Both the position numbers and the translations under genes were made by a program. Below are positions 1 to 48,871 of a stretch of DNA of 48,871 bases, in pieces. The notes under the pieces are model-generated. The model saw only the letters and a list, made by a program, of their open reading frames with translations, did not search any database and was not told the DNA's origin. The DNA is taken from positions 1 to 48,871 of IMG/VR virus record IMGVR_UViG_3300033146_001132; one strand, written 5' to 3'. The stretch's first letter is position 1; each line of letters starts with the position of its first letter. Source of the DNA: a virus.

Positions 1-55
1 CACATGCTACTGTGAGTGTCTTTTCTGTCTTGAGTTGTTTGAGAGTAATGTTCAT
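1..55 (-). CDS. partial CDS leaving the left edge, unknown
   Basis: An open frame starts at ATG (complement 55-53) and stays open for 18 codons to the window edge (MNITLKQLKTEKTLTVAC). It is too short for any functional statement. The reason to call it is the promoter on the same strand (TTGACT-17-TATTAT, 93-65), which places the start codon nine bases after the -10 box. That is the spacing seen at other genes here. The true length and product lie outside the window. Confidence 0.4.
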   Translation of the reverse strand, partial: MNITLKQLKTEKTLTVAC

Positions 56-64
56 GTGAGATCA

Positions 65-93
65 ATAATATCAGAAGTAATTATAAAAGTCAA
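65..93 (-). promoter_or_regulatory. sigma70-like promoter for the left-edge gene
   Basis: On the minus strand TTGACT (93-88), a 17-base spacer and TATTAT (70-65). The ATG at 55 follows nine bases later, so the mRNA would have almost no leader. Confidence 0.55.
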
Positions 94-104
94 CTATTTA
101 TTTA

Positions 105-126
105 TCTCGATGTGTTCTCGATGTGT
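105..126. repeat. perfect 11-bp tandem duplication
   Basis: TCTCGATGTGT occurs twice head to tail (105-115 and 116-126), inside the divergent intergenic region 56-388. No gene is called here. The only sizeable frame (35-226) has no promoter or family resemblance. Confidence 0.6.
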
Positions 127-237
127 TTTTAGCTGTAATTCACCTCTAAATCACAATCTCCGCTTAGTTAATAAGAGTAATATACAGTTAAAAAACACAA
201 AGTATAAATTCCCGAAAGTCAACTGATTGGATTGACC

Positions 238-312
238 TATATTCTTATCATGTTGGATTCGTTATTTTTTATATATCGATATATTCTTATCATGTAGGAA
301 ATGATAAGAATA
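238..312. repeat. three copies of a 12-16 bp element, one inverted (hairpin)
   Basis: TATATTCTTATCATGT is repeated exactly at 238-253 and 280-295. ATGATAAGAATA at 301-312 is the reverse complement of the core, so 282-293 and 301-312 form a 12-bp stem with a 7-base loop. The element lies just upstream of the promoter of the late sigma gene and between divergent genes. An operator or an initiator-type site are both possible. Confidence 0.6.
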
Positions 313-350
313 AAGGAAATGACAACGTTAAATCAGACAGTAGATATATA

Positions 351-379
351 TTGACATACTAACAGGTTGATGGTAAAAT
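351..379 (+). promoter_or_regulatory. sigma70-like promoter of the gp55-like gene
   Basis: TTGACA (351-356), 17 bases, TAAAAT (374-379). This is one of the closest matches to consensus in the window. The ATG at 389 follows nine bases later and no Shine-Dalgarno site is present. Confidence 0.75.
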
Positions 380-388
380 GTTGGTTAT

Positions 389-1180
389 ATGAGAGATAAA
401 AAATATTATATCGATAAAGATGAATTGTGGTCTGAGATTGAATTGTATTATGAAAAGGATCAACAGAGTATTGACGCGGGTAATGGCTCAATACAAATGT
501 CTAATAAACTTGGAAGTATGCTGATCAGTGTGGCTGACAAGTTGATGACTAGTCGATCCTTCTCAGGGTACCCATATAAAGACCAGATGATTGGTGATGC
601 GGTGTTACGCATGGTGAAAACCATTAATGAGAAAAAGTTTCAGTTGTATGGACAGGTTAAAGCACCCTCTATCGAGGAACGCGAATTTATGATTAATCTT
701 ACCATTTTGGATGATATTCCACATGGATGCTTTGTGGCTCGCGGGGTTGGGGTGGATGATGCTGAATTTTATATTCTAATGGAGCCGATTCAGGGTAGAT
801 TTTTTAAAGATAGTAGGGGTAACCTGACACAGGCATACTCACGGGGCGAGCGGGTTAAGGTGAAGACAGAACGGTGTAACACAGGAACACACATTAATTG
901 TTTTGTGGAATCAGGCAGGAAGAAGCAGGGGGTTCCAGTATGTGAAGGAACTGGTGTGTTTACTGATGATGGGGAACCCGTAATGCAACGAAATAATGCG
1001 TTTGGGTATTTGTCCCTCATCGCTACACGTGAGGCTATCACCCGAATTAAGAAGGAAGGTCGTCAATATGAAGCGGTCAAAGAATATCAATGTGTCGAGT
1101 TCTGTAAATTTATGAGCGAAAATCCAGAAATGGCCAGTCAGCGAATAGAGGACGACACGTATTCTTATTTTAAAGAATAG
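389..1180 (+). CDS. 55: late-transcription sigma factor, gp55-like, with a large internal insertion
   Basis: Predicted sigma factor that directs host RNA polymerase to TATAAATA-type late promoters, many of which lie in this window. Residues 6-83 match the N-terminal half of T4 gp55 (a DELWSEIELYYE helix, then KLMTSRSFSGY and QMIGDAVLRMVK, as in the T4 LSKRFNFSGY and EMIADGIEASIK segments). Residues 202-232 match the second half (NNAFGYLSLIATREAITRI followed by KKE). In T4 these halves are only a few residues apart. Here about 110 residues (roughly 86-200, with Cys at 114, 163, 171 and 185) separate them. No intein end motifs are visible. The tail (DDTYSYFKE) is acidic/aromatic and might bind the sliding clamp as the T4 gp55 tail does, but it is not a clear match. 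The ATG follows its promoter directly. Confidence 0.85.
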   Translation: MRDKKYYIDKDELWSEIELYYEKDQQSIDAGNGSIQMSNKLGSMLISVADKLMTSRSFSGYPYKDQMIGDAVLRMVKTINEKKFQLYGQVKAPSIEEREFMINLTILDDIPHGCFVARGVGVDDAEFYILMEPIQGRFFKDSRGNLTQAYSRGERVKVKTERCNTGTHINCFVESGRKKQGVPVCEGTGVFTDDGEPVMQRNNAFGYLSLIATREAITRIKKEGRQYEAVKEYQCVEFCKFMSENPEMASQRIEDDTYSYFKE

Positions 1181-1208
1181 TTGACTTATGTGAATTGGAT
1201 GATAGTAT
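1181..1208 (+). promoter_or_regulatory. promoter of the gp47-like gene
   Basis: TTGACT (1181-1186) abuts the gp55 stop codon; 16 bases on is TAGTAT (1203-1208). The ATG at 1215 follows six bases later, again a near-leaderless layout. Confidence 0.6.
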
Positions 1209-1214
1209 AAGCGC

Positions 1215-2285
1215 ATGAACAATCTACAATTACGGGGAACCCGACTGGGGATCATCGGGGATCTTCATCTGGGAAAACACAACACGGAGCGGTGGGACGA
1301 CACCTACACCAAACTCGGAGAGTGGATCATCACCACGATGCAATCGGAGGGGATTAAGGATATTATGTTTTTGGGTGATGTGTTCGATGGACATAAGGAA
1401 AAGACGAATGAAAAAGCAATCACCTTCAAAATGATGTCATTCATCTCAAATTATTTCACTCGATTTGCCGAAGAATTCAATGTGATAATTTACAGTGGCA
1501 ATCACTGTTGTTACTATAAGGACAGATGTGATGTGTCTGGATTGGAAATGTTGAAGGGTCGACCAAATATTCAAATCATCGAAGAAACTACAAATTTTTC
1601 AGTGGGTGATAAGAATTACAAGATCGTCCCGTGGGCGTGTAATATTGATGATGGAGGTCGGGTGGACGGACTGTTTGGTCATTTTGATATTAAGACATTT
1701 CAAATGAATGCCGCTAAAAAATCCGAAAGTGGATTTACTACCACGCAACTTTTCACATATTGTGATCGGGTTTATACGGGACACTATCATAACCGACAGT
1801 TGCGTGAGTATTCAAAGGGAACTAAGAGCATATATTACGTAGGCACCCCCCTTCAATTGAGCTGGAGCGAGGCTGGGAAAGAAAGCGTAATCAGTGTGGT
1901 CGACTTGGAAACCAACACAATGACCGATGAATTCACCAATAACTTTTCCCCCGAATTCGTTAAAGTGACGACGTCAACTCTGATCGAATCGCCAGAGGAA
2001 TATAAAAATAACATTCTGGAAGTAATTTGGGACGTTGAACATAACGAGGAGAATACTATGAAGGTTAGTAATATTCTTGACCGAGGTGGCAACTTTGCGG
2101 TGAGAAACAATTTTTCGTTCAAACAAGAAACGGTGATCGGTGAACTGACGGGGCTTAACTCCGCAGTAGACCCACGGGAAATATTGTCAGTGTATATCAG
2201 CGCTATTGAGGGTATCTCGGATAAAGATAGGAATCAATTGGACACGCTCGGAAACCACTACTTACAATTAACTGGGATATGTTAG
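1215..2285 (+). CDS. 47: recombination endonuclease subunit, gp47/SbcD/Mre11-like
   Basis: Metallophosphoesterase nuclease subunit. In T4, gp47 acts with the ATPase gp46 to resect double-strand breaks for recombination-dependent replication. Metal-site motifs appear in order: GDLHLG (D16, H18), GDVFD (D55), GNH (95-97), a GHFD segment and GHYH (189-192). After these comes a YYVGTPLQLSW segment equivalent to T4 YIGTPWTLT, and a C-terminal ISDKDRNQL region like T4 gp47. The residue after GNH is Cys98 instead of the usual Asp/Glu. Length (356 aa) fits gp47 (339 aa). The gp46 partner is not in the window. The next gene overlaps its last 7 bases. Confidence 0.88.
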   Translation: MNNLQLRGTRLGIIGDLHLGKHNTERWDDTYTKLGEWIITTMQSEGIKDIMFLGDVFDGHKEKTNEKAITFKMMSFISNYFTRFAEEFNVIIYSGNHCCYYKDRCDVSGLEMLKGRPNIQIIEETTNFSVGDKNYKIVPWACNIDDGGRVDGLFGHFDIKTFQMNAAKKSESGFTTTQLFTYCDRVYTGHYHNRQLREYSKGTKSIYYVGTPLQLSWSEAGKESVISVVDLETNTMTDEFTNNFSPEFVKVTTSTLIESPEEYKNNILEVIWDVEHNEENTMKVSNILDRGGNFAVRNNFSFKQETVIGELTGLNSAVDPREILSVYISAIEGISDKDRNQLDTLGNHYLQLTGIC

Positions 2286-3484
2286 AGTTCGATAAACATT
2301 CATACCGATCCCCTCAAGGGGGGATGCATCATATGATAATGCAACCAGCTGGGTTCTCCGATGGTTGCACTATGTGGAGATTTGATTGGATTCGGACTGC
2401 GCTAGTTTCACAGAAAAAGGCTTATATTGAAATGTCAACACAGCCACCACATGTGTTCTTTCCAGATCCGAAAAACGCGGGATCTGCTATAGTTAACCCA
2501 CTACTAGTCAATACGAACGCGGTAGTCACCCAACGCCCCACCAGCGACTACACTGTAGACCAGATGAAGCGATATGCATCGGTGCAGAAGAATATGATTG
2601 AGCAGGGTAACCAGCCATTTAGATGTGTGTTTGATGTAGATGACATAACCCACGGGGATCACATCTCTAAGTTTAATATGGCTCGCGATGCGTATGAGGA
2701 TAATTCAAAATTCAAAATCTTTAAAGAGGCGATGAACTATGTCGATGAGCTACATGTGTGTTCCCCAAGTATGCGTGATTTCTATGCTGATGAATTTAAC
2801 TCCAATAAAGTAACTTTCCGTCCCAACTTAATGCCCAATCACCTTTTTGGCCGTTTTTTCGATATGAATAAGATCGAAAAACGATTCCATGATAATCAAC
2901 ACAAACCACGTGTGATGTGGGCTGGTAGTTGGTCACACATCGATGTCAGGGGTCAGACTGATCATGATGATTTTGATGATTTTGAGCAATTGGTAATTAC
3001 TACTATTGATGAGTATCAGTGGATTTTTTATGGAGGGTATCCGATTTGGGCAAAATCCTATATCGATTCGGGCAAAATTGAATATTATAAATGGACTGGT
3101 ATTTATGAATTTCCACAGAAATTCGATGATATAGGCGCTAACGTTGTTTTCGCCCCATTACATGACAATGTGTTTAACCGATGTAAAAGTAATATAAAAC
3201 TGACGGAAGCTGGTATATTTGGGGTGGTTGGTATTTTTCAGGATATGGATCCATACGTCGAAGCTCCGCTACGATTTAACACTTCCGATGAATTTCATGA
3301 CCACCTGAAAGCGGTAATGGGTGATTGGGATGTATATCGCCGTGTCGTGTTACACATGCACAAGATCGCAGAGGAATATCTGATGAACAATAATATTGAA
3401 TTATTACAAGCGTGCTATTTCACCGAAATCGGTAGTATTGATCGTCAGCTGGTATCTCCAAAATTAGTAGAAATTAATGCTTGA
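2279..3484 (+). CDS. glycosyltransferase, GT-B fold type
   Basis: Resembles GT1/GT4-type glycosyltransferases. The C-terminal half has PRVMWAGSWSH (about 216-226), a YQWIFYGGYP strand, and KSNIKLTEAGIFGV (about 302-315), which matches the nucleotide-sugar-binding (R/K)SNIKxxEAGxxG pattern. The N-terminal half (acceptor domain) has no specific match. The substrate is unknown: modified DNA bases, a virion protein or a host surface glycan are all possible. It overlaps gp47 by 7 bases, so it is co-transcribed with replication genes and is probably early. Two sugar-nucleotide genes at 23764-25291 could supply a donor. Confidence 0.65.
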   Translation: MLEFDKHSYRSPQGGMHHMIMQPAGFSDGCTMWRFDWIRTALVSQKKAYIEMSTQPPHVFFPDPKNAGSAIVNPLLVNTNAVVTQRPTSDYTVDQMKRYASVQKNMIEQGNQPFRCVFDVDDITHGDHISKFNMARDAYEDNSKFKIFKEAMNYVDELHVCSPSMRDFYADEFNSNKVTFRPNLMPNHLFGRFFDMNKIEKRFHDNQHKPRVMWAGSWSHIDVRGQTDHDDFDDFEQLVITTIDEYQWIFYGGYPIWAKSYIDSGKIEYYKWTGIYEFPQKFDDIGANVVFAPLHDNVFNRCKSNIKLTEAGIFGVVGIFQDMDPYVEAPLRFNTSDEFHDHLKAVMGDWDVYRRVVLHMHKIAEEYLMNNNIELLQACYFTEIGSIDRQLVSPKLVEINA

Positions 3485-3508
3485 AAATTGCGAGATAGCT
3501 AGTATGCT
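3481..3508 (+). promoter_or_regulatory. possible promoter of the DNA polymerase gene
   Basis: TTGAAA (3481-3486), 16 bases, TATGCT (3503-3508). Only moderately close to consensus. It overlaps the end of the glycosyltransferase gene. Confidence 0.35.
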
Positions 3509-3555
3509 CTGTTTGTGGGGAGGTCACAAACAGAATTCTGCCCACAAACAGAATT
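3509..3555 (+). promoter_or_regulatory. repeat/hairpin operator directly before DNA polymerase
   Basis: CTGTTTGTG (3509-3517) can pair with either of two copies of CACAAACAG (3525-3533 or 3543-3551). The first pairing gives a 9-bp stem whose 7-base loop is the purine-rich GGGAGGT. The second gives an 11-bp stem (3509-3519 with 3541-3551) ending four bases before the ATG. Both CACAAACAG copies continue as AATT. Position and form recall the hairpin operator by which T4/RB69 gp43 represses its own translation. Confidence 0.55.
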
Positions 3556-6150
3556 ATGTATAGAAATTGTTATTATGATAGTAGGACGTCCATTATTACC
3601 GAGTGGACGTGGAATGCAGATGGTGATCGAATCACACTAGAGACACCATTTCAGCCGTTCTTGATGGTCGAAACGGAACTAGAATCAAACATTAAGTCAG
3701 TTTATGGGACTAATTTGAAGATGAAAAGCTTCAAGAACGGATACGAACGAACCCGATTTATTGATGATTATGATGGGCGGGTGTTTTTCTCCGTCCGCCC
3801 CGAACAACAATACCTCATCGGCAAATACCGCAACGCTAAAGACGAGAATTGGATGAAAAATGATCTCAGAATTTTCACTTTTGATATTGAGTGCCCCGCT
3901 CGGGATGAATTTCCCGATCCTGAGCTGGCTAGGCATGAGATCGACGTGATGACTATTCATGATAGTTTGACCAATATCTATCATGTGTGGGGGAATAAGC
4001 CATACGACGAATCAAACATTACAACCGTGATGAAGTCACTCGGGGGTAATATTGACATCATTAATGAAGATCAGATTCGGTATTATGAAATTGCTGATGA
4101 GAAGACACGGCTCGTTAACATGGTTGATTTTTGGGAAAAGAATTGCCCTGATATTCTGACAGGGTGGAACTCGGAGGGATTCGATGTTCCATATTTAATC
4201 AATCGTATTAAATTAGTATGTAAGGGCACACATTACAAACGACTCAGCCCAGTCAACAAAGTGACCACCCGCGAATACATCGATAAGTTTAAGAATCCAC
4301 GCATCGGATACAAGTTGCACGGGATCTCATCATTGGATTACATGCTAGTGTTTCAGTCGCTTACCTTCAGCGAGAAGGAGTCGTGGAAACTAGATGCAAT
4401 CGCATCGGAGGTTTTGGGGTGCGGCAAACTGGAGCTGGATGGCGTTAGTTTGTATGACCTTGCTAGGAGTGATTGGGACAAATACACAAACTATAACATC
4501 ATCGACGTAGCCATCCTAGTTAATATAGACAAGAAACAGGATTACTTCACATTGATAAGAAACCTAGTATATGCTGGGTATGGTAATCCAGCAGATGCAT
4601 TAGGGAAGGTGATTGTTCTTAGTGGAGCGATATACGCCCGTGGCATGGACGAGCGCACCCTACCAGAAACCAAACCGCTAGGCGATAGTGTTAAATTTGA
4701 GGGCGGTTATGTGAAGGAACCCGACGCGGGTATTTATGAAGGCATTGCTAGTTTTGACGCAACGTCGCTATATCCAAGTCTGGCGATGACAATGAATATG
4801 AGTCATGAGACCATCGTTGGTGAGGTTGTGTCTAGATCAGATGGTTATACATTTTTACGAATAAACGGGGAATCATATAAAAAAGCGGATGCGGACTTAA
4901 TGCCATTTCTAATTAAAAATAAACTATGCTTATCTAAAGCAGACGTCATTTTTAGTCAACACAAGGAAGGACTTATTAAAAAAGTAATTAAAAGCTTTTT
5001 TGATAAAAAGCAAAAAAACTCCGCATTAGCCAAAAAAGCCAAAGCAGACGGTGATGAAGAACTTGCAAAGCGATATGCTAGTCTCACGCTGGTGGCAAAG
5101 GTATTTGTGAATAGTATTTATGGCATCCTTTCAACCGCAAAAAGTCCCATGTATGATTTACGGATCGCCCGATCGATCACATTATCGGGACAAGCAATGA
5201 TCAAAAAGACCGCTAGCATTGTTGATGATTATGCATCAAGTATTGGAGTTGACATTGGGAAAGGCGGACTCACCATTGCGGGTGACACTGATTCTATTAT
5301 GGTCGGCGTATATAAAATAGCAAACCACTTTGATAGTAAAATGGTGAAGGACGGAGAAGCAACCGAGTTCGGAATTGCGTTGTGTGATCAGATTCTCACT
5401 CCAGTAATCAACAAGAACATCGACAAGTGGGCGCGGGAGAATATTGGTAGCATTGACCCATGGCTTTCGTTTGAAAGGGAGAAGATAGCCTCTGCGTGCT
5501 TTTATAAGAAGAAACAATACAGCTATTTTGTGTTTAATAACGAGGGGTTCGTGGTTCCACATGGCAAGCGCATGACGTTCACGGGACTTAAACCCAACCG
5601 ATCCGAATACTCCGAGTTCGTTAAAGATATGATGCGGGAAACATACAGAATTCCATTGGTGAAATACTTCAGTGGTAAAGCAGAATGTGAAAAAGAACTG
5701 AAAGATAAGGTTCAGACATACAAGGGGATTTTCATTTCAACTGAGTTGGCTAATATCGCCAAACGCCAAAGGGCTAATAATATCAGAAAGTTTGAAGATG
5801 GATTTGTCAGTCGATATAAGGCGGGTCTCCATTGTCCAGCGCAAGTATCCGTGTCTATTATCCACAACCGTCTGATAAAGGATCTTGGGCTTGGAAACAA
5901 ATATACCGAAATCCAGTCTGGGGATAAAATCATGTGGGTGTATGTTAAGCCAAATAAGTATAAAGTAACTGGTTGTGCTCTGAGTGGGGGGGTATTACCT
6001 CCAGAATTCGGGCTGGAAGCTGATTTGGATATGATGTTCAATAAGCTGTATATGCCAGTAGCTACACAGGTATTTGGGCTTCTTGGGTTTCGCATGCCGA
6101 ATATGCACTACGAAGAAGCGGCCGACCTCGATGATTTATTAAGACTGTGA
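3556..6150 (+). CDS. 43: family B replicative DNA polymerase, gp43-like
   Basis: Replicative polymerase with 3'-5' proofreading. Exonuclease motifs: FDIE (D110, E112), GWNSEGFD (D210) and YNIID (D317). Polymerase motifs: SFDATSLYPS (D401), NSIYG (519-523) and GDTDS (D577, D579). The segment after Exo I (FPDPELARHEIDVMTIHDS) aligns directly with RB69 gp43. At 864 aa it is slightly shorter than T4/RB69 gp43 (about 900). The last residues (AADLDDLLRL) look like the C-terminal sliding-clamp-binding peptide of RB69 polymerase. Start is ATG 3556 just after the repeat operator. All catalytic acidic residues are present, so it should be active. Confidence 0.95.
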   Translation: MYRNCYYDSRTSIITEWTWNADGDRITLETPFQPFLMVETELESNIKSVYGTNLKMKSFKNGYERTRFIDDYDGRVFFSVRPEQQYLIGKYRNAKDENWMKNDLRIFTFDIECPARDEFPDPELARHEIDVMTIHDSLTNIYHVWGNKPYDESNITTVMKSLGGNIDIINEDQIRYYEIADEKTRLVNMVDFWEKNCPDILTGWNSEGFDVPYLINRIKLVCKGTHYKRLSPVNKVTTREYIDKFKNPRIGYKLHGISSLDYMLVFQSLTFSEKESWKLDAIASEVLGCGKLELDGVSLYDLARSDWDKYTNYNIIDVAILVNIDKKQDYFTLIRNLVYAGYGNPADALGKVIVLSGAIYARGMDERTLPETKPLGDSVKFEGGYVKEPDAGIYEGIASFDATSLYPSLAMTMNMSHETIVGEVVSRSDGYTFLRINGESYKKADADLMPFLIKNKLCLSKADVIFSQHKEGLIKKVIKSFFDKKQKNSALAKKAKADGDEELAKRYASLTLVAKVFVNSIYGILSTAKSPMYDLRIARSITLSGQAMIKKTASIVDDYASSIGVDIGKGGLTIAGDTDSIMVGVYKIANHFDSKMVKDGEATEFGIALCDQILTPVINKNIDKWARENIGSIDPWLSFEREKIASACFYKKKQYSYFVFNNEGFVVPHGKRMTFTGLKPNRSEYSEFVKDMMRETYRIPLVKYFSGKAECEKELKDKVQTYKGIFISTELANIAKRQRANNIRKFEDGFVSRYKAGLHCPAQVSVSIIHNRLIKDLGLGNKYTEIQSGDKIMWVYVKPNKYKVTGCALSGGVLPPEFGLEADLDMMFNKLYMPVATQVFGLLGFRMPNMHYEEAADLDDLLRL

Positions 6151-6179
6151 TAAATTAACTTGACACCTGATTTTCCGCG

Positions 6180-6187
6180 AATAACTA
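6180..6187 (+). promoter_or_regulatory. late-type octamer before the Sm-like gene
   Basis: AATAACTA ends five bases before the ATG at 6193. A TTGACA at 6160-6165 lies 16 bases before TAACTA, so a sigma70-type reading is also possible. Confidence 0.45.
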
Positions 6188-6192
6188 CTAAT

Positions 6193-6564
6193 ATGAATGT
6201 TAAAGTATTTATGACTAAGAATTTGGGTTGGGTTGCATCTGAAGTAACAGAAGAACTCGACAATGGGTGGATGGTTAAGAACCCACGCTACATCCAAGCA
6301 TTTGCGGAGCCATCAACAAAAGAGGGCGAAACCTCAAATTTGAGCCTCCACCTCTCACCAGTGCTTTATTTGGAACTTCTCACCGAAGGACGTGATCTTG
6401 AGATCTTGTTTGATAAGTCCGATTACACGGATTACACCGAACAATTCAACCCAACCATTATTGAGATGTATACTAAAGTCGAATCCCGCGTAATGAAAGC
6501 TCGTGGTGATGAGCCAGAAGATAATGACTCAGAGCCAGACAACGTGGTGAAGCTCGGCGAATAA
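6193..6564 (+). CDS. small Sm/Hfq-like phage protein, function unknown
   Basis: A 123-residue protein. The first 40 residues (VKVFMTKNLGWVASEVTEEL followed by DNGWMVKNPRYIQ) have the two-strand 'regulate/modify ... NP.x.I' layout of small Sm-like phage proteins that usually begin 'VKVIKLITGEEVI'. The C-terminus is acidic and probably disordered (EPEDNDSEPDN). ATG 6193 is preferred to an upstream TTG at 6160, because that TTG is the first half of a TTGACA box and 6193 has the late-type octamer. It lies between gp43 and uvsX and ends just before a terminator. Confidence 0.5.
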   Translation: MNVKVFMTKNLGWVASEVTEELDNGWMVKNPRYIQAFAEPSTKEGETSNLSLHLSPVLYLELLTEGRDLEILFDKSDYTDYTEQFNPTIIEMYTKVESRVMKARGDEPEDNDSEPDNVVKLGE

Positions 6565-6586
6565 TTTTTGTTTAAGGTGTGTCGCT

Positions 6587-6620
6587 AAAGCCTCACTGAT
6601 TAATTTCAGTGAGGCTTTTC
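6587..6620 (+). terminator. Rho-independent terminator after the gp43 operon
   Basis: AAAGCCTCACTGA (6587-6599) pairs with TCAGTGAGGCTTT (6606-6618), with a 6-base loop and T-rich tail. Confidence 0.85.
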
Positions 6621-6648
6621 TTGTAATTCATGAACACCATGTTACACT
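6621..6648 (+). promoter_or_regulatory. possible uvsX promoter
   Basis: TTGTAA (6621-6626), 16 bases, TACACT (6643-6648), immediately after the terminator. It would give a leader of about 55 bases. TATAAATA also directly abuts the uvsX ATG (6703-6710), too close to act as a late promoter for the full ORF. Confidence 0.4.
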
Positions 6649-6709
6649 AATTACAATTACAAATGCACAATCACCTTGGTCGTGCAACCAAAATTAATTA
6701 TATATAAAT

Positions 6710-7888
6710 ATGGCAACTAAAAAGAAAGCACCAGTAAAGAAGAAAAGTTTATTCGATAAGATCAAAGGGGTCGATACCCTGAAGAATACATCACGATTAA
6801 GTGATAGTAAGTTTTTCGTTGATGAGTTTTATGATACACATATTCCAGCCCTTAATATCGCCCTCTCGGGTCGTCTGGATGGCGGATTTAGCCGTGGGAG
6901 CACCGTCATCGCAGGTGACTCAAAGACGTTCAAATCAATGTTCATGCTCGTCATGGCAAAGGCATTCATGGACGAATGCACTGCACGAGGGGAAGAAAGT
7001 ATTTTCGTGTATTACGACGTCGAATTCGGCACTAATGCTGGCTCAATTGAATCCATCGGGATCGATGCAGATATGGTGATGCATAAACCAGTCACCACAG
7101 TGGAGCAATTAAAAATTGATATGGTTCAATTACTAGAAGAAGTTGATGAGAAGGATAATGTGTTTATCGGAATTGACTCACTGGGTGCTATTGCTTCAAA
7201 GAAAGAACTTGAAGATGCTATTGCGGGTAAATCAGTTGGTGATATGAGTCGAGCCAAGGCCATTAAGAGTTTTTGGCGGACTATTAACCCAGCACTTAAT
7301 GTGAAGCGTATCCCCATGGTTGCCATCGGTCAGACATATGATACGCAGGAAATGTATGCTAAAGCTGTTATTGGTGGTGGTAAAGGTATGGTGTATTTCC
7401 CAAATAACATCTGGATGATTACCAAAACCGTAATCAAAAACAAGACAACCAAAGAAGTTGAGGGTAACTTCTTCAATGTCACCGTCTATAAAGGACGTCT
7501 CACCAAAGAGGGAGCTAAATTCCCAATTGAGATCACTCACGGTGCTGGAATCGACAAGTATTCATCCTTACTCGATATTGCACTCAAACTCGGCTATGCA
7601 ACCAAGCCCAAAATTGGATGGTTTACACGTGAAGGTCTTGGACGTAATGTTCGTAGAGCAGATACATCAACCGCTGAATTCTGGGATCCAGTGTTGGCAA
7701 ATCCAGACTTTAAAAAGGACATCAAAGATATGTTCACCCTTGGATCACTACGGGAAATGGAGCTTAAACAGGTCTCCGTGTATGAAGAAGGTGAGTTGGA
7801 GGAGGAGAAATCCACCGTGAGGGAATATAAAATGTCCAAGAAAACACAGGTGATCGAGGAAGATAACTCGTTTGATATCAACGAGTAA
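6710..7888 (+). CDS. uvsX: RecA-family recombinase UvsX
   Basis: Strand-exchange ATPase for recombination-dependent replication and repair. SKFF at about 36-39 and IPALNIALSG (about 46-55) align with T4 UvsX (IPMMNIALSG). The Walker A is AGDSKTFKS (68-76), close to T4 AGPSKSFKS. FYDSEFG of T4 is here YYDVEFG. FIGIDSLGAIASKKE is Walker B plus downstream helix. KPKIGWFTRE near the C-terminus matches T4 KPKNGWYARE. At 392 aa it matches T4 UvsX (391). The tail is acidic. It is followed by its own terminator, so it is probably monocistronic. Confidence 0.95.
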   Translation: MATKKKAPVKKKSLFDKIKGVDTLKNTSRLSDSKFFVDEFYDTHIPALNIALSGRLDGGFSRGSTVIAGDSKTFKSMFMLVMAKAFMDECTARGEESIFVYYDVEFGTNAGSIESIGIDADMVMHKPVTTVEQLKIDMVQLLEEVDEKDNVFIGIDSLGAIASKKELEDAIAGKSVGDMSRAKAIKSFWRTINPALNVKRIPMVAIGQTYDTQEMYAKAVIGGGKGMVYFPNNIWMITKTVIKNKTTKEVEGNFFNVTVYKGRLTKEGAKFPIEITHGAGIDKYSSLLDIALKLGYATKPKIGWFTREGLGRNVRRADTSTAEFWDPVLANPDFKKDIKDMFTLGSLREMELKQVSVYEEGELEEEKSTVREYKMSKKTQVIEEDNSFDINE

Positions 7889-7907
7889 TAGATTCATGGA
7901 ATAAAAT

Positions 7908-7943
7908 AAAATAGGGGTGATCGGGAACGGTCACCCCTATTTT
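7908..7943. terminator. strong bidirectional-looking terminator after uvsX
   Basis: AAAATAGGGGTGA (7908-7920) and TCACCCCTATTTT (7931-7943) form a perfect 13-bp stem with a 10-base loop. The A and T tracts are symmetrical. Confidence 0.9.
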
Positions 7944-7945
7944 AT

Positions 7946-7973
7946 TTGACAAAATGTTAACACGAACTATAGT
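7946..7973 (+). promoter_or_regulatory. promoter of the helicase gene
   Basis: TTGACA (7946-7951), 16 bases, TATAGT (7968-7973). The ATG at 7982 is eight bases later, with no room for a ribosome-binding site. Confidence 0.7.
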
Positions 7974-7981
7974 GACCCCAC

Positions 7982-9415
7982 ATGAGTAAGACTATCAATC
8001 AAGATTACATCGAAGATCTAATCACATACAACTCTATTATGGGAAACCATCGAGAAGTGGTTTTCAACTCCGTGGTGGAATATCTGTCCGAGGACACCAT
8101 CAAAAAGGATACCAACCGTATGATATTATTCGGTGCCAAGGAATTTTACGAGGAGCATAAACGAGTCCCAACTATTCAGGAAATCCAATTCACGGTGGTT
8201 ACGGAGGATGATCGGAAAATGATGAGTGATTTCATTCGGGGGTATAAGAAGTTCGCAAAGGAGAAGGATTTAGTGGATCTCGTCGTGTTGATGAAGTATG
8301 TCGAGGAATTTATCCGCCAGCGGATGATGACGGCATCAATCGAAGGTGCATTTTTGAAATTATCCTCGGATGAGGAAGTGGATATCGCTGATGTATATGC
8401 CGACATTGAGGGTGCAATGTCCGTGTGTATGATGGATGACTTGGGGTTTGACCTATTTGGTGACTATAAGGATTATGTTGAGTATCTCGAATCAGAAGAT
8501 GCTATGATCCCCACTGGGTTCCCATGGCTTGACGAACAACTCGGTGGAGGACTACTCGCAACGGGGTCCGCATTATACACAATTTGTGCCCAGTCAAACA
8601 TCGGAAAATCGAACATGCTCAAGTCAATTTCGTGTAATATATCCAAGCAGGGGAAGAATGTATTGGTCATTTCGCTCGAAATGCCACGATATATTTATGC
8701 CAACCGTTTTGTGTCTGAAATGGCAGACCTCAACTTGACAAATATTAAAGATGAATCGTCTAAAGTCACAACATTCTTATCAGGGGGTGATGCATCTGGA
8801 TATGGGAAAGTGGTGATTAAAGACTTCCCCACGGGGTCATTAACGTCCCCAGCATTAAACGCATATATTGACCGTGTCGAGAAGTCAATGAATGTTGAAT
8901 TCGATGCCATTTTTCTGGACTACCCTGAGCTGATGAAAGCCACGAAGAATTTCGGAACACGCCATGATTTAATGGTAGCCAGTCTATACATCGAAACTCG
9001 CGGTATCTCATGCGTGCGACATAAGCCTATTGTGTGCGTCGCTCAACTTAACCGTGACGCATATGACAAGGAGAAACCTTCAATGCAGAACATCGGTTCT
9101 GCTCTTGGAATTGCGACCACCAGCGACTGGTGTGGGTTTATGTATGCAAATGATGAATTGAAAGCACTTAATCAGTTTGGGTTGTCAATTGGAAAAAGTC
9201 GATTCAATGCAGTGGGGCGGTCACATCGATATAATGTTAATGAAAATACGCTTGCAATTACTGAGTCAACTGCTATGGACATGGCAAACCCAATGGAACT
9301 TGAGGATGTTACTGGTGATGGAACTAACCCTGATGATTTTTTCAATGAAATATTCGGTTCGGACACGCTATCAGCGGATAATGCATTTAATGTGGATGAT
9401 CTACTTGCTGATTAA
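7982..9415 (+). CDS. 41: replicative DNA helicase, gp41/DnaB-like
   Basis: Hexameric 5'-3' helicase of the replisome. The N-terminal helical domain spans residues 1-165. The RecA-like motor follows, with Walker A AQSNIGKSN (about 203-211), arginine-bearing ISLEMPRYIYANRF, Walker B DAIFLDYPE (about 308-316) and the CVAQLNRDAY sensor segment. Length 477 aa equals T4 gp41 (475). The C-terminal tail is acidic (DDFFNEIFGSDT...VDDLLAD), as in T4 gp41. Its start is fixed by the promoter eight bases upstream. The primase gp61 is not in the window. Confidence 0.92.
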   Translation: MSKTINQDYIEDLITYNSIMGNHREVVFNSVVEYLSEDTIKKDTNRMILFGAKEFYEEHKRVPTIQEIQFTVVTEDDRKMMSDFIRGYKKFAKEKDLVDLVVLMKYVEEFIRQRMMTASIEGAFLKLSSDEEVDIADVYADIEGAMSVCMMDDLGFDLFGDYKDYVEYLESEDAMIPTGFPWLDEQLGGGLLATGSALYTICAQSNIGKSNMLKSISCNISKQGKNVLVISLEMPRYIYANRFVSEMADLNLTNIKDESSKVTTFLSGGDASGYGKVVIKDFPTGSLTSPALNAYIDRVEKSMNVEFDAIFLDYPELMKATKNFGTRHDLMVASLYIETRGISCVRHKPIVCVAQLNRDAYDKEKPSMQNIGSALGIATTSDWCGFMYANDELKALNQFGLSIGKSRFNAVGRSHRYNVNENTLAITESTAMDMANPMELEDVTGDGTNPDDFFNEIFGSDTLSADNAFNVDDLLAD

Positions 9416-9440
9416 ATGACTTTACAAATAAAAATAGGTG

Positions 9441-9448
9441 GGTAATTA
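9441..9448 (+). promoter_or_regulatory. late-type octamer GGTAATTA
   Basis: Ends five bases before ATG 9454. TTTACA at 9421-9426 lies 16 bases before TAATTA, so a sigma70 reading is also possible. Confidence 0.45.
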
Positions 9449-9453
9449 AATGC

Positions 9454-9774
9454 ATGAATTTATTTGACCAACAGGATTCGGAACGAAACTCGTATGAAAC
9501 ATACTGCGATGTGGAGGATAATAAAAATTTCGCAAACATTATCACGCTAGTATCATTACTAAACAAGAAATTTTATAGCCCAGTATCGTTTGTCACCGAA
9601 TACGTCGAAAATTTCAAACTACAACACTTAGTGACAACTACAACAGGATACTCCAAATTTGGATTTATTGTGTTATTCATGCGAAATTTTCCAACAGTGG
9701 CAAAATCACGAAAACTAAAACGAATTATAGATGAAAAAAATGAGAGGGATGCTAAGGACGCTAAGGACGCTTGA
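9454..9774 (+). CDS. 106-aa protein, positional candidate for gp33
   Basis: No family is recognised from sequence. It is 106 residues, helical in appearance, with a lysine/aspartate-rich end (AKDAKDA). In T4 the late-transcription coactivator gene 33 (112 aa) lies next to 59 and 32. This gene has the same size and position relative to the gp59 candidate and gp32. Against this, it lacks the C-terminal LDFLL-type clamp-binding motif of T4 gp33. It overlaps the next gene by 44 bases, and a tandem GCTAAGGAC repeat is read in both frames. Confidence 0.5.
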   Translation: MNLFDQQDSERNSYETYCDVEDNKNFANIITLVSLLNKKFYSPVSFVTEYVENFKLQHLVTTTTGYSKFGFIVLFMRNFPTVAKSRKLKRIIDEKNERDAKDAKDA

Positions 9775-10447
9775 GGTGACGGAAGACATCAAGCGGGTAT
9801 ATAATGACCATCTAATGACTACGAGGCTTTTCAGGGGCAACCCAGCGAGACCACGAAAGGATTTTAGTGGATTTGATGAGGATGTGCGCCTCCGCTACTA
9901 TCGAAATATGGCTCGCTGGTTTCAGCGCCACCCAGAGATTAACCGTAAATTATACTTCGAAGCCACCTTGTTTTTTCACAAAGATGATGAAATAATTCAC
10001 ATCAAGGAGTATTGTAAATCGAGCGCGTTGAAAAATTATACAGAATATTGTAAAATTATCAGTGGGCTTGACCTCGACAACATTAAGTCCATACATCGAT
10101 GTGCTGACAGCTTCAAATTTATCCGTGATTTTTGTATTGATAATAATATACCAGATCTCCGATCATATATGTCGCATGCCCCGTCTAGTGGCAATGTCCC
10201 CTCGTTTCTGAATCACATTAAAAACAATTCCATTGACATATATCCATTGTTTGCTATAATTGGAGCGATGGAAGTAATGGTTGCCGCACAGAAAGATCAC
10301 GAAACATGGGCACGATGCGTTGATCCAGAACTTAATCATTATTTTTTTCTCAAACGTTTCGAGACCAGCACTAGATACAAGAGTGTGTGTTACGATGCAG
10401 TGGAAATTGTGAATAACGCCATCAAAAATAATATTGATAATAGTTGA
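9731..10447 (+). CDS. probable helicase-loading protein, gp59-like by synteny
   Basis: 238 residues, basic and rich in aromatic residues, all-helical in appearance, with several Cys. T4 gp59 (217 aa) loads gp41 helicase onto gp32-coated DNA, and its gene lies beside gene 32. Here the gene sits between gp41 and gp32. Motif-level similarity is weak, so the call rests on position, size and composition. The start is uncertain: ATG 9731 overlaps the upstream gene, and 9740 and 9749 are alternatives. It ends with TGA just after the ATAGTTGACA of the gp32 promoter begins. Confidence 0.45.
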   Translation: MKKMRGMLRTLRTLEVTEDIKRVYNDHLMTTRLFRGNPARPRKDFSGFDEDVRLRYYRNMARWFQRHPEINRKLYFEATLFFHKDDEIIHIKEYCKSSALKNYTEYCKIISGLDLDNIKSIHRCADSFKFIRDFCIDNNIPDLRSYMSHAPSSGNVPSFLNHIKNNSIDIYPLFAIIGAMEVMVAAQKDHETWARCVDPELNHYFFLKRFETSTRYKSVCYDAVEIVNNAIKNNIDNS

Positions 10448-10472
10448 CAGGGGTATTCTGCCGTGCTAATAT
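10444..10472 (+). promoter_or_regulatory. early promoter of the gp32-like gene
   Basis: TTGACA (10444-10449), exactly 17 bases, TAATAT (10467-10472) with a TGC extended -10. The sequence GTGCTAATATT recurs at the clamp-loader promoter (37011). Confidence 0.8.
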
Positions 10473-10480
10473 TAATCCAC

Positions 10481-10499
10481 GGTCGGTAACAGACCGACC
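10481..10499 (+). promoter_or_regulatory. hairpin at the 5' end of the gp32 leader
   Basis: GGTCGGT (10481-10487) and ACCGACC (10493-10499) form a 7-bp stem with loop AACAG, close to the predicted mRNA 5' end. An unstructured A/C-rich stretch (AACACC repeated) follows up to the start. T4 gp32 represses its own translation through a 5' pseudoknot plus unstructured leader, and this has a comparable layout. Confidence 0.5.
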
Positions 10500-10515
10500 A
10501 ACACCAACACCAAAA

Positions 10516-10523
10516 TATAAATA
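10516..10523 (+). promoter_or_regulatory. late promoter TATAAATA of the gp32-like gene
   Basis: Exact T4 late consensus ending five bases before ATG 10529. Transcripts from here would start at the AUG and lack the upstream hairpin. Confidence 0.65.
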
Positions 10524-10528
10524 TAATT

Positions 10529-11524
10529 ATGAGTAATGAACTAGAAGACCTCTTCGCAGAGGCAGAGCAAGCAACGCAGAAACAGGAGGAAAAGATTTCC
10601 ACCACATATAAACGTGACGACCGACTTATGGATTGTAGTGGGACGCGAACTATTTACTTCCGCGTATTCCCTGACCTAAAAGGTGATCCAATGACATACC
10701 TTCCGTATAAGAACTATGCATTCAAAAGCTGCGCTACGGGAAAGATGGTATATGCAGGGACGTCACCTTTATTTTTCGGCGAGACCGATTTTCTAGGAGA
10801 ACGCCAAAAAGAGCTTTGGAACACTGATCCCGAGAAAGCCAAGGTGTTATTTGCAACCGAAAAACGACTGGTAAATGTATTTATCATCAAGGATACACTT
10901 GATGATTCAAATGACCAGACATTCAAAGTATGGAACTACACCGCAAAACCAACCGATCCGAAACGCCCAAGAGCGGGATCTCCGATGATGAAGTGTCTCG
11001 ATAAGCTTCTTAATGATCCAGACGTCCCAGTATCACAAAAAGATATCTATAATCTAGGGCCAGATGGAATCACCTTCAAAATGATTATCAAGCAACCCGA
11101 GAAAAAAGGCGACTTTGTTGACGTGGAGGTAGTTTCCTTTAATGCAGGGACAGCCGTTCAGGGGTTTGGCGGGTTCCCCGCCGACAAACTCCTTGATATC
11201 TACCGCCAAAAATCGGCAGATATCTCTGATATGATTGAACCATGTAAAACACAGGCTGAACTTGAGGTGATTTATAAGACACATATCTTGTGTGTGACCA
11301 ATAAGTCGACCGAGGCTACCCAAAATAGCTATTTTGGTGATGATGAAGATGATGATGAAGACAATTCCATCCAGCTCGATTTGGGTGACACTAAGAATCG
11401 GTCATCAGGCGCACCATTCAAAGAAGATAAGGGTATCCCGAAGGATCCGCTCGCTGGGTCACCATCCGACACCCAGTCGGAAGATGACAAACTTGCCAAA
11501 TTACTCGAAACTCTCAGCGACTAA
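10529..11524 (+). CDS. 32: single-stranded DNA-binding protein, gp32-like
   Basis: Coats single-stranded DNA and organises the replication and recombination machinery. IYFRVFPDLKGDP (about 41-53) and VNVFIIKDTLDD (about 114-125) correspond to the T4 gp32 core segments IRFLPS and ANILVVKDP. The C-terminus has a very acidic run (about 268-280) and ends EDDKLAKLLETLSD, like the acidic protein-interaction tail of gp32. At 331 aa it is a little longer than T4 gp32 (301). The Cys/His set of the T4 zinc site is not conserved. It has an early promoter with leader plus a late leaderless promoter. Confidence 0.8.
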   Translation: MSNELEDLFAEAEQATQKQEEKISTTYKRDDRLMDCSGTRTIYFRVFPDLKGDPMTYLPYKNYAFKSCATGKMVYAGTSPLFFGETDFLGERQKELWNTDPEKAKVLFATEKRLVNVFIIKDTLDDSNDQTFKVWNYTAKPTDPKRPRAGSPMMKCLDKLLNDPDVPVSQKDIYNLGPDGITFKMIIKQPEKKGDFVDVEVVSFNAGTAVQGFGGFPADKLLDIYRQKSADISDMIEPCKTQAELEVIYKTHILCVTNKSTEATQNSYFGDDEDDDEDNSIQLDLGDTKNRSSGAPFKEDKGIPKDPLAGSPSDTQSEDDKLAKLLETLSD

Positions 11525-11529
11525 CGGAT

Positions 11530-11982
11530 ATGTCTGATGACTTAAACCTAATTGCTGGATTTGCATCCATGGTCAATCGCGACTCAGTGGCACAGAACCA
11601 GAAAATGGTTCAGCCATCAGAAAGCGAAATACTAAAACCTGTCCACGTCGGAGCGGTAGCACCAAATCATGCGCCCCCATCTGCGGAACAATCTGGCAGT
11701 ATTCACGCCGTTCCGACGGTAGCCCCCAACATTAATTCGTCGGGGACATTTGATGATGGTTTTGGTGAGTTGGTGATCCCACCAGCGGTGTTAGCGGGTC
11801 GACCACAAAACCGACCAGCACCACACCACACCCACCACCAATCACCAGAGACTGTCCCCGTATTCACCCCCGACCTACAGTCTGTTATTTTTCGAAACTT
11901 AATCACACTGTCGAAGAATAATGACAAATTGGTCAAAATGTGTATGGAAATGCGAGATGAGATCAAAAAACTGAATAAATAA
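11530..11982 (+). CDS. unknown protein: disordered N-terminus, coiled-coil end
   Basis: 150 residues with no recognised family. The middle is Pro/His/Ser-rich (RPAPHHTHHQSPETVPVFTP), so probably disordered. The last 35 residues (NLITLSKNNDKLVKMCMEMR followed by DEIKKLNK) look like a coiled coil. It starts five bases after gp32 and ends before a strong terminator, so it is the last gene of the gp32 transcript. Confidence 0.7.
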   Translation: MSDDLNLIAGFASMVNRDSVAQNQKMVQPSESEILKPVHVGAVAPNHAPPSAEQSGSIHAVPTVAPNINSSGTFDDGFGELVIPPAVLAGRPQNRPAPHHTHHQSPETVPVFTPDLQSVIFRNLITLSKNNDKLVKMCMEMRDEIKKLNK

Positions 11983-11990
11983 TAGTTAGT

Positions 11991-12022
11991 AAATCCCCCA
12001 TGTGAAAAACATGGGGGATTTT
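11991..12022 (+). terminator. Rho-independent terminator after the gp32 operon
   Basis: AAATCCCCCATGT (11991-12003) and ACATGGGGGATTT (12009-12021), loop GAAAA, then T. Confidence 0.9.
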
Positions 12023-12024
12023 CA

Positions 12025-12052
12025 TTGCAAAAATAAAATTCCAATATATAAT
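12025..12052 (+). promoter_or_regulatory. promoter of the sliding-clamp candidate
   Basis: TTGCAA (12025-12030), 16 bases, TATAAT (12047-12052). ATG 12061 follows eight bases later. Confidence 0.65.
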
Positions 12053-12060
12053 TGAAACAC

Positions 12061-12810
12061 ATGGAACATCAAGCCAAGACATTTATAGTAGATCGCCTCG
12101 AATTTCAAAAAGAATTTCTGGATCCGCTGGTAACATTTAAATCATCGGACGAGTTCATACCTATTCATTACCATAATGGTAAATTGACAACGGTTTGCTC
12201 ACTTCAAGTCAAGAATAATAAAGGGCTGATCGGCCTATGCATCGAATATACGCCAGAATCCTGCACTATGACCGAGGGTGATATTTTTTATGTAAGGGAG
12301 CCCGTTAAGCTAAAGAAATCACTTGGAATTGTAACGTCCGACCGAATGGCCTTCGAGGTGACACCGAGCCACTTGCGTTCTGTTGGTGATGATTACATAT
12401 ACACGTCACGGCTTTATGATCCGATGCTGGCCGCCAGAAACAACACGTTCTGGGATCCAAAAAAATTTGACACACTGCGCGAAGGGTTTCGTGATGGGGT
12501 TAAGTTGGATATCGATTTCATCAAACGAATTAAGAGTTCTGGACATAACACGTCCTCTGATTTCGCACATATCATTGTAGGGGAGCATAAAACAAGCATC
12601 AGAATTGGTGATAATCAGGACGAATCAATGCAATTAGACATGCCAAGTCACGGATCATTTAAACGAGATTTCAAGTTCAATAAGACCCTGTTTTCGGTGG
12701 TTGGTCGCTACGAGTCAGAGCTTTCAGAAACAGCGGACGGTAGGATTGTGGTTATAACCGAACGGACAGAGCGGACAAACCGATTCTGTATTATAACCAA
12801 AGCACTGTAA
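12061..12810 (+). CDS. probable DNA sliding clamp, gp45-like
   Basis: 249 residues (T4 gp45 is 228), mostly beta-strand in appearance, in two similar halves. The segment VREPVKLKKSLGIV (about 83-96) resembles the interdomain region of gp45 (DLNGFLGIL). A final block (KFNKTLFSVVGRY through RFCIITKAL) resembles its C-terminal strands. Clamp, polymerase, loader and late sigma normally occur together in T4-like phages, and no other clamp candidate is visible here. Similarity is faint, so the call stays tentative. ATG 12061 is chosen over a TTG at 12052, because the TTG overlaps the -10 box. The next gene starts in its stop codon (TAATG). Confidence 0.5.
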   Translation: MEHQAKTFIVDRLEFQKEFLDPLVTFKSSDEFIPIHYHNGKLTTVCSLQVKNNKGLIGLCIEYTPESCTMTEGDIFYVREPVKLKKSLGIVTSDRMAFEVTPSHLRSVGDDYIYTSRLYDPMLAARNNTFWDPKKFDTLREGFRDGVKLDIDFIKRIKSSGHNTSSDFAHIIVGEHKTSIRIGDNQDESMQLDMPSHGSFKRDFKFNKTLFSVVGRYESELSETADGRIVVITERTERTNRFCIITKAL

Positions 12811-13295
12811 TGAAAATTGACACCAATTTAACAAAAGCCTCTTACATGATGAAGCGCCTTCGAGATAGTGGATATAAGGCGGACAAGCTAATTGGGGTGT
12901 CTGACTCTAGTAGTTTGGCGGTAGATTTAGGTAATCTCACGGAACGGGTATTTCTTCGCGGTCGAAACTACTCACCAGATGAGATTTTAACAATCATCTC
13001 GGAACGTAAAACTGAATTTATTCGGTGTATGTATCAACCACCACAATACTCGGAACGGGACTGTAGGGTATGGACTATACTGATTGATGGCGGGCGGGAT
13101 GGGGTATTTTTGACATTTTATAAAAATGCTAAAAATAACATAGATAGATATGAGGATTACGGGAAGGATTATTTTGAATTAACTGATGGCGGGCAATTCA
13201 TACTGCCCACTAAGAAAAGAATACACACACACAGCTTTGAGGTGGTTGCCCAAGAATTAAATGATATGGGAATTTTTAAAAAATATAGTCAATAA
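12810..13295 (+). CDS. unknown 161-aa protein
   Basis: No family is recognised. Basic N-terminus, central WTILIDGGRDGVFLTFYKNA strand-like segment, C-terminus rich in aromatic residues. It overlaps both neighbours by one base (TAATG), so it is translationally coupled within the clamp operon. No Shine-Dalgarno site. Confidence 0.75.
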   Translation: MKIDTNLTKASYMMKRLRDSGYKADKLIGVSDSSSLAVDLGNLTERVFLRGRNYSPDEILTIISERKTEFIRCMYQPPQYSERDCRVWTILIDGGRDGVFLTFYKNAKNNIDRYEDYGKDYFELTDGGQFILPTKKRIHTHSFEVVAQELNDMGIFKKYSQ

Positions 13296-13642
13296 TGAAT
13301 AAATTAATAACAGAGTTGGGATTAGAGGGTGCGGAATTAAGTGGCGCACAGAAGTTGGTAGAACACATGAAAACACATGAGGACACTGCACATATGGGTG
13401 GGCTTGAGATGGATGGGGATATGGCCATGGCCATGAATTCACAAATTGGTGAATTTTTGTCGGCTTTTGTTGTTTTTGGGTATGATATTGAAGGTAACCG
13501 AGTGTCGACTTGGTCAGTTCCGAATAAAATGTGTCTTGATGCAGTAGTGTCACAATTTCCTCATGTGCATGAATTAATGATGGAAACCATCGAAGGTGTT
13601 TATTATGAGGAGCTTGGTGAAGACGAGGCGGGTGAATTTTAA
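13295..13642 (+). CDS. unknown 115-aa acidic protein
   Basis: No family is recognised. Methionine- and acid-rich (GGLEMDGDMAMAMN), ending EELGEDEAGEF. Its ATG shares a base with the preceding stop. Member of the 12061-13842 operon. Confidence 0.7.
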   Translation: MNKLITELGLEGAELSGAQKLVEHMKTHEDTAHMGGLEMDGDMAMAMNSQIGEFLSAFVVFGYDIEGNRVSTWSVPNKMCLDAVVSQFPHVHELMMETIEGVYYEELGEDEAGEF

Positions 13643-13644
13643 TT

Positions 13645-13842
13645 ATGAAAGAGAAAAAAGCAATCGAAGATGTTTTGAAAGACGAGACGCTATATGTTAT
13701 TACCGAGACCGAATTAATCTCGGTGCTGAATACATTAGCGGGGATGCCGTATGACCAAGTGGCCGAAATTATAACGTTCCTACAACAGTTGAGTAAGATA
13801 ACCCTCAATGAAGAGGTGGAAGAATATACAAGCGATTCATAA
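13645..13842 (+). CDS. unknown 65-aa acidic helical protein
   Basis: No family is recognised. Small, acidic, probably two helices (DVLKDETLYVITETELISVL and QVAEIITFLQQLSKITL). Starts two bases after the preceding stop. Last member of the operon that begins with the clamp candidate. Confidence 0.65.
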   Translation: MKEKKAIEDVLKDETLYVITETELISVLNTLAGMPYDQVAEIITFLQQLSKITLNEEVEEYTSDS

Positions 13843-13845
13843 TTA
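13838..13845 (+). promoter_or_regulatory. late-type octamer CATAATTA
   Basis: Ends five bases before ATG 13851 of a structural gene and overlaps the stop codon of the preceding gene. Confidence 0.55.
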
Positions 13846-13850
13846 CATAT

Positions 13851-14468
13851 ATGAGCGACACCCCAATCCTACCATGTGACACTGATATACCGACACCCCC
13901 ATCGATATTCAGTAGCAATACGGATCGGAGTGCAATTAACAGACTCGACACAGACTCGTTTTTTGCTGTGTTGGACTTACCGCCGTGTCTCCGCCCGTTC
14001 AACGTGGTTAATTGCGGTGATGTGGCCGACATCTCAATTGAACGACTGGAGCTGACACTAAAAGGGGTCAAGATACCCCCCCTATCGGTTCCGTCACAGA
14101 AAATGCACTTTATGGGGGCTACTCGCGGCGAGAGTTCGAAAAAAGTCGACGAATACTCCGACGTGACAGTTTCGTTTAAACTTGACGGTGGTATGGTGAA
14201 CTACCACACCATACATACATGGCTACGTATGTTAGTTGACGATAGGGGGGTGTCCTCCACCTTCGGTAAGAGTGATTATTCGACGACATTCACTATACTA
14301 ATGTTGGATCAATTTGAAAAGCCGATTGGATCGTTTACATATCACGGTGTTTTTCCAACCGAACTAGGCGAGCTAAATCTTGATAGTTCGGTTGTGGAGA
14401 GCGTGAATGTGGACTTCACTTTTTCGTTTGATTATATTTCATTTGACATATTATCAACGTCGATATAA
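13851..14468 (+). CDS. tail-tube-fold protein (gp19/gp48/gp54 family)
   Basis: Virion protein of the contractile tail. Residues 38-200 show the tail-tube pattern: FAVLDLPPCLRPFNV, a long strand region, TVSFKLDGGMVNYHTIHTWL (about 106-125), FTILMLDQFEKPI, YHGVFPTELGELNLD (close to the 'FHDAFPTSLGGLTFD' segment common in T4-like gp19), then VNVDFTFSFDYISF. About 35 Pro/Asp-rich residues precede the fold. It could be the main tube protein or a baseplate tube initiator. The late-type octamer fits a structural role. Confidence 0.7.
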   Translation: MSDTPILPCDTDIPTPPSIFSSNTDRSAINRLDTDSFFAVLDLPPCLRPFNVVNCGDVADISIERLELTLKGVKIPPLSVPSQKMHFMGATRGESSKKVDEYSDVTVSFKLDGGMVNYHTIHTWLRMLVDDRGVSSTFGKSDYSTTFTILMLDQFEKPIGSFTYHGVFPTELGELNLDSSVVESVNVDFTFSFDYISFDILSTSI

Positions 14469-14471
14469 TTA
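14464..14471 (+). promoter_or_regulatory. late-type octamer TATAATTA
   Basis: Ends five bases before ATG 14477; overlaps the preceding stop codon. Confidence 0.5.
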
Positions 14472-14476
14472 GAAAT

Positions 14477-14638
14477 ATGTCAAGTTACAAAAAAGTTTGT
14501 GAATTCGTTAGTGAAATTTCAGCAGAAACGCCAGATTACCAAAAATGTGATGAAATCGCGGCTGAGATTATAGATGCCAAACTAAAGGAACGACGCGCCG
14601 TCGAATATGAAAAAATTAAAGACGAGAACGAGAGTTAA
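14477..14638 (+). CDS. unknown 53-aa protein
   Basis: MSSYKKVCEFVSEISAETPD... ending KIKDENES; small, acidic and helical. No family is recognised. It is called because it has the late-type octamer at the exact five-base spacing and ends in a TTAA shared with the convergent gene's stop. Confidence 0.6.
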   Translation: MSSYKKVCEFVSEISAETPDYQKCDEIAAEIIDAKLKERRAVEYEKIKDENES

Positions 14639-15153
14639 AATAGAGCGTTTTCAATACTGTTGATTATACTCTCATAGTTATCAGCCGTTGCCGTAGTGGG
14701 TAAGCTCGACAATGCGGGTGTCATTAGGTGTGGATTTGTATTTAACGCCCGCATGATAAGCCTGAAAAAATCCATATCATCGATATCGACGTCATTGTCG
14801 ATATCACTTTCCATCTCCCCGAACTCGGCGGGATCTTCTGGCACTAAATCCTCTGATTCCATAACAAGCCTGTCCTGATGTTTATTGATAACGTTCCGAA
14901 TGGTGGCGACCTTATCCGACAAATTCAGATTATGAAATCGCGGCATATTAACGTAAGCGGAAAATTCTTTCGTTGGTTTAAACCTGAACGCATTTAGCAG
15001 TAGTTGCGTTAAGTCAATTTCTCGTGTGGTAGCGCTTGGTTCGACGTCAACCCCAAGTTCGCTCACCTCGTCGTCTGGTAACACGTCAACCCCCCCATCA
15101 GCTTCCGTTAGAAACCGAATGATCTTCTCGTATTCTGATAAAAACGTTTTCAC
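14635..15153 (-). CDS. unknown 172-aa acidic protein
   Basis: No family is recognised. Start is taken as GTG (15153), two bases after the stop of the upstream minus-strand gene, giving MKTFLSEYEKIIRFLTEADG. An upstream TTG at 15198 would overlap that gene. Acidic middle (DIDNDVDIDDMDFF), helical N- and C-termini. It ends convergently with the 53-aa gene in a shared TTAA. Transcribed with the 62-aa gene, probably late. Confidence 0.65.
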   Translation of the reverse strand: MKTFLSEYEKIIRFLTEADGGVDVLPDDEVSELGVDVEPSATTREIDLTQLLLNAFRFKPTKEFSAYVNMPRFHNLNLSDKVATIRNVINKHQDRLVMESEDLVPEDPAEFGEMESDIDNDVDIDDMDFFRLIMRALNTNPHLMTPALSSLPTTATADNYESIINSIENALF

Positions 15154-15155
15154 GA

Positions 15156-15344
15156 TTAGTGCTCTAGGGTTGAGATGAAGGTGTCTAATTTGATACAATC
15201 TTCCTCGGACAGTGATGACACCCTATCTTTCAATTCATCACTCTCGGAAAACAAATCTTTCTTCGAATGAATCAAATCGGTTGTTTTGGTTGTTCCGAAC
15301 CGCTCTGCGATGAATAAATTAGTCGTTTCTTCAAAATTGCTCAT
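15156..15344 (-). CDS. unknown 62-aa protein
   Basis: MSNFEETTNLFIAERFGTTK... ending LDTFISTLEH. No family is recognised. The start (15344) is chosen because it sits five bases after the octamer GATAATTA on the minus strand. Longer upstream frames run through the divergent promoter. First gene of a two-gene minus-strand unit in the tail/chaperonin region. Confidence 0.65.
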   Translation of the reverse strand: MSNFEETTNLFIAERFGTTKTTDLIHSKKDLFSESDELKDRVSSLSEEDCIKLDTFISTLEH

Positions 15345-15349
15345 ATTAC

Positions 15350-15357
15350 TAATTATC
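15350..15357 (-). promoter_or_regulatory. late-type octamer GATAATTA (minus strand)
   Basis: Reads GATAATTA then GTAAT then ATG (15344). Divergent from the promoter at 15360-15387. Confidence 0.5.
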
Positions 15358-15359
15358 AT

Positions 15360-15387
15360 TTGACAAACTAAAATCAAGGCATAATAT
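15360..15387 (+). promoter_or_regulatory. promoter of the co-chaperonin gene
   Basis: TTGACA (15360-15365), 16 bases, TAATAT (15382-15387), overlapping a TATAAATA (15385-15392). ATG 15394 follows six bases after the -10 box. Confidence 0.65.
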
Positions 15388-15393
15388 AAATAT

Positions 15394-15846
15394 ATGGCAC
15401 GAAAGAAAAAGAACGACCCCAACGAACCGATCGATGAATTGATCGTTGAGATGGATACCCCAAAAATATCTAATGATGCCGCCACATCGGTTGGCGTGGA
15501 GGTTGAGGATAATATGAATTATCGAATCTCGACAGACTCATATGACATTACCATGGTGTATGATGATGTCATTTTGGGTGAGTATGTTGATAATGATAAG
15601 GACGAACAGGGATTTAAAAAGACAGAAGGTGGCTTGTTTGTTCAAGATGACGGTGGTGAAAATAAAACACTATATGACGTAATCAGAGTTCTGAAGATAG
15701 GGCGCGATGTCAGTCAGACAAAGGTCGGTGATCTTATTGTCGTGTCGAAGACTACTGGTATGCAAGTCATGGAGTTTGATGGGCGCGAGTCTGTCCTAGT
15801 GGCCGAGCGAAACGTATTTATGCAAGTTAAAAAAATCGAGGAGTAG
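15394..15846 (+). CDS. GroES/gp31-like co-chaperonin
   Basis: Predicted lid for the chaperonin encoded at 16644. After a charged 50-residue N-terminus the GroES pattern is visible: a DDVILGEYVD strand (about 55-64), mobile-loop region then KTEGGLFVQDD, DVIRVLKIGRDVSQTKVGDLI (about 95-115; compare GroES 'GEVLAVG...VKVGDIVIF'), and final DGRESVLVAERNVFMQVKK. At 150 aa it is longer than GroES (97) or gp31 (111), because of the N-terminal extension. In the same transcript as GroEL, separated only by the P-loop gene, so dedicated pairing is likely. Confidence 0.75.
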   Translation: MARKKKNDPNEPIDELIVEMDTPKISNDAATSVGVEVEDNMNYRISTDSYDITMVYDDVILGEYVDNDKDEQGFKKTEGGLFVQDDGGENKTLYDVIRVLKIGRDVSQTKVGDLIVVSKTTGMQVMEFDGRESVLVAERNVFMQVKKIEE

Positions 15847-15849
15847 TAT

Positions 15850-16644
15850 ATGATTATAGGAGTAACAGGAACAACTAAAGTAGGGAAATCCACGCTTATC
15901 GGGGATTTTATGGAAAAGTTTGATAGATATCAATTACCAGAGGGATCCTATAGGGATATCGATGGGTTGGATTTATATGAGAATGGGACGGAAGAAAGTC
16001 AGCGTCTCATACGTGATTATATGTTTAAGCAAGCAAAAGACATTTGGGCTAAACGGGATACAAATCGCCGTGTCATTCATGACCGAACGCTATTAGACAA
16101 TCTAGCATGCACTATGTATTTATTTTCGAGGGGTAAGGTATCATCCGATTTCTTTTTGGAGTCACTGGAAATCACCAAAAAAGCGATGTCATACTATCAC
16201 ATCATTTATTTCGTCCCAATTACTAAGGTGGATAAAATTAAGGTTCCATCCGATATTGATGTGGAGTTCAGAGAGTGCGTTGATCTCAATCTAAAAACCC
16301 TATATAATTCATACACAAACAGGGATTCACTATCGGATGATGTATTTCCACTTAAAAACTGCACGGCCATTGAAGAAGTTTGTGGTAGTCGCGAAATTCG
16401 TATGCAATTTGTTAGTCTCATACTTGATGAGAATGGAGATTTACATGGCGGTGATATGCCGACGGCTGATGGAACCATCAAACCGCCATTATATAGTCCA
16501 TCGGGTCAGGAAATCGGCGGAACCATTGAATTGCGTGACACGAGTGATCCGACATACACCATCGAATCCTTTGGGTTCACCCACGACGAGGTAGAAAACC
16601 CACATCTCAGCCGAGATGCAGAAAAACCAAAACTTGAAATCTAA
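15850..16644 (+). CDS. P-loop nucleotide kinase-like protein (AAA_28/NadR type)
   Basis: Walker A GVTGTTKVGKST (4-15) at the N-terminus and VIHDRTLLDNLACTMY (about 75-90), a kinase-type Asp-Arg motif. This is the pattern of AAA_28/NadR-like small-molecule kinases, so a deoxynucleotide or nucleoside kinase is plausible. The last 80 residues are a Pro/Asp-rich extension (GGDMPTADGTIKPPLYSPSG) that I do not recognise. A GAGGAG sits 6-11 bases before the ATG, one of the few ribosome-binding sites in the window. Its stop overlaps the GroEL start. Confidence 0.65.
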   Translation: MIIGVTGTTKVGKSTLIGDFMEKFDRYQLPEGSYRDIDGLDLYENGTEESQRLIRDYMFKQAKDIWAKRDTNRRVIHDRTLLDNLACTMYLFSRGKVSSDFFLESLEITKKAMSYYHIIYFVPITKVDKIKVPSDIDVEFRECVDLNLKTLYNSYTNRDSLSDDVFPLKNCTAIEEVCGSREIRMQFVSLILDENGDLHGGDMPTADGTIKPPLYSPSGQEIGGTIELRDTSDPTYTIESFGFTHDEVENPHLSRDAEKPKLEI

Positions 16645-18230
16645 TGACAACTAATGAAATGAAATACGATGAGAAGGCACGAAAGGCTTTATTGACTGGA
16701 GTGTCCAAACTCACAAACGCAGTAAAATCGACACTAGGGCCATCGGGTCGCAATGTCATCATTGAAACTAAAGGCTCGCCCATCATCACTAAAGATGGCG
16801 TAACCGTTGCCAAAAACATCAACTTAGATGACCAGTATGAAAACCTCGGAGCAACCCTCATCCGAGAAGTGTCCACGAAGACGTCAGATATGGCTGGTGA
16901 TGGGACAACCACGGCGACCGTGCTCACCGAAGCTATTTTCAGGGAGGGGCTTAAAAGCGTAACCGCAGGGGCAAACCCAATTGACGTCCAACGTGGGATT
17001 AATCGCGGCGCAAAGCGGATTGCCGAAGGTCTGACCGCCATATCGAAACAGGTAGAAACTGCGGAAGAGATTCGTCAGATCGCCACGGTGTCGTCCAATT
17101 GGGATGACGAAGTTGGCGATCTGATCACCGATGCCATCAAACGGGTTGGCCGTGACGGAACAATCACCATCCAAGAAGCAAGTTCTATGGAAACGACACT
17201 TCAAGTGGTCGAAGGAATGCAGTTCGATAAGGGGTTTTTGAGTCCTCATTTTATGACAGATGAGAAAAAAGGGGTGTGTGAATTAACGGACGCATATATT
17301 CTAATAGCCGAGATGAAAATCACCAACCTTAAAGTGCTTTTACCTGTATTGGAGAAAGTCGTCGGAAAAAACGCATCTTTACTGATTATAGCCGAAGAAG
17401 TCTCGGGTGAGGCTTTGTCGACATTGGTAGTCAATAAAGCTCGGGGCGCACTGGATGTGTGTGCCGTATCTGCACCGTCATTTGGCGATGATAAAAAAGC
17501 CATTCTCGAAGACATTGCAATACTCACGGGAGCCACTGTAGTGACGGAGCTGAATGGTGGGCTAAAATCGACTAAGTTGACGGATCTTGGGCGCATTAAT
17601 AAGGGGGTGATTACGCCCACGTCCACCACTATCGTGGAAGGTGGGGGTGATAAGAACGCAATCCTTCGACGGAAAGATGTGATCCGCACCCAAATTGATG
17701 ATGCACCGAAAAATAGATTTCTGCGGAATCGATTGGCTAAAATTTCCGATGGGGTTGGAATCGTATCTGTTGGTGGTAACACTGAATCGGAAATGCGTGA
17801 GAAGAAAGCACGAGTTGAAGATGCCCTACATGCGACTCGGTCGGCTATCGAGGAGGGTATTTTGACGGGCGGTGGCTCGGCATTCATCCACGCGCTAGAA
17901 TGGTGCTCCGAGTATGGGACACAGATGATGCGGGACGATGAGCGACGTGGTATGGAGATTGTTGCGGATGCAATCACGGCACCACTAAAACAGATGGTTA
18001 CAAACTCGGGTATCTCTGGTGACGTCGTAGCGAGAGATATACAAAACTACGGTAGTATCACCTATGGATATGACGTTGCATCTAAAAAATACGGGGACAT
18101 GTTCGAAATGGGTATTATTGATCCCACTAAGGTAGCTCGTTCAGCACTACTCCACGCATCATCTATAGCTGGGTTGTTATTGACGACGGAATGCCTAATC
18201 ATCAGAAATGACGACGAAGAAGTTGACTAG
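16644..18230 (+). CDS. groL: GroEL-type group I chaperonin
   Basis: ATP-driven protein-folding chamber. The equatorial and intermediate domains are well conserved: KSTLGPSGRNVI, TKDGVTVAKNI, AGDGTTTATVL (nucleotide-site D86), KKARVEDALHATR (catalytic-type D393), GILTGGGSAF and DPTKVARSALLHASSIAGLL. At 528 aa it is slightly shorter than E. coli GroEL (548), because the C-terminal Gly-Gly-Met tail is replaced by a short acidic end (RNDDEEVD). The apical segment is recognisable but more divergent (ITNLKVLLPVLEKVVG, LLIIAEEVSGEALSTLVVNK). Its start overlaps the preceding stop. With the GroES-like gene it forms a complete phage chaperonin system, probably for virion proteins. Confidence 0.97.
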   Translation: MTTNEMKYDEKARKALLTGVSKLTNAVKSTLGPSGRNVIIETKGSPIITKDGVTVAKNINLDDQYENLGATLIREVSTKTSDMAGDGTTTATVLTEAIFREGLKSVTAGANPIDVQRGINRGAKRIAEGLTAISKQVETAEEIRQIATVSSNWDDEVGDLITDAIKRVGRDGTITIQEASSMETTLQVVEGMQFDKGFLSPHFMTDEKKGVCELTDAYILIAEMKITNLKVLLPVLEKVVGKNASLLIIAEEVSGEALSTLVVNKARGALDVCAVSAPSFGDDKKAILEDIAILTGATVVTELNGGLKSTKLTDLGRINKGVITPTSTTIVEGGGDKNAILRRKDVIRTQIDDAPKNRFLRNRLAKISDGVGIVSVGGNTESEMREKKARVEDALHATRSAIEEGILTGGGSAFIHALEWCSEYGTQMMRDDERRGMEIVADAITAPLKQMVTNSGISGDVVARDIQNYGSITYGYDVASKKYGDMFEMGIIDPTKVARSALLHASSIAGLLLTTECLIIRNDDEEVD

Positions 18231-18250
18231 TCCAAAATTTAGGTTATAAT
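18223..18250 (+). promoter_or_regulatory. promoter inside the end of GroEL
   Basis: TTGACT (18223-18228) overlaps the GroEL stop; 16 bases on is consensus TATAAT (18245-18250). ATG 18257 follows six bases later. Confidence 0.7.
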
Positions 18251-18256
18251 GTAACC

Positions 18257-18844
18257 ATGTTCAACTCAACAGTAGCAATGGAAGTGCTTAACGGTAATCA
18301 AGAAGTCCGTCTCCTTGATTACCGTTCTGCCCTTGGTGTGGTGTCTAATTATGTGGTGGATCAAGGACAAACTTACTACGATGCGGCAGTTAAGGATCGA
18401 TTGTCCCTAATTAGTATGCGTTTTTGTGACGTTAAAGACGAGATGCATTCCATATTACCAGACGCCAAGGATGAGGAGGTTTATAATTTATTCTGTGAAG
18501 CTAGAAGTAAACTCACAGACACCCTGACGACATATTTCATGAATTACATTGAAGTAGAGTCGCCCGACTTGCCACATAATATGTATGTCCGAACAATTAC
18601 CGACGACGTCCCAACCACATTCATATGGTTCCCGTATGTGATATCGTCTGAGGTGTTGGTCGCCCAAGATACTCCACCCGTCGCCGATGGGAAAAAGCGA
18701 AAATCTAAACCAATGACATTGGCCAAGAAGATTATTTCCGCCAAGTTGGAAACAAGTCAATTTAAAAAGTTCATAATTAATAATGACGACGAAGTCATCA
18801 TGATGGACGGACTTGTCCATATAAAATCAACTAAAACCAAATGA
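18257..18844 (+). CDS. unknown 195-aa protein
   Basis: No family is recognised. Helical N-terminal 100 residues (SALGVVSNYVVDQGQTYYDA; EARSKLTDTLTTYFMNYIEV), a strand-rich middle, a lysine-rich linker (GKKRKSKPMTLAKKIISAK) and a final strand pair. It has its own near-consensus leaderless promoter, independent of the chaperonin operon, so it may be early. The next gene overlaps its stop. Confidence 0.75.
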   Translation: MFNSTVAMEVLNGNQEVRLLDYRSALGVVSNYVVDQGQTYYDAAVKDRLSLISMRFCDVKDEMHSILPDAKDEEVYNLFCEARSKLTDTLTTYFMNYIEVESPDLPHNMYVRTITDDVPTTFIWFPYVISSEVLVAQDTPPVADGKKRKSKPMTLAKKIISAKLETSQFKKFIINNDDEVIMMDGLVHIKSTKTK

Positions 18845-19044
18845 AAAATACAGAATATAACAGCGTTGTAGAACTAGTGAACATGTTTACAGAGTTCTCG
18901 GTCCCCCACATTTATGTTAACGATGAAGTGTCCACTTATGTTATTGATAACAAAACGGGCAGAATGTATATGGAAGCATATGACGAGGATATCGATGACT
19001 CGATAGTAGTATCATATGAGCGCGGGGAACATCCAGTGTTTTAA
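18841..19044 (+). CDS. unknown 67-aa acidic protein
   Basis: MKNTEYNSVVELVNMFTEFS... with an acidic end (EAYDEDIDDSIVVSYERGEH). No family is recognised. Start overlaps the preceding stop by four bases (ATGA). Ends in a TTAA shared with the convergent gene. Confidence 0.65.
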   Translation: MKNTEYNSVVELVNMFTEFSVPHIYVNDEVSTYVIDNKTGRMYMEAYDEDIDDSIVVSYERGEHPVF

Positions 19045-19259
19045 CGGCGCTTACCACATGATCCACATGATCTCACCCCAGTTCGCTTAATAGCCACCCG
19101 ACTGGATGGGGCAGAAGCTCGCCTGACACCTCGACGAATTTCAACACTCGCCCGCGCCCGACAAAACTTGTTACAGTATATAGGATCTCCATTTCGGGTT
19201 AATCCCGTATCCACCAATTTCCCACAAACTGAACATGGGACTTTTTGATTATTAGTCAT
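19041..19259 (-). CDS. small zinc-finger-like protein
   Basis: 72 residues with CSVC near the N-terminus, YCNKFCRAR about 17 residues later and a CGSCGK pair at the C-terminus: a probable treble-clef or ribbon zinc site plus a second Cys pair. The rest is Arg-rich, so nucleic-acid binding is plausible. It has a late-type octamer (CATAATTA) at the exact spacing on the minus strand. The stop shares TTAA with the 67-aa gene. Confidence 0.65.
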   Translation of the reverse strand: MTNNQKVPCSVCGKLVDTGLTRNGDPIYCNKFCRARASVEIRRGVRRASAPSSRVAIKRTGVRSCGSCGKRR

Positions 19260-19264
19260 GGTAG

Positions 19265-19272
19265 TAATTATG
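19265..19272 (-). promoter_or_regulatory. late-type octamer CATAATTA (minus strand)
   Basis: Reads CATAATTA then CTACC then ATG (19259). Confidence 0.5.
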
Positions 19273-19275
19273 TAG

Positions 19276-19303
19276 TTGACTTAGAAGTTTTGATGTATAT
19301 ATA
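19276..19303 (+). promoter_or_regulatory. promoter of the gp26-type gene
   Basis: TTGACT (19276-19281), 16 bases, TATATA (19298-19303), overlapping octamer TATATATA (19296-19303), which ends five bases before ATG 19309. Early and late readings coincide. Confidence 0.6.
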
Positions 19304-19308
19304 GAGAT

Positions 19309-20106
19309 ATGAACGATGATATCAAATCAATACTGGAAAATCTTAAAAGCCTCAACGATGATCAGGCCGTAACATTCACTTTACCTGTTTCGGGGCACGA
19401 GGTTAAACTACTACCATTGAATGCCAAGCACATCACAATGATTGATAGTTCATTTATTGCAGGACGGGATGGGTCATTTTCTATTAAATTCTCGAAATTG
19501 ATGGGGGATATCCTGAAGGACACACTCATTTTAAAAACTGGGGTAACTTATAAGGATTTTGGGTTATATGACTTTAATGTCATTATGCTCCAGTTGAGGC
19601 GATTGATGGGCAACGATATTACCGTAGTGGGGGATGGCGATGAATCGATCGAGGTAGCACTCGATACATGTCTTAAAAAAGCCATGAAAGTGAATAAAAC
19701 TACCAAACGTGATGAAATGACAGTGGGGCGAAAGAGTGATGGTATGTTGGTGGATTTGAAAATTCCCTCACTATACAACACAATCCGTTATGACCGAATT
19801 ATAGATAATGTCAGTAACAAAGATGGGGTTGGCGTGGAGGATATTACCAAATCCGCGTTTATGTATACCTTAGTCCGTTTTGTAAAAACAATCACACTTT
19901 TTCATGATAATGAGGAGTCCGTAATTGAGTTCACCACACTCACCCCACAAGAACAGCAAGAGGTGATCAATACTATCAGCAGTGATATGTATCGGAATAT
20001 CTATGAGGCAATTCAGGAGCTAACCACCCCCATTGTTGCGATGCTTGAAGTCGAAACTGGGTTCAGTATCAATATCGACCAGTCGTTTTTCATCACCACT
20101 ATTTAA
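19309..20106 (+). CDS. baseplate hub assembly protein, gp26/T4_baseplate family
   Basis: Matches the T4_baseplate (gp26-type) family: VTFTLPVSGHEVKLLPLNAK (about 21-40; family pattern 'LTLPSTG..I.YRPF'), a central helical part, and LYDFNVIMLQLRRLMGND (about 87-104; family 'FDLEYLFLQLRAKSVG'). 265 aa; acts in tail hub assembly and may not remain in the virion. Late-type start. Its stop shares TTAA with the convergent 317-aa gene. Confidence 0.7.
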   Translation: MNDDIKSILENLKSLNDDQAVTFTLPVSGHEVKLLPLNAKHITMIDSSFIAGRDGSFSIKFSKLMGDILKDTLILKTGVTYKDFGLYDFNVIMLQLRRLMGNDITVVGDGDESIEVALDTCLKKAMKVNKTTKRDEMTVGRKSDGMLVDLKIPSLYNTIRYDRIIDNVSNKDGVGVEDITKSAFMYTLVRFVKTITLFHDNEESVIEFTTLTPQEQQEVINTISSDMYRNIYEAIQELTTPIVAMLEVETGFSINIDQSFFITTI

Positions 20107-21056
20107 ATGATCATCCCATCATTATTAAATGATGAATCATCAACTACCTCTGACCCAACTACTCCCCCGAACTTATAAACAATAGCGTCTGTTTTTTGGA
20201 TACTATTGTTAATCTCATCATCTGTTGTTATTAATGGACGAACGTATTGATATTCGACACCACTCAATAGGACGAGTTCGGTAGGGACGTGAGTGAGCAC
20301 GTCACTTTTATACGTGTCTACCCACTCACCCGAACCACAACCAATGCCGTTCTTGTTCCGCAACCATGACGTTTTGAGAAATCCGTTAGAATCTCGCCAC
20401 ACAATGGAGTCTGAATTATCCGAGCGAGTATTCGCAATTGCCCCAAATTTTACAAAATCCAACGTAGGGTCATCCCCACTCATGGGGATGGGTGGACTGA
20501 AGTCGGGGATGCTGAAATAAAATTCAGTCTGTGTCTCGTCAAAAACAGAATATTCAGTTTTGGTTGTGTATAGTAACTCGGGTGTATACTTATCATTACC
20601 GTTTTCGCCGAAATTGAATGTGGCGTATGCTCTGAAATTAGTGGTATAGCATCGGTCATTGGTCTCGGTAAAGGTAGAGCGGAGGGGGATGAAATTAGTT
20701 TTTTTGTGAAACATTTGATCTTCACTTGAAAAATCCCAGTCATTAACGGGAGCCGTTAGCCAGTATTGGAATATTTCTGGCGTTTTAACATAATCACACG
20801 ATTGATCGGGTATATTACGTGTATATACTGTAGATATAGGAGCGACCGCAAATGGAGAATAGTCATATTTACCCCCTAACAAGAAATTCACACTGTTGAA
20901 ATTCATAGAAAAATCAAGAACCCCCTTCAATGATGATTGATAATATCGCCCATTACTGACGCTGATGATTGTATCGTCATCAGTTCGGGTGGGGTTTAAG
21001 TAGTCGAACTTAATAAATGTCCGCTTCACTAGTTCCGCTGGTAACTCATCAAACAT
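20103..21056 (-). CDS. unknown virion-type protein, 317 aa
   Basis: No family is recognised. Beta-rich and aromatic-rich, with few Lys/Arg; composition is like a tail accessory or fibre protein. The C-terminus (VVGSEVVDDSSFNNDGMII) resembles the start of LamG-type repeats ('D.SG.GNDG'). The start at 21056 is preferred over a longer frame, because octamer CATAATTA ends five bases upstream of it. The longer frame would cross the divergent gene's promoter and add an implausible Cys-rich hydrophobic stretch. Confidence 0.7.
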   Translation of the reverse strand: MFDELPAELVKRTFIKFDYLNPTRTDDDTIISVSNGRYYQSSLKGVLDFSMNFNSVNFLLGGKYDYSPFAVAPISTVYTRNIPDQSCDYVKTPEIFQYWLTAPVNDWDFSSEDQMFHKKTNFIPLRSTFTETNDRCYTTNFRAYATFNFGENGNDKYTPELLYTTKTEYSVFDETQTEFYFSIPDFSPPIPMSGDDPTLDFVKFGAIANTRSDNSDSIVWRDSNGFLKTSWLRNKNGIGCGSGEWVDTYKSDVLTHVPTELVLLSGVEYQYVRPLITTDDEINNSIQKTDAIVYKFGGVVGSEVVDDSSFNNDGMII

Positions 21057-21061
21057 GCAAC

Positions 21062-21069
21062 TAATTATG
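21062..21069 (-). promoter_or_regulatory. late-type octamer CATAATTA (minus strand)
   Basis: Reads CATAATTA then GTTGC then ATG (21056). Confidence 0.5.
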
Positions 21070-21089
21070 AAACTCCATAAGAAACAGCA

Positions 21090-21103
21090 TATAAATATAA
21101 TTA
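21090..21103 (+). promoter_or_regulatory. overlapping late promoters TATAAATA/TATAATTA
   Basis: TATAAATA (21090-21097) overlaps TATAATTA (21096-21103). The second ends eight bases before ATG 21112. Confidence 0.6.
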
Positions 21104-21111
21104 ACAACGTA

Positions 21112-22797
21112 ATGTCACAACAAACAACAGACTCAGTGGTTCCCGATTCATGGACAGCAGCGACTAATTTAAATTCGGACATCAGAACATATGCCGATCT
21201 AGCACAGCGCGTTAAGGTCAGGCTCGGGTTCCCAGATTTTGATGTCACCTCAATTATTTCCGATGAAGCAATTGCGTCGAACATCAACGAATCGTTGGAA
21301 GTATTTACTCGATATGCGGGGTATGACGTCGAATATTTGATATTCAAGGATGAGGTGTTGGGTGATGGTTGTGAAGTCAAATTGGATGATCTTGTTGATG
21401 CGTGTAGCTACTGTGACGTTACGAATCCCACACTATCGTGTGATAACGTCACCGAGGAGTTAGTGTTGACGTCCGTGGACGTTACGGAATCACTTATTGG
21501 CGAGTCGGTGTCATTACTAAATCGCTCCGTCATCACAACCAAAACGGAAGGGATTGCCGTGAATGTGGATGGGTCGGAGACGCAAGCAACTGACATGTTG
21601 GTCAAGTTTGATCCAGATAGCCCATGGGATTTTGATGTATCCAGATCTACACGGGTTGAGGTCGAACCGTTATCCGCATATCCCGATACGGAATATTTGC
21701 ACGGAACCACATTAATTGACGCATGGGTTAAAATTGACACCGATTCTAATGTTGCTGAAGTTTACCCAGTAAATTGGGAGCAACATAAAGTGGAAGGTGA
21801 GGATTGCTTAGACCCTAATATAACACTATGTGAATGGTGGGATATTTGCGCTGATGTGACGGAAGGATGGGACCCATCAAACGCGACCCACGTCGAAGTA
21901 TCATCTGTTCCATTCGGCACAGTGGGTGGAGTCCAACCATTGGAAATCAATACTGGCTGGGGCGTAACATTTCTTGTATGTGATGGGGTGACTACCAACG
22001 GTGAGTATATTAATGCGAAGATTAAATTTACAATCGACCATCGCTTACCACCTTCACATGAAGGCTCTTATAATGTAATATCATCAACTGGATTTGGTGT
22101 GAAATTAGACAACTGGTGGTGCTTACCTAACACCCCATCCGACGTCGGTATTAATGCACGTTTCTATGAAACCTTAAGTTCGGAAGAATATGGGTTATCG
22201 GCAATCGTCCACGGCGGGTTTAAAGATCCATCAATGCGAGGCGAACAGCGTAAAGTTGTCGATGTATTTACGGTGGACGATACGGGAACTAATGAGGGGG
22301 ATTTATTGTTTAATTTCGAGTTTGCGTTCGCCCAAGGTATTTTTGGATATGATGGGATGGGAAATCGATTTAGATCCTCTGGGTATGATTTAGTGACTTA
22401 TGATATAAGCCGTCAGTATATCGAAAACATCAACCGAATGTTCGGCCATTCGAATATTTCATTTAATTTCAACAAAAGATCACAAATGCTTAGAGTAAAT
22501 AAAGGGTCGTTTATTCCTAATTCTTCTAGGGTTGCATACTTACTCGGATTATACTTAGAACGCCCAATCAGTGAGATGATAGGTGAGATGTGGGTTCGTG
22601 ATTATACAACCGCACTGACTAAGATCATGATCGGAAACATACTAACGCAGTTTGCTGGTGCGGATTCCGTTAGTGGCGTGACTATTAATGGGACGGATGC
22701 TCTTTCACAGGGTCTGGCTGAGAAAGAGGAGCTTCTGAACCACATACGAAATGAGAATTCTGAAGGCGGGTTATCAACTCCCTTTTACATGGAATAA
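21112..22797 (+). CDS. large virion structural protein, 561 aa
   Basis: Resembles a structural protein seen in T4-like and jumbo phages. There is a short N-terminal helical part (DIRTYADLAQRVKVRLGFP ... SNINESLEVFTRYAGYDVEY). A long beta-rich insert follows (about 70-395). The C-terminal part has YDISRQYIENINRMFG, ISFNFNKRSQMLRV, YTTALTKIMIGNILTQFAGA and ALSQGLAEKEELLNHIRNE, a pattern I know from such proteins without an assigned T4 name. ATG 21112 is chosen over 21055, because the late promoters lie between the two. Confidence 0.7.
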   Translation: MSQQTTDSVVPDSWTAATNLNSDIRTYADLAQRVKVRLGFPDFDVTSIISDEAIASNINESLEVFTRYAGYDVEYLIFKDEVLGDGCEVKLDDLVDACSYCDVTNPTLSCDNVTEELVLTSVDVTESLIGESVSLLNRSVITTKTEGIAVNVDGSETQATDMLVKFDPDSPWDFDVSRSTRVEVEPLSAYPDTEYLHGTTLIDAWVKIDTDSNVAEVYPVNWEQHKVEGEDCLDPNITLCEWWDICADVTEGWDPSNATHVEVSSVPFGTVGGVQPLEINTGWGVTFLVCDGVTTNGEYINAKIKFTIDHRLPPSHEGSYNVISSTGFGVKLDNWWCLPNTPSDVGINARFYETLSSEEYGLSAIVHGGFKDPSMRGEQRKVVDVFTVDDTGTNEGDLLFNFEFAFAQGIFGYDGMGNRFRSSGYDLVTYDISRQYIENINRMFGHSNISFNFNKRSQMLRVNKGSFIPNSSRVAYLLGLYLERPISEMIGEMWVRDYTTALTKIMIGNILTQFAGADSVSGVTINGTDALSQGLAEKEELLNHIRNENSEGGLSTPFYME

Positions 22798-22799
22798 AT

Positions 22800-22807
22800 A
22801 GTAATTA
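22800..22807 (+). promoter_or_regulatory. late-type octamer AGTAATTA
   Basis: Ends five bases before ATG 22813. AATAAATA at 22793-22800 lies just upstream. Confidence 0.45.
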
Positions 22808-22812
22808 CAAAT

Positions 22813-23385
22813 ATGGCAATCCCATCTTACAACACATTACCAGATATTGCATGTCCATTATTGGAGCAACCTGACGAAAACATGTGCATAGGCGAACTGG
22901 TTCATCTACTAACATATAATATGATGGTAATGGAGCGAACACTAATGAATTCAATGTCACCCGCAGGTGTTATTTCACTGTATGCGGGCACGACTGGAAG
23001 TATACCCACAAAGGCGCTTATTTGTGATGGGTCGGTATACAATAAGACAGTATTCCCTAATCTGTTTGATGCTATTGGTCATCTATACCGAGGGGGGTTA
23101 AGTGATGAGGAACTGCATCAATCATGTTTCAGGGTTCCCGATCTAAGGGGAACCGTGTTGGTGGGAGCCGAGTTGAATGCATCACCAACACGAACTCCAT
23201 TTTTGGGTTCATGGACGTCACACTCATATGATAGTGGTGCGACCAGTATACCACCAAACACCGATGGAACGTCGGGTGCTCATATAAAATTATCATCTGA
23301 GGTTTATGCCCCCAATACGAATTTAGGGGGCTTCGAACATGTCCAATTGATACCCATTATTTCCACTGGCGAGGCATGTGGTTAG
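22813..23385 (+). CDS. tail-collar-domain fibre protein
   Basis: 190 residues with a phage tail collar domain (PF07484 type): SPAGVISLYAGTTGSIPTKA, ICDGSVYNKTVFPNLFDAIG and CFRVPDLRG (about 48-114). Probably a receptor-contacting or short-tail-fibre protein. Unlike the collar paralogues at 25296-28182 it lacks the HxH motif after the collar. It is the first gene of the fibre cassette. Confidence 0.85.
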   Translation: MAIPSYNTLPDIACPLLEQPDENMCIGELVHLLTYNMMVMERTLMNSMSPAGVISLYAGTTGSIPTKALICDGSVYNKTVFPNLFDAIGHLYRGGLSDEELHQSCFRVPDLRGTVLVGAELNASPTRTPFLGSWTSHSYDSGATSIPPNTDGTSGAHIKLSSEVYAPNTNLGGFEHVQLIPIISTGEACG

Positions 23386-23392
23386 AAAATAG

Positions 23393-23420
23393 TTGACACA
23401 GTAAAAATGTTCATTAATTA
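23393..23420 (+). promoter_or_regulatory. promoter of the sugar-gene unit
   Basis: ATAGTTGACA context: TTGACA (23393-23398), 16 bases, TAATTA (23415-23420), ATG 23429 eight bases later. Confidence 0.5.
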
Positions 23421-23428
23421 TTAACATA

Positions 23429-23776
23429 ATGGATGAGTTTAAGAAGAGGCTTAGTTGTTTCCGATCAAGAAGGGTTATTATCCGACATAATAACAAAATA
23501 CTAAAAGAGGGGGTTTTTTCTGATTGGAAATCGCAACCATTCTTTCTGGAAGTGTTCATTGAGACGGATAAACGGTTGGAGAAATTGAAGCTAATGTATC
23601 CATTTGATCATGAATGGTATGGTGATGATGTGTTAGAGTCTCCGATGGAGCTATATCTGGATTATCGACTACACACACTAAACAAGAACATCGGAACAGA
23701 ATTTACGGTTGATGAGTTGGGTGAGTTCCCGTTTCATAAATTCACGGATACTATCATATCAATATGTCAAGTTTAA
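23429..23776 (+). CDS. unknown 115-aa protein
   Basis: No family is recognised. Basic N-terminus (KKRLSCFRSRRVIIRHNNK), then mixed charged. It overlaps the start of the RmlA-like gene by 13 bases, so it is co-expressed with the sugar-nucleotide genes from an early-type promoter inside the fibre region. Confidence 0.65.
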   Translation: MDEFKKRLSCFRSRRVIIRHNNKILKEGVFSDWKSQPFFLEVFIETDKRLEKLKLMYPFDHEWYGDDVLESPMELYLDYRLHTLNKNIGTEFTVDELGEFPFHKFTDTIISICQV

Positions 23777-24507
23777 CTAAAGGTGTATTACTGTTGGGTG
23801 GGACGGGTAGCCGTCTTGCGCCACTGAATCGAGTGTCAAACAAGCACCTAATTAATATAGCAGGTAAGCCCATGTCACAGTGGCCACTTGAGAAATTAAT
23901 TGAGGCTGGTATCACCGATCTACTGATCATTTCGGGGCGTGAGCATATGGGCTCTATTATCTCGTATTTCGGAAGTGGTCGTGAATTTGGGGGAAGTATT
24001 ACCTATAAGGTGCAGGAGGCCGCTGGTGGTATTGCAGATGCGATTAAACTAACACACGGATTCGTCCATGATGGCGATTTCTTTTTTGTTGTTTTGGGTG
24101 ATAACATCTTCAACGACCCGATCCCAGTCACTCTAGTGACTGAAGATACCAAAATTGTGTTAACCACTACGTTTAGTGAAACGCCCGAAAGATTTGGTGT
24201 TTTTGATCACTCGACACAGCGAATTGTTGAAAAGCCAGAAGAATACGTATCGAATGACGTCATGAGTGGTATATATGGGTATCGTTATGATACTGAATTT
24301 AGGCATATTCTTAACAACTTAACTCCCTCCGCCCGAGGTGAGTTGGAGGTGACTGATCTCAATAATGCGATTATTGATATATGTAGCGCCGAAAACATGG
24401 AATTGGTCGAATTGGAAGGATACTGGACAGATGCGGGGACGCATTCGAGCCTACGAACAGCAACTGAATTAAAATATGAAGAACAACAATTTTCTAGTAT
24501 TGGGTAA
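23764..24507 (+). CDS. rmlA: sugar-1-phosphate nucleotidyltransferase, RmlA-like
   Basis: Makes an NDP-sugar from NTP and sugar-1-phosphate; the closest family is glucose-1-phosphate thymidylyltransferase (RmlA). Signature LLGGTGSRLAPLNRVSNKHL (10-29) matches LAGGSGTRLYPVTKVVNKQL of RmlA. VVLGDNIF (about 101-108) is the metal-binding Asp motif, VEKPEEY follows, and YWTDAGTHSSL (about 220-230) matches the RmlA 'AWLDTGTHESL' end. At 247 aa it is shorter than bacterial RmlA (about 290), mostly at the C-terminus. Followed by an RmlD-like gene overlapping it by 32 bases. Confidence 0.88.
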   Translation: MSSLTKGVLLLGGTGSRLAPLNRVSNKHLINIAGKPMSQWPLEKLIEAGITDLLIISGREHMGSIISYFGSGREFGGSITYKVQEAAGGIADAIKLTHGFVHDGDFFFVVLGDNIFNDPIPVTLVTEDTKIVLTTTFSETPERFGVFDHSTQRIVEKPEEYVSNDVMSGIYGYRYDTEFRHILNNLTPSARGELEVTDLNNAIIDICSAENMELVELEGYWTDAGTHSSLRTATELKYEEQQFSSIG

Positions 24508-25291
24508 TGGGTTTTTGGGATCCCGTTTTGCATCGAACCATAACTATCAACTAATTTCTAGGGCAGACGGGTTTGATGTGAATCTATCCGACGTCGAGGG
24601 GTCAATCACACATCTAGTTGACAAATTTAACCTATCGCAATACGACGCCGTCGTTAACTGCATGGGTAACAGTGACACTCGGTGGTGTGAGTCTCCAGAA
24701 AATTGGGATGATGCCATGGCGATGAACGGCCAGATTCCGAAATACCTATCAATGGCATTGAAAACAACTAACATACCATTTGTCCATATAAGCACTGGGT
24801 GTGTGTATGACCGAAATGACGAAGCACAGACAGAGGAATCAAATATAGTATCACATTGTAGGTATGTCTCTACGAAGTTGATAGGTGAATACTCATTACA
24901 TGACCATGATTTGATCATACGCCCTCGGCTATTCTTTGATCATACACAACATCCAAAAAATCTCTTAACAAAAATGTTGGGCTATCAGCGTTTTATAACT
25001 CAACAGAATTCATATACAAGTTTAGATCTAGTAGTTGATGCGGTCACTACTCTAATCGAAAATCAATGCACTGGCGTATTTAATGTTGCACACACTGGAA
25101 CCAGCAGTCTGGATCGAATATATAAGCAATATACGGGTAAACGACCAAAAACAATGAGTGTGGATACTCTCATCGGTAATGAACAATTGGTATTGGTGAA
25201 TAATATATTGAACACGGATAAATTGGAACAATATATGGACGTGCCCCATATCGATGAAATCATCGATATGTATAAAAAAATACATAAGTAA
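24476..25291 (+). CDS. RmlD-like NAD(P)-dependent sugar reductase
   Basis: Short-chain dehydrogenase of the dTDP-4-dehydrorhamnose reductase type. Rossmann motif LGNGFLGSRF (8-17), VNCMGNSDTRWCESP, VHISTGCVYDR (about 103-113) and catalytic YVSTK (about 124-128). At 271 aa it fits RmlD (about 290). With the RmlA-like gene it could make or tailor a deoxysugar nucleotide, but RmlB and RmlC are not in the window. The host may supply them, or the product may be a different sugar. Confidence 0.8.
   Translation: MKNNNFLVLGNGFLGSRFASNHNYQLISRADGFDVNLSDVEGSITHLVDKFNLSQYDAVVNCMGNSDTRWCESPENWDDAMAMNGQIPKYLSMALKTTNIPFVHISTGCVYDRNDEAQTEESNIVSHCRYVSTKLIGEYSLHDHDLIIRPRLFFDHTQHPKNLLTKMLGYQRFITQQNSYTSLDLVVDAVTTLIENQCTGVFNVAHTGTSSLDRIYKQYTGKRPKTMSVDTLIGNEQLVLVNNILNTDKLEQYMDVPHIDEIIDMYKKIHK
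25283..25290 (+). promoter_or_regulatory. late-type octamer CATAAGTA
   Basis: Ends five bases before ATG 25296; overlaps the end of the RmlD-like gene. Confidence 0.45.
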
Positions 25292-25295
25292 AGGT

Positions 25296-26024
25296 ATGAG
25301 CTTTTTAGAAGATTCTGCGCAAGAAATAGGTGCCAAGTTAGCTACAATTTGTGATCTACCTGAAGCAGATATCAGAGCACTTTCGGATGACGATATGGAC
25401 ACACTTCGCGTATTCATATGCATGTCTTCCGAATTACTCAAGATAACACTACCAGACCTACGCGGGATGATGGGTGATTATATCATGGTCGGGACGGTGA
25501 TGGATTGGGCGAGTAATATAACCGATGCACCAGTTGGTTGGATGTTCTGTGATGGGGGTAGTTACGATCCATTAGTCTATCCCAAATTACACAAACAACT
25601 CGGCGAGCCCGCTGACAACAAGCTTCCTGACAGTAGAGGCGACGTCATATTTGGGTGTCACCCAGATGGAGAGCATAGAACACCACCACCACTGTCCTCT
25701 GACCCGACCCCAGATGTTAGCATATTTGCGAACGTGGGTGACCATGGCGGGGAGGAGTCTATTATATTATCAGCCGAGCATCTACCCCCACACCAGCATG
25801 ATTATACCGACTGGTTCTCTAAAATACACCGAGAAAACGATCACGCTACAGGTCACTATGAAAATGACCATGGTCGCCGACTGGGCAAGACGACGCACAC
25901 CTCTAATAGGATAACAGAACCATCAGGGGGATCAACTGGAGAGTATAGCAACCTTCAGCCCTCATACACGGTCAGACGAATTATAAAAGTCGACAATCCA
26001 TACCCGATCCAGTATAAGTTTTAA
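25296..26024 (+). CDS. tail-collar-domain fibre protein with HxH motif
   Basis: 242 residues. Collar domain: VGTVMDWASNITDAPVGWMF, CDGGSYDPLVYPKL and KLPDSRGDVIFG. It is followed by LPPHQHDYTDWFSK and a His/Asp-rich stretch (ENDHATGHYENDHGR). HxH pairs in T4 gp12 and gp37 tips bind metal along the trimer axis, so a metal-bound tip is plausible. C-terminal LQPSYTVRRIIKV is the usual collar end. ATG 25296 is chosen from the octamer spacing; an upstream frame (25254) overlaps the RmlD-like gene. Confidence 0.85.
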   Translation: MSFLEDSAQEIGAKLATICDLPEADIRALSDDDMDTLRVFICMSSELLKITLPDLRGMMGDYIMVGTVMDWASNITDAPVGWMFCDGGSYDPLVYPKLHKQLGEPADNKLPDSRGDVIFGCHPDGEHRTPPPLSSDPTPDVSIFANVGDHGGEESIILSAEHLPPHQHDYTDWFSKIHRENDHATGHYENDHGRRLGKTTHTSNRITEPSGGSTGEYSNLQPSYTVRRIIKVDNPYPIQYKF

Positions 26025-26032
26025 ACTTACGA

Positions 26033-26040
26033 TATAAATA
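26033..26040 (+). promoter_or_regulatory. late promoter TATAAATA
   Basis: Exact consensus ending five bases before ATG 26046. Confidence 0.7.
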
Positions 26041-26045
26041 AAGCT

Positions 26046-26747
26046 ATGAGTGTATTAGATGACGTTGATAATTTCGAAGACGTAGTATCGTGTGGGTATA
26101 GGTCGCCAATAACGTCAACGTCGTTATTGGTGTGTGTGGATAGCGCCTCGGGTGAATCAAGAGTCGCACTCCAGCCGATAATATACACAATTGAACTCAT
26201 AGATGATATTATGTTTCCGTGTGCGTGTATGACATATATGCACGACGTTGGTTGGGATTCGACACAGTATAAGACATTCAACTGGGAAGTGGCAAAAGGT
26301 CAGGTATTTGAGATAGAAAGCCATCAAGAACTCCACCATATTACTAATACTAACGTTATGCCAGATGCCACCGCACGCATCACCGTCATGCGGGATACTG
26401 GGGTGTATAGAATGTTGTCCGAATTGGGTGATGAATCCACTACGGTCGGGTATACATGGGGTGCTAATTTCCATCGACTATCAGAGGACACTATACCACC
26501 ACATGCCCATAAGTATGTCGATTACTTCCGAACTATCAGAAATAGGCATGGTGATAAAAATGATGGTGGTAGGACAATCCACCCAAATGAGCATGATAAA
26601 GATATCGAGGGTAGGCATAAGAAAACTGACCCTTTTGACATAAATAACTCAGATCCGTCTATACCGAAAGCGACACCTTTCATGGTAATGCAACCGTGGT
26701 ATGCATTAATCCCTATAATAAAAATAAGAAGTAATGACAAATATTAA
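26046..26747 (+). CDS. divergent tail-collar paralogue with HxH motif
   Basis: 233 residues. The N-terminal half no longer shows the canonical GW..CDG collar signature. The second half keeps IPPHAHKYVDYFRTIRNRHG, a His/Asp-rich stretch and an end (ATPFMVMQPWYALIPIIKI) equivalent to those of the neighbours at 25296 and 26734. It is probably a fibre or adhesin tip protein that diverged after duplication. Overlaps the next gene by 14 bases. Confidence 0.65.
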   Translation: MSVLDDVDNFEDVVSCGYRSPITSTSLLVCVDSASGESRVALQPIIYTIELIDDIMFPCACMTYMHDVGWDSTQYKTFNWEVAKGQVFEIESHQELHHITNTNVMPDATARITVMRDTGVYRMLSELGDESTTVGYTWGANFHRLSEDTIPPHAHKYVDYFRTIRNRHGDKNDGGRTIHPNEHDKDIEGRHKKTDPFDINNSDPSIPKATPFMVMQPWYALIPIIKIRSNDKY

Positions 26748-28182
26748 TACAACCTGTTGTGCTGGTGTTGCCAGTATATGTAAGTCGGCACCAACGGTGT
26801 TGCCGTCAGTGAATGACGACAACCCTTATGTGATAATTGAATATATGGGGGACCAATATAAAACCAGACGGGATATATTTAACGATATGCTCGTCCAGCG
26901 ATCCATGCCATGCGGGACTATAATGGAGTGGTTTGGAGACGATCCGCCATACGGATGGATCGTATGTGATGGTTCAATTTTTGACAAAAACACCTACCGT
27001 GATTTATTCGACGCCCTTGGCTCGGATGAGGTTCCAAACTTACAAGGTCGCATATGTGTCCAGCAAAATGATGGCACATTTAGTGAACTACTGGTTAATG
27101 GTAATGATGGCACCTTGACGCGGCAGATGGATATAGAAATGATGCCAAAGCACTCACATACTTATAAAGATGCGTATGAGACCAATAACGGCCATCATGA
27201 TGATGATGGGGGGCATAAATACAATCCAAATAAACATAATTCCAAGCGAACTGCATGGACAGATCCAGTTGGCATGGGAAATGCATGGCTCCACACGCAG
27301 GGGTGTCTGACTACAACAAAAATTATCAAAGCAACCCCATTCAGTGACTCAAATCGGAACGTGATACCCAATGATGGGTTATATCAGCGGCCACCATTAC
27401 CGTTTCCTGATATTACCCCACCACCATTTACCCCAGATCCAATACTACCACCGACCCCATTTGTGGATTTAAATGATTGTTATAACCCATTGACAGTGGT
27501 TTTGACGGACACGGACTGGATATCAGGCGAAGGGGAAACTAACGAAATATCGATGAGTGTGTCCACATTGACTGCCGAAGATGTTAATAATGACCCGTAT
27601 ATTTTGGAGCAATATTATACACGGGAAATCGGGACGGGGTTAACCGCAAACCCAGTCACGAACACACCATTATATGTCCTAGATCCTAATCCATCATCCC
27701 CCGCTGGTGCCCTATATCCAGTCACGGCGGAGGCCGAATACACTGCATACATGACGATAAGTATGAGGAATGTGGCAGATGATATATGGATACCAAACCC
27801 AGAATATCCACCGCCCGCGAGTAGTGACGAGTATGTCGATGAATACATTAACCCAACGCCAGATTACCTTTCTGGTGACTCATTTTGGTATATGTATATT
27901 CAATATGAATCTAGAAATTTATTGTATTCAACAACAACCGATACTTACGAATGGGCTGATCCATCACTGAGTGGTGATATGAATGGCCGTCGTAAACGCG
28001 GCAGTGATATTCTAACGTATGCATCCCCACCACTAACGTCATGCCCCCAGTCATATCCCATATGGACGACTAATTATTTATCAGGGGATTACCCATCAGG
28101 AGACTGGATTGATCGATCTACAGCCGATATATTTTCGCTCTCTGGAACCAATTATCAGATCACGTCATTCTTATCTGCATAG
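26734..28182 (+). CDS. tail-collar fibre protein with extra C-terminal domain
   Basis: 482 residues. Collar: MPCGTIMEWFGDDPPYGWIV, CDGSIFDKNTYRDLFDALG and VPNLQGRICV (about 51-110). MPKHSHTYKDAYE and a His/Asp-rich run follow (about 135-165). Then comes a proline-rich linker (RPPLPFPDITPPPFTPDPIL) and a beta-rich domain of about 240 residues with no recognised family, probably a receptor-binding or structural module. It is the largest of the collar paralogues. Confidence 0.8.
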   Translation: MTNINTTCCAGVASICKSAPTVLPSVNDDNPYVIIEYMGDQYKTRRDIFNDMLVQRSMPCGTIMEWFGDDPPYGWIVCDGSIFDKNTYRDLFDALGSDEVPNLQGRICVQQNDGTFSELLVNGNDGTLTRQMDIEMMPKHSHTYKDAYETNNGHHDDDGGHKYNPNKHNSKRTAWTDPVGMGNAWLHTQGCLTTTKIIKATPFSDSNRNVIPNDGLYQRPPLPFPDITPPPFTPDPILPPTPFVDLNDCYNPLTVVLTDTDWISGEGETNEISMSVSTLTAEDVNNDPYILEQYYTREIGTGLTANPVTNTPLYVLDPNPSSPAGALYPVTAEAEYTAYMTISMRNVADDIWIPNPEYPPPASSDEYVDEYINPTPDYLSGDSFWYMYIQYESRNLLYSTTTDTYEWADPSLSGDMNGRRKRGSDILTYASPPLTSCPQSYPIWTTNYLSGDYPSGDWIDRSTADIFSLSGTNYQITSFLSA

Positions 28183-28206
28183 AAAAATTTTATAGATCAC
28201 AAATTC

Positions 28207-28214
28207 AGTAATTA
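28207..28214 (+). promoter_or_regulatory. late-type octamer AGTAATTA
   Basis: Ends five bases before ATG 28220 of a 47-codon gene. Confidence 0.45.
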
Positions 28215-28219
28215 TTCAC

Positions 28220-28363
28220 ATGATGAACATCGAACTAGCCGAGAAATGTTATGATAAATTGGAGTGTTATTTTAACCTGATAAGATCGGGTGATGACGAT
28301 GCTGACGAATTGTTTGAAGTGAGCGAACTTCTTGATAATCTACAGGATATTCTGGAAGAGTAG
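28220..28363 (+). CDS. unknown 47-aa acidic protein
   Basis: MMNIELAEKCYDKLECYFNL ... LDNLQDILEE; acidic, two predicted helices. No family is recognised. It fills the gap between two large structural genes, has the late-type octamer at standard spacing and ends where the next gene's octamer begins. ATG 28223 is an alternative start. Confidence 0.6.
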   Translation: MMNIELAEKCYDKLECYFNLIRSGDDDADELFEVSELLDNLQDILEE

Positions 28364-28370
28364 ATAATTA
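28363..28370 (+). promoter_or_regulatory. late-type octamer GATAATTA
   Basis: Ends five bases before the GTG at 28376; supports that non-ATG start. Confidence 0.5.
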
Positions 28371-28375
28371 AAGAA

Positions 28376-30961
28376 GTGAACACCCGAAATAAAGCAAAAC
28401 TACCGATAGTCCCCAATGATGATTCGTTTGGCGTGTTCGACGCATATTTGGACATGTTTGATGGGTCAATCCCGCCAAGTGAACTGATAAACGTTTTTGA
28501 TGAGAGTGAGGGGCTTAAGTATGATTTATATAAAGAGACTGATAGATTTATCAGTGATAGTCTTTTTATCAGCGAGGCTGGTGCTATAGGGGATACCACT
28601 ACAATTGGAATCGAAAAGACATTCGAAATTGGCAGTAATAACCTCGAATTATTCGAGACCGATACGACCGAAAATTATTCGATACCCATCGAAGATACTA
28701 ATTTAATATCGATTGGAGCTACGGCTGGGACCACACTAGAGGATTCTGACGTCGTATGGCAGATAGTGGATGATAATATCGAAGGTGCGTGGCTAAAACG
28801 CGGCTCGGGTGTTATTATGAACGACACAGCTCGATTCAATCTGTGGAACGGGTATAGTGAATTCAGATTTCCATACCCAAACCGAGGACTTAGTGGGTAT
28901 GGTCTCGAGTGGACGGGAAAGGGGGTTGATGATGTGACTGAGGTTGGGTATATCAGTCATGACGACCAAATTAACCAACATTTAGTGGAGAATGCATACT
29001 GGGCAGATGAAACAGAACTCTCGGCATGTGAAAGTATATCCCTATACAGAACTACACTCATTGACGACGGGGCGTTTCCCCATAAAAACTCAACAATGGC
29101 CGATAACATCCTGATGAAAGCACAGCGGGATGATACAGATATTTCGGGCGAATCTGCTTGGTTGTTTGATTTTGATAATACCGAGTTACCAATCGCGTGT
29201 GGCGAGAATGATATATATTATCCGTTATTTAGGAATGACAGTAACGGTGTCCCCGACTTCCCGTTTACCATAACCGATGACCAGTGTGAAAATAAAAACT
29301 TAGTTGATATAAATATGTCAGATAGCATGTGCGGGGCGATTGGTGGAGTGACGATGGACACGTCAGACATCATACTCAGAGTCAACAAACACGGCGATGT
29401 GGCCACGGAGGGGGCATGGTTGCGCTCAGTAGAGGTAGATACTGCAGATGTATTCGGAATCACCCCATACGTTGTAGAGGGGTTACCTATGAGCACGGGA
29501 ATAAACGTCGTAGCTCCAGCGGGTAAACACACGCCATTTGTGTGGATGTTTGAGGATACACCCGCCACTGAAGTTATTAATGGGTATGATCATGATGACA
29601 ACTGCGAATATCACAATATTTCTAATTTTTCGTCAGTTATTAACCCAGAGCCAACGAAAGACACTGTTGGGTGGTCACAATGTGATTGCCGCGCCGTATT
29701 CTACTCCCCAGCGGGTAATCCAAAGGAGTCGTTCGAGACTTACCGTGATTACTATGATATTATATATGAAGATTCCGCCACTAATGCTGATTTCTCATTT
29801 ACGAACTGGGTAGATAGTGAGGGGGACGGATTCAGGGATAGTAACAACTTCGGGGTATTCTTTTATTCAGGCGCAGAACCTGACGTTGGGTTTGGTGTGG
29901 GGGTGTGGGAGTGTCCTAATGGTAATGCGTTTAAACTGAAGAAGGGCAGAGCGTATAAATATAAGCGGATGAAGGTGCCTGATGGGGGGAGTAATGGGCC
30001 GTGTTTCGTGATCAATAATTGTAAATGTAACATTGGGTGTGGTAGTGCAATATGGACCCGAATGTTCAGGGATGATGACGGTGATTGGGTAACTGACAAT
30101 CAAATCAGTGACATGGTGATGGAGTCGGGATATCACTATAAATACATCAAACGAGCTGATGTTTCATATACACTGAGAGATAAAGATTCCGACCCCAACA
30201 TACTTGAGAACTATAAACACCGATCCACCCCAGCACCCAATTTTATAATCAACATACCACTCTATGATACCCGCCCCTTCTGGGCTGAGACGAAAAAGGT
30301 ATATGGGCTTGACGTGGGAGTTATACCCGAACCGTTCGGCGACTATTTGCTAACAACACAACCAACACCTAGTGGGATGGTTCTGTATGATGATGTATAC
30401 GTTAGGTTTAATAGGAATGGGTGTAAACCGATGCAATGGCATCAGGATATGGTATTCGAGATCAACACAGGCGAGCCGTCATCATGGCGCAAAATCGAAT
30501 TCATGGAGTTTAGTCCAATCCTATTACAGAAAATTATCGGATGTGGTGCCTGTGAGTTGGTATTCGACACTGACCCTAACATGTGTGCTATCCGACACAC
30601 AAACTGTAATTCGTATTTTACCAAAATGACCGCTACCGATAAAGCATCGGATCTGATAATAAGATCACCCGAAAACTGTAAGGGGACAACCGAGCTCATT
30701 TACACCGCACAGAATAGCTTTAGTTGGAACGAGGAAGTCACCGTTACTATTGACGCGTTGGAGTTGGACGATTTGGAGGGGTATGCAACCCCCGACAAGC
30801 CGTGGCGTAATTTACTACATGGAGGCGTCCCACAGATCAATATAGACGAACGTGGCAACACATTACTAACCGACGGGGAAATAGGGGTATTCACCCCATT
30901 CAATTTAGGAGTAACTCGAACTGTGTGTTTCGACATAACCAATATAATGAAAAATGTTTAA
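28376..30961 (+). CDS. large virion structural protein, 861 aa
   Basis: No family is recognised. Acidic, beta-rich, Cys- and Trp-rich; typical of a baseplate-peripheral or fibre protein. A weak internal repeat is visible around the motif (G/S)AWL(K/R/F) at about residues 138, 261 and 347, each followed by an acidic or Thr-rich strand region. Two later blocks share a G.G...W...F.....G pattern (about 500-530 and 555-590). Start is GTG 28376, because no ATG occurs in the first 26 codons and the late-type octamer sits at standard spacing. It overlaps the hub gene start by 8 bases. Confidence 0.7.
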   Translation: MNTRNKAKLPIVPNDDSFGVFDAYLDMFDGSIPPSELINVFDESEGLKYDLYKETDRFISDSLFISEAGAIGDTTTIGIEKTFEIGSNNLELFETDTTENYSIPIEDTNLISIGATAGTTLEDSDVVWQIVDDNIEGAWLKRGSGVIMNDTARFNLWNGYSEFRFPYPNRGLSGYGLEWTGKGVDDVTEVGYISHDDQINQHLVENAYWADETELSACESISLYRTTLIDDGAFPHKNSTMADNILMKAQRDDTDISGESAWLFDFDNTELPIACGENDIYYPLFRNDSNGVPDFPFTITDDQCENKNLVDINMSDSMCGAIGGVTMDTSDIILRVNKHGDVATEGAWLRSVEVDTADVFGITPYVVEGLPMSTGINVVAPAGKHTPFVWMFEDTPATEVINGYDHDDNCEYHNISNFSSVINPEPTKDTVGWSQCDCRAVFYSPAGNPKESFETYRDYYDIIYEDSATNADFSFTNWVDSEGDGFRDSNNFGVFFYSGAEPDVGFGVGVWECPNGNAFKLKKGRAYKYKRMKVPDGGSNGPCFVINNCKCNIGCGSAIWTRMFRDDDGDWVTDNQISDMVMESGYHYKYIKRADVSYTLRDKDSDPNILENYKHRSTPAPNFIINIPLYDTRPFWAETKKVYGLDVGVIPEPFGDYLLTTQPTPSGMVLYDDVYVRFNRNGCKPMQWHQDMVFEINTGEPSSWRKIEFMEFSPILLQKIIGCGACELVFDTDPNMCAIRHTNCNSYFTKMTATDKASDLIIRSPENCKGTTELIYTAQNSFSWNEEVTVTIDALELDDLEGYATPDKPWRNLLHGGVPQINIDERGNTLLTDGEIGVFTPFNLGVTRTVCFDITNIMKNV

Positions 30962-32921
30962 TTTTCCGTCAGACTTCCCAAAAGCGTCATTTGTTGCACA
31001 ACACAACACCGATGACAGTCCGAGTATCTGTGTATTTAATGGAGAGCGATATCTTGTTTCGATTGTATTGGATAATTCGAAATTTCATGTCGAAATACCC
31101 AATCGAAATATAGTCAATTTGTCATTAAAGGATAACATGATAGGATTTCAGCAGGAAGGGGTGTTGGTTTTTAAGAACGAAAACATGTCAATTGGGCGAG
31201 TGTTGGGTCAACTTGCCTCAAATTTAGATCAATGTCCCGACTATGATCAAGTCGGTGGTGGCATTTTGGGGGATTTTACATTTAAAAACGACGGATTTGA
31301 TTTACTACATATAAAAATTTTACCGCTCGGTGATGGTAAGGTATGGGATGGGGTTACCCGACTACAGGGGAGTGGATTGATACAACATACCTACATGATC
31401 ACTGAAGTTAAGGATGGTGGTGAGAAATTCTCATCCAAGACGGCCACGTTATATTTCGAGGGGATAGAAACGGGAATACTTAAGTCGACTAACCCATTTG
31501 ATTATACATCGGGTCTTGCTGGGCGAGGCGGGGCCGCCTATAACATTTCGGGAGTAACTCAATACCCCAGAGCATTCCCTGCTAATAAGCTGTCATATAC
31601 CGCTGATAAGACGGGTGAATCGGTTTATGAAATAATATACGAATCACTGAACGGACTACATACTCGCTCTCGCGGCGCATATGATTATCGCCCGCTTCTA
31701 CCGAAAGTAACAAACCACTATCCATTAAACCCCAAAGTAGGACATGCATGGCATGGCATGGCCGCACCACCAGATATGGATGTGGACGACAGTGAACTAA
31801 ATAATCGTCGGATATTGGTGCTGCCCAATAATGATGGCACCCCACAGGCAAACATATCCAACCTAACCCCCTCCGATGTTTGGGATTTTGGAGCAAAATC
31901 GAGTGTGTTTTTCACTACACAATCAGTGACTACGTCTGGCTCGATGGAAAGCCATTATAACCTTGTTTCGCGACTAACGGATATACATACCAGTGGGCGA
32001 ACTATTAATAACGATATATCATATGATCCGTGTGTATTGAAATATGAAAGACCCCGCAATGAAAAGGAAATGGGGAAGATAACACTTCGACCGTTTTTAT
32101 CATACTACGATGCTGTGGGTAATATGCCAGATAAGATTCTTGGGGAAGGCTATATGGGCTCTGTGGTGATAGAAGCGCCCGATGGTGACAAACTAGCACC
32201 CTCAATGGCAAAGGTGGCGGGGTTTTTAGGCGCGATGGTATCATGTGGTAACGCCAAAGACACCGCCTCCACACTCGAGGTGGTATCCGACTTCAGTTTC
32301 GAACCAATGAACCATACAGATGCTGGCCTATTCGTGAGAAGCCATACAGTGACACACACACCAAGTGGTGCTGGTGCGGTGGTCAGGGTCTATACTGAGG
32401 AGGGAAACTTCACCCAGACCAAGAAATATCTTTCCGCTAACTACATCAGCAAAATCATTCCGATGAAGTATAGTAAGAACGAAATATTTGATATTGTTAA
32501 TATATACGACGTCACTGGAAATCGCGCCGACATTAAAAATCACCTAACATTCGAAGCACCGTGTGACACTAAATCAGTTGTTTATTCGTATGGGCGGAAC
32601 CGTCTGTTAAAAAGTATGGTTCTACTGAATGACGTTATCTCATTTAATATAATGGGTGATATTGGGCGAGAAGCGGGTAAATTCATATCGGTCACAATGG
32701 ATGGAAAAGGCGCCCGCACTAACGATGAAACCATTGCCAAGTTATTGGGGATGTATTTAATAACAACTGTTGTCCATGAATTTAAATTTGACGAACGAAC
32801 CTATACCAACGACATACTCGGAACAAAACAGTATATTGATCAAAAACCATCAAAAGTAAATCTCACTGATATTTCGAACGTTGATCCTAAGCTACTAACA
32901 ATCTCACCACAATTTACCTAA
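30954..32921 (+). CDS. probable baseplate central hub protein, gp27-like
   Basis: 655 residues. The C-terminal end (GREAGKFISVTMDG..., then KLLGMYLITTVVHEFKFDERTYTNDI) has the pattern of gp27/gpD-type hub proteins ('G.YLI..V.H.F....Y.N.I'). N-terminal VEIPNRNIVNLSLKDNM resembles the first hub-domain strands. Order supports this: T4 has 27-28-29-48-54, and here hub, tape measure and gp48/54-like genes follow in the same order. The stop overlaps the convergent tape-measure stop as CTAA. Confidence 0.55.
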   Translation: MFNFPSDFPKASFVAQHNTDDSPSICVFNGERYLVSIVLDNSKFHVEIPNRNIVNLSLKDNMIGFQQEGVLVFKNENMSIGRVLGQLASNLDQCPDYDQVGGGILGDFTFKNDGFDLLHIKILPLGDGKVWDGVTRLQGSGLIQHTYMITEVKDGGEKFSSKTATLYFEGIETGILKSTNPFDYTSGLAGRGGAAYNISGVTQYPRAFPANKLSYTADKTGESVYEIIYESLNGLHTRSRGAYDYRPLLPKVTNHYPLNPKVGHAWHGMAAPPDMDVDDSELNNRRILVLPNNDGTPQANISNLTPSDVWDFGAKSSVFFTTQSVTTSGSMESHYNLVSRLTDIHTSGRTINNDISYDPCVLKYERPRNEKEMGKITLRPFLSYYDAVGNMPDKILGEGYMGSVVIEAPDGDKLAPSMAKVAGFLGAMVSCGNAKDTASTLEVVSDFSFEPMNHTDAGLFVRSHTVTHTPSGAGAVVRVYTEEGNFTQTKKYLSANYISKIIPMKYSKNEIFDIVNIYDVTGNRADIKNHLTFEAPCDTKSVVYSYGRNRLLKSMVLLNDVISFNIMGDIGREAGKFISVTMDGKGARTNDETIAKLLGMYLITTVVHEFKFDERTYTNDILGTKQYIDQKPSKVNLTDISNVDPKLLTISPQFT

Positions 32922-34936
32922 GCATTTAACTGGTAGATATTCATGAATACCCGATGACGTAGTTTTTCTGATTTTGATTCGATATCTGCCCCGAGGAAAT
33001 TGAGTATGTTCTGAGCGCCCCCTTTATTTGCATCGGCAGTAGCTCGAACGACTTGAGTTGTTTTTTGCTGTTCCTCCAGTGCCGCCATAGCAATCTCGTT
33101 ATTCTCCTGTTGAAGCTCAATGGCTTTCTGTTGCATTTCCAGCTTCCGCTTTTCCGCCTTTTCTTTCTTTTTTCGGTTGATATCTCTATTTTTCTCTGCT
33201 TTTTTCGCCCATTCCCGATCACGGATCTCTTTCACACGGGCACCTAGTTCATCCTGTTTAGCCTGTTGACTACCATCGACCGACCCCTCACCAACTCGAG
33301 ATCCAAAGTCATACGCCCAATCGAACATACCATCATACAATTTTTTCCCCCGTTTAATTGCGCCCGCAGGTGACATATCAATATTACTGACAGCGACAAC
33401 CATCTTACTCGATTTCTCTAACAGATTACGTGCCCTGTTTTGCATCTTAAGTGTCATGTTTTTAATGGTCTCGAATATATTTTTAGCACCATCATAAATA
33501 TCATCACCGAGCTTCTTCCACATATCACTATCCAACAGTTTGTCGAATTGGAGTTTGGTGGTGCTCCACACATCATCTACCAGATCGCCTATATATTCTA
33601 TGAATTTATAACCATATTGCCCCATTATATACCCAGCATCATACGCGATATCACCTTCTCTTAAGTATTGGATGACGTCAACCATAGAACCAAGCCACGG
33701 CATAAGACCGATACTACCCGACTGTTTGATACTAATAAGCCCCCCATCAATATCACCCGAGAAGATGGCACCAATACCACCAAACAGTAACGTGAAACTT
33801 TTCGCCAAATTTAGATTTGATAACCATTCTTTGAGACCCTGCATCATATTCGAGCTTTGTGACGCCTTCTGTGCCGACGTCATCTTGAAGTCCCTGAACA
33901 TATTAATGGCATCTGGGATGAATGACAATGCCGTCCCGTATGCTGGAACCATAACTAACAATCCCGCCGTTATATCCAACATACCCCCAATATAATCACC
34001 TTTATTGAATCGAGAAAATGCGAAAGCAAACGATATGATAGTCCCAAGTCCTGGGATTTTCCTAAATACTAACGAAGCCCCCTTCTTCCCACCTTTACCG
34101 ACCGCACCGATAGCGCTCATCAACTTACCAAAAATTCGACTTATTAACCCCTTACCCACTTTTATTTTTTTCGGCATGAATTTGGTCACCTTTGATTTGA
34201 AAAACGCAAAAACCCGCTTCCCTATTTTTTTGATATGGTCTTTAATGAAGACCCCGATCCCGTCGGGGAACAAACCACCAAGTCGTTTACCAATACTCTC
34301 AAACATTTTACGTGACATTTTGAAAAGACCAGCCCCCACAATTTTCAGGAGACCCTTATATTTATTATCATTTTTTATGCCATAAAAGATCGCCAACGCC
34401 CCCAACGCCGCCAAGGCAAGACCCCCGCCCAACATCCCAGACAGTTTGCCCATCAGACCCCCACCACCACCCCCACTCACCTCACGGCCACCATTCATTA
34501 TCTCACCCCCATGTTTACCCCTCACAAACATTCCCTCGAATAGATCAGGAATAATACCGACCAACTTCACATCAATAACCTTGTCTTTAGTGAGTTCGGT
34601 CTTAAACCCGCCACCAACTTCCTTATGTTTTGCCCCGCTATAACTACCATCATCGACAGAATCATCCGACGCGTTTTCGACAGATAACCCACCAGCACCC
34701 TCAACCCTATCCAAAAGTGAGTTGGCAACTTTTTCATACCTATCGGCCAGCCGTTTAGCTTTCAGTGGGTCTAGCTTAAATAAGTCTGCCACCTGAAGAT
34801 CACTGGTGTCCTTATTAAGTGATTTGAATTTGTCGAACATCGGTTTCAGTGCCTTCTCCATTTGAGTGGAGAAGTAACCATTTCCCTTATTATCGTCGAT
34901 AATATTGGCAATGTCGTTTAAGGTAATGTCCATCAT
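32918..34936 (-). CDS. tape measure protein, gp29-like position
   Basis: 672 residues. A helical N-terminus is followed by a glycine-rich hydrophobic stretch (GGGGGGLMGKLSGMLGGGLA onward, about 155-185), more hydrophobic segments (FAFAFSRFNKGDYIGGMLD; LLFGGIGAIFSGDIDGGL) and a basic coiled coil (AEKNRDINRKKKEKAEKRKL... ENNEIAMAALEEQQK, about 585-630). This is the usual composition of tape measure proteins. It is encoded opposite to its neighbours although its position matches gene 29. ATG 34936 or 34933 is the start; CATAATTA lies eight bases before 34936. Confidence 0.65.
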   Translation of the reverse strand: MMDITLNDIANIIDDNKGNGYFSTQMEKALKPMFDKFKSLNKDTSDLQVADLFKLDPLKAKRLADRYEKVANSLLDRVEGAGGLSVENASDDSVDDGSYSGAKHKEVGGGFKTELTKDKVIDVKLVGIIPDLFEGMFVRGKHGGEIMNGGREVSGGGGGGLMGKLSGMLGGGLALAALGALAIFYGIKNDNKYKGLLKIVGAGLFKMSRKMFESIGKRLGGLFPDGIGVFIKDHIKKIGKRVFAFFKSKVTKFMPKKIKVGKGLISRIFGKLMSAIGAVGKGGKKGASLVFRKIPGLGTIISFAFAFSRFNKGDYIGGMLDITAGLLVMVPAYGTALSFIPDAINMFRDFKMTSAQKASQSSNMMQGLKEWLSNLNLAKSFTLLFGGIGAIFSGDIDGGLISIKQSGSIGLMPWLGSMVDVIQYLREGDIAYDAGYIMGQYGYKFIEYIGDLVDDVWSTTKLQFDKLLDSDMWKKLGDDIYDGAKNIFETIKNMTLKMQNRARNLLEKSSKMVVAVSNIDMSPAGAIKRGKKLYDGMFDWAYDFGSRVGEGSVDGSQQAKQDELGARVKEIRDREWAKKAEKNRDINRKKKEKAEKRKLEMQQKAIELQQENNEIAMAALEEQQKTTQVVRATADANKGGAQNILNFLGADIESKSEKLRHRVFMNIYQLNA

Positions 34937-34944
34937 GCTTACTA

Positions 34945-34952
34945 TAATTATG
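34945..34952 (-). promoter_or_regulatory. late-type octamer CATAATTA (minus strand)
   Basis: Ends eight bases before the tape-measure ATG at 34936. Mirror-image arrangement with the octamer at 34960. Confidence 0.45.
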
Positions 34953-34959
34953 GGCTTGT

Positions 34960-34967
34960 TATAATTA
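34960..34967 (+). promoter_or_regulatory. late-type octamer TATAATTA
   Basis: Ends eight bases before ATG 34976 of the gp48/54-like gene. Confidence 0.5.
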
Positions 34968-34975
34968 AAGGCACG

Positions 34976-35791
34976 ATGGCAGATTTATTCACCGACCTCA
35001 TAGACAACAACCTCACGTTGCTGAACTACCACATTGCTACAAATTTCGACGATACCCTTAAATTGGAAGACTGTGATTCTACTATCTACGAGCAACCGTA
35101 TCAGTTTCACGTAGGTAAACCCTCGTTATTTGAAAATCAGCTTGGTTTTATGATCAAGACGATGAACTCAGAACAGTTCTCGATTGCACAGTCCGCTCGA
35201 TGGGTTGTTATCATAGAACCATATAACAAAGAAAATTTAATCAACGAAATACTCAAAACGTCATCACGAGAACTCGTTGACGGAGATGCTAATGGATGGA
35301 AATTCAATCGATCAACGGTCGAAATACTACTAGGCGAGTCAGCACAATCCACCATTGGGTGCATCTTTGCACTGAACGTGAACCAGTCTAGTGAGTCGCT
35401 GTCTACGAACCACGTCGGTGGAACGGGTGGTAGTATGCAGGGGTTCGTCAAAACCCCAATATCGACGGGGCGGGCTGATATGGCCGACCTTACAATGGTC
35501 TTCAAGGAGACTAACAGTTCATACACGGATTTTGTTCTGCGTCCATGGCTAACACTAACTGCACATAAAGGACTATTCGCTCGAAAACCCGAGGACGACA
35601 TCAAATCAAAAATCACCGTCATCAATATGGTCCCGTCACGGACTGGGCGAGTCGCTATAAGAAAAATATTCACCTATCACAACTGTGCTCCAATATCAAT
35701 TGGAGCCGAAGATCTAACTTATGATGCCCCAATAATGATTCAACGACAGGTGTCGTTTACATACTCACATTATACCGTTTCTGATAAATAG
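34976..35791 (+). CDS. baseplate tail-tube initiator, gp48/gp54-like
   Basis: 271 residues. The C-terminal two thirds have a tail-tube-type layout: MVFKETNSSYTDFVLRPWLT, SKITVINMVPSRTGRVAIRK, IFTYHNCAPISIGAEDLTYD (compare the '..HNCFP..I...DL.Y' pattern of tube-like baseplate proteins) and IQRQVSFTYSHYTV. In T4, gp48 and gp54 cap the hub and start tube polymerisation, and their genes follow gene 29, as here. Which of the two it represents cannot be decided. Confidence 0.6.
   Translation: MADLFTDLIDNNLTLLNYHIATNFDDTLKLEDCDSTIYEQPYQFHVGKPSLFENQLGFMIKTMNSEQFSIAQSARWVVIIEPYNKENLINEILKTSSRELVDGDANGWKFNRSTVEILLGESAQSTIGCIFALNVNQSSESLSTNHVGGTGGSMQGFVKTPISTGRADMADLTMVFKETNSSYTDFVLRPWLTLTAHKGLFARKPEDDIKSKITVINMVPSRTGRVAIRKIFTYHNCAPISIGAEDLTYDAPIMIQRQVSFTYSHYTVSDK
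35783..35790 (+). promoter_or_regulatory. late-type octamer GATAAATA
   Basis: Ends five bases before ATG 35796 and overlaps the previous stop codon. Confidence 0.55.
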
Positions 35792-35795
35792 AAAT

Positions 35796-36989
35796 ATGAG
35801 TAATACGATCATACGGGACCCATATGTTTACACCGAGCCTAATTTGGTGGTTGGGGTAGATTCGTCACCACAGGAGATAACCACGGGTAGGTTTTGTGAC
35901 GAACGAAATTCCAACACGGATCACGGGTCGTATCAGACATTTACGCCGTATTCATCAACGTCGATTGATATCAGTGGTAAACTACTAAACACCAAGTTCG
36001 AGAAATGTATATCAGAAGCATCTCGAACTACCATGGCCGTTTTTAAACACGCTAGTGATATTGAAGGAAATCAATATGTCCTATTAAAGGATACGTCATC
36101 ATATCCATTAATAAGCATGAGGCGTGATGCGATTGGTAGTTTACGTATATTCAATCAGGATGGGGATGAATATACGGAGGAGTTTTTAGGATTACAGTTA
36201 CCACTAAATGACACGGTGTTAGATGTTCAGGTGTTTAATTTTATTGTGGTTATTAGAACCGAGCATGGTATCCATGTAATGGATCTCCGAAAATCGAGGG
36301 ATTTTATTTACCACGCCGTTCAGACATTCTTCACCTCATGCTTTTATAAAAATGAATTATATATATTAGCAGACATCATCACCTATGACAAATTCGTATG
36401 TTACAAAGTGGAGGATAACACACTATCGCCAGTATCAAGCACCACTTATGTTTTGAGTGGTATTATCCAATCGGGTATATTATCCATATCGAGAAACTAC
36501 ATTAGAGTTGATTTTTTGACTAGTAAGGTAGTTTCGTTATTACCACCCTCCACCGACCCACCACCCCCAATAATATTTCCCCCATCAAATACCAAACACA
36601 CGGTAGCAATAGCCGAATTTAATATTAACGATATTGACCATGGGTGGGACGGGGCTTTGGTGGGTGAAGTCACTGATAGCACGATGCTCGGGTGTAGTAT
36701 TGGGGGTAATGGCAATAACCACGCCCATTATTACGAATCATTCGTGGACAATAACACGCCCGATATATCAAATTTCATATACGGTATCAGGTATGACTTC
36801 AGGCTACCATCATTTATGGACAATTCTGAGTGTGTGTCATATGCAGATGCTACATGGGATGACAATATATGGCGGAATGGTCAGGAATGGATCCCATGTG
36901 AGGAGTCAAGGATCATCACCTGTGGTTCATCAACCGACGAGGATTACGTTTTTGACGATCATACCGAAATAATCACCAAAACCAAATAA
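35796..36989 (+). CDS. unknown virion-type protein, 397 aa
   Basis: No family is recognised. The middle (about 60-250) consists of short strand repeats with I..M..D/Y..S patterns that could be a beta-propeller-like sheet. A proline-rich linker (LLPPSTDPPPPIIFPPSNTK, about 250-269) leads to an Asp/Asn-rich C-terminal domain with GNGNNHAHYYESF, again an HxH pair. Late-type octamer and location suggest a tail or baseplate component. Confidence 0.65.
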   Translation: MSNTIIRDPYVYTEPNLVVGVDSSPQEITTGRFCDERNSNTDHGSYQTFTPYSSTSIDISGKLLNTKFEKCISEASRTTMAVFKHASDIEGNQYVLLKDTSSYPLISMRRDAIGSLRIFNQDGDEYTEEFLGLQLPLNDTVLDVQVFNFIVVIRTEHGIHVMDLRKSRDFIYHAVQTFFTSCFYKNELYILADIITYDKFVCYKVEDNTLSPVSSTTYVLSGIIQSGILSISRNYIRVDFLTSKVVSLLPPSTDPPPPIIFPPSNTKHTVAIAEFNINDIDHGWDGALVGEVTDSTMLGCSIGGNGNNHAHYYESFVDNNTPDISNFIYGIRYDFRLPSFMDNSECVSYADATWDDNIWRNGQEWIPCEESRIITCGSSTDEDYVFDDHTEIITKTK

Positions 36990-36992
36990 TAG

Positions 36993-37020
36993 TTGCTAAT
37001 CAAACAGAATGTGCTAATAT
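36993..37020 (+). promoter_or_regulatory. promoter of the clamp-loader gene
   Basis: TTGCTA (36993-36998), 16 bases, TAATAT (37015-37020), in the same GTGCTAATATT context as the gp32 promoter. Confidence 0.6.
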
Positions 37021-37035
37021 TGAGTCGAACTCAAT
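37019..37035. promoter_or_regulatory. inverted repeat over the clamp-loader transcription start
   Basis: ATTGAGT (37019-37025), CGA, ACTCAAT (37029-37035): a perfect 7-bp inverted repeat starting inside the -10 box. This position suits a repressor operator better than an RNA hairpin. Confidence 0.55.
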
Positions 37036-37041
37036 CACACA

Positions 37042-37977
37042 ATGCAAGAATTACTAAATACACTATGGGTGGAAAAATACAGACCCACATCACTTAAGGA
37101 CGTCATTATCAATGATGACCTACGAAAGAAGCTGGAGTCTTTTAAAGAATCACAAGTCATCCCTAATATGTTGTTTGTCGGCACTGCGGGCATTGGTAAG
37201 ACGTCAACCGCTCGAATTATTACTAACGAGATTCTTGACTGCGAAACACTAACACTGAACGCGTCAGACGAAGGAGGTATTGATATTGTGCGTGGGAAAG
37301 TCAAGTCATTTGCATCATCGGCCTCATTTGACGGGAAGATTAAAGTTATTATAATGGGTGAGGCAGATGGACTCACCACACAAGCACAAAACTCACTCAA
37401 TGAGATAATCGAAGACACACACGGCTCAACTCGATTTATTTTTACCGTGAATGATGTGTCGAAACTCACTGCACCTATTGTGAGTCGATTCCAGCGCTTC
37501 GATATAACCTTTAGCCTTCGCGAATATATTACCCACTTATTCGGAATAACGACTAAGGAATCGATTACCATCGAAGATATGATCGAATTCAAACAGATGT
37601 GTATGAAAATGTATCCAGATTTCAGAGGAGGTATTAATAAAATCCAACAGAACACACTGGGTGGTGTGTTCAGGGTGGCTGAATGCGATGATTTGTCATT
37701 CACAAAATCGCTGATGACTATGATCTCAACGGGAACCCCCGAAGAGGCTCGCTCATTATATATCGAAAACTCCCATGAATATGGATGCTTCAGTGAGTTG
37801 ATATCAAGTATGGCTGATTATGTTTATGCTAACATGGTAGCGTCAGAGGCTCGCAAACTTGTTAAGATATTTAATCGCTTTGCGGTGCAGGACACACAGG
37901 TTTCTGACAGAGAATTGAATTTTTATGTAATGGTTGTCAACCTTTATGAAACCATTAGGGAGTTCAAAGCTTCTTAA
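37042..37977 (+). CDS. 44: clamp-loader ATPase subunit, gp44/RFC-like
   Basis: AAA+ ATPase that opens the sliding clamp. LWVEKYRPTSLKDVI (8-22), Walker A GTAGIGKTS (47-55), NASDEGGIDIVRG and FASSASFDGKIKVII align with T4 gp44 (NGSDCKIDFVRG; FASAASFDGRQKVIV). An SRF motif with arginine finger R149 (SRC in T4) follows. The Walker B position reads IIMGEAD: Gly106 replaces the metal-binding Asp, while Glu107 is kept. 311 aa (T4 319). The small subunit gp62 is not recognised nearby. Its end overlaps a convergent gene by 14 bases. Confidence 0.92.
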   Translation: MQELLNTLWVEKYRPTSLKDVIINDDLRKKLESFKESQVIPNMLFVGTAGIGKTSTARIITNEILDCETLTLNASDEGGIDIVRGKVKSFASSASFDGKIKVIIMGEADGLTTQAQNSLNEIIEDTHGSTRFIFTVNDVSKLTAPIVSRFQRFDITFSLREYITHLFGITTKESITIEDMIEFKQMCMKMYPDFRGGINKIQQNTLGGVFRVAECDDLSFTKSLMTMISTGTPEEARSLYIENSHEYGCFSELISSMADYVYANMVASEARKLVKIFNRFAVQDTQVSDRELNFYVMVVNLYETIREFKAS

Positions 37978-38416
37978 ACTCCAAATCCTTTGTTTTTTTG
38001 GGAGTGGTAACTGCAAACTCATCACCACTCTTAACCAATACCTCGGGATCACCATCACGATCTTCTTTGCTTTTGTATTTCCAATCATCGGGGATCGATG
38101 GTGGTATATTATAACCAATCACCTCAAGATATTCAGCGGGGATCGTGATCTTTTTTGAAAAGATACCACTCGCGGTTTCAATACCCACGACACAAGAGAA
38201 TGACGAAGGTTTACCCCCTCGATTAGTTTCGCCCGATACAATCTCAAGCACTTTTAGATTCCGATCACATTTTTGAAATTCCTCGAAATCGTTTTTATAG
38301 GTGGGACTAACATCGTCTTTCATGTTCTTGACGATTTTAACATAATCCAGAACAACAATACCTCCGTGGTTTAAGCGACTCATTGCGTGTTCGAAAAGTG
38401 TGGAAAAATGACTCAT
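37964..38416 (-). CDS. unknown 150-aa protein
   Basis: No family is recognised. MSHFSTLFEHAMSRLNHGGI at the N-terminus, then SSFSCVVGIETASGIFSKKI, ending basic (TPKKTKDLEFKKL). The late-type octamer ACTAATTA lies five bases before the start. Converges on gp44 with a 14-base overlap, so late antisense transcription over the end of gp44 is possible. Confidence 0.7.
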   Translation of the reverse strand: MSHFSTLFEHAMSRLNHGGIVVLDYVKIVKNMKDDVSPTYKNDFEEFQKCDRNLKVLEIVSGETNRGGKPSSFSCVVGIETASGIFSKKITIPAEYLEVIGYNIPPSIPDDWKYKSKEDRDGDPEVLVKSGDEFAVTTPKKTKDLEFKKL

Positions 38417-38421
38417 GTCTT

Positions 38422-38429
38422 TAATTAGT
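38422..38429 (-). promoter_or_regulatory. late-type octamer ACTAATTA (minus strand)
   Basis: Reads ACTAATTA then AAGAC then ATG (38416). Confidence 0.4.
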
Positions 38430-38446
38430 CAAATCTCATATTTTAT

Positions 38447-38477
38447 TTGACTATCCAGCGTGTTATGATAATATATA
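38447..38477 (+). promoter_or_regulatory. promoter of the metallophosphoesterase gene
   Basis: TTGACT (38447-38452), 16 bases, TAATAT (38469-38474). The octamer AATATATA (38470-38477) ends five bases before ATG 38483. Confidence 0.6.
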
Positions 38478-38482
38478 GTTAT

Positions 38483-39793
38483 ATGGAACCTAAGAAGTCG
38501 ACCCACGCAAAAGAAGGAACTCAAGTATTTGACATTCTACAAGCTATTATCGTTAACGGGGTAACGGGTGAATCATTCACTGACATATCCGACACCCTAT
38601 ACCGTTGGTATAATATCGAAGTGAACCGACGGAGAATCAGTGAAGTTATCACCAAATACAATAATGGTGGTTATTTTTTCATGGAGGAGTCCGTGAGTGA
38701 TACTGGAAGAATTTATCCAATCACTATTACGAAGGAGGACACGGATAACCACACACACACCCCGACCCCAGAGAACGACCCCGATCAAACGCTCATGACA
38801 TTTCATGATCACTGCCGTGCCGAGGGGATTGAGCCGTCGAATACGACGGGTGGGTGGATTAAAACAAAAAATCTATCGGTTCGGATTAAAGAGGAGGAAG
38901 TGGATGCTAGTAAAGAGTTGACCGATCTATTATTGGTGGCCAAAGAGCGTCTCGTGGATGCGTTCTGGGAGACAACGCCATCAAAACCACAACCCACCGA
39001 CGGCGAGCGGGTTGGTGTTGTGCATCTGGCTGACCTACATATTGGAGCATACGTAACCAACTTAGTCAAAACACCAGATTATAATTTGGATATTCTGAAG
39101 GAAAAATTGCTCAGAGCGGCGACCGCAGTAAATGGGATGAGGTTTGACGACGTTCATGTGAAACTTTACGGAGACCTCATCGAGTCTTTCAGTGGGGTCA
39201 ACCACAAGAACACATGGAAAGAACTCGAGCAGGGTATTTATGGTGTGGAAGCGGTCAAGATTGTAGTTGACGTGATTGATAATTTCTTCCTGAAGCATAT
39301 CAATAACGTTGTTAGGATTACCATGATCGGGGGGAACCATGATCGGGTTACACAGAACAACGTCGAGGATAGCAAAGGTGGTGTGTCTGACCTCGTGGCG
39401 TTCTGTCTCCGCCTTATTGGATATGATGTAGAATTTAATCCGCTGGTCATCTCCGAGGAAATCGACGGAATCCAGTATATTATGTTGCATGGGGATAAGG
39501 GTATTTCTAAGCGACCAACCAAAGAAATTATTTGGGATTACGGTAAACAGGGTATTTTCAATTATGTGTTAGAGGGTCACCTCCATAGTCGGATACAGCG
39601 ATTGACCACAAAAGCGGCTGACTCATTTAGAGTGATCACCGACGATTCCATTGACTGCCGACGTCAGGTGCTACCATCGATTTTCACGGGGAATAGCTAT
39701 TCAGATGACAATAATTGGTTCTCCACCTCGGGCATCGTTATCACTCAAAATAATGGATATGGCGTCCCGACGGTGGTAGACGTCCCAGTCTAA
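38483..39793 (+). CDS. winged-helix plus metallophosphoesterase fusion
   Basis: 436 residues. Residues 10-70 (QVFDILQAIIVNGVTGESFT ... VNRRRISEVITKYNNGGYFF) look like a winged helix. From about 160 onward is a calcineurin-like phosphoesterase with a complete metal site: HLADLHIG, YGDLIE, GGNHDR, LHGDKG and GHLHS. This is separate from the gp47-like gene and not a duplicate of it. A DNA-directed nuclease or phosphatase is plausible. ATG 38483 is chosen over a TTG at 38447, which is the -35 box itself. Confidence 0.75.
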   Translation: MEPKKSTHAKEGTQVFDILQAIIVNGVTGESFTDISDTLYRWYNIEVNRRRISEVITKYNNGGYFFMEESVSDTGRIYPITITKEDTDNHTHTPTPENDPDQTLMTFHDHCRAEGIEPSNTTGGWIKTKNLSVRIKEEEVDASKELTDLLLVAKERLVDAFWETTPSKPQPTDGERVGVVHLADLHIGAYVTNLVKTPDYNLDILKEKLLRAATAVNGMRFDDVHVKLYGDLIESFSGVNHKNTWKELEQGIYGVEAVKIVVDVIDNFFLKHINNVVRITMIGGNHDRVTQNNVEDSKGGVSDLVAFCLRLIGYDVEFNPLVISEEIDGIQYIMLHGDKGISKRPTKEIIWDYGKQGIFNYVLEGHLHSRIQRLTTKAADSFRVITDDSIDCRRQVLPSIFTGNSYSDDNNWFSTSGIVITQNNGYGVPTVVDVPV

Positions 39794-39825
39794 GGAAATA
39801 TTTCATCAAAAACCAATACATGCAG

Positions 39826-39833
39826 TATAAATA
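39826..39833 (+). promoter_or_regulatory. late promoter TATAAATA
   Basis: Exact consensus ending five bases before ATG 39839. Confidence 0.7.
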
Positions 39834-39838
39834 ATGGT

Positions 39839-41446
39839 ATGTCTTATGAGCTTACCGTCAATCGACCATCGGGGTATTTGGGTTTAACGTCATTTCAATT
39901 TTCGACCAACTATCCAGATGCAAAGATTTTTGATTTTGGTGATGGGACCACCATTCTAACTAATGATAATATAGTAGATCATGTGTATACGAAGAGTGGG
40001 GAATTTTTAGTATCGATTCGCCCCGAATGTTCTAAATATAATACACGAGATATGGTTTTGGTCGTGACTGTCGCGCCATTTGTCGAGAATGAGATCGAAA
40101 TAACAAAAGCACCGTTGAGTGGTTATTCATCGATTGAGGATGGTGAGCGGTTTAATGTCAGTGTTCGCACTAATTGCGAACCACCAATAACTGTTCGTCT
40201 TGAAGTGGATGGCAGTAGCTCCAAAGAAATTATTGATGGTGGAGTCAGGGATAATTGCCAACCTGCCCACTATTTCTTTTCGTCCGAGGGGGTTGATGAG
40301 TTCGGGACGGTGTCAATTAGTGATGTTAATGAGATTGAAATGAACGGTAATGTGGTTGGATGGTCGACTGATTTTTGCTTTGGTTTTTATGATGATGTCG
40401 CGGGTAATGTTGACATAACGACCACACTGGACGTTGGATGCGATCTTGAATTTATTTCTGATGGAGACACCGACTTTTATGAATGCCTCCAAGTCGACGG
40501 CGATGACATTACGTCATTTTTTACAAACAATACGCCCAAATCCGACCCACCGAATATGTCTGACGATCGCGTGTATGGTAAATACCAAACTTATGATACG
40601 ATCATGGATTTATCAGATGTCCAATTTAGATTAAATGAGTGTGTGGCCGTTCAGGAAGACACTGACGTTAAGGATGTGTTTAATTCGTTTGTGGCTGGTG
40701 GTATTAGATGGCGAACACCATACCCCCCGAAATCAAGAAGAGCGCTCACACGAGAATATTATCAGGGTCGGGATATGCGTGATTATGCGTCGTTTGTTGG
40801 TTCTAGGGATGCTGTCACTGGTGATTATACTTTTACTGTCGAATATTCGGCTTGGATTGACCCCGAGGCTCAGTCTAGTAGTGGTGCTGTTAACAACGTG
40901 ACACTAACATTCACATTGAAGCGATGCGATGATTGTTGTGGTGCTATAGACCCAGTCGAAACTAACAAAGTCGATGTGTATATTGGTATGTGGTATGGTA
41001 TGGTTGCAGTGCATGAACCAACACACGAACGCCCGCTTGCTATCGATGACACCATCCAAGTCCAGTATCCAGCAGGATCAGGACAGACCTATTTTGCCAA
41101 CCCACACGGGGCAATTCCAGTATATCCGATAGGTGGTATTGGAGACTCATTTGATCCGTTTCATAACCCCGTTGAGTGGGATATTCCACTCAAAAAAATA
41201 TATGCTGATGAAATTTATAATGTGAACGGTGGGGAATGTTTATCACATATGCTATCTGCTGGAGATGAGCTGGCGACAGAGCTACCATTTGGCTCCCAAC
41301 CCCCACCAGACACAGATATTCAGGATAACGCGACTATTGCCAACGTGCAGGGTCCAGCCTCGGCTGATTTCAGGTATATCAATTGGGTGTATTATTATAC
41401 GAAGCACAACTGGGTCGATAATATGGTTGACAATGAAATAGGATAG
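39839..41446 (+). CDS. virion protein with N-terminal PKD-type domain
   Basis: 535 residues. Residues 20-75 form a PKD/Ig-like unit (FQFSTNYPDAKIFDFGDGTT, then VDHVYTKSGEFLVSI: the FGDG and HxYxxxGxxxVxI hallmarks). The remainder is beta-rich, with Cys pairs (KRCDDCCGA) and a C-terminal aromatic stretch (FRYINWVYYYTKHNW). PKD domains in phage tails usually serve as spacers or adhesion modules. The specific role is unknown. Late promoter. Confidence 0.7.
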   Translation: MSYELTVNRPSGYLGLTSFQFSTNYPDAKIFDFGDGTTILTNDNIVDHVYTKSGEFLVSIRPECSKYNTRDMVLVVTVAPFVENEIEITKAPLSGYSSIEDGERFNVSVRTNCEPPITVRLEVDGSSSKEIIDGGVRDNCQPAHYFFSSEGVDEFGTVSISDVNEIEMNGNVVGWSTDFCFGFYDDVAGNVDITTTLDVGCDLEFISDGDTDFYECLQVDGDDITSFFTNNTPKSDPPNMSDDRVYGKYQTYDTIMDLSDVQFRLNECVAVQEDTDVKDVFNSFVAGGIRWRTPYPPKSRRALTREYYQGRDMRDYASFVGSRDAVTGDYTFTVEYSAWIDPEAQSSSGAVNNVTLTFTLKRCDDCCGAIDPVETNKVDVYIGMWYGMVAVHEPTHERPLAIDDTIQVQYPAGSGQTYFANPHGAIPVYPIGGIGDSFDPFHNPVEWDIPLKKIYADEIYNVNGGECLSHMLSAGDELATELPFGSQPPPDTDIQDNATIANVQGPASADFRYINWVYYYTKHNWVDNMVDNEIG

Positions 41447-41454
41447 CATATATA
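41447..41454 (+). promoter_or_regulatory. late-type octamer CATATATA
   Basis: Ends five bases before ATG 41460. The same ATATATAGTTATATG string precedes the start at 38483. Confidence 0.45.
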
Positions 41455-41459
41455 GTTAT

Positions 41460-41759
41460 ATGAGTTTTATTGTAGAAAAACCGTCGGTTAAATACATTTA
41501 TGTGGTATTTAAGAAGAATGACCCTGCATGGGTCCACCTCGAACCACTATGGGATGGCCTCGATGCCGAATACCCAAACATCAAGTTTGTGAAATATGAT
41601 GGTGAGACCCCAGAGGGCGCAACTTTTGGTAAAGACCGATTTGTGCAGAAATCACCAACCATTATTAGTAGCGAGGGGTTTAGACGCGTATGGACGACGT
41701 CTATGACTCGCGCCGATTTCTCCGAAATTTTCCTAAAACAGGAAAACGTATTTCGTTAA
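41460..41759 (+). CDS. thioredoxin-fold-like small protein lacking CxxC
   Basis: 99 residues with thioredoxin-like succession: strand VKYIYVVFKKNDPAWVHLEP (9-28), helix PLWDGLDAEY, strand IKFVKYDGE, QKSPTIIS with a cis-Pro-like position (about 63-70), then GFRRVWTT and a final helix. At the place where CxxC would be it has DPAWVHLEP, so it cannot be a redox enzyme. A binding or assembly role is possible. Its stop shares TTAA with the convergent 853-aa gene. Confidence 0.6.
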   Translation: MSFIVEKPSVKYIYVVFKKNDPAWVHLEPLWDGLDAEYPNIKFVKYDGETPEGATFGKDRFVQKSPTIISSEGFRRVWTTSMTRADFSEIFLKQENVFR

Positions 41760-44317
41760 TCACTCACATTCCAGAAATATGCACCGAGCGTAGTTGAATA
41801 CCGATCCTCATCAATGGGGGGATATACACTCGAATCATCAACAACCCTGAACATCTTCGGGGTTGTTTGTTGTTTCACCCCCTCATGATAGAAGCTCAAT
41901 GATAACCGTGAGTTCGACACAGGTCGAGCCGTCTCGAATGAGTGTAGCTTGATTGGTGCGTCATGGGAAGTGATATCACTACCAGACCAAATGTCGATCC
42001 ACCCGTCGTAGTTTCTGATGATTTGATAATATCTTTGAGAATCCACCACAAGTCCTAACGTTTTAATCCACCGCCCGTCGACAAATAGACATACATGTTC
42101 CCCCACTGCGTCCATCCCGATAGAAAAGTTACTGGTGTTCGGGGACATCATCGTTATATCACCCGCTCCATTGTCATCGACTAATTCGAATTTATATATG
42201 TTGTTGTCGGGAAAAATATCAAACTGAAGGAGTATATTATATGTGGCCTTCTCATCTTCATCACTACCCAATTGATCACCAAATTCCAACATTGTGTCGT
42301 ATACGATGTTGATGTTTCCGTCATAAACCGTGTTAGTGTTAGTATTGGTGAATATCGGCTCAGATGATGGATTACTCGGAGCCGTTGGAACCACGGGCTC
42401 GATCTCGGGCTCATCTGGAACTGGGGTAGATGGCGGGGAAGATGTTACTAACATCTTCCCGATAGTGACGTCTTCCACCCATTCCACCTTGTTAGGGCGG
42501 ACATGCATAGGCGTAACACGTTGAGCGATAAGGGCGATATCATCCTCGACCATATTCTGCACATCAGGGTCAAGAATACCCGTATTCTTGACTAACATAT
42601 TATATCTATTTGACCTCACACCAGTATGACGCATTAAAAACATTTTATCAAACACCTCGGAATACGAATTAATATGACCGTCGCCGAGTGCGGCTTCGAT
42701 ATTAATCGAACGTAACTTTGGGATGTCCGCTGGCGTGTGTTTACCGTCCTGTCCAATCACAATCGAAAAGAATTCACCCACCAAAAATCTTGGATTAGTG
42801 ATACCGATTTCTTCTTTCTTCGAACGAGCCTTACCACTTTCCGCACCAATCAACAGTGGTGGGGGCGTTCCTTCTTTATAACGAATGACCCCATGACTGT
42901 AGCCACTACCAACCTCAACCCCGTCAAACGTCATTCTATAATATCCACTCCCGCCCTCATATGCAAACGATATATTATGTCTACCCGACGAAACCCCGAG
43001 TGTGGGGTGTGATAGTGCAACTAACTCCACGTGCTCGTTTTTAGTCGTTACCATTCGCGTAATGATTTGTGTGTTCCCCTCCAAACTATCAAACATTTTC
43101 TTCGCATAGAATCCCGATGAGTCTCCATTAACACATAAATTCATATGTGTGATATCTAAATCCTCGAATGAGGTAGTGTCCATCAAATTGGTAGTTAGAA
43201 GGCAACTGACTGATGCCCCCGTCTGTGGATCTAACTTAATGGCGTATTCAGACCCACCTAAGATGACCCATGGAGAAGCCACCACAACCCCATCAATCGT
43301 CTCGGTGACGAAACTAATACCAACCACATCAGACTTATTGACGTCACACGTCACACTACCACACGACCTAAACTGGTGGAACGTTTTATTGAATAGTGGA
43401 GTTCCTAATGGTGAAATTTTAAGAACTCGATTATTATTATAGATAATCCATATATTGTCGTCCACATCAATGCCGTATGTATTGAACAATGATCCAACAA
43501 AAAACCAAGGGATGCCATTTTTGTATAGATTTACTCCAAATTGATTATAGAAGTTATTGTTAGCATCCGACAACATAAGTGAATTCGGGGTTGATATGAA
43601 TGACTGTATGGAGCCGTTAGGCATGAAGGTGAAGTTGTTGTGTGAGGGGTGGCCGAGAGCACCCAACACCTCGTTAAAGGTTCCAGTGACTTCATCATAC
43701 CTGAAAATAGATGGAGTGACGTCTGGTAGGGGGTCGCCCGCCTCATCAAATTCACCGACTCTACTGAGTGTGTCGAGCACATGTAACCCACCGAATTCAT
43801 CACACCACATACTAGAAATAACGGAATCTGATGATGGGGTATAAAACTCGTCAATAATAATATTTTCATTGGTGAATACACTAATGACGTTATTGCTTTC
43901 ATCATAAACATAGTATTTACCACTCACGTCAGTCGTAAATGCAGTAATACGTGATTTGTTGGGCTTTGGTGTGTCGCTCCCGACATTGGGGTCGGTCGAT
44001 TGCATGGTTGTTGGTAACCCGCGCTGTGATATCAGGCCACCCTGACCATTTAGATATAACCAATGCGCGTTCGTTATATCAAAGACTCGAAATGAATCAA
44101 CGTCCCTCATCCCATTTTCTATAAAAATACCAAACCCCTGTTCATCATTATAGTTACCAATGATTTGCGTTGAGGTTGCAGTGTTCCAGTTCGTCAGCGA
44201 CAGGTCTATACTTAGAAATATATCATCAGTATATAATGAATCGTTAACGGGGAATTTCACATATTGTGACCCATTTAGTTTTAATGTCGGTAGTGTTAAT
44301 TGTGATGAATTTTCCAT
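41756..44317 (-). CDS. large virion protein with LamG-like segments, gp7 position
   Basis: 853 residues. Two segments resemble concanavalin/LamG folds: residues 9-65 (LPTLKLNGSQYVKFPVNDSL, then DIFLSIDLSL) and about 695-830 (FDIFPDNNIYKFELVDDNGA, then GEHVCLFVDGRWIKTLGL). Between them is a repetitive propeller-like region (YYVYDESNNVISVFTNENI; LHVLDTLSRVGEF; IWIIYNNNRVLKISPLGTPL) and a Pro/Thr linker. It directly follows gp6 on the same strand, as gene 7 does in T4, so it may be the wedge partner or a peripheral baseplate or fibre protein. Sequence similarity to gp7 is not evident. Confidence 0.65.
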   Translation of the reverse strand: MENSSQLTLPTLKLNGSQYVKFPVNDSLYTDDIFLSIDLSLTNWNTATSTQIIGNYNDEQGFGIFIENGMRDVDSFRVFDITNAHWLYLNGQGGLISQRGLPTTMQSTDPNVGSDTPKPNKSRITAFTTDVSGKYYVYDESNNVISVFTNENIIIDEFYTPSSDSVISSMWCDEFGGLHVLDTLSRVGEFDEAGDPLPDVTPSIFRYDEVTGTFNEVLGALGHPSHNNFTFMPNGSIQSFISTPNSLMLSDANNNFYNQFGVNLYKNGIPWFFVGSLFNTYGIDVDDNIWIIYNNNRVLKISPLGTPLFNKTFHQFRSCGSVTCDVNKSDVVGISFVTETIDGVVVASPWVILGGSEYAIKLDPQTGASVSCLLTTNLMDTTSFEDLDITHMNLCVNGDSSGFYAKKMFDSLEGNTQIITRMVTTKNEHVELVALSHPTLGVSSGRHNISFAYEGGSGYYRMTFDGVEVGSGYSHGVIRYKEGTPPPLLIGAESGKARSKKEEIGITNPRFLVGEFFSIVIGQDGKHTPADIPKLRSINIEAALGDGHINSYSEVFDKMFLMRHTGVRSNRYNMLVKNTGILDPDVQNMVEDDIALIAQRVTPMHVRPNKVEWVEDVTIGKMLVTSSPPSTPVPDEPEIEPVVPTAPSNPSSEPIFTNTNTNTVYDGNINIVYDTMLEFGDQLGSDEDEKATYNILLQFDIFPDNNIYKFELVDDNGAGDITMMSPNTSNFSIGMDAVGEHVCLFVDGRWIKTLGLVVDSQRYYQIIRNYDGWIDIWSGSDITSHDAPIKLHSFETARPVSNSRLSLSFYHEGVKQQTTPKMFRVVDDSSVYPPIDEDRYSTTLGAYFWNVSD

Positions 44318-44318
44318 A

Positions 44319-46040
44319 TTACTTTTGTGTTATAGTGATCCGCCCCAACAAGTTATTATCGAGCAGTATGGGTGTAAATATTCCGCTAAATGTATTGGGT
44401 GGTATTGGTGTTACTTTTGATGGAAATTGGTTATTAAATTGATATAGCCCTATACCACGATAACTAACGTCACCATTGATCGTAAAAATATCACCAACCC
44501 CATTTATGGTTAGTAGGTTAGCCGTCAGTTCATTGCTATCGATAACGTTATCATAAAATCGAGATCCCCGTTCCACGAAATATTCGGTTATAACATGGTA
44601 TACTTCATTAATAATATCATCATTACTCCGATTCGAATTTTGTGATTTTGTGATTTGTAGGCTACTGGTATCCATATCACTCACCTCGATTGAGTTAGTA
44701 GGAACGGCTAATCCATAACTCATATAAATCGGATCGGATGGAACTATATTCGACGTAAGTGATTTCATATCATCCACCACGTTAACAATGACACTCTTTT
44801 GTGATTTATTTAAGAACATGCCACTCCGAGGGATGGCAAAAATATAAATGTTATTGAAATTACATGAATCCGAAAAATTAATTTGATTATACAATGCTCT
44901 CGATTCCAAATGGGGGTCATTGAGCCCCATTTCATAATAATACTGCATATACGTGTCGAGATATTCATCGTTTGTCATAACGAGTATATCCGAGACGGTC
45001 TCGGATAAATTACTGAGAAGGAATGTTCTGTAATCCTCCGCTGTTATCAGTCTGTTCTGTAATTGAAATGCAACGGGTGCATTCCTTCTAACAGAATCAA
45101 CGTCTTCTGGGAGAGCCGTGGCTGTGTTTGGTGATGTATTTATGGATAAAAATTTACCATCAACGTCCCCGACGATGTCCGATTGGCTGAAGTCGATCAC
45201 GTCGATAAGTATTTCGGCCAAACGGACAGTTCCATACTTAAGTAGGTTAGATTCGACTTCGCCGACAGACATAACACCATCGATATCATTCACGTTCATA
45301 TAATAGATCGCAATTTCCGCACCTTCGGCCAAAAATGCACCATTGACGCCATCACCGAATGTCAGATCATAGGTTCCGTGTTTATTTAGGCGATACTCGA
45401 AATGGGGGGAATTTCCATTACTAAGAAACAACGAGTCCTTCTGTTCCCACTCAACCCAACTGGAACTGGGTGACTCACGCACATACACATCAATGGAGTT
45501 ATGCTCTAATTTTTCATCATTACTCGATATAGTGATTGTCTGGTGAAGCGTCCCATCACCATACTGGGTTGGGTATTCGACCCAACTACCCCCTTTCATC
45601 ACAATGTCCTCTGCCACCGCGCTATCATCGCTACCACTATAGGTGAATATAATATCACTCGTTGTGGAGAATATCCCCCCTTCGGTTGATATGAGTGAAT
45701 ATCTTGGAATCACAGTTGGCCTCGATGTGCTAAAATCGGATACCAGTGGTCTGATATCAACAAACATCGAAGATGCTACCCACCCAATCGGATTATAGCC
45801 TATCATTTTGGTCTGTTCGAGAATAGACTCGAATGACTGAGTCTTGCTGAATATGGCGTTGGATGCTGAACGATTAACCTGATATGATATCAGGGAGAAC
45901 ACACTAGCAATCGCCTCAGTTAGTATATTGGCAGAACTACCCCTATATTGCACGTCTGGAAACTGCGGTGCGAGTTTCTGTTTGATGAGATCGCTAATAG
46001 AATCAGTGTTAAATCTCAAATAATCATCGGTGTTGCTCAT
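44319..46040 (-). CDS. 6: baseplate wedge protein, gp6/gpJ-like
   Basis: 573 residues (T4 gp6 660). N-terminal LRFNTDSISDLIKQKLAPQF ... YRGSSANILTEAIASVFSLI ... FESILEQTKMIGYNPIG follows the gp6 pattern ('YDYEGSNMNVLLDVLAYNT... ESVVSHAKELNYTPRS'). RLITAEDYRTFLLSNLSETV (about 365-385) matches 'VTKNDYKTLILKNYP'. gp6 forms the ring that triggers sheath contraction. The start at 46040 is set by TATAATTA five bases upstream; the longer frame runs through that promoter. The next gene starts two bases after its stop. Confidence 0.82.
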   Translation of the reverse strand: MSNTDDYLRFNTDSISDLIKQKLAPQFPDVQYRGSSANILTEAIASVFSLISYQVNRSASNAIFSKTQSFESILEQTKMIGYNPIGWVASSMFVDIRPLVSDFSTSRPTVIPRYSLISTEGGIFSTTSDIIFTYSGSDDSAVAEDIVMKGGSWVEYPTQYGDGTLHQTITISSNDEKLEHNSIDVYVRESPSSSWVEWEQKDSLFLSNGNSPHFEYRLNKHGTYDLTFGDGVNGAFLAEGAEIAIYYMNVNDIDGVMSVGEVESNLLKYGTVRLAEILIDVIDFSQSDIVGDVDGKFLSINTSPNTATALPEDVDSVRRNAPVAFQLQNRLITAEDYRTFLLSNLSETVSDILVMTNDEYLDTYMQYYYEMGLNDPHLESRALYNQINFSDSCNFNNIYIFAIPRSGMFLNKSQKSVIVNVVDDMKSLTSNIVPSDPIYMSYGLAVPTNSIEVSDMDTSSLQITKSQNSNRSNDDIINEVYHVITEYFVERGSRFYDNVIDSNELTANLLTINGVGDIFTINGDVSYRGIGLYQFNNQFPSKVTPIPPNTFSGIFTPILLDNNLLGRITITQK

Positions 46041-46045
46041 GTTTT

Positions 46046-46053
46046 TAATTATA
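46046..46053 (-). promoter_or_regulatory. late-type octamer TATAATTA (minus strand)
   Basis: Reads TATAATTA then AAAAC then ATG (46040) of gp6. Confidence 0.6.
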
Positions 46054-46081
46054 GCGAGCACTAAAATAACCAAGTAAATAT

Positions 46082-46109
46082 TTGACAAAAATGATAATGG
46101 TGGTAATAT
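46082..46109 (+). promoter_or_regulatory. promoter of the small-gene cluster
   Basis: TTGACA (46082-46087), 16 bases, TAATAT (46104-46109). ATG 46116 follows six bases later. Confidence 0.7.
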
Positions 46110-46115
46110 TTTCAT

Positions 46116-46292
46116 ATGAAAGAAACGATTTTCTACGAGCCGTCCGACCGAACCAATCACCCGTATCGAGTTACTATGGGTGATGTAGGGTTGTTTAATT
46201 TGCAACGGAGAACATTTTTATTTTTTTGGAGAACCATCGAAACGGGCATCTGTTCGAAAATCACCAACAAATGTATCAACCTCAACCGATGA
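46116..46292 (+). CDS. unknown 58-aa protein
   Basis: MKETIFYEPSDRTNHPYRVT ... CSKITNKCINLNR, basic and aromatic. No family is recognised. Called because a near-consensus promoter ends six bases upstream and its TGA overlaps the next ATG (ATGA). Early-type promoter. Confidence 0.6.
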   Translation: MKETIFYEPSDRTNHPYRVTMGDVGLFNLQRRTFLFFWRTIETGICSKITNKCINLNR

Positions 46293-46423
46293 AAGATGTA
46301 ATTTCGGCTTTGGTGGGGATTATGGGTGGTGGCATCGCCCCGACAATTGACCATATAGTGAATACGACATTCATTGGATTCATAATTCGTCCCTTTTTTG
46401 AGTTCACCCCAGACACGACATAA
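46289..46423 (+). CDS. unknown 44-aa hydrophobic protein
   Basis: MKDVISALVGIMGGGIAPTI ... FIGFIIRPFFEFTPDTT. Mostly hydrophobic, long enough for one membrane segment. The start at ATGA is coupled to the preceding gene; longer frames to 46226 are possible but overlap it heavily. A small membrane protein is plausible. A holin role would be a guess, although a lysis candidate lies at 47160. Confidence 0.5.
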   Translation: MKDVISALVGIMGGGIAPTIDHIVNTTFIGFIIRPFFEFTPDTT

Positions 46424-46425
46424 CC

Positions 46426-46740
46426 ATGAAAACAGCTATCGACAAATTAAACGACATTGAACAAGTAATTCTTACTCTTCGGGAAGAGCAGAGCGCATTA
46501 CGCTCGACTATATTCGAACAGAACGCAAATCTCAGCTCCCAGCGATCAGAGATTTCCGAGCTTCGAACCCAGTTGCGCGGATATTTATCATCGACATCGG
46601 TCACATCACCACATGATGAGATGGTGACCGTGTGTGTTCGCGTGGATCGCGCCCTCCTACAACGATATGATTATGTGAGAGATGACGTCATACAATCCAT
46701 CATACAGACATTAGAAAGTGACTGCAATGAGCCTAGATAA
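46426..46740 (+). CDS. unknown 104-aa coiled-coil protein
   Basis: Residues 4-52 form a clear coiled coil (IDKLNDIEQVILTLREEQSA, then SSQRSEISELRTQLRGYL). The C-terminal half (VTVCVRVDRALLQRYDYV, then DDVIQSIIQTLES) looks like a small ribbon-helix type unit, but this is not certain. Overlaps the next gene by 14 bases. Confidence 0.65.
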   Translation: MKTAIDKLNDIEQVILTLREEQSALRSTIFEQNANLSSQRSEISELRTQLRGYLSSTSVTSPHDEMVTVCVRVDRALLQRYDYVRDDVIQSIIQTLESDCNEPR

Positions 46741-46927
46741 TGCAATTGAACATGGTGATGAGCACCGAAAGCCATTCAGAGGCTCGAAGATGATCGACGC
46801 GACATGCCGATGTCATGGCTCCTGTGCATATTGTCGTGGTAACCGAACTCATAAAAACAAAAGGAATGAACCGTTGCCAGACGATGATGAAGAGTTTATG
46901 AATGAAATAGATGAAGAAATAAGTTGA
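46727..46927 (+). CDS. small Cys-rich phage protein (CxCHGxCxYC)
   Basis: 66 residues. The core HRKPFRGSKMIDATCRCHGS, then CAYCRGNRTHKNK, matches a small conserved phage protein pattern I know only as hypothetical ('RKP.R.SK..D..CRNHGSCPYC..NR..K'). The Cys/His spacing suggests one zinc site, and the flanks are basic. The acidic end (PDDDEEFMNEIDEEIS) is separate. Start ATG 46727, overlapping the previous gene. Confidence 0.75.
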   Translation: MSLDNAIEHGDEHRKPFRGSKMIDATCRCHGSCAYCRGNRTHKNKRNEPLPDDDEEFMNEIDEEIS

Positions 46928-47081
46928 CCGTGACAGGACTAAATTATTTTTGTGGTAAAATAGAGCCTGTTTAATTTCATCGGGACGCAATCCATCAAAA
47001 GTCACCCCCTGCGAACATACTGTCCATTTTCTTCAAGGATGTTATTAATTAAATTATCAAATTTCATTATGAAATTAATTA

Positions 47082-47109
47082 TTGACAGACAGCACATTTA
47101 TGGCAAAAT
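47082..47109 (+). promoter_or_regulatory. possible promoter of the 3D-domain gene
   Basis: TTGACA (47082-47087), 16 bases, CAAAAT (47104-47109). The leader would be about 45 bases, unlike most genes here. The rest of 46928-47159 is AT-rich. I see no confident gene in it, only a 21-codon minus-strand frame (47067-47002). Confidence 0.45.
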
Positions 47110-47159
47110 GATTTTTGACGGGGCGAAACACTAATTAATTCACCAAACCCTAAAATAAT

Positions 47160-47561
47160 ATGACTACAATTCCAGCAATACTACTTCTTTCTTCTTTCTT
47201 CTTTAGCCTTCCTCATAAAAAGGAAGAACCTAAGCCAATTCGAGCCCGCATCACCTACTATTCAGTGGGTCAGGATAAATTTGGGGCACAAAATGCTGAC
47301 CCAAATTCAAGACGAAGTCGAGTTGGGGTTACCATTGCAGCCCACCCCAAGTTTAAATTTGGAACTAAAGTAGTCATCCCAAAACTAAAAGGTGTCGTGG
47401 GTGATGGTGAATTTATTGTTCAGGACAGGGGAAGTGCCGTAACAAGAAAAGCTGCCTCAAATGGGAAAGCATATGTATTCGACGTATTTGTAACCCCATC
47501 CCAACGGCGCAGATATGGAAGTAGATTGCCTGAATATATGGACGTTTACGTAACAAAATAA
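47160..47561 (+). CDS. secreted 3D/RlpA-like domain protein, lysis candidate
   Basis: 133 residues. Hydrophobic N-terminus (TIPAILLLSSFFFSLPHKK, 3-21) resembles a signal peptide or anchor. The rest is a 3D/double-psi beta-barrel pattern: ARITYYSVGQDKFGA, GVTIAAHPKFKFGTKVVIP (about 57-75), GDGEFIVQDRGSAV (about 81-94) and YVFDVFV. Such domains occur in RlpA and in MltA-like lytic transglycosylases, so peptidoglycan cleavage, at lysis or entry, is plausible. The catalytic residues cannot be confirmed by eye. Confidence 0.7.
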   Translation: MTTIPAILLLSSFFFSLPHKKEEPKPIRARITYYSVGQDKFGAQNADPNSRRSRVGVTIAAHPKFKFGTKVVIPKLKGVVGDGEFIVQDRGSAVTRKAASNGKAYVFDVFVTPSQRRRYGSRLPEYMDVYVTK

Positions 47562-47640
47562 TCTAAAACTATTATAAACCTTAAAATAAATAATATTAGT
47601 GGTTGTAACCCATTAGCCACTATATCACAATTACTGACAT

Positions 47641-48777
47641 ATGAATACTGATACTCTCCTAGACTTTGATAAGATATCCTATAATATCGTTAAAGAAAGC
47701 AAACTGACAAGTGATGAACTGGCTATAGCCGAGGTAACCAATAAGCTGAGTAGGGGGCGTGTTATTACGCTCCATGAAGCCAAATTCACTAAACGTAATA
47801 AAGAAACATTTGTGAAAAAATACGGTGAAGTTGAAAACATGGAACAAATCTTTAGGGATTTCGAACAAGTTCGATCAGCGGTTACCAATAAAGATATGTT
47901 TGGGTATTCTTCCCTACCTGAGCTCACGGCAGAAATCAACAAAGCCAGAGAAACACAAGGGAAAAAAGCACTTGAGTCCATTTTAAAGAAAATTTCCAAT
48001 CAGCGTGATAAAAATAAAAATGGAATTGGTACGATTCGGTCTGACCGATACACCCCTGCATATCAAGCACTTAGAGATGTGTATGGTGAAAAATTAACTG
48101 ACGAGGATTTAGTTGACGTTATTAATGGTTTTAATGAGTTGATTCGGGCTGGGGGTGATAAGGGTTTATTTGATTACAACGGTATTGATGATTTAAAAAC
48201 GGCAATTGCTGATGGTCGGAAGATGGGTGGTAATAGAATTGATGAAGATCCCGAGGAGGGGGATTCTACCAAACTGTTCTCGGATGAAAACTTAATGATT
48301 TATAAAGTGGGGAACTACAATGATTCTATGCGATTCTGTAATGATGTTGGTAATAAAGCATCATGGTGTATCTCGTATGAACACAGTAGCGAATACTGGG
48401 ACAAATATACATCACAAGGGGTAGAATTTGTATTTGTTATGTATCGTAATGGGGATAAATATGCACTTGCAATGCTGGATGAGGGACATTCTCTGGAAGT
48501 ATATAACACCGCAGATTTAATTGTTAGTGGATATGCCCTTGCTAAACAACACCCAGAAATCGTTAACCCAATTAGAAAAGGGGGATTTGCTCAATTCAAG
48601 AGTGCCGATCAATATGATGTGTCTACTGATGAAGATGGTTATACCAATGTAACAGAGGAAATGAATGGACGAATTGGTGAAGGCCGACCCGTAACTGTGG
48701 TCACTCGACTAGACGAAAATGATGAATTTTTGGACGAAGAAAAACACGGAACATGGTCAATGAAAGTGGTTCGTTAA
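47641..48777 (+). CDS. large unknown phage protein with WCIS motif
   Basis: 378 residues. The N-terminal 200 residues are helical and charged. Residues about 220-290 (LMIYKVGNYNDSMRFCNDVG; KASWCISYEHSSEYWDKYTS; VEFVFVMYRNGDKYALAMLD) follow a '(S/K)WC(I/T)...S..YW..Y...G..F.F....KYA' pattern found in uncharacterised large-phage proteins. No biochemical function is assigned. The upstream 47562-47640 is AT-rich with no late-type octamer at the usual position. Confidence 0.7.
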   Translation: MNTDTLLDFDKISYNIVKESKLTSDELAIAEVTNKLSRGRVITLHEAKFTKRNKETFVKKYGEVENMEQIFRDFEQVRSAVTNKDMFGYSSLPELTAEINKARETQGKKALESILKKISNQRDKNKNGIGTIRSDRYTPAYQALRDVYGEKLTDEDLVDVINGFNELIRAGGDKGLFDYNGIDDLKTAIADGRKMGGNRIDEDPEEGDSTKLFSDENLMIYKVGNYNDSMRFCNDVGNKASWCISYEHSSEYWDKYTSQGVEFVFVMYRNGDKYALAMLDEGHSLEVYNTADLIVSGYALAKQHPEIVNPIRKGGFAQFKSADQYDVSTDEDGYTNVTEEMNGRIGEGRPVTVVTRLDENDEFLDEEKHGTWSMKVVR

Positions 48778-48786
48778 ATTTTTCCA

Positions 48787-48871
48787 ATGATTACGGAAGA
48801 ATACATTTGGTTTAAGAATGGAAAAGAGTCTAAAAGGTCGGCTGACCCTGAAGGGAAACAACCCTTCTATG
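48787..48871 (+). CDS. partial CDS running off the right edge
   Basis: ATG 48787 opens a frame of 28 codons to the window end (MITEEYIWFKNGKESKRSAD ...). It starts nine bases after the preceding stop. Too short to assign. Confidence 0.4.
   Translation, partial: MITEEYIWFKNGKESKRSADPEGKQPFY

Follow-up and report, generated by a model that had tools for sequence, protein, structure and literature searches.

In an uncultured clade of T4-like phages, many start codons have TAATTA or TAAATA at a constant distance upstream and others have TTGAC near −33, a placement with which RNA from many gp55-type and sigma70-type promoters would begin on the start codon itself. We think that this clade-wide fusion of promoters to AUGs is a more solid, and more surprising, result than the switch proposed for gene 32. 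Gene 32 itself appears to be exempt: a sigma70-type promoter 85 nt upstream would give it a leader of ~50 nt. Our overall reading is that the clade has no regular Shine-Dalgarno sequences and carries promoters fused to its AUGs, that the gp32 leader is a T4-like operator and that the window phage possesses a late leaderless escape from it; we consider this reading about evenly poised between right and wrong. The window is the whole stretch of DNA that was analyzed (48,871 nt; IMG/VR virus record IMGVR_UViG_3300033146_001132).

The window phage and its gp32 gene

The window record encodes gp55-like, UvsX-like, DNA polymerase and DnaB-like helicase proteins, and we therefore assign it to a T4-like phage. 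Three of its genes are needed for what follows:

389..1180, + strand: gene for a gp55-like late sigma factor, the expected reader of late octamers (phrog_234, E = 4.8 × 10−17)
9731..10447, + strand: ORF of 238 aa at the position of T4 gene 59, named by position only
10529..11524, + strand: gene for a gp32-like single-strand DNA-binding protein of 331 aa (phrog_224 and Foldseek)

The gene order of T4 is 33-59-(segG)-32. In the window, ORF 9454-9774 occupies the position of gene 33 and has no family match, and the alignment of T4 gp59 with the ORF at 9731 (hhalign) gave E = 0.24, which is no sequence support. No gp45 was seen among the window proteins scanned, the window being a linear record and perhaps a fragment. 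PF08804 had no match in the window's own record and none in the controls either, and the search of the window against Rfam at gathering scores returned no family.

Relatives were recovered from viral contigs using a single UvsX sequence and profile scans. The clade comprises the window and L001/G001, L022/G002, L023/G003, L066/G004 and L072/G008. Two other loci, L069 and L070, are almost identical to L072; they were left out of the counts and L072 was kept. Viral contigs scanned with a single gp32 or helicase sequence gave nothing, two further scans of viral contigs returned only the clade members already known, and genome contigs scanned with gp32 and UvsX profiles contained no relative. The phage collection yielded no match by tblastn of gp32 or megablast of the first 25 kb; two Stenotrophomonas phages are among the nearest cultured UvsX matches.

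The window protein matches the PHROGs family phrog_224 (E = 4.2 × 10−8) and is 33–45% identical to its counterparts in the five relatives. A Pfam gp32 match was obtained for two of the six clade members (best, 4 × 10−5), the window protein not being one of them, and the PDB sequence profile search with gp32 gave no match. AlphaFold gave a low-confidence model of gp32 (mean pLDDT of 55), built from six relatives; searched against the PDB with Foldseek, it gave six matches at E ≤ 0.001, all of them T4 or RB69 gp32 chains. The zinc motif of T4 gp32, Cys-X3-His-X5-Cys-X2-Cys (PMC535899), was not seen in the aligned clade proteins when the alignment was read by eye. Judging from the family match and the modeled fold, the gene at 10529 is a gp32 homologue.

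Several other features of these genomes were noted. The window carries consecutive GroES-like, thymidylate kinase-like and GroEL genes (15394-18230) in a T4-like phage. Its GroEL (16644-18230) is divergent, with ~51% identity at best to plasmid-borne copies among the matches listed; these matches are mostly alphaproteobacterial and do not settle the host. The gp47-like (SbcD-like) gene and the DNA polymerase gene are separated by a glycosyltransferase-like gene (2279-3484), and a 13-bp terminator-like hairpin (6587-6618) lies upstream of uvsX. There is no tRNA gene in the window, and a 139.6-kb relative (L074-L076, G008) presents ~27 of them, one with an unclear anticodon, within ~22 kb.

The gp32 leader in the window and in its relatives

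The initial annotation had described a near-consensus promoter, a 7-bp hairpin and an unstructured stretch upstream of gp32, and all three are present. The relevant elements are:

10233..10260, + strand: consensus sigma70-like promoter TTGACA-16-TATAAT (12/12 matches) inside the upstream ORF, an alternative start for gp32 mRNA
10444..10472, + strand: sigma70-like promoter TTGACA-17-TAATAT with TG before the −10 element (10/12 matches)
10481..10499, + strand: hairpin of 7 bp (loop AACAG) where the leadered mRNA is predicted to begin (from sequence, shuffles and RNA fold)
10500..10528, + strand: unpaired A/C-rich tract of 29 nt that lacks G and extends to the AUG, a putative stretch for cooperative gp32 binding

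In the promoter at 10444, TTGACA (10444-10449) and TAATAT (10467-10472) are separated by a 17-nt spacer and transcription is predicted to start at ~10479. The hairpin, a perfect stem with arms GGTCGGT and ACCGACC, starts 8 nt past the −10 element and is the sole element of this kind in the window. When the 56-nt stretch was shuffled 5000 times with its dinucleotides preserved, 0.34% of the shuffles contained a hairpin of at least 7 bp. The + strand of the window contains 51 distinct stems of at least 7 bp with loops of 3–8 nt, and the hairpin alone is therefore weak evidence. The RNA fold of 10479-10540 reaches −12.1 kcal/mol (z = −2.9), a stability equaled in 2 of 200 shuffles. In the best fold of the predicted leader, the hairpin is the only structure and everything 3′ of its stem is unpaired; no pseudoknot was predicted, by a program that does not predict pseudoknots. 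The tract reads AACACCAACACCAAAAUAUAAAUAUAAUU and contains one UAAA and no UUAAA repeats.

What the sequences show is the anatomy of the leader with its statistics, the tract in six genomes and, in one relative, the hairpin with compensatory change; from this we infer the RNA starts, their timing, gp32 binding, repression and escape. The 5′ hairpin followed by an unstructured A/C-rich tract running to the AUG would most likely constitute a T4-like translational operator: excess gp32 would nucleate at the hairpin, extend cooperatively over the tract and block the AUG. A gp55-type octamer located within the tract of the window phage would start a leaderless gp32 mRNA late in infection; without the operator, that mRNA would escape repression. 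We also advance, tentatively, the possible scenario that the clade dropped leaders and Shine-Dalgarno sequences by promoter fusion, that gp32 was exempted for its operator and that the late leaderless start switches off autoregulation.

The 12/12 promoter at 10233-10260 means that the promoter at 10444 is not the sole candidate start for gp32 mRNA. It is conceivable, and to us somewhat unlikely, that this mRNA originates mainly from 10233-10260 or beyond, with the hairpin and tract internal and the 10444 promoter minor. The full match of the 10233 promoter speaks for such an origin, but a −10-like hexamer is also found in L066, where it lies 9 nt upstream of the hairpin. The operator model itself would not fall with such an origin; only the 5′-terminal position of the hairpin would change. 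The 10233 promoter has an in-frame ATG (10268) 7 nt downstream, inside the ORF at the gene 59 position; it could yield a leaderless mRNA for a C-terminal fragment of that protein and also feed gp32.

We then compared the leaders across the clade. The 35 nt before the gp32 AUG were ranked by A+C content among the genes of each genome, and gp32 was placed 1/52 (window), 3/12, 1/26, 6/82, 1/8 and 1/184 (Fisher P = 2 × 10−4 over the six genomes). Ranked by unpaired probability in the same genome order, gp32 was placed 5, 2, 1, 15, 1 and 1 (P = 1 × 10−3), and by length of the unpaired run in the best fold 1, 1, 2, 82, 1 and 1. The small contig counts 8 genes in one ranking and 9 in another, with identical A+C ranks. 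The test is weak in two genomes, G003 (unpaired probability, 15/82; unpaired run in the minimum free energy fold, 82/82) and G001 (A+C, 3/12). The A/C tract is thus supported as a feature of the gp32 leaders of this clade. It overlaps the end of the ORF at the gene 59 position in L022, L023 and L001, and in L072 the leader is a run of AAAAC repeats (15880-15921). This run also encodes the end of a 120-aa ORF, and L069 differs from L072 by small changes immediately before it.

The initial annotation had named conservation of the hairpin in relatives as a check: the hairpin recurs at the same place in one relative and is not kept clade-wide. L066 presents a 77-nt gap before gp32 with, in order, a −10 element (TATACT), 9 nt, a 6-bp stem, a 5-nt loop, a G-free tract and the AUG. 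MAFFT did not bring the window and L066 leaders into register, and a script matched the two stems position by position instead. Relative to the window, four of the six pairs differ on both sides, a compensatory change, and two are the same; the outermost pair of the window stem has no counterpart in L066. The loops are 5 nt and the tracts ~30 nt in both. Of 5000 shuffled L066 leaders, 0.3% had a 6-bp stem with a similar loop at the matching place. Promoters are weak in L066 (8/12) and in L001 (9/12), the latter showing only a 4-bp stem 8 nt past its promoter and ahead of a 59-nt tract. The L022 and L023 stems span 61–96 nt upstream of the gp32 AUG: L023 has a 9-bp stem 96–71 nt before the AUG, inside the ORF at the gene 59 position. 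This 25-nt element recurs in L022, where one pair is broken and another is changed on both sides, a change that may have other causes because the region is coding. In L072 we found only a long-loop pairing. Two members thus share one leader layout and the others have some structure of a different kind or at a greater distance, a pattern that is no more than suggestive.

The same hairpins could instead be 5′-terminal stabilizers against decay of the gp32 mRNA, with the tract as a low-structure landing site for ribosomes and no self-repression at all. The hairpin of the window and that of L066 would each lie ~2 nt inside the predicted 5′ terminus, which agrees with this idea, as does the stability of T4 gene 32 mRNA, described as above typical (PMC535899). 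We nevertheless regard it as unlikely, since it leaves unexplained the consistent and exceptional A/C tract of gp32, which is found even where no 5′-terminal hairpin is seen.

Late octamers and promoters at start codons

The operator reading is accompanied by a second proposal of the initial annotation, that an octamer in the tract allows a late transcript to start at the AUG:

10516..10523, + strand: TATAAATA, a late promoter octamer of the T4 type, positioned −13 to −6 from the gp32 AUG

This octamer ends 5 nt ahead of the ATG at 10529. In T4 itself, late promoters have their octamer at −13 to −6 relative to the start of the RNA (PMC1524935; see also PMC2988020). With this spacing, an octamer at −13 to −6 from the A of the AUG would place the late RNA start on the AUG. 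The T4 spacing is exact and the phase is used throughout the clade, but an in-phase octamer is absent before gp32 in the five other clade leaders. It may be that TATAAATA arose before gp32 by accident, within a tract rich in A and T, and that gp32 is transcribed with its leader only. The tract is indeed A-rich, and those five leaders do without the octamer; its chance of falling at this fixed place is, however, 0.0006 given the composition of the tract itself, and six of the 52 window genes, gp32 included, carry ATAAWTA at the same phase, which makes an accident improbable in our view. Across the window TATAAATA occurs nine times, always on the + strand (shuffle mean, 4.3; nine or more in 3 of 100 shuffles). 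The gp32 octamer is likely, from its sequence and position, a real late promoter, in phase at gp32 so far only in the window phage. The sequence features reported in the initial annotation are thereby confirmed, and its dual-transcript interpretation is partly supported. It had treated the leaderless start as a feature of gp32; such starts seem widespread among these phages and not specific to gp32.

We searched the six clade contigs for the late-type motif. ATAAWTA starts at −12 before 40 of 365 genes, distributed over the contigs as 6/52 (window), 1/12, 3/26, 12/82, 0/9 and 18/184, and at any other position it was found at most three times in any one genome. At the clade phase it precedes 0 of 165 genes in the outgroup G007 and 0 of 51 in a 49-kb T4 late region, where the modes lie at −34 and −35 before the AUG. 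Of the 365 genes, 44 have the hexamer TAATTA at −11, whereas its 19 anagrams average 0.84 occurrences, and this control rejects mere A/T richness as the source of the −11 motif. Among the 172 genes of four contigs, 20 have the early-type element TTGAC with its first base at −34 or −33 (mean of 0.66 per position). Starts were taken as the first ATG of each ORF of at least 60 aa and some are wrong; such errors weaken a fixed-phase signal and do not produce one. Four further examples from the window are:

26033..26048, + strand: TATAAATA-N5-ATG, leaderless-type late promoter fused to the start codon
35783..35798, + strand: GATAAATA-N5-ATG, leaderless-type late promoter fused to the start codon
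39826..39841, + strand: TATAAATA-N5-ATG, leaderless-type late promoter fused to the start codon
18223..18259, + strand: TTGACT-16-TATAAT-N6-ATG, early-type promoter fused to the start codon

There are counterexamples. Three copies of TATAAATA in the window (6703-6712, 15385-15396 and 29308-29317) abut or overlap an ATG, and a T4-type start from them would be intragenic. At these three sites, either the true start codon is further down or the octamers are not read as late promoters.

The frequency of the late-type motif depends on gene spacing. It precedes 31 of 82 genes with a divergent neighbor, 11 of 29 with a gap of 9–30 nt and 24 of 108 with a longer gap, relative to 16 of 139 genes packed within 8 nt of the preceding gene (divergent versus packed, P = 7 × 10−6). 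This enrichment at genes that need their own promoter indicates that the motif behaves as a promoter should. The corresponding figures for TTGAC are 8/82 and 5/139 (P = 0.08).

The share of genes with an upstream Shine-Dalgarno-like sequence is 4–11% in the clade; it is 69% in the T4 region and 52% in G007, and segments of the two Stenotrophomonas phages give 50% and 46%. The lack of such sequences in the clade is not an artefact of gene calling, an explanation rejected because the same caller gives the four higher values. Among 11 other loci, ten present shares of 37–67% and one (L011) 9%. This locus of 11 genes, a distant relative by its helicase, carries the −11 motif at 2 of them and may, on these sequence features, be a further member of the clade.

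The clade combines the two marks of leaderless genomes, promoter elements at a fixed distance from the AUG and a lack of Shine-Dalgarno sequences. The simplest reading of the fixed phase is that these phages probably make leaderless early and late mRNAs. It is very unlikely that the octamer-like motif is instead a translation signal of a non-Shine-Dalgarno host and no promoter: its distance to the AUG is fixed and it also occurs at the tightly packed genes, but it matches the gp55 octamer at the exact T4 spacing, a gp55 gene is encoded, it is enriched where genes need their own promoter, and the second class has TTGAC at −33/−34, the natural reading of which is a −35 element. Leaderless starts from many promoters appear unusual among T4-like phages, and we found no description of leaderless late mRNAs in a T4-like phage in the titles and abstract openings of the open-licence literature. 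If true, fusion predicts that the host initiates well on leaderless mRNA.

Comparison with known operators and late promoters

In T4, gp32 represses its own mRNA: it nucleates on a folded element of ~28 nt and from there covers more than 40 nt of a less structured tract as far as the initiation site; the operator sequences of gene 32 diverge between T4 and RB69, and the pseudoknot may be missing in RB49 (PMC535899). The window and L066 leaders resemble these operators in that the gene encodes a gp32 homologue and a structure lies 5′ of an unstructured tract running into the initiation site (PMC535899). The likeness to T4 claimed by the initial annotation extends to this layout and stops short of the pseudoknot and the UUAAA repeats, neither of which was seen. 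Unlike T4, which has a pseudoknot, the window and L066 have a plain hairpin of 6–7 bp; there are no UUAAA repeats and no Shine-Dalgarno sequence, the tract is shorter (~30 nt in the window and L066) and, in the window, a late octamer is embedded in it. By analogy, the leader is plausibly an operator of the T4 type. Borjac-Natour and co-workers raised the question of whether the gp32 of T4 relatives lacking the pseudoknot still represses its own translation (PMC535899). The clade offers candidate operators for that question, with simple hairpins and, at the extreme, tracts of AAAAC repeats.

The late promoters of the clade are similar to the gp55-dependent late promoters of T4: they use the octamer TATAAATA (in the clade also TATAATTA-like), a gp55 homologue is encoded and conservation at −35 is not required. 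In contrast to T4, where the octamer mostly lies 34–35 nt ahead of the AUG in the region analyzed, the clade octamer is fused to it at −13 to −6 and the predicted RNA is leaderless. A partial parallel is gene e of T4, whose late transcripts, without the 5′ part of an inhibitory structure, are reported to be translated well (PMC3014915); the proposed late gp32 transcript would likewise drop a 5′ inhibitory leader structure. In gene e, however, the structure hides the ribosome-binding site and the late mRNA keeps that site (PMC3014915), whereas in our proposal gp32 would act as the repressor and the late mRNA would have no leader. If true, a late promoter phased on the start codon would be a clear case of a promoter and a translation signal merging.

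To our knowledge, the promoters of Thermus phage phiYS40 are not T4-like. Its middle and late mRNAs are leaderless according to a review (PMC3594737), as the late mRNAs of our clade are predicted to be; the parts of that review concerned with phiYS40 make no link to gp55 octamers or to gp32. Finally, the leaders of the window (10497-10502), L066 (~6310-6315) and T4 gene 32 all have ACCAAC overlapping the 3′ side of the structure or following it, possibly by chance.
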